A DNA stretch of 64,000 nt from Clostridia bacterium. Lineage in GTDB: Bacteria; Bacillota; Clostridia; Christensenellales; Aristaeellaceae. Position 1 is the first letter of the stretch. Each line of letters starts with the position of its first letter. The notes beneath the pieces were generated by a model. The model was not told the origin of the DNA and did not search any database. It was given only the letters and a program-made list of their open reading frames with translations. Shown here piece after piece: positions 1 to 64,000 of this stretch. Location: positions 1-64,000 of the forward strand of contig JAFXUZ010000004.1 of the NCBI GenBank assembly GCA_017524725.1, written 5' to 3'. Both the position numbers and the translations under genes were made by a program.

Positions 1-1
1 A

Positions 2-3000
2 TTGAAGAGCCTGCTTTCCTGGACCGGCGACGCGGTAAGCTATACCCTGCAGGGCTTTTCCGCCCTGCTGGCCCCCACCTATACCGCCATCGGCGTGCAG
101 TTGGAAGAGGGCCTGGAAGCGCTGGGCGCCTACCGGGTGGACAGCCTGCTTGGGAACATCCTGAACCTGCTTTACGTGAAGGTCTCCGCCCAGGTCGACC
201 TGGGCGAAAGGGAGAGCGTGGCCGTATACAGCGTAAAGGACGGGGAGATCGGCGAACTGCTTTCCGAAGGGACGGACAGCGGCAGCATTGCCCTGGGGAA
301 TGCCGAGGGCTTTGCCGTGGTGAAGGACAGCGGATACCGCCACATGACGTTTGACCTTGGACAGGTGACGTTGGACGGCATGATGCCCAAGGCTGCGGAA
401 GCGGAGGCAACGGATGTCGCCCGGGAATATGCCGATTTTGCCAAAGAGGGAACTGTACTTGCGGCTTATGATATCAGCATTGGTGAAAACGGTGAAAAAT
501 ATCAGCCGGACGCTGATCATCCTGTGGATGTAAGTATCGATGTACCTGATATCGAAGAAGTGGTAGAGCTCCATATATGGCACATCAAAGAAGACGGAAC
601 AACAGAAGAAATATCGAATTTTACAGTCGAAGGCAGCCATGTTCGTTTTACTTCTGCCGGATTCTCGGTTTATGCCATTGTTGATGGCGATGAAAGCACG
701 CCGGGTACGGTATCACGCAAATATTCTTTCTTCACGGATGATACCTTCGGAACGCCGTACACATTTGTCAATGAAAATGGCGTTACAACGTCTGTTCAGT
801 ATGTCACTGAAGACGGTACACTGTATAATCCGGATTCTCCCGGTGAAGTGGAAGGCAAGCAGTTCATCGGATGGGCGGCACAGGATGGTACAGTTATTAT
901 CCCGGCAGGTGAAGAAGGCGTCACGATCACCGGGATCACCGGGACTAATGAAGAGGTCAAGCTTTATCCGAGATATGATGATGTTTATTATCTGGAATAC
1001 TATGATGAACATAACCATATTTTCAAAACAGAAAACTCTGCCAACGGGGATTTTACTGTCGATTCCAATGGTAATGCCAGCCTGAAGGACGGAGAAGATT
1101 GGCGTATCGTGTACCAGCCCGACAGCAGTACACAGGCATTCCTTGGGTGGACGACAAATCACAGTGCAGCAGCGGGTTCTGAAGTTTCAACAGTGGACTT
1201 CACGGATGCGGCTGATAAAATAATCAAATTGTATCCGGTCAAGGCTGATGTTTATTGGATCCACTTTGATAAAAATGACCTGGTTGACGGGGAGTCTACC
1301 GGAGCATTGTATGTTGCGCCTAAATATGTTTTGATGGGAAATTCATATAACGATCAATACAACAATGCGGAATTGCCGACTACGACCCGCCCGGGATATA
1401 GATTTGTCGGTTGGTACTATAAAGATAATAATGATAATTTAACCCTTGCATTTGACAAATCAGCTGTTCTTTCCGGTGACGTTACTGTTTATGCTAAGTG
1501 GGAGCCGGCTGCACAGACATATACGATCATTATTTTGCAGCAGGCGATCTCAGATTCTGTGATTGCGACTGATGAAGAAAAAATGTACGATTACAGGGAT
1601 TCGTACACCATTGAAGGTGTTACGGGTGGTTCTGCGACAATTTCCGACGAGTATAAAGGACTGAATATTTCAGGTTTCCGATACGATAGGTGTGACTCCG
1701 ATACAACAATTGCGGCAGATGGCAGTACAGTCCTTAATGTTTATTATGATAGGGAAATTGTTACATTTAACTTTTATATTTACGGTAAACCCGGAGTAGG
1801 GGGATATTACTATGGTGTAGATAATAATAAAGCCAATAGTGATTACAATAATAATACTACCATATATGGTTTAGACGCAAATGGAAATAAAGTTTCATTA
1901 ACACGTCGTCAGACATCAACAATAACAACACATTATCTATCACAATCAGATAATGGAGCGGAATATACTGGAGATATATATGAGAGAAGTGGTTATTCTT
2001 TCGTAATTGCTTCGTTACCCTATGATACCGGTAAACAATATTATTATATCTCTGGTTGGTATGCTTACACATTAACATGGGTTACAAAAAATATACCAGT
2101 ATATTCATGGTTTTTAAACGGTGAAGAGTATAGCGGCCCTTTATATGAGTACAAAAATGTAAATAATGGTAATACGAATCAGTGGTATGTTTACAAAATC
2201 ATGTCAGGTCTTTATGGCAGTTCGCTTAATGGAGAATGGCCCGCTAGCGATGGCTATTGGTGGTATTCAGGATATAATAATCAAAATCAAGGTTCTGGCA
2301 CCCGGACCACAATGCTTGACGCTTTTCTTCCGACCAGTAATGATATGACCGTAAATTTTTATGGTTCTAAAGCAAACGGTACTACTAAAATCAGTTTCTA
2401 TCAGCAGAATATTGATGATGAAGGATATACTTTAGCCAATGAAGTAACATCCGCAAATGCTGGTTTTAACCTTTCAGATAAGTATAACGGTTTTACATTG
2501 GTTTCATATCGTACATTACGTAGTAGTCGTTGGAGCGAGTGGATAACAGTCGGAGAATTAATGGAAAATAATGGTAATTATTATTATGATGCCGATCCCT
2601 ATACCAATGGATATCAGAATGTTTCCTCAGGTTACAGCGAATTGGAGATCCGTTTTAAACGGAATAAATATACTATAGATTATCTTGATGGATTCAGTCA
2701 TAGCAATGCTAACCTCGGCTCAGTGGACGCTTTGTTTGGAAAGCAGTTGTCTGAGTACGACAGAGCTGATCCAGGAGTAACACATGAAGGATACAAGTTT
2801 ACAGGATGGTATACAGATCCGGACTGTAAGACCCTGTTTGATTTTTCAAAAACAATGCCTGCGAATAATATTGCGTTATATGCGGGGTGGGAAAAACTGA
2901 AATACAGGGTTTGGATCCAGCCAAATGGTGGTGTACTTTCAGAAACAGAGTCCACTTACTTTAGAAACGAGTGGGGTCAACTGATCCAGTCGTATGACGA

Positions 3001-4549
3001 TGTGGAAACTACCGGCCGAAACTATTATGAGGACGAAGCGGGTGAATACAGCTATGTATATATCTGTGACCCTTCAAATGTTGATCTGCCGCGTGCGGCA
3101 TACTATAAAAAAACTACTGATTTAAGCCCTAGTGCTCCGTTTGTAAAGAAAAACGAAGACGGGACCACGGTAACTGTCTATTACGATGAAAGAGCCCATA
3201 CGGACGGTAAACATTATAAACAACAGCAGAATGTGTATCAGTTCGTCGGATGGTATAAGGTTGGCGGAACGATAAGCGAGGATACGCCGCCGGAGATCCG
3301 TGAAAGCGATGAGCTGACCCTGTGGAATTTTAATACCCCTGTCACGGAAAATACTGCTATCCGTGCCATATGGAAGCGAGTGGGTTCGTTCAGTGTCAGC
3401 TATGACGCCAATATGTATGATGAAAACGGAACAGAGATTTTGGTACCTGGAGCGACCGGAACAGTGGTTCCGAATCAGACAGAATACACTTACGGCGATC
3501 TTGCGCAGGCCATTGCAGGCGCATCCCCGACCTTGATCCCGGAGAATTACACATTTGTGGGATGGAAAACACCCGCCGGCGAAACAATTCAGCCTGACGA
3601 TGTTTTCACCATTCATTCGGCGCTTGCAAAATTGGAGAGCGGCGCCGGAACAACTGATCCGAAATATGTGTATACGCTTACTGCGGTTTACAAGCAGATC
3701 GGGACCACGAGCATAACCTATGATATCAACTGTCCGAACGGTTCGATGGTAACAAGCGGACAATTGACGGATTATGGATCGCAGGCGGGGAATACGCAGA
3801 CCACTACGGGTAATAATACCATCAGCGATCTGCTGGTCAACGGCGCGGTCGTTCTATCAGACGGATCCGGTTTTGCGGTCAGTGGTGGGTATAAGCTGAT
3901 CGGATGGAGCGATAAGCCCATTGATCCGACAGCTGCAGGCTATGACATTAAGCTTGAGAACGGTGCCTTCACCGGTACGATCCCCAATGAAACAACGCTT
4001 TATCATCTCGGCGGAACATACGGTGTAGACGGTGACAGCAACACTTTATGGGCAGTGTGGGAAAAAGTTGAAGAAGTGACCCTCACGCTGAAAAAACTTG
4101 TGACCGGAGCCATGGGAGACAGGACAAAGGAGTTTACCATTACCATAAATATATCTGATCCCGAAGATGTAAGCTATACCGTTACGAAGAATGGGACTTT
4201 GCTTGCGATAACTGACAATTCGTTTACGATAAAGGATAATGATACTGTTGTGATCGGCGGATTGCCTGTAGGAACAGTGATCACCCTTACCGAAAACGAC
4301 AATCAGGGAGGGGTCTACACCAAGACTTGGATGAAGAAAAACGAAACGACACCTTCGTCCGATAACAACAGTCTTACAATAACGATGACAGATGATTTTG
4401 AGTATACCCTTACAAATTATCTTCCTGCTGTTGCGCCCACCGGTTACCGTGTAACCGTTACTCCTTACCTGATGATGCTCCTTGCGGGCGTTGCGCTGCT
4501 CCTGCTGCGCGCAAGGCGCGCGGCTGAAAAAGGGGGTGGTGCGGTTTGA
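2..4549 (+). CDS. Giant InlB-repeat surface protein, pilus-tip-like, sortase-anchored (5' partial)
   Basis: Open from the window edge, so the true start and signal peptide are probably upstream. The protein (about 1515 residues visible) is rich in Listeria-Bacteroides (InlB/Flg_new) repeats, recognisable by the pattern G-Y-x-F-x-G-W followed by a K-W or G-W ending (for example FVGWYYKDN..YAKWEP near residue 480 and FTGWYTD..YAGWEK near 940). A Cna-B/DUF7601-like domain follows near residues 1360-1470. The C-terminus has a variant sorting signal APTG, a hydrophobic stretch and a basic tail (RARRA). It is likely a wall-anchored adhesin or pilus tip displayed outside the cell. The first ~440 bases and the last ~110 are GC-rich, whereas the interior is markedly AT-rich. 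The major pilin gene follows 365 bases downstream. Family assignment is fairly sure; ligand unknown. Confidence 0.85.
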   Translation: MKSLLSWTGDAVSYTLQGFSALLAPTYTAIGVQLEEGLEALGAYRVDSLLGNILNLLYVKVSAQVDLGERESVAVYSVKDGEIGELLSEGTDSGSIALGNAEGFAVVKDSGYRHMTFDLGQVTLDGMMPKAAEAEATDVAREYADFAKEGTVLAAYDISIGENGEKYQPDADHPVDVSIDVPDIEEVVELHIWHIKEDGTTEEISNFTVEGSHVRFTSAGFSVYAIVDGDESTPGTVSRKYSFFTDDTFGTPYTFVNENGVTTSVQYVTEDGTLYNPDSPGEVEGKQFIGWAAQDGTVIIPAGEEGVTITGITGTNEEVKLYPRYDDVYYLEYYDEHNHIFKTENSANGDFTVDSNGNASLKDGEDWRIVYQPDSSTQAFLGWTTNHSAAAGSEVSTVDFTDAADKIIKLYPVKADVYWIHFDKNDLVDGESTGALYVAPKYVLMGNSYNDQYNNAELPTTTRPGYRFVGWYYKDNNDNLTLAFDKSAVLSGDVTVYAKWEPAAQTYTIIILQQAISDSVIATDEEKMYDYRDSYTIEGVTGGSATISDEYKGLNISGFRYDRCDSDTTIAADGSTVLNVYYDREIVTFNFYIYGKPGVGGYYYGVDNNKANSDYNNNTTIYGLDANGNKVSLTRRQTSTITTHYLSQSDNGAEYTGDIYERSGYSFVIASLPYDTGKQYYYISGWYAYTLTWVTKNIPVYSWFLNGEEYSGPLYEYKNVNNGNTNQWYVYKIMSGLYGSSLNGEWPASDGYWWYSGYNNQNQGSGTRTTMLDAFLPTSNDMTVNFYGSKANGTTKISFYQQNIDDEGYTLANEVTSANAGFNLSDKYNGFTLVSYRTLRSSRWSEWITVGELMENNGNYYYDADPYTNGYQNVSSGYSELEIRFKRNKYTIDYLDGFSHSNANLGSVDALFGKQLSEYDRADPGVTHEGYKFTGWYTDPDCKTLFDFSKTMPANNIALYAGWEKLKYRVWIQPNGGVLSETESTYFRNEWGQLIQSYDDVETTGRNYYEDEAGEYSYVYICDPSNVDLPRAAYYKKTTDLSPSAPFVKKNEDGTTVTVYYDERAHTDGKHYKQQQNVYQFVGWYKVGGTISEDTPPEIRESDELTLWNFNTPVTENTAIRAIWKRVGSFSVSYDANMYDENGTEILVPGATGTVVPNQTEYTYGDLAQAIAGASPTLIPENYTFVGWKTPAGETIQPDDVFTIHSALAKLESGAGTTDPKYVYTLTAVYKQIGTTSITYDINCPNGSMVTSGQLTDYGSQAGNTQTTTGNNTISDLLVNGAVVLSDGSGFAVSGGYKLIGWSDKPIDPTAAGYDIKLENGAFTGTIPNETTLYHLGGTYGVDGDSNTLWAVWEKVEEVTLTLKKLVTGAMGDRTKEFTITINISDPEDVSYTVTKNGTLLAITDNSFTIKDNDTVVIGGLPVGTVITLTENDNQGGVYTKTWMKKNETTPSSDNNSLTITMTDDFEYTLTNYLPAVAPTGYRVTVTPYLMMLLAGVALLLLRARRAAEKGGGAV

Positions 4550-4914
4550 TCGATTGGGTTACGGCCCGGACAGTGCCCCGGGCCCGCGGTAAACCGCCGC
4601 CCATCGGCATGAACGCCCGCGGAGAAGGGCGGGCAGGCCGGGCGAGGGGGGACCCCCCGCCGGCGCGGAGCTTCCCCGGATGGGAACGACCTTTTCGAGG
4701 AGGTGACGCGCATTGAAAGCGTTCGTCACAGGGACGGCAGGTGAGGCCGGCACCGTGTGACCGAATACCGGAGCGAACGGACAGCGCTTTTGACCGCCCC
4801 TTGGGGACGGCAGAAGCGGCAGGGACCGACCCGCGAAGCTTTCGCGGCAGGGCCACCGGAATGTGGCGGAAACAAATAACTACGTCCGATAAGGACGGAA
4901 AAAGGAGAATGGAT
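4550..4914 (+). other. GC-rich intergenic spacer between tip-like protein and major pilin
   Basis: No convincing gene. It contains a 6-bp GC hairpin (4615-4634, no T-run) and an almost ideal Shine-Dalgarno (AGGAGGTGA, about 4697-4705). The latter sits 7 bases before a TTG codon that opens a 15-codon frame (4713-4760), which could be a leader peptide or a gene remnant. The pilin's own ribosome-binding site AGGAG (4903-4907) fixes its start at 4915. No promoter with both good boxes was seen. Confidence 0.5.
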
Positions 4915-6297
4915 ATGTTGAAAAAGATCAGCGCATTGCTTCTGGCACTCGCCATGGTGATGAGCCTGGCGAGCGTCGCCTGGGCGGCGGATGCTGTTCA
5001 GTTAACAGACGGTGAAATCGGTGGCAGCGTTTCATTTGCAACCGATAATCCCCAATCTCAGGGGAAGACTATCAAGATCGCTAAAGAGCTGACGGTTTTT
5101 AATGTTAATGAAACTACCATTAATGCGCCGACCATAAGCTATACGTACGCGATCACTGCCGGCTCTGCTAATAAAAGCATCACCGATGCTACGTCGGATC
5201 ATGCGAACGGCACTGCGGTTACTGTAAAAACGAAGGCAGGTGTTCAGCCTGAGAAAGTGACTCTGACAGGAACTTCCACTAATACCATCGCCTGGACTCC
5301 AACTGAAACTGTTACCGCCAGCGATGATGGTACAGCAAACATCAAATACCTGACGATCGATTTCTCTGATGTTTTCTTTGGTGCGGCAGGCGTATACCGT
5401 TATGTTCTTACCGAAACACTGCCTACTTCATATGCTGCTTGCGGTGTTACAGAAACAACCAGCACTGAGAATCCCCATGTCCGCTATCTTGATGTCTATG
5501 TCCGTCCGGCTCCCACTGGCTTTACAGATGGTACTGCAACCGCTGATTGGGATATTTATGGTTATGTTTGTTTGCTCGAGAATGAGGAAATTACAGATGG
5601 CGGCGACACCGCGACGACCGGCGCTGTCAAGACCAACGGATTTGTCGCAGGAACAAATGACGGCACTGCGTACCTTGCGGACCAGTACTATACCTATAAT
5701 GTGACAGTCAGTAAGACTGTTACCAATGATAACTACGCTAAGGCGACCCATCTGTTCCCGTTTACCGTAATCTTTACAAACGCTACTGTAACTCAGCCTG
5801 TTGATATCATCGGTCCTGCTGAAGTAACAGGGACAAAAGAAGGATGGACTGATCCTGTGTCTGCAGCACTCTCTGCAGGTACGACAAAAGGTATCGTCAA
5901 GATCAAAGACAGCGCCTCTGTTAAGTATATCGGTATTCCCAATGGTACTCAGGTTGAAGTCTATGAAACAAATGATGTTCCTGGCGTGACTTATCAGGTA
6001 ACCACAGTAACTGATAAAGGGACTCCTGCGATTGATAAGGCTGTGATTTCCGGTACAACTCCCGATGCAGCAGAAGCCCAGACCACAAAGGCTGATTATC
6101 AGTCTACTAAAACAACTATCACTACTACTGTTGATACAGACGATGATGTGGACCACACCATCGAGGTCGACAACAACCTGCAGCTCATTTCCCCGACCGG
6201 CGTGACCCTGCGCATCGCTCCTTATGCCCTGATCCTGTTCGCGGGCATGGCCCTGCTGCTGGTCAGCCGCCGCCGCAAGGCTGTGGTGGAAGAGTAA
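4915..6297 (+). CDS. Major pilin-like protein with Spy0128-type isopeptide domains and SPTG sorting signal
   Basis: 460 residues. I start at ATG 4915 because AGGAG lies 7 bases upstream; the ATG at 4909 is too close to it. A Sec signal peptide (MLKKISALLLALAMVMSLAS, cleavage after AWA) leads into two Ig-like domains. The first carries the streptococcal-pilin isopeptide pattern GVYRYVLTET (an E-box-like segment) and the second has VEVYETNDVPG. The C-terminus has SPTG, then a hydrophobic helix and RRRKA, the layout of a sortase substrate. Its tail resembles that of the upstream giant protein (PTG, five or six residues, then APY or TPY). Probably the shaft subunit of a covalently linked pilus. 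The gene interior is AT-richer than its two ends. I saw no classical YPK pilin motif. Confidence 0.82.
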   Translation: MLKKISALLLALAMVMSLASVAWAADAVQLTDGEIGGSVSFATDNPQSQGKTIKIAKELTVFNVNETTINAPTISYTYAITAGSANKSITDATSDHANGTAVTVKTKAGVQPEKVTLTGTSTNTIAWTPTETVTASDDGTANIKYLTIDFSDVFFGAAGVYRYVLTETLPTSYAACGVTETTSTENPHVRYLDVYVRPAPTGFTDGTATADWDIYGYVCLLENEEITDGGDTATTGAVKTNGFVAGTNDGTAYLADQYYTYNVTVSKTVTNDNYAKATHLFPFTVIFTNATVTQPVDIIGPAEVTGTKEGWTDPVSAALSAGTTKGIVKIKDSASVKYIGIPNGTQVEVYETNDVPGVTYQVTTVTDKGTPAIDKAVISGTTPDAAEAQTTKADYQSTKTTITTTVDTDDDVDHTIEVDNNLQLISPTGVTLRIAPYALILFAGMALLLVSRRRKAVVEE

Positions 6298-6320
6298 CAC
6301 CCTGAAACGATCGCAAGTCA

Positions 6321-6353
6321 GTGGGGTGGCCCCCTCAAACGGGGTCACCCCGC
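6321..6353 (+). terminator. Strong GC hairpin after the pilin gene, no T-run
   Basis: A 13-bp stem (with two G-T wobbles) pairs 6321-6333 with 6341-6353 around the 7-base loop CTCAAAC. No uridine tract follows, so it may be an attenuator or an mRNA-stabilising 3' structure that keeps pilin output above that of the downstream genes. Confidence 0.5.
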
Positions 6354-6369
6354 CCCTTGCGGGCCGTAA

Positions 6370-6410
6370 GCTGAGGAGAACGCACGGAAATAACGCGCTT
6401 TCTCCTCAGC
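6370..6410 (+). terminator. Second hairpin between pilin and signal-peptidase homologue
   Basis: A perfect 11-bp inverted repeat, GCTGAGGAGAA (6370-6380) and TTCTCCTCAGC (6400-6410), with a 19-base loop. No T-run follows. It ends 27 bases before the next start codon, so it could influence translation or processing. Confidence 0.45.
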
Positions 6411-6437
6411 CTATGGAAAAGCGAAAGGAACCGAAAC

Positions 6438-7133
6438 ATGCTGCAAAGCAACGAAAACAACGCCCCGGCGAAGGAAACGCCGGATCCCCAAAAAGCCGAT
6501 GAAAAGACGCAGCGGGAAAAGCTGCACAGGCGGCACATGCGGGCACTGAAGGACCTGCTGGTGCGCCTGGGCCTGCTGCTGCTGGTGATCTACATCCTGT
6601 TTTTCCATCTGGTGGGCCTCACGGTGATGCCCAGCGGGGACATGAGCCCCCGCGTCGACACCGGGGACCTGGTGATGTATTACCGGCTGGATAAGGACGC
6701 CAAGGCCCAGGACGTCATCGTGTTTGTGAAGCCCACCGCCGCCTTGGACGCGGCTTTCCGGGACAACGTGCCGGTGCAGGCCCCTCCCCGGAACGAAAGG
6801 GGCTGGTGGCGGAAGACCCTGGACTTTTTGGGATTCCCGGATAAGGAAATGTCCCTGTTCGTCAGCCGCGTGGTGGCGGCCCCCGGCGACACGGTGGAGG
6901 TCACGGGCGGTCACCTGATGGTGAACGGCAATGCCATGGTGGAGCCCAATATTTTTTATCCCCTGACGGAATACGAGGGATTTGTGGAATATCCTTTGAA
7001 GCTGGGGGAAGGACAGTACTTCGTGCTGGCGGACCACCGCACGGACGGGAAGGACAGCCGGTTTTTCGGCGTAGTTGAAAAGGACGAGATCCTGGGCACG
7101 GTGATCACCATCGTGCGCAGGAACAACCTGTAA
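6438..7133 (+). CDS. Signal-peptidase-I-like protein lacking the Ser-Lys dyad (SipA-like pilus assembly factor)
   Basis: 231 residues: a charged cytoplasmic N-terminus, one membrane helix (about residues 39-62) and an S26 peptidase fold. The catalytic box that is normally P-S-G-S-M-x-P reads PSGDMSP, putting Asp68 where the nucleophilic Ser belongs. The usual K-R of the second box reads FVSRVVAAPGD, putting Ser143 where the general-base Lys belongs. The remaining family boxes (GDLVMY, LADHR..DSRFFGVV) are intact. In Streptococcus pyogenes pilus loci the SipA protein likewise lost its dyad (Asp and Gly replacements) yet is needed for pilus assembly. By position, between pilin and sortase, this is likely a functional counterpart rather than a peptidase. 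ATG 6438 is preceded by AAAGGA. Confidence 0.85.
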   Translation: MLQSNENNAPAKETPDPQKADEKTQREKLHRRHMRALKDLLVRLGLLLLVIYILFFHLVGLTVMPSGDMSPRVDTGDLVMYYRLDKDAKAQDVIVFVKPTAALDAAFRDNVPVQAPPRNERGWWRKTLDFLGFPDKEMSLFVSRVVAAPGDTVEVTGGHLMVNGNAMVEPNIFYPLTEYEGFVEYPLKLGEGQYFVLADHRTDGKDSRFFGVVEKDEILGTVITIVRRNNL

Positions 7134-7199
7134 GTGATCAACAGCCGCTTTTTTGCAAACCGAAATATCAGATTGACCCGGAACGAAAGGAGGCGCGGC

Positions 7200-10100
7200 A
7201 TGGCAGACCATGATGATCTGAAAAATCCTGAGCCCCATGCGGCCCCAACGAAAACATTAACGGACAAAGTGATCGAACTTGCGCTGAGCGCCGGCGGCGG
7301 GGCGGTGACCCTGGTTTCCGGCCTGCTTGCCGCGGCGCTGATCATGTATTCCGGCTACGTGCTTTACGATACCTTTGCCACGGAGCGGGCGGCCTCCTCC
7401 AGCGCGTGGGACCTTCTGCAGTACCGGCCGGAGATCCTGGAGAATCCGGAAGCTTCCCTGGACCCCTCCGCCCTGGCGGCGATCAACAGCGATTACCGGG
7501 CCTGGCTGACGGTGTACGATACCGCCATCGATTATCCCGTGGTGCAGGGCAAGGACGATTATTATTACGCCTACCATGATATTTACGGGGAAAGCAGCCT
7601 GACCGGCGCCATCTACCTGGCCGCCGGCAACAGCCCTGATTTTTCCGATGACTATAACCTGGTGTACGGTCACCATATGGACAACGGCGCCATGTTCGGC
7701 GGTCTGGACCATATGTCCGGCAGCGAGACCGGCGTAATCATCGCCGGGAACATGATTTATGACGTAAAGTTTTTTGCGGTCGTAAATACGGATGCTTATG
7801 AGCATCGGATCTATAATGTGGGCGACCGCATGAACGATGTGCTGGACTTCCTGCGCTCCGGCGGAGAAGGCGGTGTCGGCGTCGGTACCGAGGTGATCTA
7901 TTTTAACGAGGAAGCCGCCGCGGACGCCGAAAAGCTGATTGCCCTCTCCACGTGCTTCGATGTGACCACAAGCGGCCGCCGGGTCGTCATCGGCAAGATG
8001 ACACCCCGGGTGATCACCAAGGAAGTAACGGTAACCAAGGCTTGGGAGGACAATAACGACCAGGACGGCATCCGTCCCTCTTCCATTGCCGTTACGGCCA
8101 ACGACGGCACCCGGGCGGTGCTGAAGGCCGAAGAAAACTGGACCGTCACCCTGACGCTGCCGAAATATGACAACGCGGGCGAGATCAGATATACCTGGAC
8201 CGAGGACGCTGTGCCCGAGGGTTACAAACTTACCGGGAACAAGACGGAGGGCGACTCTACCACCCTGACCAACACCCACGAGCCGGCTGTGACCGAGGCC
8301 ACCGTGAAAAAGGTTTGGAACGATGGGGAGGACCAGGACGGCATCCGGCCCGCGTCCCTCGCCGTGACCCTCAGCAACGGCACCCCCGTGACGCTCAGCG
8401 AGGACAACGGCTGGACAGCCACCGTGACGGACCTGCCCAAGAATGCCGGCGGCGTGCCCATCGAATACGCCTGGACCGAAGCGGAAACAGAGGGCTACAC
8501 CCTGACCGACACCTTCGTGGACGGCACGGTGACCACCCTGACCAACACCCACGAGCCGGCTGTGACCGAGGCTACCGTGAAAAAGGTGTGGAACGACGCG
8601 AATGACCAGGACGGCATCCGTCCCGCGTCCCTCGCCGTGACCCTCAGCGACGGCACCGAGGTGACGCTAAGCCCGGAGAACAACTGGACAGCCACCGTTC
8701 CGAGCCTGCCGGTGAACGCCGGCGGCAAGCCCATAGAGTACACCTGGACCGAAGCGGGCATAGAGGGCTACACCCTGACCGGCACCTCCGTGAACGGCAC
8801 GGTGACCACCCTCACCAACACCCATGACCCGGCTGTCAAAACCGTTACCGTAACAAAGGTCTGGGACGACGCAGACGACCAGGACAGCATCCGTCCGGGG
8901 GCCATCACCGTGACCCTGAACGCCGACGGCGAGGCGATGCGGACCGTGACCCTGTACGAAGCGGAGGGCTGGTCTGTGACCGTGGAGGATCTGGACGTGT
9001 ACGCGGCGGGTAAGGAGATCGCCTATACCTGGACCGAGGACCGCGTGCCCGACGGGTACGCCCTTACGGGGATCGTGACAAACGGGGACAGGACCACCGT
9101 CACCAACCGGCACGATACCGATACCACCGTGGCCACCGTGGTCAAAGTGTGGGACGACGACAATAACCGGGACGGACTGCGGCCCGACGGGGTCACGATG
9201 GTCCTGTACGCCGATGAACAGCCCGCGGCCGGGATCGACCCGGTGATCCTGAACGAGGGCAACGGATGGACTGCTACCCTGAACGGACTGCAGATGAACG
9301 CGGACGGGAAGGAGATCGTCTACACCTGGCAGGAGATCCCCGTCCCGGATGGCTATGCCGCGGACATCAAACGCGACGGCACCGTGACGACCGTCACCAA
9401 CAAGCACATACCGGATAAAGCGGACCAGACCGTGACCAAGGTGTGGGACGACAACAACGACCAGGACGGCATCCGCCCCGACAGCGTCAGGGCGACCCTG
9501 CTGGCCGACGGCGAATTTGTGACTGAAGTGACGCTGGACGAGACCGGAGAATGGTCCGCGGCGGTGAAGGACCTGCCCGTCAACGCGGGGGGCAAGGCCA
9601 TCGCATATACCTGGACCGAAGACGTTCCGGAAGGCTACCAGGCGAAGGTATCCGCCGGAGAAACGGCCGGGACCGCCGTCATCACCAATACCCACACGCC
9701 CGAGACCGCGACCCTCACCCTGAAAAAGGTGTGGAACGACGACAACAACAGGGACGGCGTCCGCCCGGCAAGCGTGAAGGCGACGCTGTACGCCGACTGG
9801 GAAGAAGCGGCGCGGCTGACCCTGACCAAAGAGAACAACTGGACGGCCTCCACCGGGCCGCTGCCGGTGTACGCGGGCGGGAAAGCCATCGAATACACAT
9901 GGGAAGAGGACGCGGGCCCCTATTACGACCTGACCGGAATCGACACGGCGGACGGCGTCACCACCCTGACCAACACCCACACGCCGGAAACGGTGACCGT
10001 TTCCGTACAGAAGGTGTGGAACGACGATGAGGACAGGGACCGGATGCGGCCCAGCTCCGTCACCGTCAGGCTGGTTGCTGACGGCACGGAATTCACCAGG

Positions 10101-13100
10101 GTATCCCTGAACCAGGCGGGCGGCTGGAGCGCTTCCTTCGAAGGGCTTTATAAGAACACCGACGGCAAGCCGATCGCCTATACCTGGTCGGAAGACCCGG
10201 TCACGGGCTATGAATGCGCAAGCAGTCCGGATAAGGACGGAGACCCGTACCGTACCGTGCTGACCAACACCCACGAAATCGCAAAGGTCACGCTGACCGT
10301 TGAAAAGGTGTGGGACGACGACAACGACCGGGACGCCAAACGCCCCAGCGCCCTCACCGTGACCCTGTACGCCGACGGGAAGGAAGTCCGGACGGAGGAG
10401 CTGACCGCGGAGAACGACTGGAAGGCTGAGATTGAAGTCCCGGCGAATGAAAAGGGTGAACCTATCAGATATACCTGGGAAGAAAAAGGCGTGCAGTTCT
10501 ATACCCTGGGAGGAATGGAAACTGTAGGTACAGGGACTGTAATTACCAATATACATGTTCCGGCACTGACAAGGAGGACTGTAGTTAAGGAATGGGATGA
10601 CAACAACGATCAGGATGGGATTCGGCCCAAGTCCGTGTCAGTGTGGCTCATGGCCGATGGAGAGCATTTACAGGAAATTGTCCTGAACGAAGAAAACGGC
10701 TGGACCTATACGGCAGATAACCTGTATGTATATGATCAGGGAAGGAGCATCATCTATTCATGGGATGAGATACAGCCGGAAGGGTACGATAGGCCACATT
10801 ATTCCAGCAATGCCAACATTACCACTATTATTAACAAACATGAATCTGAAAAGCAGACCTTGTCCGTTGCTAAGGTATGGGATGACTGCAACGACCAGGA
10901 CGGCATCCGTCCTTCGAGCCTGCCGGTGACCCTGCTTGCGGACGGCGAAAAGGTCGGCACCGTGACCCTGGACGCCGGGAACGGCTGGATGGGCTCCGTC
11001 GCGGATCTGCCGGTGAACGCGGTCGGGAAGGCCATCGCCTATACCTGGGACGAAGGGAACGTTGAGGGCTACAGCCTGAGCGGCAGTGTCACCGGCGGCA
11101 CGAACACCGTGCTGACCAACACCCACAAGACTGAGGTCACCGTGGCTACGGTCACGAAGGTGTGGTTGGACGACGATAACCGGGACGGCATCCGTCCTGC
11201 GAGCGTCATCATGACCCTGTCCAATGGGACACAGGTCACCCTGGACGAAAACAATAACTGGACGGCTACGGCGGAAAATCTTCCGAAGTACAAGGACGGG
11301 CAGGAGATCGCCTACACCTGGACCGAAGGCGCCATTGAAGGCTACGAACAGACCGGCAGCGATACTGTCGGCACGGTGACCACCATCACCAATACCCACA
11401 GCATCGAGACCACCTCGGCGACGGTCGCCAAGGTGTGGGACGACGATAACGACCGTGACGGCATCCGTCCTGCGAGCGTCGTCATGACCCTGTCCGACGG
11501 CACGAAGGTCACCCTGGACGAAAGCAATAACTGGACGGCCACGGTGGACGGCCTGCCGAAGAACATGGACGGGCAGGAGATCGCCTACACCTGGACCGAA
11601 GACGCCGTTGAAGGTTACGAGCAGACCGGCAGCGAGACCGCCGGCACGGTGACCACCGTTACCAACACCCATGACGCTGCGAAGCAGACCCTGAGCGTCA
11701 CCAAGGTGTGGGACGACGGCAGCGACCAGGACGGCGTGCGTCCCGCGAGCCTGACGGTGACCCTGCTTGCGGACGGCGAAAAGGTCGGCACCGTGACCCT
11801 GGACGCCGGTAACGGCTGGACGGGATCTGTCGCGGACCTGCCGGTGAACGCGGTCGGGAAGGCCATCGCCTATACCTGGGACGAAGGGAACGTTGAGGGC
11901 TACAGCCTGAGCGGCAGTGTCACCAGCGGCACGAACACCGTGCTGACCAACACCCACGAGACCGCCAGCACGGTCGCGACGGTCACCAAGGTGTGGCTAG
12001 ACGACGATAACCGGGACGGCATCCGTCCTGCGAGCGTCGTCATGACCCTGTCCGACGGGACGAAGGTCACCCTGGACGAAAGCAATAACTGGACGGCCAC
12101 GGTGGAAAATCTTCCGAAGTATAAAGATGGGCAGGAGATCGCCTACACCTGGACTGAAGGCAATATTGAAGGCTACGAGCAGACCGGCATCGGGACCGCC
12201 GGCACGGTGACCACAATTACCAATGCCCACAGCATCGAGACCACCTCGGCGACGGTCGCCAAGGTTTGGGACGACGATAACGACCGGGACGGCATCCGTC
12301 CTGCGAGCGTTGTCATGACCCTGTCCGACGGCACGAAGGTCACCCTGGACGAAGGCAATAACTGGACGGCCACGGTGGACGGTCTGCCGAAGAACGAGGA
12401 CGGGCAGGAGATCGCCTACACCTGGACCGAAGACGCCGTTGAAGGTTACGAGCAGACCGGCAGCGAGACCGTCGGCACTGTGACCACCGTTACCAACACC
12501 CATGCCGCGGCGAAGCAGAACCTGAGCGTCACCAAGGTGTGGGACGACGGCAGCGACCAGGACGGCGTGCGTCCCGCGAGCCTGACGGTGACCCTGCTTG
12601 CGGACGGCGAAAAGGTCGGCGCCGTGACGCTGGACGCCGGGAACGGCTGGACGGGCTCCGTCGCGGATATGCCGGTGAATGCGGTCGGGAAGGCCATCGC
12701 CTATACCTGGGACGAAGGGAACGTTGAGGGCTACAGCCTGAGCGGCAGTGTCACCAGCGGCACGAACACCGTGCTGACCAACAGCCACAAGACTGAGGTC
12801 ACCCTGGCTACGGTCACCAAGGTGTGGCTGGACGACGATAACCGGGACGGCATTCGTCCGAAGAGTGTCGTCATGACCTTGTCCAATGGGACGGAAGTTA
12901 CCCTGGATAAGGATAATAACTGGACGGCCACGGTGGAAAATCTTCCGAAATATAAAGACGGGCAGGAGATCGCCTATACCTGGACCGAATGCGCCGTCGA
13001 GGAATATGAACAGACCAGCAATGAGACCGTCGGTACGGTGACCACCATCACCAATACTCACAGCATCGCGACTAAGTCTGTGACGGTAGTAAAGATATGG

Positions 13101-14222
13101 GATGACGGTGATAACAAAGATAGTATCCGGCCTGCAAGTGTCATGGTGACTGTGAACGGCGGAGATGTTACCCAAAGTGTAGAGCTGAAAGAAGAGAATG
13201 GCTGGACAGCTACTGTGGAAGGCTTGCCTGTACACCGGCACATAGGTGGAATCATAGGTTATGAATGGTCTGAAACAGTCGTTCCACCGGGCTATACCCT
13301 TATGCCCAGGAAGGTTGAAGGCGATGTAACGACCTTAACCAATGTTCATGAGATTGAAATGAGACCCCTCACCGTCCAGAAGGTCTGGGACGACAAGGAC
13401 AACCAGGACGGCAAGCGGCCGAAGGAGGTCACCGTGATCCTGAAGGCCGACGGGACCGAGATCGACAGGTTCAAGCTGAACGACGGTAATAAGTGGACGG
13501 CGGCTACGGAACCCCTGCCGGTATCCGCGGATGGCAAGGAAATCTCCTATACCTGGAGTGAAGAGAAAGTGCCTGCGGGATACACCCTGACCGTGAAGCA
13601 CGATCCGTCTACCGGGAAGACCGTACTCACCAATACCCACAAGCCCGAAACGATCCGCCTGACGGTGAAGAAGGAATGGAAGGACAGCAATTCCTCCAAA
13701 CGGCCGACTTCCGTCACGGTGTACCTGGTCAGCGGAAAAGAGCAGACCAGGTATACCCTGAGCCAGAAAGAAAACTGGACCAGGACGGTGGAGGTGCCCA
13801 GGTACCAGGACGGCAAGGAGATCCGGTATTCCTGGAAGGAAAGCAGCGTGTCCGGGTATAGTACCTCCGTCAAGACCCAAGGAAACGTGACGACCATCAC
13901 CAACACCAGGAAGAGCAGCGGCGGAGGCGGAGGCGGCGGTACGCCCAAGACCTACACGCTGACGATCAAGTACGTGTATGAGGACGGCAAGACAGCCTCG
14001 AAGACCTACACCGCCACCTACCAGAAAGGCAAGACTTACAGCGTCACCAGCCCGGTCATCGACGGTTATACCGCCTCCGAAAAGACGGTGAAGGGCACTA
14101 TGCCCGCAGAGAACGTGACCCTGACCGTGACCTATACCCGCAACGCCGAGCCGACTGCCGATCCCGATACGCCGCTGGGCTTCGGTGTGATCTACTTCAA
14201 CGTGGGCGACTGCCTGGAGTGA
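7200..14222 (+). CDS. Class B sortase fused to ~21 Cna-B domains and a MucBP-like C-terminus
   Basis: 2340 residues from ATG 7200, chosen because AAAGGAGG ends a few bases upstream; a GTG at 7134 in the same frame has no such site. Order: cytoplasmic N-terminus (1-32), membrane helix (about 33-57), class B sortase domain (about 70-270) with YPVVQG, YGHHM (His158), LSTC (Cys252) and RRVVIG (Arg260/261), then about 21 tandem Cna-B repeats of roughly 90 residues each. The repeats have the pattern KVWDD..DGIRP..YTWTE..TNTH, whose Lys, Glu and Asn are those that form isopeptide bonds. A Gly-rich linker and a MucBP-like domain (about 2255-2315) follow, then the tail DTPLGFGVIYFNVGDCLE. There is no C-terminal membrane anchor, so the helix near residue 45 holds it to the membrane with the repeats outside. 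It is the only sortase in the window and presumably acts on the two upstream xPTG proteins. Confidence 0.9.
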   Translation: MADHDDLKNPEPHAAPTKTLTDKVIELALSAGGGAVTLVSGLLAAALIMYSGYVLYDTFATERAASSSAWDLLQYRPEILENPEASLDPSALAAINSDYRAWLTVYDTAIDYPVVQGKDDYYYAYHDIYGESSLTGAIYLAAGNSPDFSDDYNLVYGHHMDNGAMFGGLDHMSGSETGVIIAGNMIYDVKFFAVVNTDAYEHRIYNVGDRMNDVLDFLRSGGEGGVGVGTEVIYFNEEAAADAEKLIALSTCFDVTTSGRRVVIGKMTPRVITKEVTVTKAWEDNNDQDGIRPSSIAVTANDGTRAVLKAEENWTVTLTLPKYDNAGEIRYTWTEDAVPEGYKLTGNKTEGDSTTLTNTHEPAVTEATVKKVWNDGEDQDGIRPASLAVTLSNGTPVTLSEDNGWTATVTDLPKNAGGVPIEYAWTEAETEGYTLTDTFVDGTVTTLTNTHEPAVTEATVKKVWNDANDQDGIRPASLAVTLSDGTEVTLSPENNWTATVPSLPVNAGGKPIEYTWTEAGIEGYTLTGTSVNGTVTTLTNTHDPAVKTVTVTKVWDDADDQDSIRPGAITVTLNADGEAMRTVTLYEAEGWSVTVEDLDVYAAGKEIAYTWTEDRVPDGYALTGIVTNGDRTTVTNRHDTDTTVATVVKVWDDDNNRDGLRPDGVTMVLYADEQPAAGIDPVILNEGNGWTATLNGLQMNADGKEIVYTWQEIPVPDGYAADIKRDGTVTTVTNKHIPDKADQTVTKVWDDNNDQDGIRPDSVRATLLADGEFVTEVTLDETGEWSAAVKDLPVNAGGKAIAYTWTEDVPEGYQAKVSAGETAGTAVITNTHTPETATLTLKKVWNDDNNRDGVRPASVKATLYADWEEAARLTLTKENNWTASTGPLPVYAGGKAIEYTWEEDAGPYYDLTGIDTADGVTTLTNTHTPETVTVSVQKVWNDDEDRDRMRPSSVTVRLVADGTEFTRVSLNQAGGWSASFEGLYKNTDGKPIAYTWSEDPVTGYECASSPDKDGDPYRTVLTNTHEIAKVTLTVEKVWDDDNDRDAKRPSALTVTLYADGKEVRTEELTAENDWKAEIEVPANEKGEPIRYTWEEKGVQFYTLGGMETVGTGTVITNIHVPALTRRTVVKEWDDNNDQDGIRPKSVSVWLMADGEHLQEIVLNEENGWTYTADNLYVYDQGRSIIYSWDEIQPEGYDRPHYSSNANITTIINKHESEKQTLSVAKVWDDCNDQDGIRPSSLPVTLLADGEKVGTVTLDAGNGWMGSVADLPVNAVGKAIAYTWDEGNVEGYSLSGSVTGGTNTVLTNTHKTEVTVATVTKVWLDDDNRDGIRPASVIMTLSNGTQVTLDENNNWTATAENLPKYKDGQEIAYTWTEGAIEGYEQTGSDTVGTVTTITNTHSIETTSATVAKVWDDDNDRDGIRPASVVMTLSDGTKVTLDESNNWTATVDGLPKNMDGQEIAYTWTEDAVEGYEQTGSETAGTVTTVTNTHDAAKQTLSVTKVWDDGSDQDGVRPASLTVTLLADGEKVGTVTLDAGNGWTGSVADLPVNAVGKAIAYTWDEGNVEGYSLSGSVTSGTNTVLTNTHETASTVATVTKVWLDDDNRDGIRPASVVMTLSDGTKVTLDESNNWTATVENLPKYKDGQEIAYTWTEGNIEGYEQTGIGTAGTVTTITNAHSIETTSATVAKVWDDDNDRDGIRPASVVMTLSDGTKVTLDEGNNWTATVDGLPKNEDGQEIAYTWTEDAVEGYEQTGSETVGTVTTVTNTHAAAKQNLSVTKVWDDGSDQDGVRPASLTVTLLADGEKVGAVTLDAGNGWTGSVADMPVNAVGKAIAYTWDEGNVEGYSLSGSVTSGTNTVLTNSHKTEVTLATVTKVWLDDDNRDGIRPKSVVMTLSNGTEVTLDKDNNWTATVENLPKYKDGQEIAYTWTECAVEEYEQTSNETVGTVTTITNTHSIATKSVTVVKIWDDGDNKDSIRPASVMVTVNGGDVTQSVELKEENGWTATVEGLPVHRHIGGIIGYEWSETVVPPGYTLMPRKVEGDVTTLTNVHEIEMRPLTVQKVWDDKDNQDGKRPKEVTVILKADGTEIDRFKLNDGNKWTAATEPLPVSADGKEISYTWSEEKVPAGYTLTVKHDPSTGKTVLTNTHKPETIRLTVKKEWKDSNSSKRPTSVTVYLVSGKEQTRYTLSQKENWTRTVEVPRYQDGKEIRYSWKESSVSGYSTSVKTQGNVTTITNTRKSSGGGGGGGTPKTYTLTIKYVYEDGKTASKTYTATYQKGKTYSVTSPVIDGYTASEKTVKGTMPAENVTLTVTYTRNAEPTADPDTPLGFGVIYFNVGDCLE
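8018..13912 (+). repeat. Tandem array of ~21 Cna-B-encoding units (~270 bp each)
   Basis: Units begin at each VxKxWxD segment. I count 21 by eye, each ending in TNTH or a close variant. Units 2-3, 12-13, 15-16 and 18 are near-identical in parts; others are diverged. Units 10 (about 10501-10850) and 19 (about 13061-13370) use much more AT-rich codons than their neighbours. Confidence 0.85.
10851..13070 (+). repeat. Higher-order 831-bp repeat inside the Cna-B array (about 2.7 copies)
   Basis: Three consecutive Cna-B units form a block that recurs with an exact 831-bp period. AAGCAGACC/AAC at 10851, 11682 and 12513, and GCATCGAG at 11401 and 12232, fall in step. The third copy loses similarity where its third unit should begin, close to 13070. 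Confidence 0.9.
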
Positions 14223-14232
14223 TCCCGCATGC

Positions 14233-14268
14233 GCCGCCCCTCCCGCCGAAAAAGCGGGAGCGGGCGGC
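14233..14268 (+). terminator. GC-rich hairpin after the sortase fusion gene, no T-run
   Basis: CTCCCGC (14240-14246) pairs with GCGGGAG (14254-14260) around CGAAAAA, and the stem extends by seven more pairs after a one-base bulge. No uridine tract follows, so termination would be weak or factor-dependent. Confidence 0.4.
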
Positions 14269-14302
14269 GGCGGGACGCGCCTGACCCGAGAAAGGAACGC
14301 CT

Positions 14303-16192
14303 ATGGAAAGGTTTTTCTTGAATTTGCCATCGGCCGCGAGCCGAAGGGGGCATTCTGATGATAAGCGCCGCCTGCATACCCGGCTCTGCGCCCTGATGGC
14401 AGCGGCAGCCCTTTTAGCCGTCCTTTTTCCGACAGCTTCTTTGGCACAGGAGGACCGCCTGGTGGTGGGCAATCCCACCCCGATGCGCGGGGAGTTCTTC
14501 ACCGAGCTGTGGGGGGACGCCACGTCGGACATCGACGTGCGGCAGCTGCTGCACGGATACGACCTGATCATGTGGGATGCTGAAGGGATCAGGTTCACCG
14601 TGGACCCGACGGTGGTCGTCGATTGGTCCTGGGAAGAGAACAAGGCGGGGGACCACGTGTTCACCTTTATCCTCAGCGACGAATTGATCTGGTCCGACGG
14701 GGAACAGATCACGGCATGGGATTATGCCTTCTCTTATCTCTTCTGCCTGTCGCCAGTGCTTGAGGAGATCGGCGCGCGGCCGCTCCGCATCGAGCCCCTG
14801 GCGGGTTACCGTGAGTACATCGAGGAAGGCGCGCCGCTTTACGGCGTCCAGGTGCCCTCCGACGATACCCTGGTGCTGACGCTGGACCATGAATACCTGC
14901 CGTTTTTCTATGAGATGGGCCTGCTGAGGTGCAATCCCTATCCCATTTCCGTGATCGCCCCGGGTGTGGAGGTCAGGGACGACGGCGAAGGGGTGTTCCT
15001 TTGCAACATCGAGGATCCGGACGGGGAACCGCTCTTCACGGCGGACCTCCTGCGCAAGACCGTCCTCGACCCGGAAACGGGATATATGTCCCATCCTTCC
15101 GTGGTTTCCGGGCCTTATATGCTGACATCCTGGGATGGGGTGACGGCTGAATTCGAGATCAACCCGTTTTACAAGGGGAACGCGGAGGGAGAATATCCTT
15201 CCATCGCGCGCCTCACCTATACCCTGGCCGAAAACGATACCATGATCGACGAACTGGTGGCCGGGGAATTCGGCCTTTTGAACAAGGTGACCCGGATGGA
15301 TACCATCATGGACGGGCTGGAAAGGATGTACGGTGAGGGTTATTCCGTGACCGACTATCCGCGGACCGGGCTTTTCTTCCTGAGCTTTGCGTGCGAGAAG
15401 CCCACGGTCACCTCCGCCGCGGTGCGGAAAGCCATTGCCTGGTGCATGGACAGGGACCAGCTGACGGCGGATTACGCCGGGGATTTCGGCGTGTGCGTGG
15501 ACGGCTGGTACGGCATCGGCCAGTGGATGTACCAGATCGCCTCCGGTGAGATCGCCGCCCCCAAAGGATGCGAGGGGATCGGCCTGGACAGCCTGGTCCA
15601 CTATGAGCCGGATCCGGATTCGGCCGCTTATATCCTGGAGGAGGACGGCTGGTTCCTGAACGCCGACGGCCTGAGGGAAAAGGACGGCGTGGTGCTGGAC
15701 CTGAAACTGCTTTATCCCGAGGGGAACAATATCGCCGTATCCCTCCAGGAGAATATGATCGACATCCTTCAGGAAGTCGGTATCCGTATAACGATGGAAG
15801 CGATCCCGATGGCGGACCTTTTGTCCCAGTGGTACCAACAGGAGGAACGGGAGGCCGACATGTTCTGCCTGGGCTCCAATTTCTATCCGGTCTTCGAACC
15901 TTCCGTGCACTTTAAGGCTGACGGCAGCTGGGCGTATACGAACCTTGTGGACAAAAAGCTTTACGACGCCGCCGTCGCTATGCGGACCACCCAGCCGGGA
16001 GACGTCGCGGGATATATGCAGAACTGGCTCAAATTCCAGGAGCGGTTCAACGACATCCTGCCGATGATCCCGATCTACGGCAACTACTATGTGGATTTTT
16101 ACACTTCCTATCTTGCGAACTACAGGGTCGAGGTAAGGATGACCTGGAGCGACGCCATCGTCGGCGCCTGGCTGGACTGGCCGGAGGAATAA
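14303..16192 (+). CDS. Family 5 extracellular solute-binding protein (peptide/oligopeptide ABC uptake)
   Basis: 629 residues. The N-terminus has a long basic stretch before a hydrophobic signal segment (about 29-46), with a cleavage site near SLA-QED. There is no lipobox cysteine, unusual for a Gram-positive binding protein. The mature part follows the SBP_bac_5 layout: VVVDWSWEENKAGDHVFTF, LIWSDGEQITAWDYAFS, then PSDDTLVLTL, the early core and AVRKAIAWCMDRDQL typical of OppA/DppA proteins. It should deliver peptides to an ABC permease, but no permease gene is adjacent. Seventeen bases downstream lies pyroglutamyl peptidase, which suggests a peptide-scavenging pair. ATG 14303 has AAAGGA upstream. 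Confidence 0.85.
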   Translation: MERFFLNLPSAASRRGHSDDKRRLHTRLCALMAAAALLAVLFPTASLAQEDRLVVGNPTPMRGEFFTELWGDATSDIDVRQLLHGYDLIMWDAEGIRFTVDPTVVVDWSWEENKAGDHVFTFILSDELIWSDGEQITAWDYAFSYLFCLSPVLEEIGARPLRIEPLAGYREYIEEGAPLYGVQVPSDDTLVLTLDHEYLPFFYEMGLLRCNPYPISVIAPGVEVRDDGEGVFLCNIEDPDGEPLFTADLLRKTVLDPETGYMSHPSVVSGPYMLTSWDGVTAEFEINPFYKGNAEGEYPSIARLTYTLAENDTMIDELVAGEFGLLNKVTRMDTIMDGLERMYGEGYSVTDYPRTGLFFLSFACEKPTVTSAAVRKAIAWCMDRDQLTADYAGDFGVCVDGWYGIGQWMYQIASGEIAAPKGCEGIGLDSLVHYEPDPDSAAYILEEDGWFLNADGLREKDGVVLDLKLLYPEGNNIAVSLQENMIDILQEVGIRITMEAIPMADLLSQWYQQEEREADMFCLGSNFYPVFEPSVHFKADGSWAYTNLVDKKLYDAAVAMRTTQPGDVAGYMQNWLKFQERFNDILPMIPIYGNYYVDFYTSYLANYRVEVRMTWSDAIVGAWLDWPEE

Positions 16193-16209
16193 ATTCACAG
16201 GGAGGGAAT

Positions 16210-16857
16210 ATGACCCGCAGAGTGCTGATTACGGGGTTTGAGCCCTTCGGAGGAAAACATACCAACGCATCATGGGAGGCGGTCCGCCGCCTGCCCGGCC
16301 GGGACGGGGACATAGAGATATGTCCCCGTCTTTTGCCGGTGGAATACCGGGAGGCCGGAAAGCGCCTGCTGGCGGCGGCGGAAGAGATAAAGCCCGATCT
16401 GATCGTCTGCACCGGCGTCGCCAGCGGCAGGGATGCGATCACCCCGGAACGCATTGCGGTCAACTGGCGCAGCGCCGCCATCCCAGACAATGCGGGCAGG
16501 ACAGCAGCGGGGGAAACCATCGATCCGGCCGGTCCTGACGGGATTTTCACCCGCCTTAAGGTGGAGGATATGGTACGGGACCTGCGCTCGGCAGGGCTGC
16601 CCGCCGCGGTGTCCTTCACCGCGGGGACCTTTGTGTGCAATGACGTGTTTTACCAGCTGATGCTTTACGGCCCGGACGTGCCCCGGGGTTTTATCCATGT
16701 GCCGACGGAGGAAAGGCTTTCAAGCGACAAATGCCGCGACGGACTGATGATATGCCTGAGGACAGAGTGGAGAGCGGAGAGTGAAGAGTGGAGAGTGAAG
16801 AGTGAAGAGTGGAGAGTGAAGAGCGGAGATATGCCGGCTGCGCCGGCCTTGGCCTGA
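16210..16857 (+). CDS. pcp: Pyroglutamyl-peptidase I (pyrrolidone-carboxylate peptidase)
   Basis: 215-residue cytoplasmic cysteine peptidase (C15) that removes N-terminal pyroglutamate from peptides. The catalytic triad is visible: Glu80 (ITPERIA), Cys143 (AGTFVCNDV) and His163 (GFIHVPTEE). The N-terminal ITGFEPFGG motif is standard. ATG 16210 follows GGGAGGG. It probably shares a transcript with the peptide-binding protein just upstream. The last ~35 residues (from EWRAESEEW) are encoded by a purine-rich minisatellite and have replaced the normal C-terminus, after all catalytic residues, so activity may survive. Confidence 0.93.
   Translation: MTRRVLITGFEPFGGKHTNASWEAVRRLPGRDGDIEICPRLLPVEYREAGKRLLAAAEEIKPDLIVCTGVASGRDAITPERIAVNWRSAAIPDNAGRTAAGETIDPAGPDGIFTRLKVEDMVRDLRSAGLPAAVSFTAGTFVCNDVFYQLMLYGPDVPRGFIHVPTEERLSSDKCRDGLMICLRTEWRAESEEWRVKSEEWRVKSGDMPAAPALA
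16764..16829 (+). repeat. Purine-rich minisatellite at the 3' end of pcp
   Basis: Seven-base units of the type AGAGTGG, AGAGTGA and GAGCGGA are repeated about nine times. They encode the SEEWRVK repeat at the C-terminus of pyroglutamyl peptidase. Confidence 0.85.
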
Positions 16858-16943
16858 CCAGTCTGACGGAATGGTTTCCGGTGTTCCGGGCCCCGGTACG
16901 GGGAAGGCTTGCAGGTGGACATGCTGCGAACGCAGGACGGGGC

Positions 16944-17880
16944 GACGACCTCATTCGGCCGCGCCGCGGCCACCGTCCGGGGCTGCCGCCCGCCCTTCGC
17001 TGAAAACAGTCCACCGGACTTTTTTCCGGGCGCTCCGGGCCCCCAACCGGGGGAAGGCAACACGGGCTGCCGCCCGCCCTTCGCTGAAAACAGTGCACCG
17101 GACTTTTATCCGGGTGCACCGGGCCCCCAACCGGTGGAAGGCAATACGGGCTGCCGCCCGCCCTTCGCTGAGAACATTCTGCCGGAATGGTCATAGACAC
17201 TGTGGCATCTTTAGGCTTGCAGCAAGGAAGACCCCGTAAGCCTTCCCCGGGATGGGTCTTGTCATGGGGTGTCGGCGTTAGCCGACGGGGTGTCCCATGA
17301 CGTGGATGCGAACGCAGTGAGCAGACGGATGAGGTCGTCTGCCTGGCACGAATCTGCGGGCAGGATAGAAAGCGATGACAGGCTAGCTATCCTCTGCAGT
17401 GAAGGCGCTGTGCTGGGGGGAGACGACCTCATCCGGCCGCTTTGCGGCCACCGTCCTGGGCTGCCGCCCGCCCTTCGCTGAAAACAGTCCACCGGACTTT
17501 TTTCCGGGCGCTCCGGGCCCCCAACCGGGGGAAGGCAACACGGGCTGCCGCCCGCCTTATGTTGTACAGAGGCTGGTCATAATCCATGAGCCAAAATGCT
17601 TCAAACTTGTTCAACCGACAAGGAAGACCCTGTAAGCCTTCCCCGGGATGGGGCTTGTCATGGGGTGTCGGCGTTAGCCGACGGGGTGTCCCATGACGTG
17701 GATGCGAACGCAGTGAGCAGACGGATGAGGTCGTCTGCCTGGCACGCATCTGCAGGCAGGATAGGAAGCGGTGATGGGGTCTCCTCTGCAGGTGAAGGCA
17801 CTGTGCCGGGGGGCGACGACCTCATCCGGCCGCTTTGCGGCCACCTTCCCCAACCCGGGGAAGACAATCCAGGCTGCGCC
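16944..17880. repeat. Modular non-coding repeat array between pcp and the GH3 gene
   Basis: The whole 16858-17993 gap lacks a convincing gene. Module D is 84 bp (starting GGCTGCCGCCCGCCC) and recurs at 16981, 17065 and 17149 (third copy truncated), then at 17459 and 17543 (truncated). A larger A-to-C block, about 235 bp, occurs at 17224-17460 and again 396 bp later at 17620-17855. Each copy holds the hairpin GTCATGGG..GTCGGC-GTTA-GCCGAC..CCCATGAC (17261-17301 and 17657-17697) and an inverted pair GGATGAGGTCGTCT / AGACGACCTCATCC. Module C (GACGACCTCAT) also occurs alone at 16944. Consistent with REP- or MITE-like elements; no transposase is present. Confidence 0.8.
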
Positions 17881-17930
17881 TGCCTCTTTCACTGCCCGTG
17901 TTCGTGATATTGATTGCTGCCTGTATTACA

Positions 17931-17978
17931 AAAAGAGACAAAAGAACGCCTCCGCGGATCACAAGGACCGCGGAGGCG
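17931..17978 (-). terminator. Rho-independent terminator of the GH3 operon
   Basis: On the minus strand an 11-bp stem (CGCCTCCGCGG with CCGCGGAGGCG, 17947-17957 and 17968-17978) is followed by the T-rich run TTCTTTTGTCTCTTTTT. Confidence 0.8.
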
Positions 17979-17993
17979 CAATCATATCCGGCT

Positions 17994-20072
17994 TTACCGG
18001 GTGAGGGAGATCTTCAGGGACTTTTCGCCGGAAAGCGATTCCGTGAGGGCGTCGGGCTGGCCGGAGCCGACATACAGGCTGAAAGCGCCGGTGACAGAAA
18101 CGCGCTTCCCGTCGGGGGTGACTGCGGTGAAGGCGTCCGGATTGACGGGCAGGGTCACACGGGCATTTCCGCCGGAGGGAACGAAAACGCGCTCATAGGC
18201 GCAAAGCACCGGGTTCGGCGGTACGTCAGCGCAGTCCTCGGCCCTGGCGTAGCACTGGACGACGCAGTCGGCGTCCGCAGCGCCGTCGTTCGTTACGCTG
18301 ACGGTGACTTTTTCACCGTCAAAGGCGGCGTCCGCGAAGGTGAAATGGGTGTAGGTGAGGCCGTAACCGAAGGGATAGAGCGCCTTGCCGGTGAAGTAGC
18401 GGTAGGTGCGCTCCTTCATGGAATAATCCTCGAAGTCCGGCAGGTCCGCGGCACTGCGGTAGAAAGTGACCGGCAGCTTTCCGGAGGGAGAGACATTGCC
18501 GAACAGGATGTTGGCCGCAGCGGTCCCCCCGGCCTGGCCGGGATACCACGCCTGCAGGACTGCGTCGGTCTCCGGGACCGAAAGGGCGCTGCCGGCGGAG
18601 ATAACGGTGACCGCCTTTTTGCACAGCGGCAGCACCGCGTCAAGCAGCTTTCTCTGGGATTCGGGAAGGTACAGGTCCTTTTTGTCGCCGGACCAGAATT
18701 CGTTCCCGGCGTCGCCCTGTTCGCCCTCGATGGCCGGGTCCAGGCCGACGCAGAGGATGACGGCGTCCGCAAGCTTCGCCGCCTGCTTCGCTTCGGCCAG
18801 GCGGTCGTCGGCGCGTGCCAGGCCGGACTCCCTGTCCTTGAACAGGTTGCAGCCCTTGGCGTACAGGACCCGGATGCCCCGCTTTTCGCATTCGGCACGG
18901 ATGCCGGCAAGGAAGGTGACGTACCGGGAGGAGGTGCCGCAGTAGTTGCCCTCCAGGGCGGGAATGGAATCGGCGTTGGGGCCGATGACCGCCACGGTGC
19001 GGATGCCGTCCCCAAGGGGCAGGACGCCGTTGTTCTTTAAAAGTACCATGGCCTTTTCGGCGTTTTGAAGGGCTTTGGCCGCGTGGGCGTCGGTGTCGTT
19101 TTCCAGGGGGGAGATGCGGTCGTATTCGCAGTCACTGTCCATCATGCCCAGGCGGATGCGGGTGGCCATGGCCCTTTCGCAGGCAAGGGTGATCTCCTCT
19201 TCGCTGATCAGGCCCTGTTTGACCGCCTCCAGCAGGAACCGGTAGGTGCAGCCGCAGTTGATGTCGCAGCCGTTGTGGATGGCCAGGGCGGCGCTTTCGA
19301 AGAAGTTGGCGGTGACGTGATGGTTCTCATGGAAATCCTTGATGGCCCAGCAGTCGCTGACCACATGGCCCTCAAAGCCCCATTCGTCCCTCAGGACGTC
19401 CTTCAAAAGGCGCTTTGAGCCGCAGCAGGGTTCGCCGTTGGTGCGGTTGTAGGCGCCCATGACGGACTCCACGTCGGCGTCCCGGACCAGTTTTTCAAAG
19501 GCGTACAGGTAAGTCTCCCTCAGGTCCTTTTCGTCCGCGACGGCGTTGAATTCGTGCCGCTTGGCTTCGGGGCCGGAATGGACGGCGAAGTGCTTGGCGC
19601 AGGCGGCGAGCTTCAGGTATTTCCCGCTGCCCTGCAGGCCCTTTACGAAGGCGCAGCCGGTGCGGGCCGTCAGGTAGGGATCCTCGCCGAAGGTCTCCTG
19701 GCCGCGGCCCCAGCGGGGATCGCGGAAGATGTTGATATTGGGGGACCAGAAGGTCAGCCCCTTGTAAATATCCCGGTCGCCGAAGGAGGAAGCGGCGTTG
19801 TATTTGGCGCGGCCTTCGGTGGAAATGATATCGGCGGTCTCCCGGATGGCCTTTTCGTCGAACATGGCCGCCAGAGCGATGGCCTGGGGGAACACCGTGG
19901 CGGTGCCTGCACGCGCTACGCCGTGGAGCGCTTCGCTCCACCAGTTGTATTCCGGGATGCCCAGGCGCTCGACGGCCGGGGCGTCATACCTGAGCTGGCC
20001 GGCTTTTTCCTCCAGGGTCATCTGGCTTACGAGTTCATGGGCGCGGGCGAGGGCTGTTTTGTGATCCATCAT
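17994..20072 (-). CDS. Glycoside hydrolase family 3, probable beta-xylosidase / alpha-L-arabinofuranosidase
   Basis: 692 residues, no signal peptide, so it acts in the cytoplasm on imported oligosaccharides. The (alpha/beta)8 domain has the substrate-binding stretches WGRGQETFGEDPYL and KHFAVHSGPEAKRHEF. The nucleophile is Asp240 in VVSDCWAI, the form common in the xylosidase branch of GH3. The second domain and a C-terminal fibronectin-III-like domain (after YPFGYGLTYTHF, about residue 560) complete the usual architecture. The start overlaps the ATP-grasp stop by four bases (ATGA, 20069-20072), so the two are translationally coupled. Substrate is inferred from subfamily motifs and from the xylan locus elsewhere in the window; a beta-glucosidase cannot be excluded. 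Confidence 0.9.
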   Translation of the reverse strand: MMDHKTALARAHELVSQMTLEEKAGQLRYDAPAVERLGIPEYNWWSEALHGVARAGTATVFPQAIALAAMFDEKAIRETADIISTEGRAKYNAASSFGDRDIYKGLTFWSPNINIFRDPRWGRGQETFGEDPYLTARTGCAFVKGLQGSGKYLKLAACAKHFAVHSGPEAKRHEFNAVADEKDLRETYLYAFEKLVRDADVESVMGAYNRTNGEPCCGSKRLLKDVLRDEWGFEGHVVSDCWAIKDFHENHHVTANFFESAALAIHNGCDINCGCTYRFLLEAVKQGLISEEEITLACERAMATRIRLGMMDSDCEYDRISPLENDTDAHAAKALQNAEKAMVLLKNNGVLPLGDGIRTVAVIGPNADSIPALEGNYCGTSSRYVTFLAGIRAECEKRGIRVLYAKGCNLFKDRESGLARADDRLAEAKQAAKLADAVILCVGLDPAIEGEQGDAGNEFWSGDKKDLYLPESQRKLLDAVLPLCKKAVTVISAGSALSVPETDAVLQAWYPGQAGGTAAANILFGNVSPSGKLPVTFYRSAADLPDFEDYSMKERTYRYFTGKALYPFGYGLTYTHFTFADAAFDGEKVTVSVTNDGAADADCVVQCYARAEDCADVPPNPVLCAYERVFVPSGGNARVTLPVNPDAFTAVTPDGKRVSVTGAFSLYVGSGQPDALTESLSGEKSLKISLTR

Positions 20073-21328
20073 GATACGGTACCGCCTTTCGTTGCTGTTT
20101 CGTCCGGTTCGGCGCTGTCCGGGGTAAGGATGCCCGCCGGGATGGGGGAGAAAGCCGCGCGGACAAACCGGTCCGCCGCTTCAATGGTGTCGAAATTGGC
20201 GATGATGATCTCATTGCCCATGGTCCCGGCCAGGGCGTCCGGCATCCGGGTCATCCGGCAGATGTTTTCGGGATACAGGGCAGCGATCTCATCGGCGGAG
20301 CAGGTGTAGTTAACCTCGTCCCTGCGACCGCAGCAGACACAGTAATAATGCTTGCCGGGATAATCGTGGACGGCGCCGTCAAAGGCGACCATGTCCGCCC
20401 AGATCTGGTAGCAGTCGGCGGACTGGGAGAAGTTGAGCATGTCCGGGGTGAATCCGCCCGCGGGCCGCATGTTGACCTCAAGGCCGATGATATCGCCCTT
20501 TTTGCCAAGGCCTTCCCTGTCGGCAGTCAGGCGGAAAAACTCCAGATGGAAAAAGCGGCTTTTGACGTCGAACGCTTTCAGGACCCTTTCGCCCGCGGAG
20601 CGAACGTCCGGCGCCACCTGCTTGTGGACGTAGTAGAAGACCGGAACTCCCTCGTTGACCATATCCATGATGGAATTGACCGTGGTGTGGCTGGCGGCGA
20701 AAAGCACATTGCTTTCGCTGTCGCACACGCCGTCAAAGGTGGTCACTTCGCCCTTTACGAATTCCTCCATGATGTAGGGGATCCGGGGGAGATGATCGAA
20801 GAAATCCGCGAATTCCGCGTCGTTCTTCAGCTTCCAGGTGGCTGCGGCGCCGACGCCGCGGTCGGGCTTGACCACGACCGGATACCCTACGCTGCGGACG
20901 AATTCTTCGCAGGCGGCCCGATCCTCGCACAGGATCCAGCGCGCGGTGGGGACCCCCGCCAGGGCATAGTATTTCTTCATTTCGGATTTGGAGCGGTAGC
21001 GGGAGATGTCTTCACTCTTGAGGCCGGTGGTGATGTTGAACTGGGTGCGCAGGTACGCGTCGGTCTCCATCCAGTATTCGTTGTTGCTCTCCACCCAGTC
21101 GATCTTGCCGTAACGGAAGGTCAGGTATCCCATGGCGCGGATCAGCTGGTCCCGGTCGAAGAAGCTGTCCACCTTGTAGTATTCGGTCAGCGCTTCCTTC
21201 AATTCGGGCCGGAGGGAATCGTAGCTTTCGTCCCCGATGCCCAGCACGTTGACCCCGTTGCGCTTCAGGCATACGCAGAAACGGCAGTAATCCGAGGGAA
21301 AATTGGGAGAAATAAACACAAAATTCAT
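20069..21328 (-). CDS. ATP-grasp domain protein of unknown substrate
   Basis: 419 residues from ATG 21328, supported by GGAGGA a few bases upstream (an in-frame ATG at 21352 lacks a site). The ATP-grasp fold shows VVVKPDRGVGAAAT (ATP-binding loop), YIMEEFVKGEVTTFDGVCD and the metal-binding EVNMRPAGGFTPDM near the C-terminal third. The family ligates a carboxylate to an amine or thiol via an acyl phosphate (carbamoyl-phosphate synthase or biotin-carboxylase like). A Cys-rich patch (HYYCVCCGRRDEVNYTC) is unusual. It is the first gene of a two-gene operon with the GH3 enzyme; this pairing does not explain its role. Substrate not identifiable from sequence. Confidence 0.8.
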   Translation of the reverse strand: MNFVFISPNFPSDYCRFCVCLKRNGVNVLGIGDESYDSLRPELKEALTEYYKVDSFFDRDQLIRAMGYLTFRYGKIDWVESNNEYWMETDAYLRTQFNITTGLKSEDISRYRSKSEMKKYYALAGVPTARWILCEDRAACEEFVRSVGYPVVVKPDRGVGAAATWKLKNDAEFADFFDHLPRIPYIMEEFVKGEVTTFDGVCDSESNVLFAASHTTVNSIMDMVNEGVPVFYYVHKQVAPDVRSAGERVLKAFDVKSRFFHLEFFRLTADREGLGKKGDIIGLEVNMRPAGGFTPDMLNFSQSADCYQIWADMVAFDGAVHDYPGKHYYCVCCGRRDEVNYTCSADEIAALYPENICRMTRMPDALAGTMGNEIIIANFDTIEAADRFVRAAFSPIPAGILTPDSAEPDETATKGGTVS

Positions 21329-21476
21329 AAGCGTTCCTCCGGGGTCCGGCACCCCGCAGGGGCGTCGGCTTTCATCAGATAATACCTTTCAAATGTACAA
21401 CTTTTTGGGCGTTTTTTCAAGGGGCGGAGGAGAAAAGCAACAAATGATATCGTGCCGTGGAATAATGATTTTGTGC

Positions 21477-21505
21477 TTGTATTCAAACGCTGTTTTGGAT
21501 ATAAT
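21477..21505 (+). promoter_or_regulatory. Promoter of the DUF1508 gene
   Basis: TTGTAT (21477-21482), a 17-base spacer, and TATAAT (21500-21505), 46 bases before the start codon, in the AT-rich divergent spacer with the ATP-grasp gene. Confidence 0.75.
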
Positions 21506-21551
21506 AATGCCAGAGGACACATTCGATCCAATAAAGAAAGGGGAGCCACAT

Positions 21552-21920
21552 ATGGGCAAGTTCAGTGTCAAGTATACAAATGCCGGTTTTCATTTCAACC
21601 TGAAGGCGGGCAACGGTGAGATCGTCGCAACCAGCGAGGTATACAACACCCTGCGCAGCTGCATGAACGGTGTGGACAGTGTGAAGCGCAACGCGCCCAA
21701 AGCCGCACTGGAAGACCAGACCCTGGAAGGGTTCAAAAAGGAAAAATGCCCCAAGTTTGAGGTCTATACCGACAAGAAGGGCGAATTCCGTTTCCGCCTG
21801 AAGGCGACCAACGGCCAGATCATCGCCGTATCCGAAAGCTATAAGGCAAAGGATTCCTGCATGAACGGCATCGAATCCGTCAAGAAGAATGCGGATTCCC
21901 CCGTGGTGCGCGAGGAATGA
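21552..21920 (+). CDS. DUF1508 (YegP-like) two-repeat protein
   Basis: 122 residues from ATG 21552, with GGGGAG 7 bases upstream. Two homologous ~50-residue units (FSVKYTNAGFHFNLKAGNGEIVATSE.. and FEVYTDKKGEFRFRLKATNGQIIAVSE..) each end with a C-M-N-G-[VI]-[DE]-S-V-K segment. This is the tandem DUF1508/YegP fold. Function is not established; related small proteins are common in bacteria. It has its own promoter and terminator, so it is monocistronic. Confidence 0.9.
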   Translation: MGKFSVKYTNAGFHFNLKAGNGEIVATSEVYNTLRSCMNGVDSVKRNAPKAALEDQTLEGFKKEKCPKFEVYTDKKGEFRFRLKATNGQIIAVSESYKAKDSCMNGIESVKKNADSPVVREE

Positions 21921-21944
21921 CACGCCTTTGTGCCATTTGACATC

Positions 21945-21974
21945 GCTTCGCCGCTCCGGCGGCGAAGCTTTTTT
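21945..21974 (+). terminator. Rho-independent terminator after the DUF1508 gene
   Basis: A 10-bp stem, GCTTCGCCGC with GCGGCGAAGC, around the tetraloop TCCG, followed by six T's. Confidence 0.92.
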
Positions 21975-22033
21975 AGGCTGAAAGGCCATACCGGAAAAGG
22001 GCCCGCCTTCATGGGAAAAGAGGGGAGGGGACG

Positions 22034-23452
22034 ATGGATCTTAAAAAAATGATAGTCCGGATGATGGAACAGCGCGGCCTGTCCAAGGCAGGCCTGGCAT
22101 ATGCCCTGGGATACAAAAGCGCCACCTCGGTCACAAGGGTGATGGATGGCACCTGCGGGAAGGAAAGCGCCGGGGTATTCCTTCAACGGATGCTGTCCTG
22201 CGCGCCTCTGGCCCTGACGGCGGAGGAAAAACGGGACCTGGTCTCCTGCCTGGACAGCCGGGAGCTGGGGGAGGAAAACGAGGGCCTGTACGACGCGTTC
22301 GCATACCTGCTTGAAAACATGTACCGCACCCGATGTGAACCGGTATTCAGGGAGCTGATCATGGATAAGGCGCAGGAAGCCTGCGGGGAGTTCGTAAGGA
22401 CGGGGATCGTACTGTTCAACAGTGTGGACGAGGGCCTGAGCTGGGAGATCCGCCGGGCCATGGAAAAACAGCCTTTTCCCATCACGATAGACCATTACAT
22501 CCTTATGGCTCAGTCCCTTACCCGTCTGCCCGGTATGGTCAAGGCAGTCCTGCCGCTGCTGCATACGTCGAATTACCGCTGCCGCACGGTGAGCATCCCG
22601 GAGGAAGGGGCGTGCAGGGGGATCTTCGGGGCGGACGCGGCGCTGATGACCTTTGAGTACCGGGGAGGGGAGGAAAAACAGTACCTTTGCTACATGTACG
22701 GTGATAAAGGCGCCGTAACGATCCCGCTTCCCCGTCATGTCGAAGCGGAGGACCTGTTTTTTCCTATGGAAAACATCCGCCAGGTCAACGGTGAAGGGGT
22801 GCCTAATCCCATGGAAGGTATGGACAGGTATCTGTCCTTCTGCTGCGATCTGGAACGTGACCACGCGGTCTACCAGGTCAAGCCCAGCCTCGGCATGGAG
22901 CAGATCCCCTCGGATATCCTGATCAACGCAAGCATGGATGAAGAGGGCCGTTTGCCGGAAGACCTGAAGGGGCTTGCCCCGCTGCTTGAATACAGGGAAA
23001 AGAACCTGCTTTCCAAGAAAAAAGCCCAGTACCACGTGTTCAAGGAAGAGGAAATGAAGCGCTTTGTCCTCACCGGGCGGATGAATGACCATCCGGCCCT
23101 GCTGCGCGCATTTACGCCCCCGGAGCGGGTGAGGATCCTCAGGCGCCTGGAGGACAGGAACCGCAAAAACTCGAATGTTCACCTGCTGTTCTTCAAGGAA
23201 GGGGACAGGTGGCTGGACGACGAGGTAACGCTGTACGAAGACGCGGGTCTTTCGATCATCAAGCCCGGGACCGATTACAGCCCGGGGGGACACCACAGCG
23301 AAACGCTGCTGGTGGGCCCTGCGGAGTTCCTTGAGGCGTACAAATCCTTTTACCTTAACCGGCTGCTTCGTGCCCGGTGCAGGGACGGAAAGGAATCTGC
23401 GGCCATATTGCGATCGCTGATCGAGGAAGCGGAGAAATTGTGCGAGGGTTAA
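22034..23452 (+). CDS. HTH protein with a large uncharacterised C-terminal domain
   Basis: 472 residues. The first ~40 (MDLKKMIVRMMEQRGLSKAG followed by LAYALGYKSATSVTRVMDG) look like an XRE-type helix-turn-helix. I do not recognise the rest: it is mixed alpha/beta, lacks membrane helices or a signal peptide, and contains a basic Lys/Arg-rich stretch near residues 325-380. It resembles the layout of a DNA-binding regulator with an input domain, but that is inference. ATG 22034 follows GGGAGGGGA. A small acidic protein gene lies 43 bases downstream and may be co-transcribed. Confidence 0.7.
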   Translation: MDLKKMIVRMMEQRGLSKAGLAYALGYKSATSVTRVMDGTCGKESAGVFLQRMLSCAPLALTAEEKRDLVSCLDSRELGEENEGLYDAFAYLLENMYRTRCEPVFRELIMDKAQEACGEFVRTGIVLFNSVDEGLSWEIRRAMEKQPFPITIDHYILMAQSLTRLPGMVKAVLPLLHTSNYRCRTVSIPEEGACRGIFGADAALMTFEYRGGEEKQYLCYMYGDKGAVTIPLPRHVEAEDLFFPMENIRQVNGEGVPNPMEGMDRYLSFCCDLERDHAVYQVKPSLGMEQIPSDILINASMDEEGRLPEDLKGLAPLLEYREKNLLSKKKAQYHVFKEEEMKRFVLTGRMNDHPALLRAFTPPERVRILRRLEDRNRKNSNVHLLFFKEGDRWLDDEVTLYEDAGLSIIKPGTDYSPGGHHSETLLVGPAEFLEAYKSFYLNRLLRARCRDGKESAAILRSLIEEAEKLCEG

Positions 23453-23495
23453 GATCTACTTTGAAAGGAGCGGAAGCCGGCGACGGCGAACAACG

Positions 23496-23765
23496 ATGAA
23501 GGAAAACACAGACGGTATGGACAAGTCGGCCTTTTCTTCATGGGAAGAGGCCGCGGCGGAGGCTGAGGAGATCCTCTGCGCTGACGGGGAAAACATTTCC
23601 CCTGACGAGGCGGAGAAAACACTGAAACGCCTGGAGGAACTTTACGATATCCTCGCGTCTGTCGAGATGGAGGATGAGGACAGCGAAGAAGCCGCGGCGC
23701 TGGATGAAATGCTGGAGGAAATGGACGACATGATGGACGGCCTGAGGGACCTGATGGAACCTTGA
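23496..23765 (+). CDS. Small acidic helical protein, unknown
   Basis: 89 residues, extremely rich in Glu and Asp and probably one helical hairpin (heptad-like spacing in EAEKTLKRLEELYDILASV and ALDEMLEEMDDMMDGLRDLM). A good AGGAG sits at 23466-23470, about 25 bases before ATG 23496, so the start is uncertain; ATG 23517 is an alternative. Codon use matches its neighbours. No function can be assigned. Confidence 0.55.
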   Translation: MKENTDGMDKSAFSSWEEAAAEAEEILCADGENISPDEAEKTLKRLEELYDILASVEMEDEDSEEAAALDEMLEEMDDMMDGLRDLMEP

Positions 23766-23791
23766 CACACGGCGCGCCGGGGCATTATAAT
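23762..23791 (+). promoter_or_regulatory. Promoter of the aminotransferase gene
   Basis: TTGACA (23762-23767) and TATAAT (23786-23791) with an 18-base spacer. The -35 box overlaps the stop codon of the acidic-protein gene. Confidence 0.8.
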
Positions 23792-23877
23792 CTTTTATGT
23801 CGACTGAAAACGATGAAATGGGGCGGAAAGGAAAGGACACAGAACCGTCCCCTGGTTAGGACAGGAGTGGAGGAAAA

Positions 23878-25062
23878 ATGCGGCCTGAAGATATTCGTTT
23901 CGCTTCCAGGTTCGATGGGATATCCGGAAGCGCGATCCGTGAGATATTCAAATTGCTGGCGGTGCCGGGGATGATCTCCTTTGCCGGAGGGAACCCCTCG
24001 CCGGATTCCCTGCCGGGCGAGACCTGCGGGAAACTGGCGGAGGAGCTGCTCAGGGAAAAGGGCAGGGTGCTTTTGCAATACGGCGCCACCGAGGGTTACG
24101 CCCCCCTCAGGGAAAGCCTGACGGATTATATCCGGGAAAGCTTCGGTGTCGAGGCAGGGCAGGATACCATCCTTCCCACCACCGGCTCCACCCAGGGGAT
24201 GGACCTCCTTTGCAAGGCCCTGATCGATCCCGGCGATGCCGTGATCATCGAGGATCCCACCTTCCTTGGGAACATGCAGTGCATGAAGCTGTACCAGGCC
24301 CGCCTGGTGCCCGTCCCCAGCGACGAGGAAGGCATGGATACGGACGCGCTGGAGGAGGCCATCCGGAAGGAACACCCGAAGATGATCTACGTGATCCCCA
24401 CCTTCCAGAACCCCACCGGGCGCACGCTGTCCCTTGAAAGAAGGAAGCGCGTGGCGGAACTGGCCGAAAAATACGGCGTGGTGGTGGCCGAGGACGATCC
24501 CTACCGGGACCTCAGGTATACAGGGTGTGCGCTGCCCTCCATCAAAAGCTTTGACAAGGCGGGCATGGTGGCCCTGCTCGGCTCCTTCAGCAAGGTGATC
24601 TCCCCGGGCCTCCGCGTGGGCTTCATGAACGCGGATCCCCTGATCCTGCGCAAATGCACCATCGGCAAACAATCCACCGATGTTCATACGGCCCTCCTGA
24701 ACCAGGCCATCGTGGACCGCTACCTGCGCGACGGGCTGCTCAGGCCCCATATCAGCGAGATCTGCGATATGTACCGGGAGCAGATGAACGCGATGCTTTC
24801 TGACCTGGCGAACCTTTCCGGGGTGGAAAGCTACACCCGTCCCGAGGGCGGACTGTTTGTGTTCGCCCAGCTCCGCGAGGGCATGAATGCGGCGGAACTG
24901 CTGCTCAAATGTGTGGAAAAGAAGGCCGCCTACGTTCCCGGGACCCATTTCTATGCCTATGGCGGGCACGAAAACACCTTCCGGCTCAATTTCTCCATGT
25001 CGTCCGTAAAGGATATCCACCGCGGCATGGAGATCCTGGACAGTGTGTTTGCGGCACAGTAA
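23878..25062 (+). CDS. PLP-dependent aminotransferase, class I/II
   Basis: 394 residues of fold-type I. It has GNPSPDSLP and LQYGATEGYAPLRESL at the N-terminus, TTGSTQGMDLL (cofactor phosphate), NPTGR, EDDPYRDLRY, and the cofactor Lys in GSFSKVISPGLRVGF. Sequence style matches the 2-aminoadipate/multisubstrate aminotransferases (LysN and ARO8 types) and the catalytic half of MocR regulators, but no HTH is attached. GGAGGA precedes ATG 23878. The yigZ gene follows after three bases, so the two form an operon. Substrate is not determinable. Confidence 0.9.
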   Translation: MRPEDIRFASRFDGISGSAIREIFKLLAVPGMISFAGGNPSPDSLPGETCGKLAEELLREKGRVLLQYGATEGYAPLRESLTDYIRESFGVEAGQDTILPTTGSTQGMDLLCKALIDPGDAVIIEDPTFLGNMQCMKLYQARLVPVPSDEEGMDTDALEEAIRKEHPKMIYVIPTFQNPTGRTLSLERRKRVAELAEKYGVVVAEDDPYRDLRYTGCALPSIKSFDKAGMVALLGSFSKVISPGLRVGFMNADPLILRKCTIGKQSTDVHTALLNQAIVDRYLRDGLLRPHISEICDMYREQMNAMLSDLANLSGVESYTRPEGGLFVFAQLREGMNAAELLLKCVEKKAAYVPGTHFYAYGGHENTFRLNFSMSSVKDIHRGMEILDSVFAAQ

Positions 25063-25065
25063 AAT

Positions 25066-25719
25066 ATGCCTGCATATAAAACACTGAGAAACAGGGGCAG
25101 CAGCGAGGTGGTCATTACCCGCTCCCGTTTTATCGGGCAGAGCTGCCCATGCCATACCGAGGAGGAGGCGCTTGCGTTCCTCGCCGAGGTCCGGGCAAAG
25201 TACCGGGACGCCCGGCATAACTGCTATGCTTACATCATCGGCCCCAATATGGGCGTAATGCGCTATTCGGACGACGGGGAGCCCGGCGGAACGGCCGGGC
25301 TGCCCATCATCGAGACCATGAAAGCCCGGGGTGTCACGGATGCCTGCGTGGTGGTGACCCGGTATTTCGGCGGGGTGCTGCTGGGCACCGGCGGCCTGAC
25401 GAGGGCTTACAGGAAGGGCTGCGCCATCGCCCTGGATGCGGGGGGTGTGGTGGAGATGATCCCTTCGCTCCTCTTCCTGTGCGAAGTCGCTTATCCCCTG
25501 TGGGACCGGCTCAGCCACATGCTTCTTTCCCTTCCGGTACAGATCGCGGATACATCCTTTGATACGGCGGTGCAGGTGACGCTGAAGGTGCGCCTGTGCG
25601 ACGCCGGGGCGGTCAAGGCGGAGATCGTCCGCCTGTGCCAGGGCAGGGCGGAATTCCTGGATATCGAGGAAAAGGAAATGATGTGGGACGCGCCTGACGA
25701 AAACGACGACGGGGAATGA
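25066..25719 (+). CDS. yigZ: YigZ/IMPACT family protein (UPF0029)
   Basis: 217 residues. The N-terminal UPF0029 domain shows RSRFIGQSCPC, ARHNCYAYIIG, YSDDGEPGGTAGLPI and VVVTRYFGGVLLGTGGLTRAY, the hallmark of YigZ and eukaryotic IMPACT. A C-terminal DUF1949-like ferredoxin domain follows. The bacterial role is not firmly known (proposed links to translation or proteolysis). It starts three bases after the aminotransferase stop and is followed by a terminator. Confidence 0.93.
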   Translation: MPAYKTLRNRGSSEVVITRSRFIGQSCPCHTEEEALAFLAEVRAKYRDARHNCYAYIIGPNMGVMRYSDDGEPGGTAGLPIIETMKARGVTDACVVVTRYFGGVLLGTGGLTRAYRKGCAIALDAGGVVEMIPSLLFLCEVAYPLWDRLSHMLLSLPVQIADTSFDTAVQVTLKVRLCDAGAVKAEIVRLCQGRAEFLDIEEKEMMWDAPDENDDGE

Positions 25720-25749
25720 GCGTGCGGATGCGACCGGGCCCGGATCAAA

Positions 25750-25804
25750 AAAACAGCCTTCGGGATACCGCCTTCAAAAGCGGACCATCCCCGGAGGCTG
25801 TTTT
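25750..25804 (+). terminator. Terminator after yigZ
   Basis: AAAACAGCCTTCGGG (25750-25764) pairs with CCCGGAGGCTGTTTT (25790-25804), with an inner CCGC/GCGG stem. T's follow the right arm, and A's precede the left, so it could also work on the minus strand. Confidence 0.75.
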
Positions 25805-25864
25805 CATTCCCGGTTTTTCAGTTCCTTTGAGTAAGGCCGGCAAAAAGCGGCCGCAGGCAAACCT

Positions 25865-25905
25865 AAAAAAGCTTCAGGGACCGGCGGAAAAGCGCCGGCC
25901 CCTGA
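25865..25905 (-). terminator. Terminator of the hydrogenase operon
   Basis: On the minus strand a 13-bp stem with one mismatch (TCAGGGGCCGGCG with CGCCGGTCCCTGA) and a 6-base loop is followed by AGC and six T's. Confidence 0.85.
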
Positions 25906-25911
25906 AAAATG

Positions 25912-27657
25912 TTACTGGATCCCTTCGTACTTGTCGCGGGGGCGGTAGGTGGTGTGCAGCAGCTGGTGGGCCTTATGGCTGCCGGGTTCGCCCAGGAACT
26001 CGCTGTAGAGGACCTTGAGCTCCTCGTTGTCCTGGCTCTTGCGGCGGGGCTTGCCGGCGTCCTCGTCGTAGAGGGCCTTGGCGCGCACGGCGGACACATT
26101 GACGCCGGCACGCACGTCGGCCTTGACGATGGGCTGGCCGCCGCCGGTCACGCAGCCGCCGGGGCAACACATGACTTCGATGAATTCGTATTTCTTTTCA
26201 CCGCTGCGCACGCTGTCCAGGAGCTTCTGGGCGTTGCCGGTGCCATGGGCCACAGCCACGTGCAGCTTGGTGCCGTTCAGGTCGATCTCGGCTTCCTTCA
26301 CGCCTTCCAGGCCGCGGACCTCGTGGAATTCCACTTCCTTGAGTTCCTTCTTGGTGACGACCTCGTAGGCAAAGCGCAGAGCCGCTTCCATCACGCCGCC
26401 GGTGGCGCCGAAGATGACGCCAGCGCCGGTGGATTCGCCCAGGATGGAATCAAAGTCTTCGTCGGGCAGGGAGTTGAAGTCGATGCCCGCGCGGCGGATC
26501 ATCCTGGCCAGTTCACGGGTGGTGATGACTTCGTCCACGTTCTGCATGCCGTTGTTGGAAAGCTCGTCCCTTCCCGCTTCGAACTTCTTGGCGGTGCAGG
26601 GCATCACGGAGACGACGGCGATGTCCTTGGGATCGATGCCGGCCTTCTCGGCGTAATAGGACTTGATGATGGCGCCGCCCATTTCATGCGGGCTCTTGCA
26701 GCTGGACAGGTTGGGGATGAAGTCCTGGTTGTAGGTCTCGCAGTACTTGATCCAGCCGGGGGAGCAGGAGGTGATCATCGGGAGCACGCCGCCGCTTGTC
26801 AGCCGCTGCACCAGCTCCGTGCCTTCCTCCAGGATGGTCAGGTCGGCGGAGAAATCAACGTCGAACACTTTGCTGAAGCCCAGCCTGCGCATGGCCGCCA
26901 CCATCTTGCCGGTGACGGAGGTGCCCATGGGGATGCCGAATTCCTCGCCCAGGGCGGCGCGGACCGCGGGGGCGGGCTGGATGACCACATGCTTGCCGGC
27001 GGCGAGCAGCTTATCCACGGCCTCGATGGAATCCTTTTCCTTCAGGGCGCCCACGGGGCAGGCGACGATGCACTGTCCGCAGCCGACGCAGCCGGTCTGG
27101 GCCAGCTTGACGCCCCAGGGGCTGCCGATGGTGCTGGCGAAGCCGCGCTTGACGGTGCCGATGACGCCGACGTTCTGCTTCTGGCAGGCGGCGACGCAGC
27201 GGCGGCAGAGCACGCACTTGTTGTTGTTGCGCACGATGCAGGGGGAGACGTCCACTTCGTAATTGTTCACGGAGCCGGCGAAGCGGTTCTCATCTTCGAT
27301 GCCCAGATCGCGGCACAGGTCCTGCAGTTCGCAGTTGTTGTTGCGCACGCAGGAGAGGCACTTGCGGTCGTGGATGCTGAGCAACAGTTCCACGACGGTC
27401 TTGCGGGCGGAACGGACGGCGGGAGTGTTGGTCTTGACGACCATTCCCTCGCTGACGGGATATACGCAGGCCGCCTGCAGGGCACGGGCGCCGACGTCCA
27501 CCACGCAGACGCGGCAGGCGCCGATCTTGTTGACGTCCTTCAGGTAGCACAGCGTGGGGATGTGGATATTGGCAAGGCGCGCGGCTTCCAGAACGGTGCT
27601 GCCCGCGGGCGCGGACACCTGCACGCCGTCGATGGTCAGATTGATCATGTTTTCCAT
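25912..27657 (-). CDS. hndD: [FeFe]-hydrogenase catalytic subunit (bifurcating NAD(P)H type, HydA/HndD)
   Basis: 581 residues, cytoplasmic. An N-terminal 2Fe-2S ferredoxin domain (Cys37, 48, 51, 64), a His/Cys 4Fe-4S site (H96DRKCLSC), and a 2x[4Fe-4S] domain (about 140-205) lead to the H-cluster domain. The H-cluster motifs are TSCSPGW (Cys298), MPCTAKKFE (Cys353) and MCCPGGC (Cys498, Cys502). A short C-terminal small-subunit domain completes the group A3-like architecture. It reduces protons or oxidises H2, coupling ferredoxin and NAD(P)H in a complex with the NuoE, NuoF and HndB proteins encoded just upstream. GGAGGA precedes ATG 27657. Last gene of the operon. Confidence 0.96.
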   Translation of the reverse strand: MENMINLTIDGVQVSAPAGSTVLEAARLANIHIPTLCYLKDVNKIGACRVCVVDVGARALQAACVYPVSEGMVVKTNTPAVRSARKTVVELLLSIHDRKCLSCVRNNNCELQDLCRDLGIEDENRFAGSVNNYEVDVSPCIVRNNNKCVLCRRCVAACQKQNVGVIGTVKRGFASTIGSPWGVKLAQTGCVGCGQCIVACPVGALKEKDSIEAVDKLLAAGKHVVIQPAPAVRAALGEEFGIPMGTSVTGKMVAAMRRLGFSKVFDVDFSADLTILEEGTELVQRLTSGGVLPMITSCSPGWIKYCETYNQDFIPNLSSCKSPHEMGGAIIKSYYAEKAGIDPKDIAVVSVMPCTAKKFEAGRDELSNNGMQNVDEVITTRELARMIRRAGIDFNSLPDEDFDSILGESTGAGVIFGATGGVMEAALRFAYEVVTKKELKEVEFHEVRGLEGVKEAEIDLNGTKLHVAVAHGTGNAQKLLDSVRSGEKKYEFIEVMCCPGGCVTGGGQPIVKADVRAGVNVSAVRAKALYDEDAGKPRRKSQDNEELKVLYSEFLGEPGSHKAHQLLHTTYRPRDKYEGIQ

Positions 27658-27672
27658 AGGGCTGTCCTCCTA

Positions 27673-29472
27673 TTACTGGCGGGAAATGGCGCCGAAACGG
27701 CACTTTTCCATGCACTGGCCGCACTTGAGGCACTTGGCGGGATCGATGTGGTGGGCTTCCTTGACCTTGCCTTCGATGGCGTTGCCGGGGCAGACCCTGG
27801 CGCAGGCCGTGCAGCCGCGGCACTTTTCGGGATCGATCACGTACTGGAGCAGCGCTCTGCAGTGATGGGCCGGGCACTTATGGTCGCGGATATGGGCTTC
27901 ATATTCGTGGCGGAAGAATTTGAGGGTGGACAGCACGGGGTTGGGGGCCGTCTGGCCCAGGCCGCAAAGCGCGGTGGCCTTGATGTTCTTCGCCAGCTCT
28001 TCCAGCTTGTCGATGTCCTCCATCTCGCCCTTGCCCTCAACGATGCGGTTGAGGATCTCGAGCATGCGGCGGGTGCCGACACGGCAGGGAGTGCACTTGC
28101 CGCAGCTTTCGTCCACGGTGAACTCCAGGAAGAAGCGGGCGATGTCCACCATGCAGTTGTCCTCGTCCATGACGATCATGCCGCCGGAACCCATCATGGA
28201 ACCCGCGGCGATCAGGTTGTCATAATCCACGGGGGTGTCCAGGAGTTCCGCGGGCAGGCAGCCGCCGGAAGGACCGCCGGTCTGGACGGCCTTGAATTTC
28301 TTGCCGCCGGGAATGCCGCCGCCGATATCATAGATGATGGTGCGGAGCGGGGTGCCCATGGGGACTTCCACAAGGCCGGTATTGTTGATCTTGCCGCCCA
28401 GGGCGAAGACCTTGGTGCCCTTGCTCTTTTCGGTGCCCATGGCGCTGAACCAGTCGGCGCCCTTGAGGATGATCTGGGGCACGTTGGCGTAGGTCTCAAC
28501 GTTGTTGAGCATGGTGGGCTTGTCGAACAGGCCCTTGACGGCCGGGAAGGGAGGACGCGGGATGGGCTCGCCGCGTTTGCCTTCGATGGAGCGCATCAGA
28601 GCGGTCTCTTCACCGCAGACGAAAGCGCCGGCGCCCAGGCGGATCTTGATGTCGAAATTGAAGCCGGTCTCGAAGATGTTCTCGCCCAGCAGGCCGTATT
28701 CATGGGCTTGCTTGATGGCGACTTCCAGGCGCTTGACGGCGATGGGGTATTCGGCGCGGACGTAGATATAGCCCTCGCTGGCGCCGATGGCGTAGCCGGC
28801 GATGGCCATGGCCTCCAGGATGGAGTGCGGGTCGCCTTCAAGGACGCTGCGGTCCATGAACGCGCCGGGGTCGCCCTCGTCGGCGTTGCAGGCCACGTAT
28901 TTGACGGGACCGGGGGAATTGTAGGTGAACTTCCACTTGAGGCCGGTGGGGAACCCGCCGCCGCCGCGGCCGCGCAGACCGGACTTGAGGATCTCTTCGA
29001 TGACTTCCTCGCGGGTCATTTTGGTCAGGGCTTTTTCAAGGGCCTTGTAGCCGTCGAAAGCCAGGTATTCGTCGATATTCTCGGGGTCGATCACGCCGCA
29101 GTTGCGCAGCGCGATGCGTTTCTGGTGCTTGTAGAATTCGATCTGGTCCAGGGATTTGGAAGCGTCCTGTTCCTGGGTGGCGTGGTCCTTGTAGACCAGG
29201 TGCTGTACGGGACGGCCCTTGAGCAGGTGCTCGGAAACGATCTCGTCCACGTCGTCCACCTTGACGCGGGAATAGAAGGTGCCCTCGGGATAGATGATGA
29301 CCACGGGGCCGGCTTCGCACAGGCCGAAGCAGCCGGTGCGGATGACCTTGACTTCCTTGTCGAGGCCGGCTTCTTTGATCTTTTCCTCAAAGCGGGCGAT
29401 GATCTGCGCCGAACCGGAAGACGTACAGCCGGTGCCGCCGCAGCAGAGAACATGTGCGCGATAGATATCCAT
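27673..29472 (-). CDS. hndC: NuoF-like NADH-binding subunit of bifurcating hydrogenase (HndC/HydB)
   Basis: 599 residues. An N-terminal thioredoxin-like 2Fe-2S domain (CCGGTGC and GCFGLCEAGP) precedes the flavin/NADH fold with GLRGRGGGGFPTGLKW (FMN/NAD site) and NADEGDPGAFMDR. The SLBB part and ESCGKCTPCRVGTRRM (4Fe-4S) follow, and the C-terminal ferredoxin domain has two CxxCxxCxxxC motifs. This is the NADH dehydrogenase 51-kDa homologue that carries FMN and accepts or donates electrons to NAD(H). Fifteen bases separate it from the catalytic subunit. Confidence 0.95.
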   Translation of the reverse strand: MDIYRAHVLCCGGTGCTSSGSAQIIARFEEKIKEAGLDKEVKVIRTGCFGLCEAGPVVIIYPEGTFYSRVKVDDVDEIVSEHLLKGRPVQHLVYKDHATQEQDASKSLDQIEFYKHQKRIALRNCGVIDPENIDEYLAFDGYKALEKALTKMTREEVIEEILKSGLRGRGGGGFPTGLKWKFTYNSPGPVKYVACNADEGDPGAFMDRSVLEGDPHSILEAMAIAGYAIGASEGYIYVRAEYPIAVKRLEVAIKQAHEYGLLGENIFETGFNFDIKIRLGAGAFVCGEETALMRSIEGKRGEPIPRPPFPAVKGLFDKPTMLNNVETYANVPQIILKGADWFSAMGTEKSKGTKVFALGGKINNTGLVEVPMGTPLRTIIYDIGGGIPGGKKFKAVQTGGPSGGCLPAELLDTPVDYDNLIAAGSMMGSGGMIVMDEDNCMVDIARFFLEFTVDESCGKCTPCRVGTRRMLEILNRIVEGKGEMEDIDKLEELAKNIKATALCGLGQTAPNPVLSTLKFFRHEYEAHIRDHKCPAHHCRALLQYVIDPEKCRGCTACARVCPGNAIEGKVKEAHHIDPAKCLKCGQCMEKCRFGAISRQ

Positions 29473-29493
29473 AGCGTTTCCTCCTATGCGGGT

Positions 29494-29871
29494 TTATTTG
29501 TCTTCGGTGGCGCCGATGGTGTACTCGGTCACGGGGCGGCCGTTGACGATGTGCTCGGCGACAACGCGCTTTGCTTTTTCGGGGGTCATGTGAACGTAGG
29601 TCACCTTTTCCTTGCCGGGCATATAAACGTCCACCATGGGCTCCAGGCGGCACATGCCGATGCAGCCGGTCTGGCTGACGGTGACTTCCTTCAGGCTGCG
29701 CTTGTTGATCTCGTTCATGAATTCCATCATGACGGGACGGGCGCCGGCGGCGATGCCGCAGGTGGCCATGCCCACAACGACGCGGATGTTTTCGCTTTCG
29801 TCTTCCCTGCGCAGGTTGATGCGCTCAAGGGTGCGCTGACGGATGGCTTCGAGTTCGGCCAACGATTTCAT
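29494..29871 (-). CDS. hndB: Thioredoxin-like [2Fe-2S] subunit, HndB type
   Basis: 125 residues. Four cysteines in the patterns ATCGIAAGA and TGCIGMCRLEP form the thioredoxin-like 2Fe-2S site. The sequence VVVGMATCGIAAGARPV and VNGRPVTEY match the small subunit of NAD(P)-reducing [FeFe] hydrogenases. Its start overlaps the preceding ATPase gene by four bases. Twenty-one bases downstream lies the NuoF homologue. Confidence 0.92.
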   Translation of the reverse strand: MKSLAELEAIRQRTLERINLRREDESENIRVVVGMATCGIAAGARPVMMEFMNEINKRSLKEVTVSQTGCIGMCRLEPMVDVYMPGKEKVTYVHMTPEKAKRVVAEHIVNGRPVTEYTIGATEDK

Positions 29872-30422
29872 TGTATCACACCTCCAAATATCGGTTCCAT
29901 TTCTTCCCGGATGGATTCAAGCATCCAGGCGACGACTTCCGGCTCGTTCAGCGGGACGCCGGAGAGCGCCTCGCGGACCTCGCGGCTGTCAAAATGCATC
30001 TCTCCCCTGGGGGAGGACAGTTCCAGGCGGAAATCCGGGCCGTCGGGATGCACCGCGACAAGCGAGGTGACCGTGCCGGCCAGGTCGCCCAGGGGGAGAC
30101 AGTCGATGCTGTCGCCGTGCAGCGTGGCGGTAAAGACGGTGCCTTCGCCCTCCTTGCTTCGGATGGCGATGTCCCCGCCTGTCAGGCGGGCGTTCTGCGC
30201 CATCAGGGGGATGCCCAGGCCCACCTTGCGGGTGGTGCGGGTGGTCCCGAAGGGACTCATGACCCGCTCAAGAAGTTCGCTGCTCATCCCGCAGCCGTCG
30301 TCGGCGATGGTCAGGGTGATCAGCTTGTTTTCGTCCGCTTTGACGCCGATGGTGATAAGCTTCGCCCCGGCGCGGACGCTGTTTTCCGCCAGGTCCAGGA
30401 TATGCAGCGACAGATCGCGCAC
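29868..30422 (-). CDS. GHKL (HATPase_c) ATP-binding protein of the hydrogenase operon
   Basis: 184 residues, GTG start with GGGAG upstream. The N box (DLAENSVRAGA), G1 box (DDGCGM) and G2 box (GLGIPLM) of a histidine-kinase-type ATPase are present. There is no dimerisation/phosphoacceptor domain and no membrane helix. A free ATPase of this kind is often seen inserted between NuoE and HndB genes in Clostridia. It could be a regulatory kinase acting on the hydrogenase or a partner regulator; function not proven. Confidence 0.85.
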   Translation of the reverse strand: MRDLSLHILDLAENSVRAGAKLITIGVKADENKLITLTIADDGCGMSSELLERVMSPFGTTRTTRKVGLGIPLMAQNARLTGGDIAIRSKEGEGTVFTATLHGDSIDCLPLGDLAGTVTSLVAVHPDGPDFRLELSSPRGEMHFDSREVREALSGVPLNEPEVVAWMLESIREEMEPIFGGVIQ

Positions 30423-30429
30423 CGAAGGA

Positions 30430-30900
30430 TCACTCCCTGTATTTCGCGAGGATGCCGGGAATGGCTTCGGGCGTCAGGCGGCCGTACACTTCCTCGTTGA
30501 TCGTCATGACCGGGGCCAGGCCGCAGGCACCGAGGCAGCGGGTGGCGGTCAGGGTGAAATTGCCGTCATCCGTGGTATCGCCCACCGGGATATTCAGCTC
30601 TTCGCTCAGCTTGTCAAGCACCTTCTGGGAGCCCTTGACATAGCAGGCCGTGCCGAGGCAGACGCTGATCAGGTATTTTCCGGCGGGTTTGAGCTTGAAC
30701 TGGCTGTAGAACGTGGCAACACCGTATACCTCGCTCAGCGTGACGCCCAGGCCTTCTGCGATGGCCTTCTGCACATCGAGGGACACGCATCCGAAGATGT
30801 TCTGGGCATGCTGCATTACCGGCATCAGCGCCCCGGGCTGATCCTTGAGCTCTGCGATGACCTTTGCGAGCTCTTCGAACTTTTCCTTTTTGTCGGGCAT
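30430..30900 (-). CDS. hndA: NuoE-like 24-kDa [2Fe-2S] subunit (HndA)
   Basis: 156 residues. A helical N-terminus (QHAQNIFGCVSLDVQ) precedes a thioredoxin-like 2Fe-2S domain with the Cys ligands in SVCLGTACYVKG and CLGACGLAPV. This is the NADH dehydrogenase 24-kDa homologue. It is the first gene of the hydrogenase operon, and AGGAGGT lies about 10 bases upstream of ATG 30900. Confidence 0.95.
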   Translation of the reverse strand: MPDKKEKFEELAKVIAELKDQPGALMPVMQHAQNIFGCVSLDVQKAIAEGLGVTLSEVYGVATFYSQFKLKPAGKYLISVCLGTACYVKGSQKVLDKLSEELNIPVGDTTDDGNFTLTATRCLGACGLAPVMTINEEVYGRLTPEAIPGILAKYRE

Positions 30901-30972
30901 GTGAGAGATGACCTCCTTTTAATGGGCATTATCATTCATCGGAAGACCAATGATAAACAATCGTATTCTATC

Positions 30973-30986
30973 ACATCATATGATGT
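30973..30986. promoter_or_regulatory. Perfect 14-bp palindrome at the hydrogenase promoter, candidate operator
   Basis: ACATCATATGATGT is perfectly self-complementary. It lies where the -35/spacer would be for the extended -10 just downstream on the minus strand. It does not resemble a Rex site. A redox or metal regulator could bind here, but no factor can be named. Confidence 0.4.
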
Positions 30987-31213
30987 TTTGCACGTTTTTT
31001 TACAAATTTTCTGAGCGGTTTAATGGATACAATGGTTAGATAAAACTAATCATTGAACAGGAATGCGTTCCGTCCGCGGGCGAAAAACGGGGACCGGGCG
31101 GCTGTTTTGTAGTTTTTCAACAAATAAGCGCGGCGCGGTTTTCGCGAGTCAGCAAAAAACACCATAATATGGGAAAAGTGTTATTTTCGTGCGGAAGAGC
31201 GTCCGTCATAACG

Positions 31214-31238
31214 AAAAAAAACTCCCCGGCGGGGGGAG
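31214..31238 (-). terminator. Terminator after the PHP gene
   Basis: On the minus strand CTCCCC pairs with GGGGAG (31222-31227 and 31233-31238) and is followed by eight T's. It separates the regulatory gene cluster from the hydrogenase operon. Confidence 0.8.
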
Positions 31239-31251
31239 GTGAAGGATCGGG

Positions 31252-31974
31252 TCATAAGGCGGGGCCTTCGATGTGCTGGACGGAGCGCATCCATGAAAGC
31301 AGCCCGGAAACGGAAAATTCCTTCAGCCTCAGGGCGTGCTCCCTTTCCTGGATGTCGCCCAGGTAGTGGGCGTCGGAGGAATGCAGCACATGCCGCCCGG
31401 AGAGGGCTTTTTCGTCGCAGGGCAGGAGACGCCACATTTCCACCGTCGTAAAGAAAGGTTCCTCCGGCATCATACCCAGGTTGACGAGCAGCCCGTGGCT
31501 CCCGCGGTTGATATGGGCGGGCACGGGCACGCCCCCCCAGTCTTTGACCCGGCGGGCGGCCTCGCTGAGGCTGAAATCGGCGGCACCGATGAGCAGGGCG
31601 TCCTCCTCTCTGGTGACCTCGTCGTCGCTGTTCATGACCAGCTGCTGCCCGAAGAAGGCCGGCTTGTTCTTTTTTTTCGGAAGGTGTTCCCGGAGCATTT
31701 CACCGAAATCCACAGCCGCGGCGACGTCGGGGAAATAGCCCAGCAGGTGCACCTCCTCGCGGGTGGTGATCTCCATGCCGGGCAGGAGCAGGATGCCGTA
31801 AGCGTCGCAGATCTCTTTGCAGGCGGGCAGGTTTCCCGCTGCGTTGTGGTCGGTAACGGCGATAATATCCAGCCCCTTGACCTTGGCCATGCCGCAGATG
31901 TTGCCCGGCGTCATGTCGTTGTCCCCGCAGGGGGACAGGCAGGAGTGGATGTGCAGGTCGGCGAAGTATTCCAT
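31252..31974 (-). CDS. PHP-domain metallophosphoesterase
   Basis: 240 residues from ATG 31974, with AAGGA upstream and only four bases after the preceding stop. The PHP metal-binding motifs are visible: DLHIHSCLSPCGDNDM, VTDHNAAG, GMEITTREEVHLLG and, near the C-terminus, HSSDAHYLG. Such proteins hydrolyse phosphoesters (relatives include polymerase-associated PHP and TrpH-like 5'-3' exonuclease/nucleotidase). Its position in a hydrogenase/DRTGG cluster suggests a role in nucleotide or signalling-metabolite turnover, which is inference. Confidence 0.88.
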   Translation of the reverse strand: MEYFADLHIHSCLSPCGDNDMTPGNICGMAKVKGLDIIAVTDHNAAGNLPACKEICDAYGILLLPGMEITTREEVHLLGYFPDVAAAVDFGEMLREHLPKKKNKPAFFGQQLVMNSDDEVTREEDALLIGAADFSLSEAARRVKDWGGVPVPAHINRGSHGLLVNLGMMPEEPFFTTVEMWRLLPCDEKALSGRHVLHSSDAHYLGDIQEREHALRLKEFSVSGLLSWMRSVQHIEGPAL

Positions 31975-31978
31975 TTTG

Positions 31979-32323
31979 TCAGTCCTTGTCGGGGATCCCC
32001 GCGCTGTGGAGGCGTCCGCAGATCTCATAGCCGCTCAGGGGACTGCGCAGCACGCACATGCCTTCGTCGGCAGCCTTCTGAAGGCTCTCCTTTTCCATTT
32101 GGATGTCTTCGGGAAGGATCACGCATGCCATGTCGCTCAGGACCGCCACGGCGATCACGTTCATATGGGTCTGTACCGTGACCCAGGCCATGCCTTCCTG
32201 GCCGTGGGCCATCACCCAGGACAGAAGGTCGCAGGTGTAGCCGCACAGGATCTCCCTGCCGGTGTCCGCGTCCGGGGTCTCGTTCACTGCCCCGATCAGG
32301 GGGATGATATCGCTGATCTTCAT
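31979..32323 (-). CDS. DRTGG-domain protein (first of two)
   Basis: 114 residues consisting of one DRTGG-like domain, related to N-terminal regions of HPr kinase-like and phosphotransacetylase-like proteins. Recognisable parts are ILCGYTCDLLSWVMAHGQEGM and NVIAVAVLSDMACVILPED. It has no catalytic residues of its own, so a ligand-binding regulatory role is likely. It lies directly upstream of the PHP gene (four-base spacing). The ribosome-binding site is weak. Confidence 0.75.
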   Translation of the reverse strand: MKISDIIPLIGAVNETPDADTGREILCGYTCDLLSWVMAHGQEGMAWVTVQTHMNVIAVAVLSDMACVILPEDIQMEKESLQKAADEGMCVLRSPLSGYEICGRLHSAGIPDKD

Positions 32324-32422
32324 ATGCTTTTTTCCATTCCCGCCCTTGGGGCGGGATCCCCTTTCCGCCGTCCCGGGACGGCGATCTTCCGTAATGCCGG
32401 TATCCTGGGCCCGGAAAACGCG

Positions 32423-33736
32423 TCAGCGCTTGGTCTGGGCCAGTTCCACCATTTGTTCGGCCATGTTCTGCAGCCTGTCCTTGAGCTTGTGGATGCATTC
32501 CATCTCGTTGGCGTAGCCGAGGACGATGTCTTCGGCGAAGGCGCGGCAGGTGGGGGAGCCGCAGGAGCCGCAGTCGTAGCCCGGCAGGGAATCGATGATC
32601 TCGTTCATGCGCTGCATTTTTTGCATGGCGACGGAGATGTCGTCGTCCAGCTTCATCACGCTGTGGGGTTCGATCTCGAATTCCATCCGGACCGGGTATT
32701 TGTTGAGGGTCGAGGGAGGCACCCGGTCCCGGGGCGTCTGGGGCGAGCGCAGGAGGGAATTGCTGACCAGTTTGCGGATGGTATTCTTGGCCACGTAATT
32801 GTTTTCGAATGTCAGCGGGCCGCCGACGCAGCCGCCCACGCAGGCGTTGCCCTCAAAGAAGGTCAGGTCGGACAGTTTATTGTTCTCGATCTCCTCAAGG
32901 ACGCGGATGCAGTTCTGTATGCCGTCGACGCTCAGGGCGTTTTCCTGGAATATGGATTTGGTCTCGCCGCTGGAGGTGGCCCAGCCGATGCCGTAGGCGG
33001 TGGAGGTGCCTTCCGGGGTCTCGTCCTTCTGGATATGGCTGATGAGGGGCCTGAGGAGGGAGTAGATCTCCATCATCGATATGGCCCCGTCCACGGCGGA
33101 CCTGCTCTGCCCCAGGGGGGAACGGATGGCGGTCATCTTGGCCGGGCAGGGGGTGATGAAAAAGACACCCACATCCTCCGGGGCGCAGGAGTGCTTTGAG
33201 CAGAATTCGCTCCGGGCGATCTCGGCGGCCACTTCCATGGGCTGGCGGATATCGAGGATGTTCGGCAGCAGGTCCGGGAAGCGGACCTGGATGAGGCGCA
33301 CCACCGTGGGGCAGGCCGAGGAGATGATGGGCCGGGGCAGGGTCGGGTCCCGCATGCGGTCGGAAATGGCGCGGCTGACCACGTCCGCCCCCCGGGCTAC
33401 CTCGAATACGTCGTCAAAGCCCAGCTTTTTAAGGCCCGCCAGGATCACGCCCACATCGGTGACGCTGCGGAACTGGCCGTACAGGGACGGAGCCGGCAGG
33501 GCGACGGTGTAGCGGAAACGCTTGAGCATCTCCAGGCTGTCGGTGGCGGCGATTTTTGCGTGGTAATTGCAGATGCGGATGCATTCACCGCAGTCGATGC
33601 ATCTTTCGTCCAGGATATGGGCGCGGCCCTTGCGCACCCTGATGGCCTCGGTGGGACAGTGCATCAGGCAGTTGGTGCAGCCTTTGCACAGTTCCTTTTC
33701 CAGGCGCACGGAATGATAACGGGCTTGTGTATCCAT
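32423..33736 (-). CDS. [FeFe]-hydrogenase-like protein with ferredoxin and Fe-S C-terminal domains (sensory type)
   Basis: 437 residues. An N-terminal 2x[4Fe-4S] domain (CKGCTNCLMHC and CIDCGECIRIC) leads to an H-cluster domain with Cys142 (SSACPT), Cys197 (TPCPAK) and Cys299/Cys303 (NACVGGCVGG). A C-terminal Fe-S segment follows (YDCGSCGSPTCRAFAEDIV, pfam04060-like). The four H-cluster cysteines are kept, but the loops differ from catalytic enzymes (no TSCCPxW). This resembles the HsfB/group C-D proteins proposed to sense H2 or redox state. The neighbouring GHKL ATPase and DRTGG proteins support a signalling role, not bulk catalysis. Confidence 0.85.
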   Translation of the reverse strand: MDTQARYHSVRLEKELCKGCTNCLMHCPTEAIRVRKGRAHILDERCIDCGECIRICNYHAKIAATDSLEMLKRFRYTVALPAPSLYGQFRSVTDVGVILAGLKKLGFDDVFEVARGADVVSRAISDRMRDPTLPRPIISSACPTVVRLIQVRFPDLLPNILDIRQPMEVAAEIARSEFCSKHSCAPEDVGVFFITPCPAKMTAIRSPLGQSRSAVDGAISMMEIYSLLRPLISHIQKDETPEGTSTAYGIGWATSSGETKSIFQENALSVDGIQNCIRVLEEIENNKLSDLTFFEGNACVGGCVGGPLTFENNYVAKNTIRKLVSNSLLRSPQTPRDRVPPSTLNKYPVRMEFEIEPHSVMKLDDDISVAMQKMQRMNEIIDSLPGYDCGSCGSPTCRAFAEDIVLGYANEMECIHKLKDRLQNMAEQMVELAQTKR

Positions 33737-33801
33737 GGGTGTCGTTCCCCTAATGTTGTAGTCGGATTATGTAAAGAAACGGATATTATGCCGCGGCCGG
33801 A

Positions 33802-34227
33802 TCAGCCGAGGAGGAAGCCCATCCGGATGGTGGTCCCCCGGCCGACCTCGCTTTCGATGTCGAATTCGTCGGCGTTGCGTTTCATGTTGGGAAGGCCCAT
33901 ACCGGCGCCGAAGCCAAGGCTCCGGGCGGTCTCGTTGGCGGTGGACCAGCCCTCGCGCATGGCCAGCTCCACGTTGGGGATGCCGGGGCCCCGGTCGGCG
34001 CTGATCAGCCGGACCCTTTCCGGGGAGACCTCCAGGGTGAGGGTGCCGCCCATGGAATGGATGACCAGGTTCAGTTCCACCTCATAGCTGGCCACGGCCA
34101 CCCGCCTGAGGACCTGCGCGGATACGCCCAGCTGTTTCAGCTTGCGTTTGATATCGGCCGAAGCCTCGCCCGCGCGGGTGTAATCCTCCGCATCGACGGG
34201 GTATTCGGCGTGGAGAAGCGTACTCAT
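33802..34227 (-). CDS. RsbW/SpoIIAB-like anti-sigma-type ATPase
   Basis: 141 residues from ATG 34227, overlapping the preceding stop by four bases (ATGA). It is a stand-alone GHKL ATPase: N box YEVELNLVIHS, G1 DRGPGIPN, G2 GFGAGMGLPNM and a threonine-containing final strand (GRGTTIRM). Relatives are serine kinases that control partner proteins or sigma factors. No cognate sigma factor or antagonist is next to it; the flanking DRTGG and hydrogenase-like proteins are the likely partners. Confidence 0.83.
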   Translation of the reverse strand: MSTLLHAEYPVDAEDYTRAGEASADIKRKLKQLGVSAQVLRRVAVASYEVELNLVIHSMGGTLTLEVSPERVRLISADRGPGIPNVELAMREGWSTANETARSLGFGAGMGLPNMKRNADEFDIESEVGRGTTIRMGFLLG

Positions 34228-34598
34228 GGGCGGGCCTCGCTTTCCGGCCATTCGATGGGGACGCCGCGGAGCCCGGCCTCGTACAAAAGCCCGCAGGCTG
34301 TGAAGGCGGTCTCCTTGGTGGTGATGACTACAAGGCCCTGCTCCTCCGCCTGCTCCAGGATCTCGTCCCCGGGCACTTTTCCCCGGGCGTAGACCAGGCA
34401 TTTCAGGTCCAGCATGTCCGCTGTGCGCAGCACGTGGGGATTGGTCAGCCCGGTGATCAGGACGGTCTTTTCGTTGACGAAGGCCAGCACGTCGCTCATC
34501 AGGTCCGAGCAGCAGGCGGTGTAGACCTTTGTTTCCAGGCGGTCTTCGCCGCAGAGGATCCGCGCGTTAAGAACGTTTACCATGTCTGCGATGTTCAT
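34224..34598 (-). CDS. DRTGG-domain protein (second of two)
   Basis: 124 residues from ATG 34598, favoured because AGAGG lies 7 bases upstream; ATG 34604 is too near. One DRTGG-like domain (ILCGEDRLETKVYTACCSDLMSDVLAF, then TNPHVLRTADMLDLKCLVYARGK). It is paralogous to the smaller protein downstream in the same cluster. It starts an overlapping pair with the RsbW-like ATPase. Regulatory binding function is inferred. Confidence 0.75.
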   Translation of the reverse strand: MNIADMVNVLNARILCGEDRLETKVYTACCSDLMSDVLAFVNEKTVLITGLTNPHVLRTADMLDLKCLVYARGKVPGDEILEQAEEQGLVVITTKETAFTACGLLYEAGLRGVPIEWPESEARP

Positions 34599-34647
34599 AG
34601 GCATGCCTCTTTTCGTTGGGTCGTTTTTATGGGAATGACAGGAGGAA

Positions 34648-35478
34648 CTATGCGTCGGATTCTCCGCCCATCATGCGCAGGCGGAGCCTGCGGTAGAAAC
34701 TTTCGTCCCGGGTGTGCACGAAGGGGACGGTCCAGGAACCGGCGGAGGCTTCCACCGTATCCCCGGGCCCCAGGGGGAAGGAGAGCGCCCCGTCCGCGGT
34801 CAGGCAGGGCTGGGCGTCAGCGTCGTCAGAATCCTTGCCGTAGGGGTTCACCGCCATGCGGATGCGGGAATGCCCGGGGACCACGATCGGTACGCCGATG
34901 GCGCTGTGGGGGCAGATGGGGGTGATCACCAGGTCGTCGGAATCCGGCAGCAGCACCGGCCCGCCCAGGGAAAGATTGTAGGCGGTGGATCCGGTGGGGG
35001 TGGCGACCAGGACGCCGTCGCCGGTGAAGTGCAGGATGTCCTTGCGGTCCACCGACAGGCTGATCTGCACCGAATGCAGGCATGCCGCCCGGTGAACGGT
35101 GAACTCGTTCAGGCAAAAGAAGGGGCGCGGCCCTTCCGCGCCGCCGAGCATCCCCTCCAGCACCATGCGATTGACGATATTCACCCGTCCGTCCAGGACG
35201 GCGTCCAGGGCGTCCGTCGCGGCGGAGGCCGCCACGTCGGTCAGGTATCCCACGTGCCCGGCGTTGACGGCCCACACGGGGAAACGCCCGCCGGGATGGT
35301 CGCGGACCGCGCGGAGCACCGTGCCGTCTCCGCCGACGACGATCATCATATCGGGGACGGCGCCGCCTTCCGGATGGAAGCGGCACCTGTGGCCGCGCTG
35401 CCTGAGCCGTTCCGCGATAAGGTCCGCGGTGGCAGCGGCCAGGTTATTGATCGGGTTGGGGTATAACAGAAATTCCAT
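34648..35478 (-). CDS. nadK: NAD kinase
   Basis: 276 residues. The conserved GGDGT (VVGGDGTVLRAV), the NE/TGDG region (FCLNEFTVHR, FTGDGVLVATPTGSTAYNLS) and the C-terminal beta domain identify NAD kinase. It phosphorylates NAD to NADP in the cytoplasm. It is the first gene of the minus-strand block that ends in the PHP gene, fitting a redox theme. Small for the family but all motifs are present. Confidence 0.95.
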   Translation of the reverse strand: MEFLLYPNPINNLAAATADLIAERLRQRGHRCRFHPEGGAVPDMMIVVGGDGTVLRAVRDHPGGRFPVWAVNAGHVGYLTDVAASAATDALDAVLDGRVNIVNRMVLEGMLGGAEGPRPFFCLNEFTVHRAACLHSVQISLSVDRKDILHFTGDGVLVATPTGSTAYNLSLGGPVLLPDSDDLVITPICPHSAIGVPIVVPGHSRIRMAVNPYGKDSDDADAQPCLTADGALSFPLGPGDTVEASAGSWTVPFVHTRDESFYRRLRLRMMGGESDA

Positions 35479-35575
35479 ATATTAACGTCTCCTGCGCGGG
35501 CGGCTCCGGCGGGATGCCTGCTCTGCTCATTCGATCAACTGTTTCAAGCATAGCACCGGGGGGCGGATTTGTCAA

Positions 35576-36352
35576 TCAGGCCAGGATCCGCCCGATCCCC
35601 CAGAGGAGAAGGAGATGGGCGGGATAGATCAGGTAGCTCAGCCATTTGGGGATCCGGAAGGAGAACGGAGGGCGCCACAGAATGAAGGGCAGGGCAAGGA
35701 TGGCGCAGCCCTGCAGGTGAAGGATGCTTTTGAACAGGGTGGAACGGTTGATAAAGTCCAGGGGGATCCCGAAGAAGGAGTTCACCTGGCTGCTGGAGGC
35801 GCCCCAGAAAAGGCAGAACACGAAAAAGACCAGGGAAAGCAGCTTTCGGTCTCCCCGCGTGAGGTACAGGCAGACGATGAGGAGGACGGGCCTCCAGGTG
35901 TAGTCCATTGACGCCCCGGTCAGGGCTGACACGATATCCGGCACAAGAAGGCAGAACGCGGGGATCAGCACGCGGAACGGGCCTTTGCCCAGGCGTATGC
36001 CGCCCACCGCCGCGATCCCCAGGGAAAGAGGAAAGAAAATGTTAAGGTACGTCCAGTTGTGGTTCATCACCGGCATGTACAGCCACTGGAAGGCGAACCC
36101 TCCGAATAGGACCCTGAGGGCATAGCGGGGGATGCTGCGGGTATAAACGCAGCCGACGACGCAGCCCCAGGCAAAAAGGGGAAGGGCGATGCGGCCGAAG
36201 AGCCGCATTTCGTTGTAAAACGGCGCGTTCCTGAAAAACAGGATGGCGGCGTGATCGATCAGCATGAAAAAAACGGCTGTGAGCTTGACAAGGCCGGTAC
36301 AGGTATTGCCCGTAATCTCATCCTGCACAGCTGCGGGGGAGGGGGACTGCAA
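35576..36352 (-). CDS. TraX-family membrane protein
   Basis: 258 residues with about eight hydrophobic helices. It begins TGLVKLTAVFFMLIDHAAILFF, a typical TraX start with the conserved Asp-His, and contains RLFGRIALPLFAW. In F plasmids TraX N-acetylates pilin; the many Firmicutes homologues have no established role and may be acyltransferases. I place the start at TTG 36352, six bases after GAGGTG; GTG 36361 is in frame but overlaps that site. It is divergent from secG. No partner gene is obvious. Confidence 0.75.
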   Translation of the reverse strand: MQSPSPAAVQDEITGNTCTGLVKLTAVFFMLIDHAAILFFRNAPFYNEMRLFGRIALPLFAWGCVVGCVYTRSIPRYALRVLFGGFAFQWLYMPVMNHNWTYLNIFFPLSLGIAAVGGIRLGKGPFRVLIPAFCLLVPDIVSALTGASMDYTWRPVLLIVCLYLTRGDRKLLSLVFFVFCLFWGASSSQVNSFFGIPLDFINRSTLFKSILHLQGCAILALPFILWRPPFSFRIPKWLSYLIYPAHLLLLWGIGRILA

Positions 36353-36463
36353 AGAGATCACCTCGTTTCGGCGAAAGCCGGGGATAACGCTATTGTAGCA
36401 TGACCGTCCCGCCGTGACCATAGGTTTTCCGGCGCATCGGGTGTTTTTTTGGCAAGTTCCCCC

Positions 36464-36492
36464 TTGCGCTTTGACCGGACATGTGGTAGAAT
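36464..36492 (+). promoter_or_regulatory. Promoter of secG
   Basis: TTGCGC (36464-36469), 17-base spacer, TAGAAT (36487-36492), then AAGGAGG before the secG ATG. Confidence 0.7.
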
Positions 36493-36523
36493 CCTTTTGT
36501 TTGATTCCAAGGAGGTTGTTTTT

Positions 36524-36757
36524 ATGGCTATCGTGATCAGTATTCTGACGGTCCTGGCTTCCATCGTCCTGATCGTTTCCGTCCTGATGCAGGAAGGCGA
36601 TTCCGACGGTATCAGCGCCCTGGCCGGCGGCAGCAGCAGCGATACGTTCTTCGGCAGGAACAAGTCCAACACCATTCAGGGCAAGCTGTCCAACATCACC
36701 AAGATCTCCGCGACGGTGTTTGTGGTGCTTGCGATCGTCATGCTGCTTGTCAAGTGA
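36524..36757 (+). CDS. secG: Preprotein translocase subunit SecG
   Basis: 77 residues with two membrane helices (about 2-22 and 56-76), joined by the loop VLMQEGDSDGISALAGGSSSDTFFGRNK; the GG..S.FFG region is the SecG signature. It belongs to the SecYEG channel. ATG 36524 sits behind AAGGAGG. A terminator separates it from the next gene. Confidence 0.93.
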   Translation: MAIVISILTVLASIVLIVSVLMQEGDSDGISALAGGSSSDTFFGRNKSNTIQGKLSNITKISATVFVVLAIVMLLVK

Positions 36758-36787
36758 CGGACGGGACTTTGGCAAATGTACCCTCGG

Positions 36788-36822
36788 GGGCTGACCTTCG
36801 CTGTCAGCCCTCTCTTTTGTTT
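36788..36822 (+). terminator. Terminator after secG
   Basis: An 8-bp stem (GGGCTGAC with GTCAGCCC, loop CTTCGCT) is followed by TCTCTTTTGTTT. Confidence 0.8.
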
Positions 36823-36854
36823 CTGCGTCTTTTCATGCGGGAAAGGCTGGACTT

Positions 36855-38780
36855 ATGATCATTCTTGAGATAAGCGGAATAGAAAAATCCTTCGGTGGCA
36901 ACCAGGTGCTGAAAAACGTCAGCATGACGCTGCAAAACGGCCAGAGGATGGGCCTGGTGGGCGTCAACGGCTGCGGGAAGACCACGCTGCTCAGGATCAT
37001 CGCGGGCCTTGAGGAGGCCGACGGGGGCAATGTCAGCTTTCTTAAGGGCATGCGGATGGGCTACCTGAAGCAGACCTACGTTCCCACCCCCGGGAACACC
37101 GTGCTTGAGGAACTGGAGCAGGTATTCGAGCCCGTCAGGCGCATGGAGGAAAGGCTGAGGGCCATGGAGGAGGAAATGGCCACGGCCCGGGACGCCGACC
37201 TTGTCCGCCTGGGGGAGGATTACGCCCGGCTGCAGGAAAGGTTTGAAAAGGCGGACGGCTATTCCCGGCATTCCCTTCTCCAGGGCGCCCTCAAGGGCAT
37301 GGGCTTCGGTGAGGACAGATGGGGCCAAAGCGCCGAAAAGCTGTCGGGGGGAGAGATGACCCGCCTGGGGCTGTGCCGGCTGCTGCTTGAAAAGCCGGAT
37401 CTGCTCCTGCTGGACGAGCCCACCAACCATCTGGACCTGGAGGCTTTGACCTGGCTTGAAAAATACCTGGACGGATACCGCGGCGCGGTGATCGTGGTGA
37501 GCCACGACCGTTATTTCCTGGACCGGGTCTGCACCGACATGACGGAGATCCTGCTTGGCGTCAGCGAACAGTACAGCGGAAACTATTCATCGTATATGGA
37601 CCAGCGCTCCGCCCGTTTTGAAAGCCGGATGCGGGCCTGGGAGCAGCAGCAGCAGGAGATCGCACGGCAGGAGGCCGTTATCGCCCGCCTCAGATCCTTC
37701 AACCGCGAAAAAAGCATCAAACGTGCCGAAAGCCGGGTGAAGGCCCTGGAAAAGATCGAACGGCTGGAAAAGCCCACGGACGAAAAGCAGATCCGTTTTT
37801 CCTTCGGCGTCAACCGCAGGACCGGCGAGGACGTATTGGACATCAGGGATTACGCCAAATCCTTCGGCGAACGGGTGCTGTTTGAGCACGCGGACCTGAA
37901 GATGTCCTCCGGGGACCGGGTGGCCCTGATCGGCCCCAACGGCATTGGGAAGACCACTTTCCTGCGCTGCCTGATGGGGCTGGAAACGCCGGACGCCGGC
38001 ACGGTGCGCTGGGGCGCCAACATCGACCTGGGGTATTACGACCAGATGCAGTCGTCCCTGCACGGCGACAAAACGGTTTTGCGGGAGGTGTGGGACGATT
38101 TCGTCCGCCTGAGCCAGACCGAGGTGCGCAGCGCCCTGGGGCTCTTCCTGTTCACGGGGGAGGACGTGTTCATGCAGGTAAATGACCTCTCCGGCGGCGA
38201 AAAGGGACGGCTGGCCCTGGTCAAAATGATGCTCAGGCGCGACAACGTGCTGCTGATGGACGAGCCCACCAACCACCTGGACGCCGACAGCCGCGAGGTG
38301 CTGGAGGACGCCCTGGAGGATTTCCCGGGGACCATCCTGGCGGTGAGCCACGACCGGTATTTCATCAACCGCTTCGCCAACCGTGTGGCCGTCCTGGGAC
38401 CGGGGGGCATCACGGTGTACCGGGGCAATTACGACGATTACGTACGCGAGATCGAGCGCCGCGCTTTGGGCCTGGAGACGGAAGAAATGCCCGGCGGGAT
38501 GACAAAGACCGAGGCACTGAAGGAAAAACGCCGCCAGAAGGCCGCCCGCGAGGAAAAAAAGGCCCTGAAGGCCCGGGCGGCCGAGGCCGAAAAATATGTG
38601 GCGGAGGTCGAGGAACGCCTCGGGGAGCAGGAAAAACAGATGGCCCTGAAGGAAAACTATGAGAATCCCGACAGGGCCAGGGAGTGCGCCAGGGTCTACC
38701 GGGAACTGAAGGAAGAACTTGAAAGGGCCTACGCCGAATGGGAGGCCGCCGAGGAGGCGGCAAACGAAAGCGGGGAATGA
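36855..38780 (+). CDS. ABC-F family ATPase
   Basis: 641 residues with two ATP-binding cassettes and no membrane part. Domain 1 has Walker A GVNGCGKTT, signature LSGGEMTRL and Walker B LLLLDEPTNHLD; domain 2 has GPNGIGKTT, LSGGEKGRL and VLLMDEPTNHLD. An arm/linker rich in Arg and Glu (about 235-310) and a C-terminal coiled coil (about 550-635) follow the Uup/YdiF branch. These proteins act on the ribosome; some confer antibiotic resistance, but nothing here singles that out. Confidence 0.93.
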   Translation: MIILEISGIEKSFGGNQVLKNVSMTLQNGQRMGLVGVNGCGKTTLLRIIAGLEEADGGNVSFLKGMRMGYLKQTYVPTPGNTVLEELEQVFEPVRRMEERLRAMEEEMATARDADLVRLGEDYARLQERFEKADGYSRHSLLQGALKGMGFGEDRWGQSAEKLSGGEMTRLGLCRLLLEKPDLLLLDEPTNHLDLEALTWLEKYLDGYRGAVIVVSHDRYFLDRVCTDMTEILLGVSEQYSGNYSSYMDQRSARFESRMRAWEQQQQEIARQEAVIARLRSFNREKSIKRAESRVKALEKIERLEKPTDEKQIRFSFGVNRRTGEDVLDIRDYAKSFGERVLFEHADLKMSSGDRVALIGPNGIGKTTFLRCLMGLETPDAGTVRWGANIDLGYYDQMQSSLHGDKTVLREVWDDFVRLSQTEVRSALGLFLFTGEDVFMQVNDLSGGEKGRLALVKMMLRRDNVLLMDEPTNHLDADSREVLEDALEDFPGTILAVSHDRYFINRFANRVAVLGPGGITVYRGNYDDYVREIERRALGLETEEMPGGMTKTEALKEKRRQKAAREEKKALKARAAEAEKYVAEVEERLGEQEKQMALKENYENPDRARECARVYRELKEELERAYAEWEAAEEAANESGE

Positions 38781-38823
38781 GCCGCTGTCCCGTGCCGAGG
38801 GACACGGAGCGTATCCCCTGGGA

Positions 38824-38866
38824 TATCCGGGAACTGTCCTGTAAGGTTCCCGGATACTTCTTTTTT
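38824..38866 (+). terminator. Terminator after the ABC-F gene
   Basis: An 11-bp stem TATCCGGGAAC with GTTCCCGGATA, 11-base loop, then CTTCTTTTTT. Confidence 0.88.
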
Positions 38867-38927
38867 GGCGAAGGCCGTATCGAAACGGAAAGGCGGTCCC
38901 TGGAGCGCACACTGCCGTGATGATTTG

Positions 38928-38954
38928 TTAGCACTCTTTTAAGGTGAGTGCCAA
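38928..38954 (+). promoter_or_regulatory. CIRCE element (HrcA operator) upstream of htpG
   Basis: TTAGCACTC, nine bases, then GAGTGCCAA; the consensus is TTAGCACTC-N9-GAGTGCTAA, so one position differs. It lies eight bases upstream of the -35 box. Confidence 0.93.
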
Positions 38955-38961
38955 AAAGGGA

Positions 38962-38990
38962 TTGCATTCCCTTGAGGGACGTGGTATAAT
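38962..38990 (+). promoter_or_regulatory. Promoter of htpG
   Basis: TTGCAT (38962-38967), 17-base spacer, TATAAT (38985-38990), a near-consensus vegetative promoter placed directly after the CIRCE element. Confidence 0.85.
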
Positions 38991-39059
38991 GTTCCCCGAA
39001 GGCCGGGAAACCGTCCGTTTTTCCAATAAAGAAGTATTCGTACTTTGGAGGCACAGGAT

Positions 39060-40973
39060 ATGAGCGAGAAAGAATTCCAGCAGGGCAGCATTTCCATCCA
39101 CGCGCAGAACATCATGCCGGTGATCAAGCGCTGGCTGTATTCCGACAAGGATATTTTTATCAGGGAAATGGTATCCAACGGCTGCGACGCCATCACCAAA
39201 TACCGCATGGCGACCGGCGCGGGTGAAGAAAATCTGAAGGTGACCGTTACCGTGGACAAGGAAGCGGGAGAGCTTCGTTTCACCGACAACGGCATCGGCA
39301 TGACCAAAGAAGAAGTGGAGAAATATATCAACCAGGTGGCCTTTTCGGGCGCCGAGGAATTTTTGAAGAACTATACCGGCGACGACAAGGGCGGCATCAT
39401 CGGGCATTTCGGCCTGGGCTTCTACAGCGCGTTCATGACGGCGGACAAGGTGACCATCGACACCCTGTCTTATCAGGAAGGCGCAAAGCCCGTGGTGTGG
39501 CAGAGCGAGGACGGCATGACCTTCCGTATGACCGAGGGCGGAAGGTCCGAGCGCGGCACCACCGTCATCCTGCACATTATGGAGGATGAAAAAGAATTCC
39601 TGGACGCCTGGAAGGTAAGGGAGATCCTGGAAAAATATTGCGGATACATGAACGTGCCGATCTATGTGGAGGACCTTTCCTCAGAAAAGGAAAAGGCGGA
39701 GGAAAAGGAAAAGCACGAGGCCGAGGCAAAGGAAGACGAGGGAAAGGAGCCTGAGGTGAAGGACGTCACCCTGCCCGAGCCCAGGCCGATCAACGACACC
39801 CATCCCCTGTGGCTGAAGAAGCCCTCCGAATGCAAGGACGAGGAATACAAGGACGTCTACCGCAAGCTGTTCCACACCTTCGAGGAACCGCTTTTCTGGA
39901 TCCACCTGAACGTGGACTATCCCTTCAACCTGAAGGGTATCCTGTACTTCCCGCGCCTGCGCAGGGATATGGGCGGCCAGGAGGGACAGATCAAGCTGTT
40001 CAACCGGCAGGTGTTCGTGGCCGACAACATCAAGGAGGTCATCCCCGAGTGGCTGATGCTCCTCAAGGGCGTCATCGACTGCCCCGACCTGCCCCTGAAC
40101 GTGTCTCGTTCCTTCCTGCAGAACGACGGGACCGTCCGCAAGCTCAGCGCCCACATCACCAAAAAGGTGGCGGACAAGCTCCATTCCCTCTTCAAGGAAA
40201 ACCGGGAGCAGTATGAAGGCTACTGGGACGACATCTCTCCCTTTGTCAAGTACGGCTGCATGAAGGATCTGAAGTTCCATGAGATGATCAAGGATATCCT
40301 GCTCTTCAAGACCACCGACTGCAAATACCTGACGCTGGAGGAATACCGCAGCCGCAACGGCGGCAAGGTGGACAAGAAGATCTATTACACCACCGAAATG
40401 AACCGCCAGGCCGCGGCGGTAAAGCTTTACACCGACCGGGAGATCGACGTGGCGGTGATGGATACGCTGATCGACCTGAACTTCATGTCCTTCATGGAAT
40501 ATTCCGGGGGCATGGACGGCTGGACCTTCGTGCGGGTGGACGCGGCCATCGACGGGCTGACCGACGAGAACGCGTCCGACAGCAGCCTGAATGCCGAGGA
40601 AATGCAGAAGATGTTCCGCGCCGCCCTGAAGGACGATAAATTGGAGGTCAAGCTGGAAGCCCTGAAGGACACGGGTCTTCCGCTGATGCTCCTCGAGGAC
40701 GAACAGATGCGCCGCTACAAGGAAATGAGCGCCATCTACGGACAGGATTTTTCGATCCCCGCCAAGTATACCCTGGTGCTCAACCGGGCCTGCGAAACGG
40801 TGAAGAACCTGGCCGGGATGCCAGAAGGGGACCTGAGGGACAAGATCTGCCTGCAGCTCTACGACCTGGCCAGGCTGTCCTCCCGCCCGCTGGAAAGCGA
40901 CGACCTGAGGAACTTCCTGCACCGCAGCAGTGAGCTGGCGTCGCTCCTTGCTGCCCGGGAAACCGGGAAATAA
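39060..40973 (+). CDS. htpG: Chaperone HtpG (Hsp90)
   Basis: 637 residues from ATG 39060 (GGAGG 8 bases upstream; the TTG at 39045 would include the site itself). N-terminal GHKL ATPase motifs: VSNGCDAITKYR, TDNGIGMTKEEV and IGHFGLGFYSAF. A charged Glu/Lys linker (SSEKEKAEEKEKHEAEAKED) separates the middle domain, which has NLKGILYFPR and PLNVSRSFLQ. Cytoplasmic chaperone. The CIRCE element implies HrcA heat-shock control, which is less usual for htpG than for groEL or dnaK. Confidence 0.97.
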   Translation: MSEKEFQQGSISIHAQNIMPVIKRWLYSDKDIFIREMVSNGCDAITKYRMATGAGEENLKVTVTVDKEAGELRFTDNGIGMTKEEVEKYINQVAFSGAEEFLKNYTGDDKGGIIGHFGLGFYSAFMTADKVTIDTLSYQEGAKPVVWQSEDGMTFRMTEGGRSERGTTVILHIMEDEKEFLDAWKVREILEKYCGYMNVPIYVEDLSSEKEKAEEKEKHEAEAKEDEGKEPEVKDVTLPEPRPINDTHPLWLKKPSECKDEEYKDVYRKLFHTFEEPLFWIHLNVDYPFNLKGILYFPRLRRDMGGQEGQIKLFNRQVFVADNIKEVIPEWLMLLKGVIDCPDLPLNVSRSFLQNDGTVRKLSAHITKKVADKLHSLFKENREQYEGYWDDISPFVKYGCMKDLKFHEMIKDILLFKTTDCKYLTLEEYRSRNGGKVDKKIYYTTEMNRQAAAVKLYTDREIDVAVMDTLIDLNFMSFMEYSGGMDGWTFVRVDAAIDGLTDENASDSSLNAEEMQKMFRAALKDDKLEVKLEALKDTGLPLMLLEDEQMRRYKEMSAIYGQDFSIPAKYTLVLNRACETVKNLAGMPEGDLRDKICLQLYDLARLSSRPLESDDLRNFLHRSSELASLLAARETGK

Positions 40974-41004
40974 AAAAGAAGCGCGAAAAATACGCGGAAA
41001 ACGC

Positions 41005-41056
41005 AAACAGCCGCACCCCCGAAAGAGCTCGTGCCCTTCCGGGGGTGCGGCTGTTT
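41005..41056. terminator. Long bidirectional hairpin between htpG and the lipoprotein gene
   Basis: A 17-bp perfect stem AAACAGCCGCACCCCCG (41005-41021) with its complement (41040-41056) separates two convergent genes. Short T-rich ends on both strands suggest bidirectional use. Confidence 0.8.
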
Positions 41057-41063
41057 GTGCGGA

Positions 41064-41945
41064 TCACGGGGCGGAGAATTCCTGCAGCGTCCGGCCGCCG
41101 CGGGTGACGGCGCCTTTGCCGTTTTCGTATACCAGCACCGTCATGCCCGCGCTTTCATCTTCCGCCATCATGGACGGCAGGCTTTCCGGATCGGGCAGGG
41201 CGTCGGAAATGTCGGTGTATTCGACGATCCGCGCCATGTCCCGGCCGACGCAGCCCCGGGTGACCAGCCAGTTGGGTTCGCTCACATCCCCGCCCTCGTC
41301 GTTAAAGAGCGTGGCGTTTTCGGTGACGTCATAAAAATACAGGATGTCCCCGCGGACCGTGAAGGCGAAGCGTTCCGATCCGCTTTCTTCCCCGTTGAGG
41401 TTCAGGGAGATCTGCGCCGTGCCCAGGGAATAATCGGGGCTCAGCATCCAGACGGCGCTGCGCACGTATTCCCCGCCGCCTTCACGGGAAAAATCGCCCA
41501 TCAGGTCGGTGACCATGGCCCCGTCGCCGCTTTCATCCTCTTCGCCGCTTTCGTCCGCTTCCGCGGCGGCGTCAAGCACCGCCTGGTCCATGCCGCTGGC
41601 CGTATAGGCGCGGACGGAAGTGATGAGAACGTCGTACCTTGTCATGCCGTTTTCCTCCCTGCCCGAAACTCCCGTCAGGTCCAGGGCTGCCTGGGACAGG
41701 ACGTCGCGGGGTACCGTCCACATATAGGAGGCGGTGCAGCGCCCGTTCAGGGCGGTGTAAACAGGACTGTCAAGGAGCCAGGCCGCCTTCATGCCCGAGT
41801 ACGCCGCCCGGGTTTCGGGCGTTGACGCGGGGGACGCCGTCGGAGCGCCGCCGTCCTTCGGGGCGGAGGAGCAGCCGGACAGGGCGAGGGACAAAAACAG
41901 GATGAGAAGGACGGACCTAATGGAACGGGGAAAGTTTTTTTTCAT
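41064..41945 (-). CDS. Hypothetical lipoprotein
   Basis: 293 residues. A signal peptide with lipobox LALSGC (lipidated Cys25) is followed by a Pro/Ser/Ala-rich linker (GAPTASPASTPETR). The mature domain contains an acidic loop (EADESGEEDESGDG) and paired beta-rich segments (TAQISLNLNGEESGSERFAFTV, GDILYFYDVTENATLF). I recognise no family. It is anchored to the outer face of the membrane. GGAGG precedes ATG 41945, and a near-consensus promoter lies 48 bases upstream. Confidence 0.85.
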   Translation of the reverse strand: MKKNFPRSIRSVLLILFLSLALSGCSSAPKDGGAPTASPASTPETRAAYSGMKAAWLLDSPVYTALNGRCTASYMWTVPRDVLSQAALDLTGVSGREENGMTRYDVLITSVRAYTASGMDQAVLDAAAEADESGEEDESGDGAMVTDLMGDFSREGGGEYVRSAVWMLSPDYSLGTAQISLNLNGEESGSERFAFTVRGDILYFYDVTENATLFNDEGGDVSEPNWLVTRGCVGRDMARIVEYTDISDALPDPESLPSMMAEDESAGMTVLVYENGKGAVTRGGRTLQEFSAP

Positions 41946-41992
41946 TTCGCTTTATTCCTCCGTGTCAGGAAACAGTGTCTTTTCCAAGGGGC

Positions 41993-42021
41993 ATTATAAT
42001 ATAGGTCGGCGGCAAACGCAA
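41993..42021 (-). promoter_or_regulatory. Promoter of the lipoprotein gene
   Basis: On the minus strand TTGCGT (42016-42021) and TATAAT (41993-41998), 17-base spacer. Confidence 0.75.
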
Positions 42022-42048
42022 GGCGGGGGCAAAAGACGGCGAGCCCGC

Positions 42049-42077
42049 TTGCAAAGCCGTGCGGGGGATGGTAAAAT
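42049..42077 (+). promoter_or_regulatory. Promoter of rarA
   Basis: TTGCAA (42049-42054), 17-base spacer, TAAAAT (42072-42077), about 30 bases before the start codon. Confidence 0.65.
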
Positions 42078-42107
42078 GCCTTTGAAAACTGCCCCGGGAG
42101 GGTGAAT

Positions 42108-43439
42108 ATGAGCCTTTTTGACCATATGGACGGCAGCGGGGGTCTTACGCCCCTGGCCGACAGGATGCGTCCGGAGACCCTGGACGATTTTTTCGGGCAG
42201 GAGCATATCGTCGGCAAGGGACGGCTCCTTCGCCGGGCCATCGAAGCGGACCGGATGACCAGCTGCATCTTTTACGGGCCGCCCGGGTGCGGCAAGACCA
42301 CCCTGGCGTCCATCATCGCCCATACCACTTCGGCGGCTTTTGTCAGGCTGAACGCCGTGACGACCGGCGTCGCAGAGGTACGGGAGGAGATAATCAAGGC
42401 CCGGGACAGGAAAAAGATGTACGCCCGGGCCACCTATCTCCTGCTGGACGAGTGCCACCGATGGTCCAGGGCCCAGAGCGATTCCATCCTGCCCGCCATG
42501 GAGGACGGCAGCATCCGGCTGATCGGTTCCACCACGGAGAATCCGATGGTGTCCATGACGCCCGCTATCGTGTCCCGCTGCCGTGTGTTCGCTTTCCGCC
42601 CGCTGACGGAAAAGGAAGTCCTGGACATCATGCGGCGGGCCCTTTCAGACAGGGAAAAGGGCCTTGCGGACATGAACGTGGATTCTGACGAGGACGCGCT
42701 TTGCCACATTGCCGCCATGGCCGGGGGCGACGTCAGGAGCGCCCTGAACGCCCTGGAACTTGCGGCCCTGACCACCCCTGTCAGGAACGGACGCATCCGC
42801 GTGGACCTTTCCGCCGCGGAGGAGAGCAAACAGAAGCCCCAGCTTCGATGCGGGGAGACCGAATATTATGACATGCTTTCCGCTTTCTGCAAATCCATGC
42901 GGGGCGGAGACAGCGACGCGGCCCTTTTATGGTTTTCCAGGCTCCTGTACGCCGGGGCGGACCCGCGGCTGATCGTAAGAAGGATCATCGTCCATGCCAG
43001 CGAAGACGTGGGCCTGGCCAATCCTGCCGCCATGCTCCAGGCTGCGGCCGCCGCCACCGCCCTTGAAACGGTGGGAATGCCCGAAGCACGGGTCTCCCTG
43101 GCACAGGCAGTCATCGCCGTGGCCGAGAGCCCCAAATCCAACAGTGTATCCGCGGCCATGGAGGCGGCGAGGAGGGACGCGGAGGCCGGGCGGTGGGGGG
43201 AGGTACCTGCGCACCTGAGGGATTCGCATTATGCGGGAAACGAGCGCCTGGGTGTCACCACGAACAGGGATTATCTGTATCCGCACGATTTCCCGGGGCA
43301 TTTCGTCCGCCAGCAGTACATGCCCGACGATATGGTCGGCACAGTGTATTACCATCCGGGAGAATTCGGTCCGGAAGCGAAATACGCTCTCAGGCGGGAA
43401 CAAGGGAACGGAGGAGATTTGCCGCCCGGACGGCGTTGA
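42108..43439 (+). CDS. rarA: Replication-associated recombination protein A (RarA/MgsA AAA+ ATPase)
   Basis: 443 residues from ATG 42108 behind GGGAGG (a GTG at 42102 lies within the site). AAA+ motifs: FGQEHIVG, Walker A GPPGCGKTT, Walker B LLLDECHRW, sensor 1 GSTTENP. The C-terminal tetramerisation region ends with the family-typical HLRDSHYAG..YLYPHDFPGHFVRQQYMPD, written here in parts. It acts at stalled replication forks. The -35 of the galE promoter overlaps its stop codon. Confidence 0.95.
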   Translation: MSLFDHMDGSGGLTPLADRMRPETLDDFFGQEHIVGKGRLLRRAIEADRMTSCIFYGPPGCGKTTLASIIAHTTSAAFVRLNAVTTGVAEVREEIIKARDRKKMYARATYLLLDECHRWSRAQSDSILPAMEDGSIRLIGSTTENPMVSMTPAIVSRCRVFAFRPLTEKEVLDIMRRALSDREKGLADMNVDSDEDALCHIAAMAGGDVRSALNALELAALTTPVRNGRIRVDLSAAEESKQKPQLRCGETEYYDMLSAFCKSMRGGDSDAALLWFSRLLYAGADPRLIVRRIIVHASEDVGLANPAAMLQAAAAATALETVGMPEARVSLAQAVIAVAESPKSNSVSAAMEAARRDAEAGRWGEVPAHLRDSHYAGNERLGVTTNRDYLYPHDFPGHFVRQQYMPDDMVGTVYYHPGEFGPEAKYALRREQGNGGDLPPGRR

Positions 43440-43464
43440 CAGGCAAAAAAACGCAATATATAAT
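43436..43464 (+). promoter_or_regulatory. Consensus promoter of galE overlapping the rarA stop codon
   Basis: TTGACA (43436-43441) and TATAAT (43459-43464) with a 17-base spacer. Both boxes are perfect; the rarA TGA (43437-43439) is inside the -35 box. Confidence 0.9.
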
Positions 43465-43527
43465 AAGTTTACACGGGAAAAGGGTTTCCGGCCGCGAAAG
43501 CGGCTGAATGAAAAGGGGGAAATAGAA

Positions 43528-44541
43528 ATGCGGGTACTTTTGACCGGCGGCGCCGGCTTCATCGGGTCCCATACCGCCTTAAAGCTGCTGGAGGCGGGCC
43601 ATGAGGCGATCTCCTTGGACAATTTGTCCAATTCTTCGGCGGAAAGCCTGAAGAGGGTTTCACGGATCACCGGAAAGCCCGCGCCGCTTTGCGTGGGGGA
43701 CTGCACCGTGGAGGCGGACGTGGAAAGGGTGTTCCGCGAGTATGCCCCTATCGAGGCGGTCATCCATTTCGCCGGGCTCAAGGCCGTGGGCGAATCGGTA
43801 TCCAAGCCGCTGGATTACTACCAGAACAACCTGGATTCCACCTTCACCCTCCTCAGGGTGATGAAAAAATTCGATTGCCGCACAGTGGTGTTCTCATCGT
43901 CGGCCACGGTCTACGGCACCAACCAGGAAATGCCCCTCAGGGAGGATTTTCCGACGGGCTGTACCAACCCCTACGGCTGGACCAAGTGGATGAACGAAAG
44001 GATCCTGACCGACTGCGCGAAGGCGATGGGGCTGAACGTGGTGCTCCTCAGGTACTTCAATCCCATCGGCGCCCATGAAAGCGGCATGATCGGCGAGGAT
44101 CCTTCGGGGATCCCGAACAACCTGATGCCCTTCATCTGTCAGGTGGCTTCGGGCAAACTGGAGTGCCTGAACGTTTTCGGCGACGATTATCCGACCCCCG
44201 ACGGGACCGGCGTGCGGGATTACATCCATGTGTGCGACCTTGCCGAGGGGCACCTGGCCGCGCTGGAATACGCGGCGGACCATCCGGGCACCGAGATCGT
44301 CAACCTGGGTACGGGCACGGGCTACAGCGTCCTGGACATCGTGCATACCTTTGAAAAGGCCAACGGCCTGACGCTTCCCTACAGGATCGCTCCCCGGCGC
44401 CCCGGCGACATCGCCGTCTGCTACGCGGACCCATCCAAGGCCGAAAAGCTTCTGGGCTGGCATGCCCGCAGGAGCCTGGAGGACATGTGCCGGGATTCCT
44501 GGAACTGGCAGAAGAACAACCCCGACGGATACGGGAAATGA
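43528..44541 (+). CDS. galE: UDP-glucose 4-epimerase
   Basis: 337 residues from ATG 43528 (AAAGGGGGA upstream). Short-chain dehydrogenase fold: NAD-binding GGAGFIGSH, catalytic Ser in FSSSATVYG and the Tyr149-x3-Lys153 pair in NPYGWTKW. It interconverts UDP-glucose and UDP-galactose, feeding cell-surface polysaccharide and galactose use. It has its own strong promoter and terminator. Confidence 0.96.
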   Translation: MRVLLTGGAGFIGSHTALKLLEAGHEAISLDNLSNSSAESLKRVSRITGKPAPLCVGDCTVEADVERVFREYAPIEAVIHFAGLKAVGESVSKPLDYYQNNLDSTFTLLRVMKKFDCRTVVFSSSATVYGTNQEMPLREDFPTGCTNPYGWTKWMNERILTDCAKAMGLNVVLLRYFNPIGAHESGMIGEDPSGIPNNLMPFICQVASGKLECLNVFGDDYPTPDGTGVRDYIHVCDLAEGHLAALEYAADHPGTEIVNLGTGTGYSVLDIVHTFEKANGLTLPYRIAPRRPGDIAVCYADPSKAEKLLGWHARRSLEDMCRDSWNWQKNNPDGYGK

Positions 44542-44563
44542 ACCGGCGGACTTTGCCGGATAT

Positions 44564-44603
44564 GCGGAGCGAAGGGGCGGAAGGCCCCGAGCTCCGCTTT
44601 TTT
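44564..44603 (+). terminator. Terminator after galE
   Basis: Stem GCGGAGC with GCTCCGC, inner GGGGC/GCCCC stem, then six T's. The tatD ribosome-binding site GCGGAGG begins right after the T-run. Confidence 0.85.
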
Positions 44604-44614
44604 GCGGAGGAACT

Positions 44615-45388
44615 ATGCTTGGATTCATGGACCAGCACTGCCACCTGGACGACCCGAAATTCGACCCCGACCGGGCGGAGGCGGTGCACAGGATGCTGGA
44701 GGCGGGGGTCGTCGGCTGTGTGGACTGCGGCAGCGATATCGAAAGTTCCCGCAGGGTTTTGAAGCTGGCGGCGGAGTATCCGGGGATCGTATATGCGGCC
44801 TGCGGCATCCATCCCCACGAAAGCGAAAAGGCGGACGAAAGCGACATGCAGGAACTGTGCTGCCTTCTGAAGGACCCCGCGGCCATCGCCCTGGGGGAGA
44901 TCGGCCTGGATTATTACTATGACAGCGCCTGGCGTGAAAAACAGAAGAAGGTCCTCCTGGACCAGATGGCCCTGGCCGTGGAGACGGACAAGCCTGCCGT
45001 GTTCCATATCAGGGATGCCCACGGCGATATGATCGGGATATTCAGGAGCATGGCGAAGCGGCCCCGGGGGGTGATCCACTGCTTTTCCGGAAGCGCCGAG
45101 ACCGCCATGGAATACGTCCGGATGGGGTTTTATATTTCTTTCGCCGGGCCCCTGACGTTCAAAAAGGCCCCCAACCTGGAGAGGGCCTGCGCCCTGGTGC
45201 CCGAGGACAGGCTGCTGGTGGAAACCGACAGCCCCTACATGGCCCCGGTCCCCTTCCGGGGGCAGAGGAACGAACCGGCGTACGCCGTGAAGGTGCTGGA
45301 GAAAATGGCGCTTCTGCGGGGCCGCACAGCGGAAGAAATGGCCCTGATCACGCTGAATAATACCCGGGAGGTTTACGGACTGAAATGA
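44615..45388 (+). CDS. tatD: TatD-family metal-dependent hydrolase
   Basis: 257 residues from ATG 44615 (GGAGG upstream). Metal ligands and family motifs: DQHCHLDDPKF, CGIHPHE, GEIGLDYYYD, FHIRDAHG, IHCFSGS and ETDSPYMAPVP. TatD proteins are 3'-5' exodeoxyribonucleases or related phosphoesterases. The next gene overlaps by four bases. Confidence 0.94.
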   Translation: MLGFMDQHCHLDDPKFDPDRAEAVHRMLEAGVVGCVDCGSDIESSRRVLKLAAEYPGIVYAACGIHPHESEKADESDMQELCCLLKDPAAIALGEIGLDYYYDSAWREKQKKVLLDQMALAVETDKPAVFHIRDAHGDMIGIFRSMAKRPRGVIHCFSGSAETAMEYVRMGFYISFAGPLTFKKAPNLERACALVPEDRLLVETDSPYMAPVPFRGQRNEPAYAVKVLEKMALLRGRTAEEMALITLNNTREVYGLK

Positions 45389-46263
45389 AAAAAATGATCC
45401 TTTTCACCCTTGCGCTTCTCTGCGCCGCGCGCTGCGCGGGTGCCGCGGCCGACCCTGCCCTGTACCGCGTCACAGGGGAGGGCGGGGGCGTATGCTACGT
45501 TTTCGGCACCATCCACGTGGGGACCGAAAATGATGCGGAAGCCCTGGAAAAGGTCTTCGCGGCCCTGGACGGATGCGACGCGCTGCTGACCGAGGTGGAG
45601 GTGGCCCGCCTGACCGGGATCAATATCGCCTTCCTGGCCCAGGCGTCCCGCCTTCTTCTGCCCCCGTGGGACAGCATGAGCGCCCGCCTCGGAGAGGAGA
45701 CCGTCCGCGCCGTCGCCGATGCGACGGGGCTTCCCAAAGCGGCCCTGGACCGCTACGCCCCCGCCTGGGCGATGTCCTATCTGGAAGTGGTGTCCGCGTC
45801 GGAGGCCGGCCTGGGATCCGAGTGGGGCACGGACCAGCTTTTGTACGCCCACGCGCGGAAAACGGGGATCGCGAACGAAGGCCTGGAGGAAGTATCCGCC
45901 CAGATGGACGCGATGCTGTCCTTCACCGACGCCTACGTTCTGGAAGCGGTCCGTGCCTGGCTGGACGATCCCGCGGCGATGCGGCAGGAGATCGAAGGGC
46001 TGCATACCCTGTGGATGAACGGGGACCAGGAGGCCCTGGAGGCCTATGTCCGCGCCATCGCGGAGGACGACGGGGACGGCGCAGAAGAATCGTATGAGTT
46101 GATGTACGTCAAAAGGAACCTTGCCTTCGCAAGGCGCTGTGCAGACGAGATCTTATCCGGCCGCACCGTGATGACTGCCGTCGGCTGTGCCCACCTGTAC
46201 GGGGACGACGGCATTCTCCGCCTGCTGGAGGGCATGGGTTTTGCGGTGGAAAGGGTCCGGTGA
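45385..46263 (+). CDS. TraB/GumN family protein, secreted or membrane-tethered
   Basis: 292 residues. An N-terminal hydrophobic signal segment (ILFTLALLCAARCAGAAA) contains a cysteine but not a clean lipobox. The family's N-terminal YVFGTIHVG and C-terminal AVGCAHLYGDDGIL motifs carry the conserved His and Glu/His metal-site residues. TraB/GumN (Tiki-like) proteins are predicted metallopeptidases of uncertain substrate. It overlaps tatD by four bases (ATGA), so the pair is co-translated. Confidence 0.88.
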   Translation: MKKMILFTLALLCAARCAGAAADPALYRVTGEGGGVCYVFGTIHVGTENDAEALEKVFAALDGCDALLTEVEVARLTGINIAFLAQASRLLLPPWDSMSARLGEETVRAVADATGLPKAALDRYAPAWAMSYLEVVSASEAGLGSEWGTDQLLYAHARKTGIANEGLEEVSAQMDAMLSFTDAYVLEAVRAWLDDPAAMRQEIEGLHTLWMNGDQEALEAYVRAIAEDDGDGAEESYELMYVKRNLAFARRCADEILSGRTVMTAVGCAHLYGDDGILRLLEGMGFAVERVR

Positions 46264-46287
46264 CTTTGGGAAGGGGGCGGCAAGACC

Positions 46288-47184
46288 GTGGGGAAAAAGG
46301 ACAGCTTTTCCAGCCTGCGCCAGATCGACCACCATGGGGACGACGCAGTGCGCATTTACGAAAATACCGAGGCCGACGACTATCCGGCCCACTGGCACCG
46401 CTCCTATGAGCTGATCATGCCGGTCAGGAACAGCTATACCGTCGTGGTGGGAAGCGGGACCTGCGTCCTGATGCCGGGGGAGGTGCTGATCATCCCTTCT
46501 GGGATGGTGCACGAGATCCTGGCGCCCGACGACGGCATGCGCTACCTTTTCCTGGTGGACCATCGCGTCCTGTACAACATGGACGGCTTCAGCCCGGTGG
46601 AGCAGGCGTTTTATCCCTACGTGCACATGAAGAACGACGGGGAGGAAGGGATCCGGTCCCAGGTGATCGGCCTTCTGTGGCAGGCTGTGCGGGAGGATGA
46701 AGAAGGCAGGCTCATGAGCGCATCCATGGTGGTCAACTGCATCCGCCGGATCTTTATCCTGCTTTCACGAACGCTTCTTGACCTCAGGGAAAGCGGAAAT
46801 CCGGGCATCGGCCGCCGGGATTCCGACGCCCTGGTGGCGGCCACGGATTACATCACCCTGCACTGCACGGAAAAGCTGACGCTGGAGAGCGTGGCCGACT
46901 ACGCGGGATACAGCAAGTATCATTTTGCGCGGATCTTCAAGGATTATACCGGCGTCAGCTTTTATACTTATTATATGCGCCAGCGGATCCAGGTGTGCCG
47001 GGACCTGCTGGGGGACAAATCCCTTTCGGTCACCGAGGTGGCCCTCCGAACGGGCTTCGGTTCCATCGCCACCTTCAACCGGGTCTTCCGTCAGGTGGAA
47101 AACGTATCGCCCACAGAGTACCGCAGGATGCGGCAGAGCCACCGTCAGGAGGCGCAGGAAGAAACAATAAATCGCAATATCTGA
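46288..47184 (+). CDS. AraC-family transcriptional regulator of the xylan locus
   Basis: 298 residues from GTG 46288 (AAGGGGG upstream). An N-terminal cupin (HWHRSYELIMPV, VLMPGEVLIIPSGMVHEI) should bind a sugar. A C-terminal double HTH (about 195-290) has TLESVADYAGYSKYHFARIFKDYTG in pieces and the second helix region FGSIATFNRVFRQV. It precedes the Lpl-type transporter in the same direction and is presumably its activator. Confidence 0.93.
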   Translation: MGKKDSFSSLRQIDHHGDDAVRIYENTEADDYPAHWHRSYELIMPVRNSYTVVVGSGTCVLMPGEVLIIPSGMVHEILAPDDGMRYLFLVDHRVLYNMDGFSPVEQAFYPYVHMKNDGEEGIRSQVIGLLWQAVREDEEGRLMSASMVVNCIRRIFILLSRTLLDLRESGNPGIGRRDSDALVAATDYITLHCTEKLTLESVADYAGYSKYHFARIFKDYTGVSFYTYYMRQRIQVCRDLLGDKSLSVTEVALRTGFGSIATFNRVFRQVENVSPTEYRRMRQSHRQEAQEETINRNI

Positions 47185-47229
47185 GCAGTATACGGCTTTT
47201 TCTGATAAGACGCCGGAGTGTTTATCCTG

Positions 47230-47255
47230 TAGAATATCATTAGTTTTTAGTGATA
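47230..47255 (+). promoter_or_regulatory. Candidate promoter -10 and operator upstream of lplB
   Basis: TAGAAT (47230-47235) has no good -35 box, as expected for an activated promoter. An imperfect palindrome TATCATTA-GTTTT-TAGTGATA (47235-47255) follows at the likely transcription start. It is a candidate AraC or other regulator site; the assignment is weak. Confidence 0.4.
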
Positions 47256-47331
47256 CTTTTTTACAAATTCGCTCAAAAGCACAAGGGGGAGGCCCGGAAA
47301 ACGGGCATTTCACAGACGGGGGGGAACCGAA

Positions 47332-48297
47332 TTGACCCAGAAATCAATTACTCAAACCGGAGCACCTCCGGTTAAGCTGCGGAAAATGTCCTTCGGCACC
47401 TATATGCGCAGGTACGGGACACTGTACATCCTGCTGCTTTTGCCGATCGCCTTTTTCCTGATCTTCCGCTACTATCCCATGCAGTGGATCGCCCTGGCCT
47501 TCAAGAAGAACAACATCATCCAGCCGCTGTGGAACGTGCCCTGGGTGGGGTTTGAATGGTTTGAAAAGGCTTTTAAGACCAAGGCCTTCATCACCGCCCT
47601 CAAGAACACCCTGGTCCTCAACCTGATGGACCTGGTGTGCGGCTTCCCGGCCCCGATCATCCTGGCGCTCCTTTTGAACGAACTGACCTTCAAGCGCTTC
47701 AAGAAGCTGACCCAGACCATCCTCTACCTGCCCCACTTCCTCAGCTGGATCATCATCTCCGGCCTGGCGACCCGCCTGCTGGCGGACAACGACGGCCTTT
47801 TGAACCTGGTGTACAAGCAGATGAAGGGGAACTCCGGCGCTTATATCCCCTTCCTGAGCAATCCCCAGTACTGGCGGTGGACCTACATCGTGCTGGGCAT
47901 CTGGAAGGAAGCCGGCTGGGGTACCATCATCTATCTGGCCGCCCTGACCAACATCAGCCCCGAACTGTACGAGGCCGCTGCGGTGGACGGCGCGGGCCGT
48001 TTCAGCCGCATGTGGCATGTGACCCTTCCCGGACTGCGTCCCACCATCATCACCCTGCTGATCATGCGCATGGGCTACATCCTGGGCAGCGAGTTCGACC
48101 GGCCCCTGGCCATGTCCAACAAACTGGTGACGGACGTGTCGCAATTGATATCCATCTTTGTGTACGAACAGGGCATCCAGGGCCTCAAGTATTCGCTGAC
48201 GACGGCCGTGGGCCTCTTCCAGAGCGTCGTCGCCGTCATCTTTATCCTTGGGACCAATGCGCTGGCCAAGCGGATCGGCGAGCGCGGCATTATGTAA
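47332..48297 (+). CDS. lplB: LplB-type ABC sugar permease
   Basis: 321 residues, TTG start (47332) behind GGGGGG. Six membrane helices of the MalF/LplB type; the cytoplasmic EAA loop reads EAAAVDGAGRFSRMWHVTLP, the contact with the ATPase. The ATPase gene is not in the window, as is common for this family. It forms one half of the permease with the next gene. In Paenibacillus aldouronate clusters, an lplA-lplB-ytcP transporter sits with GH67 and xylosidases, as here. Confidence 0.94.
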   Translation: MTQKSITQTGAPPVKLRKMSFGTYMRRYGTLYILLLLPIAFFLIFRYYPMQWIALAFKKNNIIQPLWNVPWVGFEWFEKAFKTKAFITALKNTLVLNLMDLVCGFPAPIILALLLNELTFKRFKKLTQTILYLPHFLSWIIISGLATRLLADNDGLLNLVYKQMKGNSGAYIPFLSNPQYWRWTYIVLGIWKEAGWGTIIYLAALTNISPELYEAAAVDGAGRFSRMWHVTLPGLRPTIITLLIMRMGYILGSEFDRPLAMSNKLVTDVSQLISIFVYEQGIQGLKYSLTTAVGLFQSVVAVIFILGTNALAKRIGERGIM

Positions 48298-48309
48298 GGA
48301 GGTGCCGAC

Positions 48310-49233
48310 ATGTCTGTTATCAAGGAAGCCTCCAGAAGCAAGCAGATCAAGGAATCCGGCGGCATGATCCGTTCCGGTGCCACCCGGGTGGGGGACTGGA
48401 TCATTGCGCTCATCTGCTTTATCGTCATGTTCGTCTGCCTCCTGCCCATGCTGAACGTGCTGGCCCGGTCCCTTTCTTCCGCGGAAAGCCTGATGCGCAA
48501 CGAGGTTTTCCTGTGGCCCAAAGGCTGGAACCTGGTCGCCTACCAGACGATCCTTGGCAACGCAAAATACATCCACTCCCTGTGGTTCACCGCCATCCTC
48601 ACCGTGGGATGCACGCTGCTCAGCCTGTTCATGACCATCTGCTGCGCCTATCCCCTGACCTATGACCAGCTCAAGGGCGGCAAGGTCATCAACATGCTGA
48701 TCCTCTTCACCATGTATTTCAGCGCAGGCACCATTCCCCATTACCTGCTGATGAAGAACCTGAACATGCTGGACACTGTCTGGTGCATGGTGATCCCCTC
48801 CTGCATCAGCGTGTACAACATGATCGTCATGCGCTCCTTCTTCTACGGCATCCCCGAGAGCCTGAGGGAGGCGGCGGAGATCGACGGCGCCGGTCCGATC
48901 CGGACCCTGGTCAAGGTCTACCTTCCCCTGAGCCTGCCGGTCATCGCCACCCTGGCCCTGTTCTACGCGGTGGGCCGCTGGAACGGCTTCTCCGACGCGC
49001 TGCTGTATGTCAAGAAGGAAGAGCTTTTCCCCATCCAGCTGTACCTGTACTATGTGCTGCAGAACTCCACCCAGCAGGAGATCGCCACCCAGGAAGGCTT
49101 CGCCACCCCGGGCGTGGGCGAAACGGTCAAGATGGCTACCGTCATGTTTGCCACCGTACCGATCCTTCTGGTCTATCCCTGGCTGCAGCGCTACTTCATC
49201 GCCGGTATGACCATCGGCGCGGTGAAGGGCTGA
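48310..49233 (+). CDS. lplC: LplC/YtcP-type ABC sugar permease
   Basis: 307 residues with six membrane helices of the MalG/YtcP type. The EAA motif reads REAAEIDGAGPIRTLVKVYLP. It starts 12 bases after lplB, behind AAGGAGG. It completes the membrane channel for the binding protein encoded next. Confidence 0.94.
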   Translation: MSVIKEASRSKQIKESGGMIRSGATRVGDWIIALICFIVMFVCLLPMLNVLARSLSSAESLMRNEVFLWPKGWNLVAYQTILGNAKYIHSLWFTAILTVGCTLLSLFMTICCAYPLTYDQLKGGKVINMLILFTMYFSAGTIPHYLLMKNLNMLDTVWCMVIPSCISVYNMIVMRSFFYGIPESLREAAEIDGAGPIRTLVKVYLPLSLPVIATLALFYAVGRWNGFSDALLYVKKEELFPIQLYLYYVLQNSTQQEIATQEGFATPGVGETVKMATVMFATVPILLVYPWLQRYFIAGMTIGAVKG

Positions 49234-49290
49234 TCCTGATCCCGTTTTCCGGGGCGCATGCCCTGTAAATAATCAAAGGAGGAACGACCC

Positions 49291-50919
49291 ATGAAACGTT
49301 TGCTTGCTATCCTGCTGACCCTGGCGCTGCTGCCTGTCGCGTTCTCCGCGTTTGCCGACGCGGAATTCGCGGACGGCAAGTTCACCGCCCCCGTGAAACT
49401 GACCGTCGAAGTGTACAACCGCTACAATGACGGCGGCACCGACCCCACCTCCAGCGTCTACGCGCAGTACATCCATGACGGCATGCTCGAAAAGTACAAC
49501 GTCGACGTGGAATTCGTGTCCATCGGCCGCTGGTCCGAAGTTGACGACATCGGCAACCTGCTTGCCGCCGGTTCCGCTCCCGACGTGTGCGTCACCTATT
49601 CCTATCCCACCATCCTGACCTACGCGGACATGGGCGGCATCGTTGACCTGAGCGCTCCCCTTGCCCAGTACAAGGACGAACTGAGCAACCTGTGGAACCT
49701 GCTGGGCGATTACAACATTTATTATGACCAGGATCCGGATTCCGGCGTTCTGTGGTGCGTGGAAGCCAAGCTGGCCAACAACGCCCGCATCAACACCTTC
49801 ATCCGCAGGGACTGGCTGAACAAGCTGGGCCTGGCTGTTCCCACCACTGAGGAAGAATTCGAGAACTGCCTGATCGCTTTCCGCGACAACGCCGAGACCC
49901 TGCTGGGCGCCGACGCCGACAAGATGATCCCCTACCTGACCACCTCCGATATCGGCTGGATGAACAACCAGGTGCTCGTCGCCCACATCCCCAACGATAT
50001 CTCCGACGAGACCGCCTATGTGTACGGCTATGACAGCCGCCAGGTGCTGATGCCCGGCGCCAAGGAAGGCGTCCGCGTGCTGAACAAGTGGTACAACGAA
50101 GGCCTCATCTGGAAGGATTTCGTGCTCAACGATTCCGACCAGGCGGACAACCTGATCAAATCCGGCTGGGTCGGCGCTTTCGGCCACAACTATGACTATC
50201 CCTACCGCAACGGCGAAGATTCCATCCAGGCCAGCATCCAGCGCGCTGCCGGTGAAGACGCCGCTTTCGTCGCCATCGAGCCCTTCACCAACGACGCCGG
50301 CATCCCCCGCAAGATCCTGTCCGACACCGTTGACCGCAAGTGCTTCCTGCCCTCCACCTGCAAGAATGTCCACGCGGCCCTTTTGTACCTGGACTTCATC
50401 TCCGATCCTGAGACCATCAAATTCCTCCAGGTCGGCAAGGAAGGCATTGTGCACGAAGTGACCGAAGACGGCGCCTACAAGCTGCTGACCATGGACGCCG
50501 ACAACAAGGCCGTCTGGATCCAGAACAGCCTGAACAACATCGACCACACCATCACCGTGAACGGCCAGTACCTGGGCGACGCCACTGCCGCGTCCTTCGC
50601 CCTGGGCTATGCCGCGGTTGATCCCGAGCTCCTGACCATCGCCTACAATGTGGCCATGAACGAAGGCCGCGTCTTCGCCAAGTTCGCCGTCGGCGCCATC
50701 GCCGCTGAGAACGAGGTCGGCTCCAGCCTGGACAACTATCGCGACACCTGGCTTTGCAAGGCTGTCGTCGCCTCCGTCGAGGAATTCGACGCTGTGTATG
50801 ACGAAGGCCAGAGGGAATACCTGGAAGACAAGGAAGGCCAGAGCATCATCGACGAGCGCGCCGCGAAGATCCTCGAGGTGTACGGCGTCGAAGTGCCGAC
50901 CGATCTGCTGACCAAGTAA
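49291..50919 (+). CDS. lplA: Extracellular sugar-binding protein of the Lpl transporter
   Basis: 542 residues. Signal peptide MKRLLAILLTLALLPVAFSA with cleavage near AFA-DAE; no lipobox cysteine, so it may be released or held otherwise. The mature domain follows LplA/family 1 proteins: SIGRWSEVDDIGNLLAAGSAPDV, RRDWLNKLGLAVPTTEEEF and VRVLNKWYNEGLI. Third gene of the operon after the two permeases, followed by a strong terminator. Substrate inferred as xylo- or aldouronate oligosaccharides from the downstream hydrolases. Confidence 0.92.
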   Translation: MKRLLAILLTLALLPVAFSAFADAEFADGKFTAPVKLTVEVYNRYNDGGTDPTSSVYAQYIHDGMLEKYNVDVEFVSIGRWSEVDDIGNLLAAGSAPDVCVTYSYPTILTYADMGGIVDLSAPLAQYKDELSNLWNLLGDYNIYYDQDPDSGVLWCVEAKLANNARINTFIRRDWLNKLGLAVPTTEEEFENCLIAFRDNAETLLGADADKMIPYLTTSDIGWMNNQVLVAHIPNDISDETAYVYGYDSRQVLMPGAKEGVRVLNKWYNEGLIWKDFVLNDSDQADNLIKSGWVGAFGHNYDYPYRNGEDSIQASIQRAAGEDAAFVAIEPFTNDAGIPRKILSDTVDRKCFLPSTCKNVHAALLYLDFISDPETIKFLQVGKEGIVHEVTEDGAYKLLTMDADNKAVWIQNSLNNIDHTITVNGQYLGDATAASFALGYAAVDPELLTIAYNVAMNEGRVFAKFAVGAIAAENEVGSSLDNYRDTWLCKAVVASVEEFDAVYDEGQREYLEDKEGQSIIDERAAKILEVYGVEVPTDLLTK

Positions 50920-50949
50920 GCAAATCGTCGGACGCTCAAAGGATTTCAG

Positions 50950-50978
50950 CAGGGGCGGCTCCGGCCGCCCCTGTTTTT
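50950..50978 (+). terminator. Terminator after lplA
   Basis: Stem CAGGGGCGGC with GCCGCCCCTG, tetraloop TCCG, then five T's. Confidence 0.92.
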
Positions 50979-51085
50979 GACAGGCTCCGCGGAAAAGACC
51001 GGCGGGGAAGCATCCGGCGCTTATAATGCGTTCGAGGTGCTGACGGCCCGTCCCCGGGAGGGGACGCGGCCCGGAGGAAAGACGG

Positions 51086-54000
51086 ATGAAAAAGAACCTG
51101 ACGGACGGCTGGCGCTTTGCGCTCATCCCCCCGGACTCATGCCCCGACGGGGCTGAATGGAAGGATGTATCCCTGCCCCACGATTTCCTGATCCATGACG
51201 CGGACCGGCTGTATGCGGACGGGGACGGGTGGTATCAGCGAACGCTCCACTTTGACAGGACTGCCCTGGAGGGCGAAACATGGCTTTGCTTTGACGGGGC
51301 CTATCCTGACGCGGCGGTCTTTTTGAACGGGAAAAAGATTTGTGAGCATCACTACGGATACACGGCTTTCAACGTGAGCCTTACCGGTCATATCCTGGAA
51401 GGGGACAACGACCTGAGGGTTCTCTGCCGCCACCGGGCGCCCTGCAGCCGCTGGTACTCCGGCGCAGGACTTTTCCGGGATGTGGCGCTGCATATCGAGG
51501 GGAAAAAGCACGTACTGCCATGCAGCGTGTATTTTTCCGCCCGCCGCCTGCCCTCCGGCGCCTGGCGCATGGCTGTTTCCTGCCGCTGCGCGGGGGCGGA
51601 ATGCGGGGATGAAGCGGTGTTTGTCCTGAAGGACGGGACGGGCAAGGAGGTGCTTCGGTTCACGGCCCCGGTATCCCCGGAGGGGGAAACGAAAGCGGTA
51701 AGGGAAGTGAGCGGCGTCAGGCTGTGGGATGTTGCCGATCCCTGCATATATACCCTCGAAACGTCCTTCGCCGAAAGCAGGGAGGTTGTGACCGTCGGGT
51801 TCCGGGAGACCGCCTTTGACCGCCAAAGGGGCTTTTTCCTGAACGGGAGGCATCTGAAAATACGGGGCGTCTGCCTGCACCACGATCTGGGCGCCCTGGG
51901 GGCGGCCTTTAATGCCAAAGCGGCCGAAAGGCAATTGAAACTGATGAAGGAGATGGGCGTCAACGCCGTCCGCTTCAGCCACAATCCCCCCGCACGTGAA
52001 ATGATGGAGCTTTGCGACCGCATGGGGATTTTGGCGGACAGCGAGCTGTACGATATGTGGGAAAGGAGCAAGACTCCCTTTGATCACGCCAGGTTTTTTA
52101 ACGGGGATTGGCAGGAGAACGTCCGGGAATGGGTGTGCCGGGACAGGAACCACCCCTGTCTTGTGATGTGGTCCATCGGCAATGAGATCCAGGACATGCA
52201 CGTTTCCGAGCGCGGCGAAATGTGGACCCGTCTCCTTTCGGAAGAGACCGCAAAGTACGATCCTGAGGGAAACGGCCTTGTCACCTTCGGAAGCAATTAT
52301 ATGCCCTGGGAAGGGGCGCAGAGATGCGCCGATATCATAAAGGCGCCGGGCTACAATTACGCCGAAAAATATTATGACGCCCATCACGCCGCCCATCCGG
52401 ACTGGGTGATCTACGGCAGCGAGACCGCGTCGGTTTTGCAGAGCCGGGGCGTATACCATTTCCCCCTGGACAGGGACATCCTTTCCGACGACGACCTGCA
52501 GTGTTCGTCCCTGGGCAATTCCAAGACCTCCTGGGGCTCACAGGACCCGGAAAAAATGCTCCGGGAGGAGGAGGAAAGGCCATACACCCTGGGGCAGTTT
52601 ATCTGGAGCGGGATCGACTACATCGGCGAGCCCACCCCATACCACACCAGGACCTGTTATTTCGGACAGGCGGACACCGCCTGCTTCCCCAAGGATACGT
52701 ACTATATGTATAAGGCTGCCTGGTCGGGGGAGAAGACGGTGCATATCGGCGTCACCTGGGACTGGAATCCCGGGCAGACGATCGACGTACCGGTGTGGAC
52801 CAACTGCGAAAATATTGAGCTGTTCCTGAACGGCCGCTCCCTTGGGACGAAGGGACCGGGCAGGGGATACCGCTGCGTCTGGCATATCCCCTATGAAGAA
52901 GGCGTTCTGGAAGCCGTCGGCGACGGAAGCGTCAGGGACGTTCGCTCCTCCTTCGGGGACAGCTTCGCCCTGCGCCTGACCGCGTCAGCCGACTGCCTTG
53001 CAGCCGACGGGAAGGACCTTTGCTTCCTGACGGCCGAGGCGCTGGACGCCCGGGGCAGGGCAGTGGAAAACGCGGTGGACCGCGTATGCGTGTCCGTGGA
53101 AGGAAAAGGATGCCTGATGGGCCTTGACAACGGCGACTCCACCGATCCGGACGGGTACCGGGTGTCCTCAAGGCGGCTGTTCGGGGGGAAGCTGCTGATC
53201 ATCGTCGGCGCTCTGGACGAGCCGGGGGAGATACGCGTGCGTATTTCGTCCCCGGGCCTCAAACCCGCGGAGAAGATCCTGACGGCGCTCCCCTGCGCGG
53301 GTGAAAAGCGGCGCAGGATCCCACCCGGGATCGTGCCCGGCAGGGAGGGTCCCAAAGACGTGCGGAAGATCGTCCTAAAGCGGCTTGACTCCGGCACGCT
53401 GTGCCCGGGGCATGACACGGCGGAATTCGCCGTGTCCACCCTGCCGGCTGATGCCGACTGCCCCCTTTCCTTCCGTGCCCGCAACGCCGACGGGATCACC
53501 CTGCCCGGAGCCGGGATCAGGCGGGAAGGGGACAGGATCTTCCTGTCCGTGAACGGGGACGGGAAGGCGTTCCTGCGGGCTTCGGCCGCAAACGGGGAGG
53601 ACCATCCCCGGGTGCTGTCCGAAATGGACCTTCAGGCCGAGGGCTTCGGCAAAGCGTCCCTGGACCCCTACACCTTCGTATCCGCCGGGCTTTGCGACAT
53701 GAAACGGGGCGAGGTGACCCCGGGGAACGAGCACGGCGTGGCCTTCAGCCGGGACGGGGAGAGCATGGCGGGCTTTTCGAGTGTTGAATTTGGGCCCGAC
53801 GGATCGGACACGCTGACGCTGCCGGTCTTTGCCCTGGACGGCAAACGGTACGAGATCGAACTCTGGGACGGCGACGGACCGGAGAGGAAAATGATCGCCC
53901 GGCTGCCGTATCAGAAGGAATGCATATGGAATACCTACCAGGAGGAGACCTGGAAGCTTCCCGTAAGGCTTAAAGGCGTGCGATCCCTGTGCTTTGTGAT

Positions 54001-54418
54001 GCGTGAAAAGATCCACCTGAAGGGCTTCGTCTTTGAAAGGCAGCCGAGGCTCACCCGCTGGATCGACGCGGGGGAGGCCGACGGCGTCTGGGGGGATTCC
54101 TTCCGCCGGGAAGGCGGCAGCGTTCTTGACATCGGCAACAACGTGACGCTGAAGTTCGCGTCCCTCGACCTGGGCGCGGGCGGGAAGCGCCGCCTTAAGC
54201 TGCGGGGATACACCGACCTGAAGGAAAATCCCGTGGCCCTGAGGATCATGGACGCCGAAGGGAATGAGAGCGTGGCGATGCTGCCCTTTATGGGCGGCGG
54301 CGCGGAGGAGCAGGCCTTCGATATCGCCCTTCCCGCGGGGGTGTGCGATCTGTCGTTTGTGTTCCTGCCGGGCTGCAGGTTCGATTTCCATGCTTTCCGC
54401 CTGGAGGCTTTATCCTGA
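51086..54418 (+). CDS. Glycoside hydrolase family 2, large multidomain
   Basis: 1110 residues, no signal peptide. Sugar-binding jelly-roll (about 8-140), immunoglobulin-like domain, then the TIM barrel with acid/base Glu367 (MWSIGNEIQDMH) and nucleophile Glu446 (YGSETAS), as in the beta-galactosidase branch. A DUF4982-like domain follows (about 545-620) and then a Ig-like and beta-rich C-terminal part to 1110 that I cannot assign. It probably removes a beta-linked sugar from imported xylan side chains; whether this is galactose, glucuronate or another sugar is not decidable. A TATAAT at 51022 lacks a matching -35 box. Confidence 0.92.
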   Translation: MKKNLTDGWRFALIPPDSCPDGAEWKDVSLPHDFLIHDADRLYADGDGWYQRTLHFDRTALEGETWLCFDGAYPDAAVFLNGKKICEHHYGYTAFNVSLTGHILEGDNDLRVLCRHRAPCSRWYSGAGLFRDVALHIEGKKHVLPCSVYFSARRLPSGAWRMAVSCRCAGAECGDEAVFVLKDGTGKEVLRFTAPVSPEGETKAVREVSGVRLWDVADPCIYTLETSFAESREVVTVGFRETAFDRQRGFFLNGRHLKIRGVCLHHDLGALGAAFNAKAAERQLKLMKEMGVNAVRFSHNPPAREMMELCDRMGILADSELYDMWERSKTPFDHARFFNGDWQENVREWVCRDRNHPCLVMWSIGNEIQDMHVSERGEMWTRLLSEETAKYDPEGNGLVTFGSNYMPWEGAQRCADIIKAPGYNYAEKYYDAHHAAHPDWVIYGSETASVLQSRGVYHFPLDRDILSDDDLQCSSLGNSKTSWGSQDPEKMLREEEERPYTLGQFIWSGIDYIGEPTPYHTRTCYFGQADTACFPKDTYYMYKAAWSGEKTVHIGVTWDWNPGQTIDVPVWTNCENIELFLNGRSLGTKGPGRGYRCVWHIPYEEGVLEAVGDGSVRDVRSSFGDSFALRLTASADCLAADGKDLCFLTAEALDARGRAVENAVDRVCVSVEGKGCLMGLDNGDSTDPDGYRVSSRRLFGGKLLIIVGALDEPGEIRVRISSPGLKPAEKILTALPCAGEKRRRIPPGIVPGREGPKDVRKIVLKRLDSGTLCPGHDTAEFAVSTLPADADCPLSFRARNADGITLPGAGIRREGDRIFLSVNGDGKAFLRASAANGEDHPRVLSEMDLQAEGFGKASLDPYTFVSAGLCDMKRGEVTPGNEHGVAFSRDGESMAGFSSVEFGPDGSDTLTLPVFALDGKRYEIELWDGDGPERKMIARLPYQKECIWNTYQEETWKLPVRLKGVRSLCFVMREKIHLKGFVFERQPRLTRWIDAGEADGVWGDSFRREGGSVLDIGNNVTLKFASLDLGAGGKRRLKLRGYTDLKENPVALRIMDAEGNESVAMLPFMGGGAEEQAFDIALPAGVCDLSFVFLPGCRFDFHAFRLEALS

Positions 54419-54490
54419 CCCCACCGACTGCCGGACAGCGCGACGGGCCGTACGAGATCGATACGGCCTTATTGCGAAAGGAAGGGAAAA

Positions 54491-55297
54491 ATGAACGCTG
54501 GCTTTGACGCATTGCGGGTGACGGACGGCGTATGGCACATCCGGGACGCGATGGGCGTGTGCGCGACCCTGATCGCAGGGCTTGAAAGGGCGGTCCTTGT
54601 GGACGCGGCCTACGGCGTCGGGGACCTGAATTCCTTTGTCCGGGGCCTGACGGACCTGCCCCTTGAGGTGGTCCTGACCCATGGACATCACGACCATGCC
54701 CTGGGGGCCATGGGCTTTGACGCGGTAGGGCTCCTTCCCGCGGAGGCGGAGGTTTTTCGGGAATACACCTGCTTTTCCCGCCGGGAAAGGGTGCTGGAGC
54801 AGGCCGCGGCGAAGGGGATCGTGATCGCGGGGCGGGAAAGGGAGGAATACCTCGAACGTCCGATGCCCGCCCTGAAAATGCTGGAAGCGGGGGACATGGA
54901 CCTGGGCGGCGTGACGGCGCGCCTCATCCCATGTCCCGGGCATACCCCCGGGAGCCTTGCCGTATGGATCCCGGAGAAGGGCATCCTGCTGCCCGGGGAC
55001 AACTACAACCCCTGCACCTGGGTGTTTTTCCATGAAGCCCTGGGGCCGCGGAGCTACAGGGAAAATGTGAAAAAACTGCTTTCCCTGTCCTTTGACACCG
55101 TGCTCTGCCCCCATGACCATCGTCCCCGGACGCGGAAAAACATGGAGGATTTCCTCCGCGCCATCGGGGACGCCGGGCTTGAAGGGGCCGTCCCGTCCCG
55201 CGACGGGGAAGGCGCCGGGGTGGATACTCTTGAGGTCCTTATGCCCGACGGGCAGAAATTTGTTTTTTCCCGCGAAAAATATATTCGGGGGCTGTGA
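54491..55297 (+). CDS. Metallo-beta-lactamase-fold hydrolase
   Basis: 268 residues. Metal-binding motifs THGHHDHALG, PCPGHTPGSL and LLPGDNYN with the distal His in CPHDHRPR identify a glyoxalase II-like MBL protein. No signal peptide. It lies between the GH2 and GH39 genes in the same orientation, a place where one expects a glycoside hydrolase or esterase, so a deacylation or lactonase role in sugar processing is possible. Substrate unknown. Confidence 0.9.
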   Translation: MNAGFDALRVTDGVWHIRDAMGVCATLIAGLERAVLVDAAYGVGDLNSFVRGLTDLPLEVVLTHGHHDHALGAMGFDAVGLLPAEAEVFREYTCFSRRERVLEQAAAKGIVIAGREREEYLERPMPALKMLEAGDMDLGGVTARLIPCPGHTPGSLAVWIPEKGILLPGDNYNPCTWVFFHEALGPRSYRENVKKLLSLSFDTVLCPHDHRPRTRKNMEDFLRAIGDAGLEGAVPSRDGEGAGVDTLEVLMPDGQKFVFSREKYIRGL

Positions 55298-55333
55298 AAG
55301 GCCCCGGCAAACGATATTTACGGAGGTGTCCCA

Positions 55334-56833
55334 ATGGCGGACTGGCTGATCGAACCGGACAAAAACAGCGGCGAAAAGTTTCATAACTATGCTTCCTTCT
55401 GCGTGGGCACGGGCCGGATGGGCCTGGCGCTGCAAAAGGAATACCAGGACGAACTCAGGGCGGTGCAGGCCCTGTGCGGCTTTGAATATATCCGCGGGCA
55501 CGGCCTGTTCAGCGACGACATGGCGATCTACCAGGAGCGCAGGGATCCGGACGGCGTCACCCGGGTGCAGTACTGCTTCACTTACCTGGACCGGGTGATG
55601 GATTCCTACCTGGAGATGGGCCTGAGGCCGTTCCTGGAGCTGGGCTTCATGCCCGGGGCCCTGGCGAGCGGCACCCAGACCATCTTTTACTGGAAGGGAC
55701 ATACGACCCCGCCGAAGGACATGGCCAAATGGACGGACCTGGTGGAGGCCACCCTCACCCACCTGAAGGAGCGCTACGGCGAAGACGAGGTCTCCCGGTG
55801 GCCCGCGGAGGTGTGGAACGAACCGAACCTTCCCGGCTTCTGGGAAAATGCCGACAAGGAAAAGTACCTGGAGCTCTATGACGCCACCGCCCGGGCGGTG
55901 AAACGGGCGGTCCCCGCCATGCGGGTCGGCGGCCCCGCCATCTGCGGAGGGACGGGCAGCCAGGAATGGGTAAGGGATTTCCTTACCTTCTGCCGGGAAC
56001 ATTCGTCCCCCGTGAACTTCGTCACCCGCCATGCCTACATGGGCCAGACCCCCGAGCACCGGGGCAGGTATTTGTACCACCCCATGTGCGATGTGGAGTA
56101 TACCGTCGCCGAGATGGCCGAGACCCGGGAGATCATCGATTCCTTCCCGGAGTATAAGGATCTCCCGATGTATATCACCGAATTCAACACCTCCTACAAT
56201 CCCTTCTGCCCCATCCACGACACGGTTCTGAACGCGGCGATCACCGCGGGGCTGCTGGCGCGGCTGGGGGACGTGGCCCGGGGTTACAGCTACTGGACCT
56301 TCGGCGACGTGTTCGAGGAGATGGGCGTACCTACCCGCCCCTTCCACGGCGGCTTCGGGCTGATGGCCGCCGGGAACATTCCCAAGCCGACGCTGTGGAC
56401 CTTTGCGTTCTTCAGCCGGCTGAAGGGCAGGTGCGTGCACCGGGACGCCCACAGCGTGGTGACGGTAAAAGAGGACGGCACCTGGGAAGGCGTCGTGTGG
56501 AACGAGGGAAGGGAAAACAAATTGTTCCGCTCCACCGTTGCCCTTCCCGGGGACGCCGTCATGGCCCTGACCGAGGAACGGGTCGAGGACGGGGGCAGCG
56601 ATCCCCTGAAGATCTGGCATGACCTGGGCGAGCCTGCCGTTATATCGAAAGAGACGGAAGCGCTTTTGAGGCAGAGCGGCGCGCCCCGCGTTTCCTCCCG
56701 GCGCATCGGCGGGCCTCACGGTCCTTACACCCTTGAGATCGGGGGCAGCGGGGTGTGCTTCTTCAGGGCGCGTCCCCTGAAAGAAGAGGCTGATCCCGGA
56801 TATGATTATTCCTATTATGACAGCCGGGACTGA
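55334..56833 (+). CDS. xynB: GH39 beta-xylosidase
   Basis: 499 residues, cytoplasmic. Acid/base Glu163 in VWNEPNLPGFW and nucleophile Glu283 in YITEFNTSYN agree with characterised GH39 xylosidases (spacing about 120). The TIM barrel is followed by a beta-sandwich with VVTVKEDGTWEGVVWN. GGAGG precedes ATG 55334. It releases xylose from xylo-oligosaccharides. Next gene is the alpha-glucuronidase. Confidence 0.95.
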   Translation: MADWLIEPDKNSGEKFHNYASFCVGTGRMGLALQKEYQDELRAVQALCGFEYIRGHGLFSDDMAIYQERRDPDGVTRVQYCFTYLDRVMDSYLEMGLRPFLELGFMPGALASGTQTIFYWKGHTTPPKDMAKWTDLVEATLTHLKERYGEDEVSRWPAEVWNEPNLPGFWENADKEKYLELYDATARAVKRAVPAMRVGGPAICGGTGSQEWVRDFLTFCREHSSPVNFVTRHAYMGQTPEHRGRYLYHPMCDVEYTVAEMAETREIIDSFPEYKDLPMYITEFNTSYNPFCPIHDTVLNAAITAGLLARLGDVARGYSYWTFGDVFEEMGVPTRPFHGGFGLMAAGNIPKPTLWTFAFFSRLKGRCVHRDAHSVVTVKEDGTWEGVVWNEGRENKLFRSTVALPGDAVMALTEERVEDGGSDPLKIWHDLGEPAVISKETEALLRQSGAPRVSSRRIGGPHGPYTLEIGGSGVCFFRARPLKEEADPGYDYSYYDSRD

Positions 56834-56903
56834 AGATGAAGACCTCTCATGCCGGGCGGACACCGGCATGTTCTGAAAAAACCTGTTACAGGGAGGTATC
56901 GGA

Positions 56904-58742
56904 ATGAGCGTGTGGGACGGACACAGGGGATGGCTCGGCGCCCTGGACGCCGGGATCACGGACAGGGATATGACGACCTCGGAGATCGCCCGGGCGGAGG
57001 CGGACTGCTGCTTCGAAAAGGGTATGGTTGCCCTTGAGGAGGACGGATCCCTTGGAGAGGGCTTTAGGATCCTTGCCGAGGGGGACGGATTCCGCGTCCG
57101 GGGAGGCAAAACGGGGCTGCTCTACGGCGTATACCGGCTGATCCGGCATCGCCTGGGCGGGGAAAAACTGCCGGACGGGGACGAAAAGCCCCGGTATGAC
57201 CTCAGGATGATCGATTGCTGGGACAATATGGACGGCACGGTGGAGCGCGGCTACAGCGGACGCTCCATATGGTTTGAGGATGGCAGGCTCACTTACCGGC
57301 CGGAGAGGATCCGTATGCTGGGAAGGCTCCTGGCTTCCGTGGGCGTCAACTGCCTGTGCATCAATAACGTCAACGTGCACGAGCCGGCCCAGGGCCTGAT
57401 CGACGAAATGCTGCCGGACCTTAAGGCTATGGCCGGCCTTCTGAGGCCTTTCGGGGTCCGCCTGATGGTGTCGGTGGATTTTGCCATGCCCATGCGCTGC
57501 GGCGTGTCCACCGCCGACCCCCTGGACGGGGAGGTCGCCGCCTGGTGGAAGGACCGGGCCGAAAAGGTGTACGCCGCCGTACCGGACCTGGCCGGGTTCC
57601 TGGTGAAGGCCGACAGCGAGCATCGCCCCGGCCCCTTTACCTACGGGCGCACCCATGCCGACGGGGCGAACATGCTTGCCCGGGCCCTCAGGCCCTTCGG
57701 CGGCGTCCTCGTGTGGCGGGCTTTTGTTTACAACTGCATGCAGGACTGGCGGGACACCCGCACCGACCGTCCGAAGGCGGCGTATGAGACCTACCAGCCC
57801 CTGGACGGGCAGTTTGACGAAAACGTCATCCTGCAGGTCAAGCACGGCCCCTTCGATTTCCAGGTACGCGAGCCCCTGAGCCCGCTGCTTCTGTCCATGA
57901 AGCATACCCGCCTGGCGGTGGAGTTCCAATTGGCCCAGGAATACACCGGGCACCAGATCGACCTGTATTATATGCCGCCCATGTGGGACGAGGTGTTTTC
58001 GGCCATGGGAAAGGACAGGGTCGTCTCCATCGCGGCGGTATCCAACCTGGGCCGGGACGACTGCTGGACCGGGAATCCCCTGGCGCTGGCCAACCTCTTT
58101 GCCTACGGACGCTATGCCTGGGATCCCATGTGCGGCGCGGAGGAGACCGCGCGCATCTTTACCCGGATGACCTGGGGCTTTGAAAAGGGGGACGAGGACA
58201 CCCTGGCGAAAGCCCTGATGGCGTCCCGCGGAATCTATGAAAAGTACTGCGCGCCGCTTGGGATCTGCTGGATGGTGAGCCCCAACGGCCATTACGGCCC
58301 GAGCCCCGACGGATATGAATACCAGCTCTGGGGCACCTACCACAGGGCGGACCGGGACGCGGTGGGCATCGACCGCACTTCCTCCGGCACCGGCTACCTG
58401 GACCAGTATCCCGAGGAAGTGCAGAGGATCTACCGCGATCCTGAGACCTGCCCCGACGAGTACCTGCTGTTCTTCCACCGGCGGCGCTATGACAGCGTGA
58501 TGCGGGACGGGCGGACGCTGATCCAGCGGATCTATGACGACCATTTCGACGGCGCCGCCCGGGCGGAAAAAATGGCGGAGGACATAAAGAAGCTGCCCTT
58601 CCCCCCGGGGGACAGGGAGGAGATCTTCCGCAGGCTGGACCTGCAGGTCAAAGACGCGGCCGAATGGCGGGACGTGATCAACACCTTCTTCCGCCGCCTT
58701 TCCGGCGCGGAGGACGAACGGGGAAGGAAGATATGGCGCTGA
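56904..58742 (+). CDS. aguA: GH67 alpha-glucuronidase
   Basis: 612 residues, cytoplasmic, shorter than the usual ~680. An N-terminal alpha/beta domain precedes a TIM barrel. Catalytic candidates by comparison with GlcA67A are Glu239 (VKADSEHRPGP), Asp318 (KHGPFDFQVREP) and Glu346 (FQLAQEYTGHQ). GLLYGVYRLI, MIDCWDNMDG and TYHRADRDAVGIDR also fit the family. It removes (methyl)glucuronic acid from the non-reducing end of aldouronic acids, which makes the locus a glucuronoxylan pathway. GGAGG precedes ATG 56904. Confidence 0.95.
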   Translation: MSVWDGHRGWLGALDAGITDRDMTTSEIARAEADCCFEKGMVALEEDGSLGEGFRILAEGDGFRVRGGKTGLLYGVYRLIRHRLGGEKLPDGDEKPRYDLRMIDCWDNMDGTVERGYSGRSIWFEDGRLTYRPERIRMLGRLLASVGVNCLCINNVNVHEPAQGLIDEMLPDLKAMAGLLRPFGVRLMVSVDFAMPMRCGVSTADPLDGEVAAWWKDRAEKVYAAVPDLAGFLVKADSEHRPGPFTYGRTHADGANMLARALRPFGGVLVWRAFVYNCMQDWRDTRTDRPKAAYETYQPLDGQFDENVILQVKHGPFDFQVREPLSPLLLSMKHTRLAVEFQLAQEYTGHQIDLYYMPPMWDEVFSAMGKDRVVSIAAVSNLGRDDCWTGNPLALANLFAYGRYAWDPMCGAEETARIFTRMTWGFEKGDEDTLAKALMASRGIYEKYCAPLGICWMVSPNGHYGPSPDGYEYQLWGTYHRADRDAVGIDRTSSGTGYLDQYPEEVQRIYRDPETCPDEYLLFFHRRRYDSVMRDGRTLIQRIYDDHFDGAARAEKMAEDIKKLPFPPGDREEIFRRLDLQVKDAAEWRDVINTFFRRLSGAEDERGRKIWR

Positions 58743-58811
58743 CGCGCCGCCGGGGATCAAACCGGAAGAACTGTTTTCAGGAAAAACACGGAAAGGGAAC
58801 GCGAACAGTAT

Positions 58812-59513
58812 ATGGATGAATTCAAGATCACGGAGGATATGATCAGCCCCCTCCTGGACACCCGCTTTGTGAAGGTGTTCGATATCCGGTATGAAGAAGG
58901 AAAGCATTACTACGACGCTACGAGGCATGAAAAGGAGGACCTCACCTGCCTGAAGAGCGGCGGGGAGGTCCGGGAAATGACCGCCGACGCGGTCAGCTGC
59001 TTTGTGATCACGGTCTCCTCCGACGGGGAGGCGAAAATGCTGTTCAATTACGAATACCGCTATCCCTGCGGGCAGTACCTGCTCAGCGTCCCCGCGGGGC
59101 TCAGGGACCGGGAGGACGGCGAAGGTGAAAAGGGCCTGCTTCTTGCCGCCGCCCGGGAGATCCGGGAGGAGACGGGCATTGACATCGGGCCGGAGGACAG
59201 CCTGACCCTGGTCAATCCCGCGGTGTTTTCCACCCCCGGGCTGACCGACGAGAGCAACGCCCTGGTGTGCGCGGTGGTCCGCATGGACGGCACCGGGCGG
59301 CTGAGCCAGAAAGGCGCGGAGGGAAGCGAGAAGTTCGACGGGTTTTTCCTGGCGGACCTGGAAACAGCCCGCAGGCTCCTTTTTACCGGCAGGGACGAGA
59401 GGGGCATGTTCTATTCCACCTATACCTGGATGGCCCTGTGCTGGTTCGTTTCGGGGCTTTGGAAGGAATTCCCCGCCTCCGGGGACGGAAGCGCGTCCCT
59501 GGAAAGGTATTGA
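58812..59513 (+). CDS. NUDIX hydrolase (ADP-ribose pyrophosphatase-like)
   Basis: 233 residues. The Nudix box ends in AAAREIREETGIDI, preceded by the Gly in PAGLRDRED (a longer insert than the canonical spacing). Such enzymes cleave nucleoside diphosphate-linked compounds, often ADP-ribose. It has no clear link to xylan chemistry and may be a passenger. No gene follows for 300 bases. Confidence 0.85.
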   Translation: MDEFKITEDMISPLLDTRFVKVFDIRYEEGKHYYDATRHEKEDLTCLKSGGEVREMTADAVSCFVITVSSDGEAKMLFNYEYRYPCGQYLLSVPAGLRDREDGEGEKGLLLAAAREIREETGIDIGPEDSLTLVNPAVFSTPGLTDESNALVCAVVRMDGTGRLSQKGAEGSEKFDGFFLADLETARRLLFTGRDERGMFYSTYTWMALCWFVSGLWKEFPASGDGSASLERY

Positions 59514-59526
59514 AAAATGAAAAAAT

Positions 59527-59538
59527 GCAAACGTTTGC
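59527..59538. promoter_or_regulatory. Perfect LacI-type palindrome GCAAACGTTTGC
   Basis: A perfect 12-bp palindrome with the central CG of LacI-family operators. It lies 13 bases after the NUDIX stop and about 250 bases upstream of the operator-like site at the lacI promoter; the two could be bridged by one tetramer. Confidence 0.6.
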
Positions 59539-59593
59539 TGCCTTTTCGGAGGGGTTTCCACCTGTGAAAGGCATAAAATAAGGAAAAACGGGA

Positions 59594-59633
59594 ACGGGAA
59601 GAAGCGAAGAAACTCGATTCTTCCCGTTTTTTT
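59594..59633 (+). terminator. Terminator of the glycoside hydrolase operon
   Basis: A 10-bp stem ACGGGAAGAA with TTCTTCCCGT is followed by seven T's. Confidence 0.9.
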
Positions 59634-59747
59634 GGTATTTTCAGGCCGAAAAACGGGAGATCAGGCATTGCTTTTGCTCCCGAACGGCAAAAAAACAGGA
59701 AATTTATGCAAAGTGATAAAGTTTTTTCAATAAATCGAGGCATCCTG

Positions 59748-59776
59748 TTGACATAAAAAGGGTCAGGGAATATAAT
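59748..59776 (+). promoter_or_regulatory. Consensus promoter of the LacI-family gene
   Basis: TTGACA (59748-59753) and TATAAT (59771-59776), 17-base spacer, both perfect. Confidence 0.92.
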
Positions 59777-59782
59777 ACGGAG

Positions 59783-59796
59783 TGAAAACGATTGCA
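59783..59796. promoter_or_regulatory. LacI/CcpA-type operator at the transcription start
   Basis: TGAAAACGATTGCA differs from the cre consensus TGWAANCGNTNWCA at one position. It begins seven bases after the -10, so a bound repressor would block the promoter. It may serve autoregulation or CcpA control. Confidence 0.7.
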
Positions 59797-59813
59797 AACG
59801 GGAGGGACAGTCA

Positions 59814-60815
59814 GTGGTCACTCTGAAAGACGTTGCGGCGGCCTGCGGCGTGTCTCCCGCTACGGTCTCCCGGGCGCTGAACGCGACGGGCGACAATCCC
59901 AGCCGCCATGTCAGGTATATCCGCCATGTGGCCGACAACATGGGTTACCGGCCCAACGCGGCCGCCAGGGCCCTGAAGACCAACCGGAGCGACAATATCG
60001 GCATCCTGTATGAAGACGTCATGCAGCACGAGTATTTTTCCTCCCTCATCGAAGGACTCAGGCTTGGGGCGGAAAAACGGGGCTACGACCTGACCTTCCT
60101 TGCACGGCACTTCGACGGAGAAGGAAAGGTATACGTTGCCGAGGCGGAATACCGGAGCCTGGACGGCATCATCGTGGTGCAGGCGGATTACGCGTCCTCC
60201 AGGATCCTGTCCCTGACCGGCTGCGGCCTTCCCACGGTGGTGGTGGACAACCGCCTGGAGGGCTGCGGAACGGTATTCAGCGACAATGCCGCCGGGATGG
60301 AAAAGCTGGTCCGCCATGTTGCCTCCCTGGGCCACCGCCGCGTGGCGTTCATCGGGGGGGACGAGGGAAGCGTGACCAGCCTTCGGCTGGGAGGCTTTTA
60401 CAAGGGCTGCGCCGAAAGCGGCATCAGGGCTGCCCCCGAATGGATATTCCACGCGCATTACCGGGATCCCCAAAGCTGCTTCGGCGCGCTGGACTCGATT
60501 CTTATGGGGGACGTAAAGCCCACCTGCATCCTGTTCCCCGATGATTTCTGCTGTATCGGGGCCATATCGGCCCTGGCTGCCCGGGGGATCAGGGTGCCGG
60601 AGGATATCAGCATCGCCGGGTACGACGGTGTGGAGATGGGCCGGCTGATGAAACCGGCGCTGACCACCTACCGGCAGGATTCGGACGGCATGGCAGACCT
60701 GGCCATCCAGATGCTGACCGACGCCATCTCCAGGGGGGAACAGAGCGTGAGCGGGATCGCCACCGCCGAGGGGAGCCTGGTGGAAGGCGAAACCGTCCGG
60801 ATGATCGGAGGCTGA
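59814..60815 (+). CDS. LacI-family transcriptional regulator
   Basis: 333 residues from GTG 59814 (GGGAGGG upstream). The N-terminal HTH/hinge (VTLKDVAAACGVSPATVSRAL, written as VTLKDVAAACG then VSPATVSRAL) is followed by the hinge NMGYRPNAAARALKTNRS and a periplasmic-binding-like sugar domain (IGILYEDVMQHEYFS, FIGGDEGSVTSLR, PDDFCCIGAISAL, IAGYDGVEMG). It likely represses the flanking genes in the absence of its sugar ligand. Confidence 0.95.
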   Translation: MVTLKDVAAACGVSPATVSRALNATGDNPSRHVRYIRHVADNMGYRPNAAARALKTNRSDNIGILYEDVMQHEYFSSLIEGLRLGAEKRGYDLTFLARHFDGEGKVYVAEAEYRSLDGIIVVQADYASSRILSLTGCGLPTVVVDNRLEGCGTVFSDNAAGMEKLVRHVASLGHRRVAFIGGDEGSVTSLRLGGFYKGCAESGIRAAPEWIFHAHYRDPQSCFGALDSILMGDVKPTCILFPDDFCCIGAISALAARGIRVPEDISIAGYDGVEMGRLMKPALTTYRQDSDGMADLAIQMLTDAISRGEQSVSGIATAEGSLVEGETVRMIGG

Positions 60816-60823
60816 AGCGCTTC
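60814..60823. promoter_or_regulatory. Candidate operator GAAGCGCTTC upstream of the repeat protein
   Basis: A perfect 10-bp palindrome with central CG overlapping the lacI stop codon, 100 bases before the next gene. It fits a LacI-family half-site spacing but is short. Confidence 0.35.
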
Positions 60824-60923
60824 CGGCTGTCCGGCCGCAAAAGGCCTTTTGAAAACAGGTTGAAATGACGGCGCCGCACAGCGGCGGCCTCATGATAGAA
60901 ACATTTTTCAAGGAGGAATCGCA

Positions 60924-63161
60924 ATGAAAAAGCTGCTTTCCGTCATCATCGCCCTGGCGATGGTCCTGAGCCTGTTTGCCGCCGCCCTGGCGGACACGAC
61001 CCAGACCCAGCTCGCCAGCGATCCCGCAAAGACCGACAATCGCGAATCCCTGAACCAGGAAGAACCCGCTGAGGAACCCGCTGAAGAGCCTGTAGAGGAA
61101 CCGGCGGAAGAGCCTGCCGAGGAACCCGCGGAAGAACCGGCAGCGGAACCCGCGGAAGAGCCCGCTGAGGAACCCGCGGAAGAACCGGCAGCGGAACCCG
61201 TTGATGAACCCGCGGAAGAGCCCGCCGGGGCCGAAGGATACCTGGCGTATATCATGTATGCCGATGCCGCCTGGGCCAATCAGTACTGGGGCACCGACGA
61301 CAGCGCCGTCAAGGCCGATAACGTTTATGTGGCGGGCGAGGGCGATTACACCGTGAGCCTGGACTTCTCCGCCGTTGAAGGCGGCAAGGCTCAAGGCCTG
61401 GCCTTCATGGCCCTGGGCCTCAACGAGGCCGAGACCGGCAAAAAGCTGTACCTGAAGATCAACGAGATCCTGGTCAACGGCGAAGCCATCGAACTTGGCA
61501 AGGGCTACACTTCCTCCGACGACGGCGTCGTCACCCGCATGAACATCTACAACGAATGGGTCTCCGACCTGCCCGCGGACGCCCGCAGCTATGACGGTGA
61601 CCTGGAAGGCGCTTCTCCCGTCATCGTGGACAAGGCTGCCTTTGACAGCGTCGAGAATGTGACCGTGAACTTCACCGTTTATGAGAACATGATCGACACC
61701 GCCTACATCATGTATGCCGATTCCGCCTGGGCTGCCCAGTACTGGGGCGGCGAGGCCTCGGAACCCGTGACCGCGAACAACGCCCTGGTCACCGGCTACG
61801 GCGATTACACCGTGGGCCTGGAATTCTCCGGCGACGGCGCGCAGGGCCTGGCCTTCATGGCCCTGGGCCTCACCAAGGGCGAAACCACCTTCAAAGGCGC
61901 GTCCCTTAAGATCAACGCCATCCGTGTCAACGGCGAAGCCATCGAATTCGGCAAGGGCTACACCTCCTCCGACGACGGCGTCACCACCCGCATGAACGTG
62001 TACAATGAATGGGTCTCCGCCCTGCCCGAAGACGCCCGCAGCTATGACGGCGACCTGACGGACTGCAATTGGATCATTGTGGACAAGGAAGCCTTTGCCT
62101 CCGTCAACAGCATCGAGATCGATTTCAGTCTGCTGCCCGTGACCGACACCGCCTACATCATGTTTGCCGACACCAACTGGACCGTCCAGTACTGGGGCAG
62201 CGATGACGGATCCGGCGTGGTCGCCTCCAACGCCGTTGTGGACGGTGAAGGCACCTATACCGTAGCCCTGGACTTCACCGGCACTGCCCTTGGCGCCGCC
62301 TCCGGCACCGCGTTCGCGGCCGTCGGCATCGTCAGCGGTGAAAAGACCTTCCCCGGCTGGTTCATCGATGTGAAAGACGTTAAGATCAACGGCGAAAGCA
62401 TCGAAGTGGGCAAGGGCTACACCTGCTCCGACGACGGCCTGACCACCCGTGTGAACCTGTACAACGAATGGGTCCCCGAAGTCCCCGCGGACGCCCGCGC
62501 CAAGAACGGCGACCTTGAAGGTGCTTCCCCCATCATCGTGGACAAGGCTGCCTTCGACGTGGTCCAGACCATCGAAGTGACCTTCGACTTCATCTATGGC
62601 GAAGCTCCCGCCGCCGACGAGGCTGCCCCCCTGACCGAGGCCGAGGCCAAGGCGATGATGGCCGAGGGCTTCAAAGCCTACATCGGCGTGCAGGGCAAGG
62701 ACACCTATGTGTTCCGCAATGCCTGGAACGACAATTACGGCCTGAACGATACCGAGAATCCCTTCTTCTACCGCCTCACCGGGTGGGATGAGAGCAACAA
62801 CGCGGTGGACTACGGCGGGACCTTTGTGGATGCCGAGATCACGGGCAACGGTGACTACACCGTGTCCCTGACCACGGGTGATATGGGCTTCGGCTCCACC
62901 GAGGCTTTCAATCTCCTCTTTGTTTCCACCAATATTCCCTCCAGGCTGGTCAAGGAAGGCTTCCTGACCATTGACGGCGTCAAGGTCAAGATCGGCGATG
63001 CCGCCACAAGGGAACTGACCCATGTCAACGACTCCGGCGAATATGTCCTCATCACCCTGATCGATACGTACAACATCGGTGACGCGGAGTTCGGCTATAC
63101 CGTGCCCGGCGCGAACCAGACCATTTCCATCACCTTTACCGTGAACGGCATGCCCGAGTAA
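60924..63161 (+). CDS. Secreted protein: Glu-Pro stalk plus four related beta domains
   Basis: 745 residues. Signal peptide MKKLLSVIIALAMVLSLFAA with cleavage after ALA. Residues 46-100 are a Glu-Glu-Pro-Ala stalk. Three closely similar ~150-residue units follow (about 108-256, 259-405, 409-557), each starting AYIMYAD..W..QYWG and containing GDYTV, NGE[AS]IE[LFV]GKGYT[SC]SDDG, TRMN[IV]YNEWV and VDKAAF. A divergent fourth copy (about 584-742) keeps AYI, GDYTVSL and the hydrophobic pattern. No wall anchor is seen. I do not recognise the domain. Its place between a LacI regulator and an LplB-type permease suggests carbohydrate binding, but that is inference. Confidence 0.85.
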   Translation: MKKLLSVIIALAMVLSLFAAALADTTQTQLASDPAKTDNRESLNQEEPAEEPAEEPVEEPAEEPAEEPAEEPAAEPAEEPAEEPAEEPAAEPVDEPAEEPAGAEGYLAYIMYADAAWANQYWGTDDSAVKADNVYVAGEGDYTVSLDFSAVEGGKAQGLAFMALGLNEAETGKKLYLKINEILVNGEAIELGKGYTSSDDGVVTRMNIYNEWVSDLPADARSYDGDLEGASPVIVDKAAFDSVENVTVNFTVYENMIDTAYIMYADSAWAAQYWGGEASEPVTANNALVTGYGDYTVGLEFSGDGAQGLAFMALGLTKGETTFKGASLKINAIRVNGEAIEFGKGYTSSDDGVTTRMNVYNEWVSALPEDARSYDGDLTDCNWIIVDKEAFASVNSIEIDFSLLPVTDTAYIMFADTNWTVQYWGSDDGSGVVASNAVVDGEGTYTVALDFTGTALGAASGTAFAAVGIVSGEKTFPGWFIDVKDVKINGESIEVGKGYTCSDDGLTTRVNLYNEWVPEVPADARAKNGDLEGASPIIVDKAAFDVVQTIEVTFDFIYGEAPAADEAAPLTEAEAKAMMAEGFKAYIGVQGKDTYVFRNAWNDNYGLNDTENPFFYRLTGWDESNNAVDYGGTFVDAEITGNGDYTVSLTTGDMGFGSTEAFNLLFVSTNIPSRLVKEGFLTIDGVKVKIGDAATRELTHVNDSGEYVLITLIDTYNIGDAEFGYTVPGANQTISITFTVNGMPE
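61059..61230 (+). repeat. Glu-Pro stalk coding repeat
   Basis: Imperfect repeats of about 12 bases coding EEPA variants. Confidence 0.8.
61245..62595 (+). repeat. Three ~450-bp tandem domain repeats
   Basis: Units begin near 61245, 61698 and 62148; strongly similar at DNA level (TACATCATGTATGCCGA-like starts, GGCAAGGGCTACAC segments). Confidence 0.85.
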
Positions 63162-63175
63162 CCGTTCACCAATGA

Positions 63176-63219
63176 AGAAAGGCGGCGTCAATTTGATATG
63201 AATTGACCCGCCTCTCTTC
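63176..63219 (+). terminator. Imperfect hairpin between repeat protein and permease
   Basis: GTCAATT/AATTGAC around TGATATG, extended by GGCGG/CCGCC and an outer purine-pyrimidine stem. No T-run, so it may be an mRNA stabiliser or partial terminator. Confidence 0.5.
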
Positions 63220-63279
63220 AGGTTTACAGCTGAAACGGCCTGTGTTTTCCATCAGATCTCATGCGTAAGGAGTGATACT

Positions 63280-64000
63280 ATGCAGGCTTCAGTCAAGCCG
63301 GTACAGACGGCTGCTGAGTCTCAGGCCCCCGCGCAGCGCATCCCGCTCTGGATATTCCGGATCGCGGCGCTGCTTGCCGGCCTCGCCATGTTTTTCCCGC
63401 CCGTAAACCCGGGCCGTGTCAGCGAAAAGATCAATGAAGCTGCGAGCCTTTTCACCACCGGCGTCAGTTACTCCACCATTACCAACAGCATGGGCAGGAT
63501 CCTGCGTTCCCAATGGATCCAGGACAAGGACATTACCCTTCTGATGGCTGCCTGCTGCATCCTGATGGTCGGCGTGGCTGCCTGCTGCGTCGGCGCGTGC
63601 ATGAGCCTGGGCAACCGCAGGATGCGCAAGACCGGGATGATCCTGCCCATAGCCGGTGCGCCGGTCATGGGTGTGGGCCTGCTCCTGATCCACCGGGTTT
63701 ACACCAGCATCGTGCAGCACGCCGAGGAAGTGGGCAAGACCGGCACGGTCCTTCCCATCCTTCCGGAAGGGTTTAAGGTATTTGTGTTCTTTGCGGCGCT
63801 GCTTCTGGTCACTGCCCTGATGGCGTTTTTTACTACCAGGGTCAGGGATGATGACGAAAAGATGGACATGGACGAGAAATACCGGCTTTTCCTGATGATG
63901 TTGCCGGTGATATTGCTGTCCTTCATCTTTGCCTATCTGCCCATCTATGGCTGGCGTTTTGCTTTCTTTGATTACAAGCCGGGCGGCAACATCGGGCCGG
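63280..64000 (+). CDS. LplB-type ABC permease with N-terminal membrane extension (3' partial)
   Basis: Open from ATG 63280 (AAGGAG upstream) to the window edge, 240 residues so far. Residues 1-205 contain about four hydrophobic helices (for example IFRIAALLAGLAMFF, LLMAACCILMVGVAACC, ILPIAGAPVMGVGLLLI and VFVFFAALLLVTALMAFF). They are followed by a charged stretch (RVRDDDEKMDMDEKYR) and then the normal permease start LMMLPVILLSFIFAYLPIYG with FDYKPGG. The latter matches LplB proteins, which usually begin about 20 residues before this point. The gene runs on beyond the window. Confidence 0.78.
   Translation, partial: MQASVKPVQTAAESQAPAQRIPLWIFRIAALLAGLAMFFPPVNPGRVSEKINEAASLFTTGVSYSTITNSMGRILRSQWIQDKDITLLMAACCILMVGVAACCVGACMSLGNRRMRKTGMILPIAGAPVMGVGLLLIHRVYTSIVQHAEEVGKTGTVLPILPEGFKVFVFFAALLLVTALMAFFTTRVRDDDEKMDMDEKYRLFLMMLPVILLSFIFAYLPIYGWRFAFFDYKPGGNIGP

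What the first reader, a model, noticed from the sequence alone, without database searches (positions are those of the whole stretch)
7200..14222. Sortase fused to a ~1900-residue Cna-B stalk
One uninterrupted frame joins a membrane helix, a complete class B sortase domain (His158, Cys252, Arg260/261) and about 21 Cna-B units plus a MucBP-like domain. Normally sortases and isopeptide-containing surface proteins are separate polypeptides. Here the enzyme would carry its own extracellular stalk, which could bind the growing pilus, act as its base, or be a substrate of itself. I do not recall a characterised protein of this design.
Basis: partly seen in the sequence, partly recalled or inferred. 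Interest (0 to 1): 0.75.

Follow-up and report, generated by a model that had tools for sequence, protein, structure and literature searches.

The report
Pilus sortase fused to tagged stalk
In a family of uncultured (mostly ruminant-gut) bacteria, the enzyme that builds surface pili is made as one chain with a long rod-like stalk ending in a short conserved tag, and the next gene almost always encodes a secreted peptide-binding protein, which points to an undescribed way of organising proteins on the cell surface.

Summary
The frame is real: one 2,362-codon ORF (7134-14222; likely start Met at 7200) with a membrane helix, a class B sortase (H180/C274/R282 from the GTG), 21 Cna_B units (isopeptide K/E/N motif in 21/21), MucBP and no cell-wall sorting signal. 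It is not an assembly artefact: 19 complete sortase fusions ending in the same tail occur in 8 genera of the family, with 0 to 21 Cna_B units. What stays constant is the sortase at one end and a C-terminal tail at the other (..PLGxGxxxxNxG[DE]C[FLY]E-COOH). That tail is much wider than the sortase: it ends otherwise unrelated, often giant secreted proteins, and directly downstream lies a dedicated OppA/AppA-type solute-binding protein (89 of 92 readable cases; 0 of 9 distant homologues). The locus resembles the class-B-sortase pili of group A Streptococcus (inactive SipA, xPTG pilins). Where sortase and tail protein are separate genes, the pilin-like tail protein sits in the FctB (basal pilin) position. 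Best reading: a pilus sortase merged with its basal subunit, whose tail is recognised by the paired binding protein. Linkage is strong; binding and base function are inferred. AlphaFold did not dock the tail (two read-through models). No description was found in the papers searched.

The parts
2..4549 (+). Putative tip/ancillary adhesin, cut by the contig start: InlB-type repeats, DUF7601, C-terminal sorting signal VAPTG + hydrophobic helix + RARR
4741..6297 (+). Putative backbone pilin (likely start 4909): signal peptide, DUF7601, sorting signal ISPTG + helix + SRRRK
6438..7133 (+). SipA-like signal peptidase homologue; catalytic Ser replaced by Asp (MPSGDMSP) and Lys by Ser (VSRVVAAPGD), as in an inactive pilus chaperone
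   Evidence: compare PMC4049620
7134..14222 (+). Sortase-Cna_B-MucBP-tail fusion, 2,362 aa (likely start Met 7200); tail-bearing sortase fusions in 19 genomes of 8 genera
7290..7361 (+). N-terminal membrane helix region
   Evidence: hydropathy
7509..7997 (+). Class B sortase domain; H180 at 7671, C274 at 7953, R282 at 7977
8019..13919 (+). 21 Cna_B units, each with K/E/N isopeptide motif
13956..14138 (+). MucBP domain
14163..14219 (+). Conserved C-terminal tail PDTPLGFGVIYFNVGDCLE
14303..16192 (+). Dedicated secreted solute-binding protein (SBP_bac_5, OppA/AppA fold), signal peptide without evident lipobox; follows the tail gene throughout the family

Best explanation
A class-B-sortase pilus locus of the streptococcal FCT-3/PI-2b kind in which the pilus sortase and the subunit that follows it (basal pilin position) have become one membrane-anchored chain. 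The sortase domain joins the ISPTG/VAPTG pilins; the Cna_B/MucBP part is a rigid spacer or base. The C-terminal tail is a recognition tag for the secreted peptide-binding protein encoded next, so the chain holds, or is held by, that binding protein outside the membrane. The same tail/binding-protein pair serves many unrelated surface proteins in these bacteria. Shown: architecture, recurrence, tail conservation at protein level, tail-to-binding-protein gene linkage, pilus context. Inferred: that the stalk is the pilus base, and that the binding protein binds the tail.
For: Pilus context: xPTG pilins and a SipA without the Ser-Lys dyad immediately upstream, in the window and across the fused loci, as in group A Streptococcus (EVPTG/VVPTG, inactive SipA, class B sortase; PMC7900414, PMC4049620). 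Position: in five loci with separate genes (L069, L070, L071, L077, L079) the order is sortase, tail protein, binding protein, and the four tail proteins scanned carry FctA and in most cases Cna_B domains. Fusion: 19 complete frames with tail, 18 directly followed by the binding protein; with six contig-truncated frames they fall on one side of a 99/99 branch of the sortase tree, apart from one weakly placed row next to two long-branch sequences. Tail: 24 exact matches in 23 of 150 family genomes, 0 in the reversed control; synonymous sites vary freely, so the constraint is on the peptide. Linkage from the other side: of 92 close binding-protein homologues with a readable upstream ORF, 77 match the strict tail pattern and 12 more are evident variants; 0 of 9 distant homologues. 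Tail and binding-protein divergence correlate (Mantel r 0.62, 0 of 999 permutations). The binding protein has the fold of long-peptide binders AppA and lactococcal OppA.
Against: Linked genes co-vary through co-inheritance, so the Mantel result does not prove binding. In the fusion the sortase's own helix already anchors the chain, so a tail is not needed for anchoring there. One fused frame (L234) has a shortened tail and no binding protein found in the stretch read downstream. No lysine receiving the pilus was identified in the stalk.
Confidence: 0.42

Rival explanations
1. The tail is a C-terminal signal peptide that is cleaved off and captured by the binding protein, as in peptide-pheromone sensing; the fusion reports on pilus assembly.
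For: Closest folds bind 9-residue and longer peptides; profile matches include PrgZ, a pheromone binder; tail is short and exactly C-terminal.
Against: No transporter or regulator was recognised next to the pair: the ten ORFs checked after the fusion in the window show no permease domain. The tail is conserved across paralogues rather than diversified.
Confidence: 0.15
2. The binding protein is a dedicated secretion or folding chaperone for surface proteins and recognises the tail only during export.
For: Pairing with very large proteins (up to more than 4,000 aa) and with small ones alike; binding proteins mostly lack a lipobox although Lgt and LspA are present.
Against: The tail emerges last, after the body should have folded; it also ends proteins as short as 187 aa.
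Confidence: 0.15
3. The tail is a new covalent sorting signal: an unidentified transpeptidase acts at PLG or at the C/T/S residue, and the binding protein is only co-transcribed.
For: Residue -3 is Cys in 62, Thr in 10, Ser in 5 of 77 (the strict pattern admitted only these; two of the variants show Met or Ala); PLGxG loosely resembles the P-T-G of the pilin signals.
Against: No hydrophobic segment or basic residues follow; no conserved processing enzyme was noticed beside the pairs, while the binding protein is nearly constant.
Confidence: 0.1
4. The stalk is simply an adhesive or spacer part of a membrane sortase and has no role as pilus base.
For: Stalk varies from 0 to 21 Cna_B units.
Against: The separate-gene loci place a pilin-like subunit there.
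Confidence: 0.15
5. Assembly artefact joining two genes.
For: Repeats and MAG assemblies; several sister contigs end inside the array.
Against: Sortase-to-tail frames intact in 18 other complete ORFs, including a 2-contig genome.
Confidence: 0.01

Closest known systems
Group A Streptococcus FCT-3 pilus (class B SrtC2, SipA, Cpa, FctA, FctB)
   Same: Class B pilus sortase, SipA-like protein lacking the Ser-Lys dyad, xPTG pilins, pilin-like subunit next to the sortase (in the separate-gene loci)
   Different: Sortase and following subunit are one chain; no LPXTG on that subunit; C-terminal tail plus binding-protein gene instead
Class B sortases (3psq, 4y4q)
   Same: Catalytic domain and H/C/R residues
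   Different: Known ones are about 200-300 aa; here a C-terminal extension of roughly 150 to 2,070 aa with Cna_B and/or MucBP and tail
AppA (B. subtilis), lactococcal OppA
   Same: SBP_bac_5 fold, peptide-binding family
   Different: Mostly no lipobox, no permease seen beside it in the window, nearly always paired with a tail-bearing surface protein
LPXTG / PEP-CTERM style C-terminal sorting signals
   Same: Short conserved C-terminal motif on many unrelated surface proteins
   Different: No membrane helix, no basic end; partner gene is a binding protein, not a transpeptidase

Membership tests
Class B sortase | Sortase domain with His, Cys (STC) and Arg; class B profile | tested here: met
   TIGR03064 105.7 bits but under its equivalog cut-off 153.75
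Class B sortase | Transpeptidase activity | not testable with these tools
   needs protein
FCT-3/PI-2b-type pilus locus | SipA-like protein without Ser-Lys dyad beside a class B sortase | tested here: met
FCT-3/PI-2b-type pilus locus | Pilins with xPTG-type sorting signals upstream | tested here: met
   VAPTG, ISPTG
FCT-3/PI-2b-type pilus locus | Basal pilin with LPXTG-type signal anchored by SrtA | tested here: not met
   fusion and separate tail proteins lack the signal; SrtA itself not tested
Sortase substrate | C-terminal xPxTG + hydrophobic helix + basic tail on the fusion | tested here: not met
Isopeptide-forming Cna_B domain | Lys, Glu, Asn motif residues in each unit | tested here: met
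   21 of 21 by motif; the bond itself is not testable here
OppA/AppA solute-binding protein | SBP_bac_5 domain and fold | tested here: met
OppA/AppA solute-binding protein | Lipobox | tested here: not met
   window protein has none; lipobox-like strings in only 20 of 98 relatives, several spurious; many more distant homologues have one
OppA/AppA solute-binding protein | Permease genes beside it | tested here: not met
   window only: none among the ten ORFs checked
Tail/binding-protein pair | Binding of the tail by the binding protein | tested here: inconclusive
   AlphaFold2 read-through models did not place the tail

The most novel reading that the evidence does not exclude
A new kind of surface-display or surface-sensing module: a conserved C-terminal tail, carried by dozens of unrelated, often giant secreted proteins (and by a pilus sortase), is the docking peptide of a dedicated soluble OppA-type binding protein encoded next to each of them.
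Probability: 0.45. Interest if true: 0.88.

Novelty: new variant of a known kind. Interest (0 to 1): 0.72.

Why it matters
It puts a pilus polymerase and, probably, the subunit that receives the pilus on one chain, which makes the open question of how class B sortase/SipA pili end and are anchored directly testable. The tail and its paired binding protein would be a C-terminal surface signal unlike the sortase or exosortase types, present in up to nine copies per genome in a family of uncultured gut bacteria, and a possible source of a peptide-tag/receptor pair.

Tried and rejected
Assembly or frame error: rejected by recurrence. Tail as sortase-type sorting signal: no helix or basic end. Tail as DNA/RNA element near the stop codon: codons vary synonymously and all three stop codons occur. 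Family-wide loss of lipoprotein processing as the reason for missing lipoboxes: Lgt and LspA are present in the window's genome. Tail widespread across the class: a looser pattern gave 12 of 291 genomes against several control hits, that is near chance level outside the family; one pair was seen in another family of the order (L275). Docking by AlphaFold2 on in-frame read-through loci: twice not predicted. Filifactor alocis FA1364, which surfaced in a paper search with Cna_B, is an ordinary sortase with separate Cna_B substrates. A Pfam call failed on wrong coordinates and was replaced. Paper searches for the tail letters returned one unrelated paper.

Full report
Observation. Pfam finds one Sortase domain, 21 Cna_B domains and one MucBP. 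The sortase is of class B by profile (TIGR03064, 105.7 bits, below its strict cut-off) and by nearest solved structures, 4y4q and 3psq. All 21 Cna_B units keep the three isopeptide motif positions. The only strong hydrophobic helix is N-terminal, and the C-terminus carries no cell-wall sorting signal.

The locus. Upstream lie an adhesin cut by the contig start and a pilin, ending in VAPTG and ISPTG sorting signals, then a signal-peptidase homologue. In that homologue the catalytic Ser is Asp and the Lys is Ser, and the readable homologues in related loci also lack the dyad. Group A Streptococcus SipA has the same loss (Asp48, Gly85) and is essential for pilus polymerisation (PMC4049620); its pilins have EVPTG and VVPTG and are joined by a class B sortase, with FctB as base (PMC7900414). 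The window is therefore a pilus locus of that kind.

Is the fusion real and how common? In 308 genomes of the window's family, the sortase clade closest to the window (about 45% identity or more) is almost always part of a longer frame; class relatives outside the family are stand-alone at 232-375 aa. Nineteen complete frames of 438-2,362 aa, from eight genera, end in the same tail or a variant of it, and eighteen are directly followed by the same downstream gene; six more run off a contig end; three relatives (L252-L254) carry a hydrophobic C-terminal part instead. Cna_B number ranges from 0 to 21. In the sortase tree the tail-bearing and truncated fusions lie together on one side of a 99/99 branch, except that L251 falls weakly beside two long-branch rows; one origin is plausible, not proven.

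The tail. The last residues, PLGFGVIYFNVGDCLE, recur: 24 exact matches to the coded motif N-x-G-D-C-[FL]-[ED]-stop in 23 of 150 family genomes, none for the reversed pattern. The proteins are otherwise unrelated: Cna_B, FctA, MucBP, InlB-like and other repeats, 187 to more than 4,264 aa. Complete ones usually begin with a cleavable-type signal peptide. Codons vary synonymously, so the peptide is under selection.

The partner. Immediately downstream of the window's tail is a 629-aa SBP_bac_5 protein. Searching with it gives homologues in 89 of 150 family genomes, up to nine in one. For 92 close homologues with a readable upstream ORF, 77 have a strict tail and 12 an evident variant (judged by eye) directly upstream; three do not. 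Nine distant homologues with a readable upstream ORF have none. Many more distant homologues outside the family look like lipoproteins and have no tail gene; one in another family of the order has both a tail gene upstream and a lipobox-like start (L275). Most tail-linked binding proteins have no lipobox, although the window's genome keeps Lgt and LspA. The predicted fold is that of AppA and lactococcal OppA, which bind long peptides. Tail and binding-protein distances correlate (r 0.62, 0 of 999), which linkage alone could produce.

How it may work. Where sortase and tail protein are separate genes (L069, L070, L071, L077, L079), the tail protein follows the sortase, and the four scanned carry FctA and in most cases Cna_B domains: a pilin-like subunit in the FctB position, lacking LPXTG. 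The simplest account of the window is that these neighbours became one chain: sortase plus base, held by the sortase's helix, with the tail presented to or by the binding protein. That the base accepts the pilus, and that the binding protein grips the tail, are inferences. Two AlphaFold2 models of natural loci read through the stop codon gave a confident binding protein and a disordered tail. This counts mildly against docking, but the paired rows were few (9 and 20) and the free C-terminus was lost.

Scope. The pair is nearly confined to one family of Clostridia; the named records are MAGs, including sheep omasum and goat jejunum isolates and two of the RUG series (taken as rumen from own knowledge). 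Outside the family a looser tail pattern is near chance level. No paper found describes the fusion or the tail; the library lacks most subscription journals, so novelty is provisional.

Noticed in passing
window 16210-16857: Pyroglutamyl peptidase (Peptidase_C15) starts about 18 bases after the binding-protein gene; a functional tie is untested.
   Followed up: no
L012, L016, L019: Class-B-like sortases with a long Thr/Pro/Ala-rich region before the catalytic domain and a C-terminal extension holding a GCGPTS motif, which looks like a papain/C39-type peptidase domain: a second kind of sortase fusion in this family (by eye, not profile-tested).
   Followed up: no
L252, L253, L254: Sortases related to the window's, in pilus loci with SipA, fused to a hydrophobic multi-helix C-terminal part instead of the tail.
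   Followed up: partly
L077:9482-10312: A stand-alone sortase ends in ..LCAGECLE, resembling the tail of the next protein, which ends in NVGDCLE.
   Followed up: no
L275 (G044, another family of the order): Tail-like end (..GNQVGECFE) upstream of a binding protein with a lipobox-like start (MACGSS): possibly an ancestral, lipid-anchored form of the pair.
   Followed up: partly
genomes G093 and G149: Up to nine binding-protein matches per genome, most of those read being tail/binding-protein pairs.
   Followed up: partly
G015:C12:28314-28982: Sortase homologue with one in-frame TGA, next to a tail gene and a binding-protein gene; could be a decayed or split version of the fusion.
   Followed up: no
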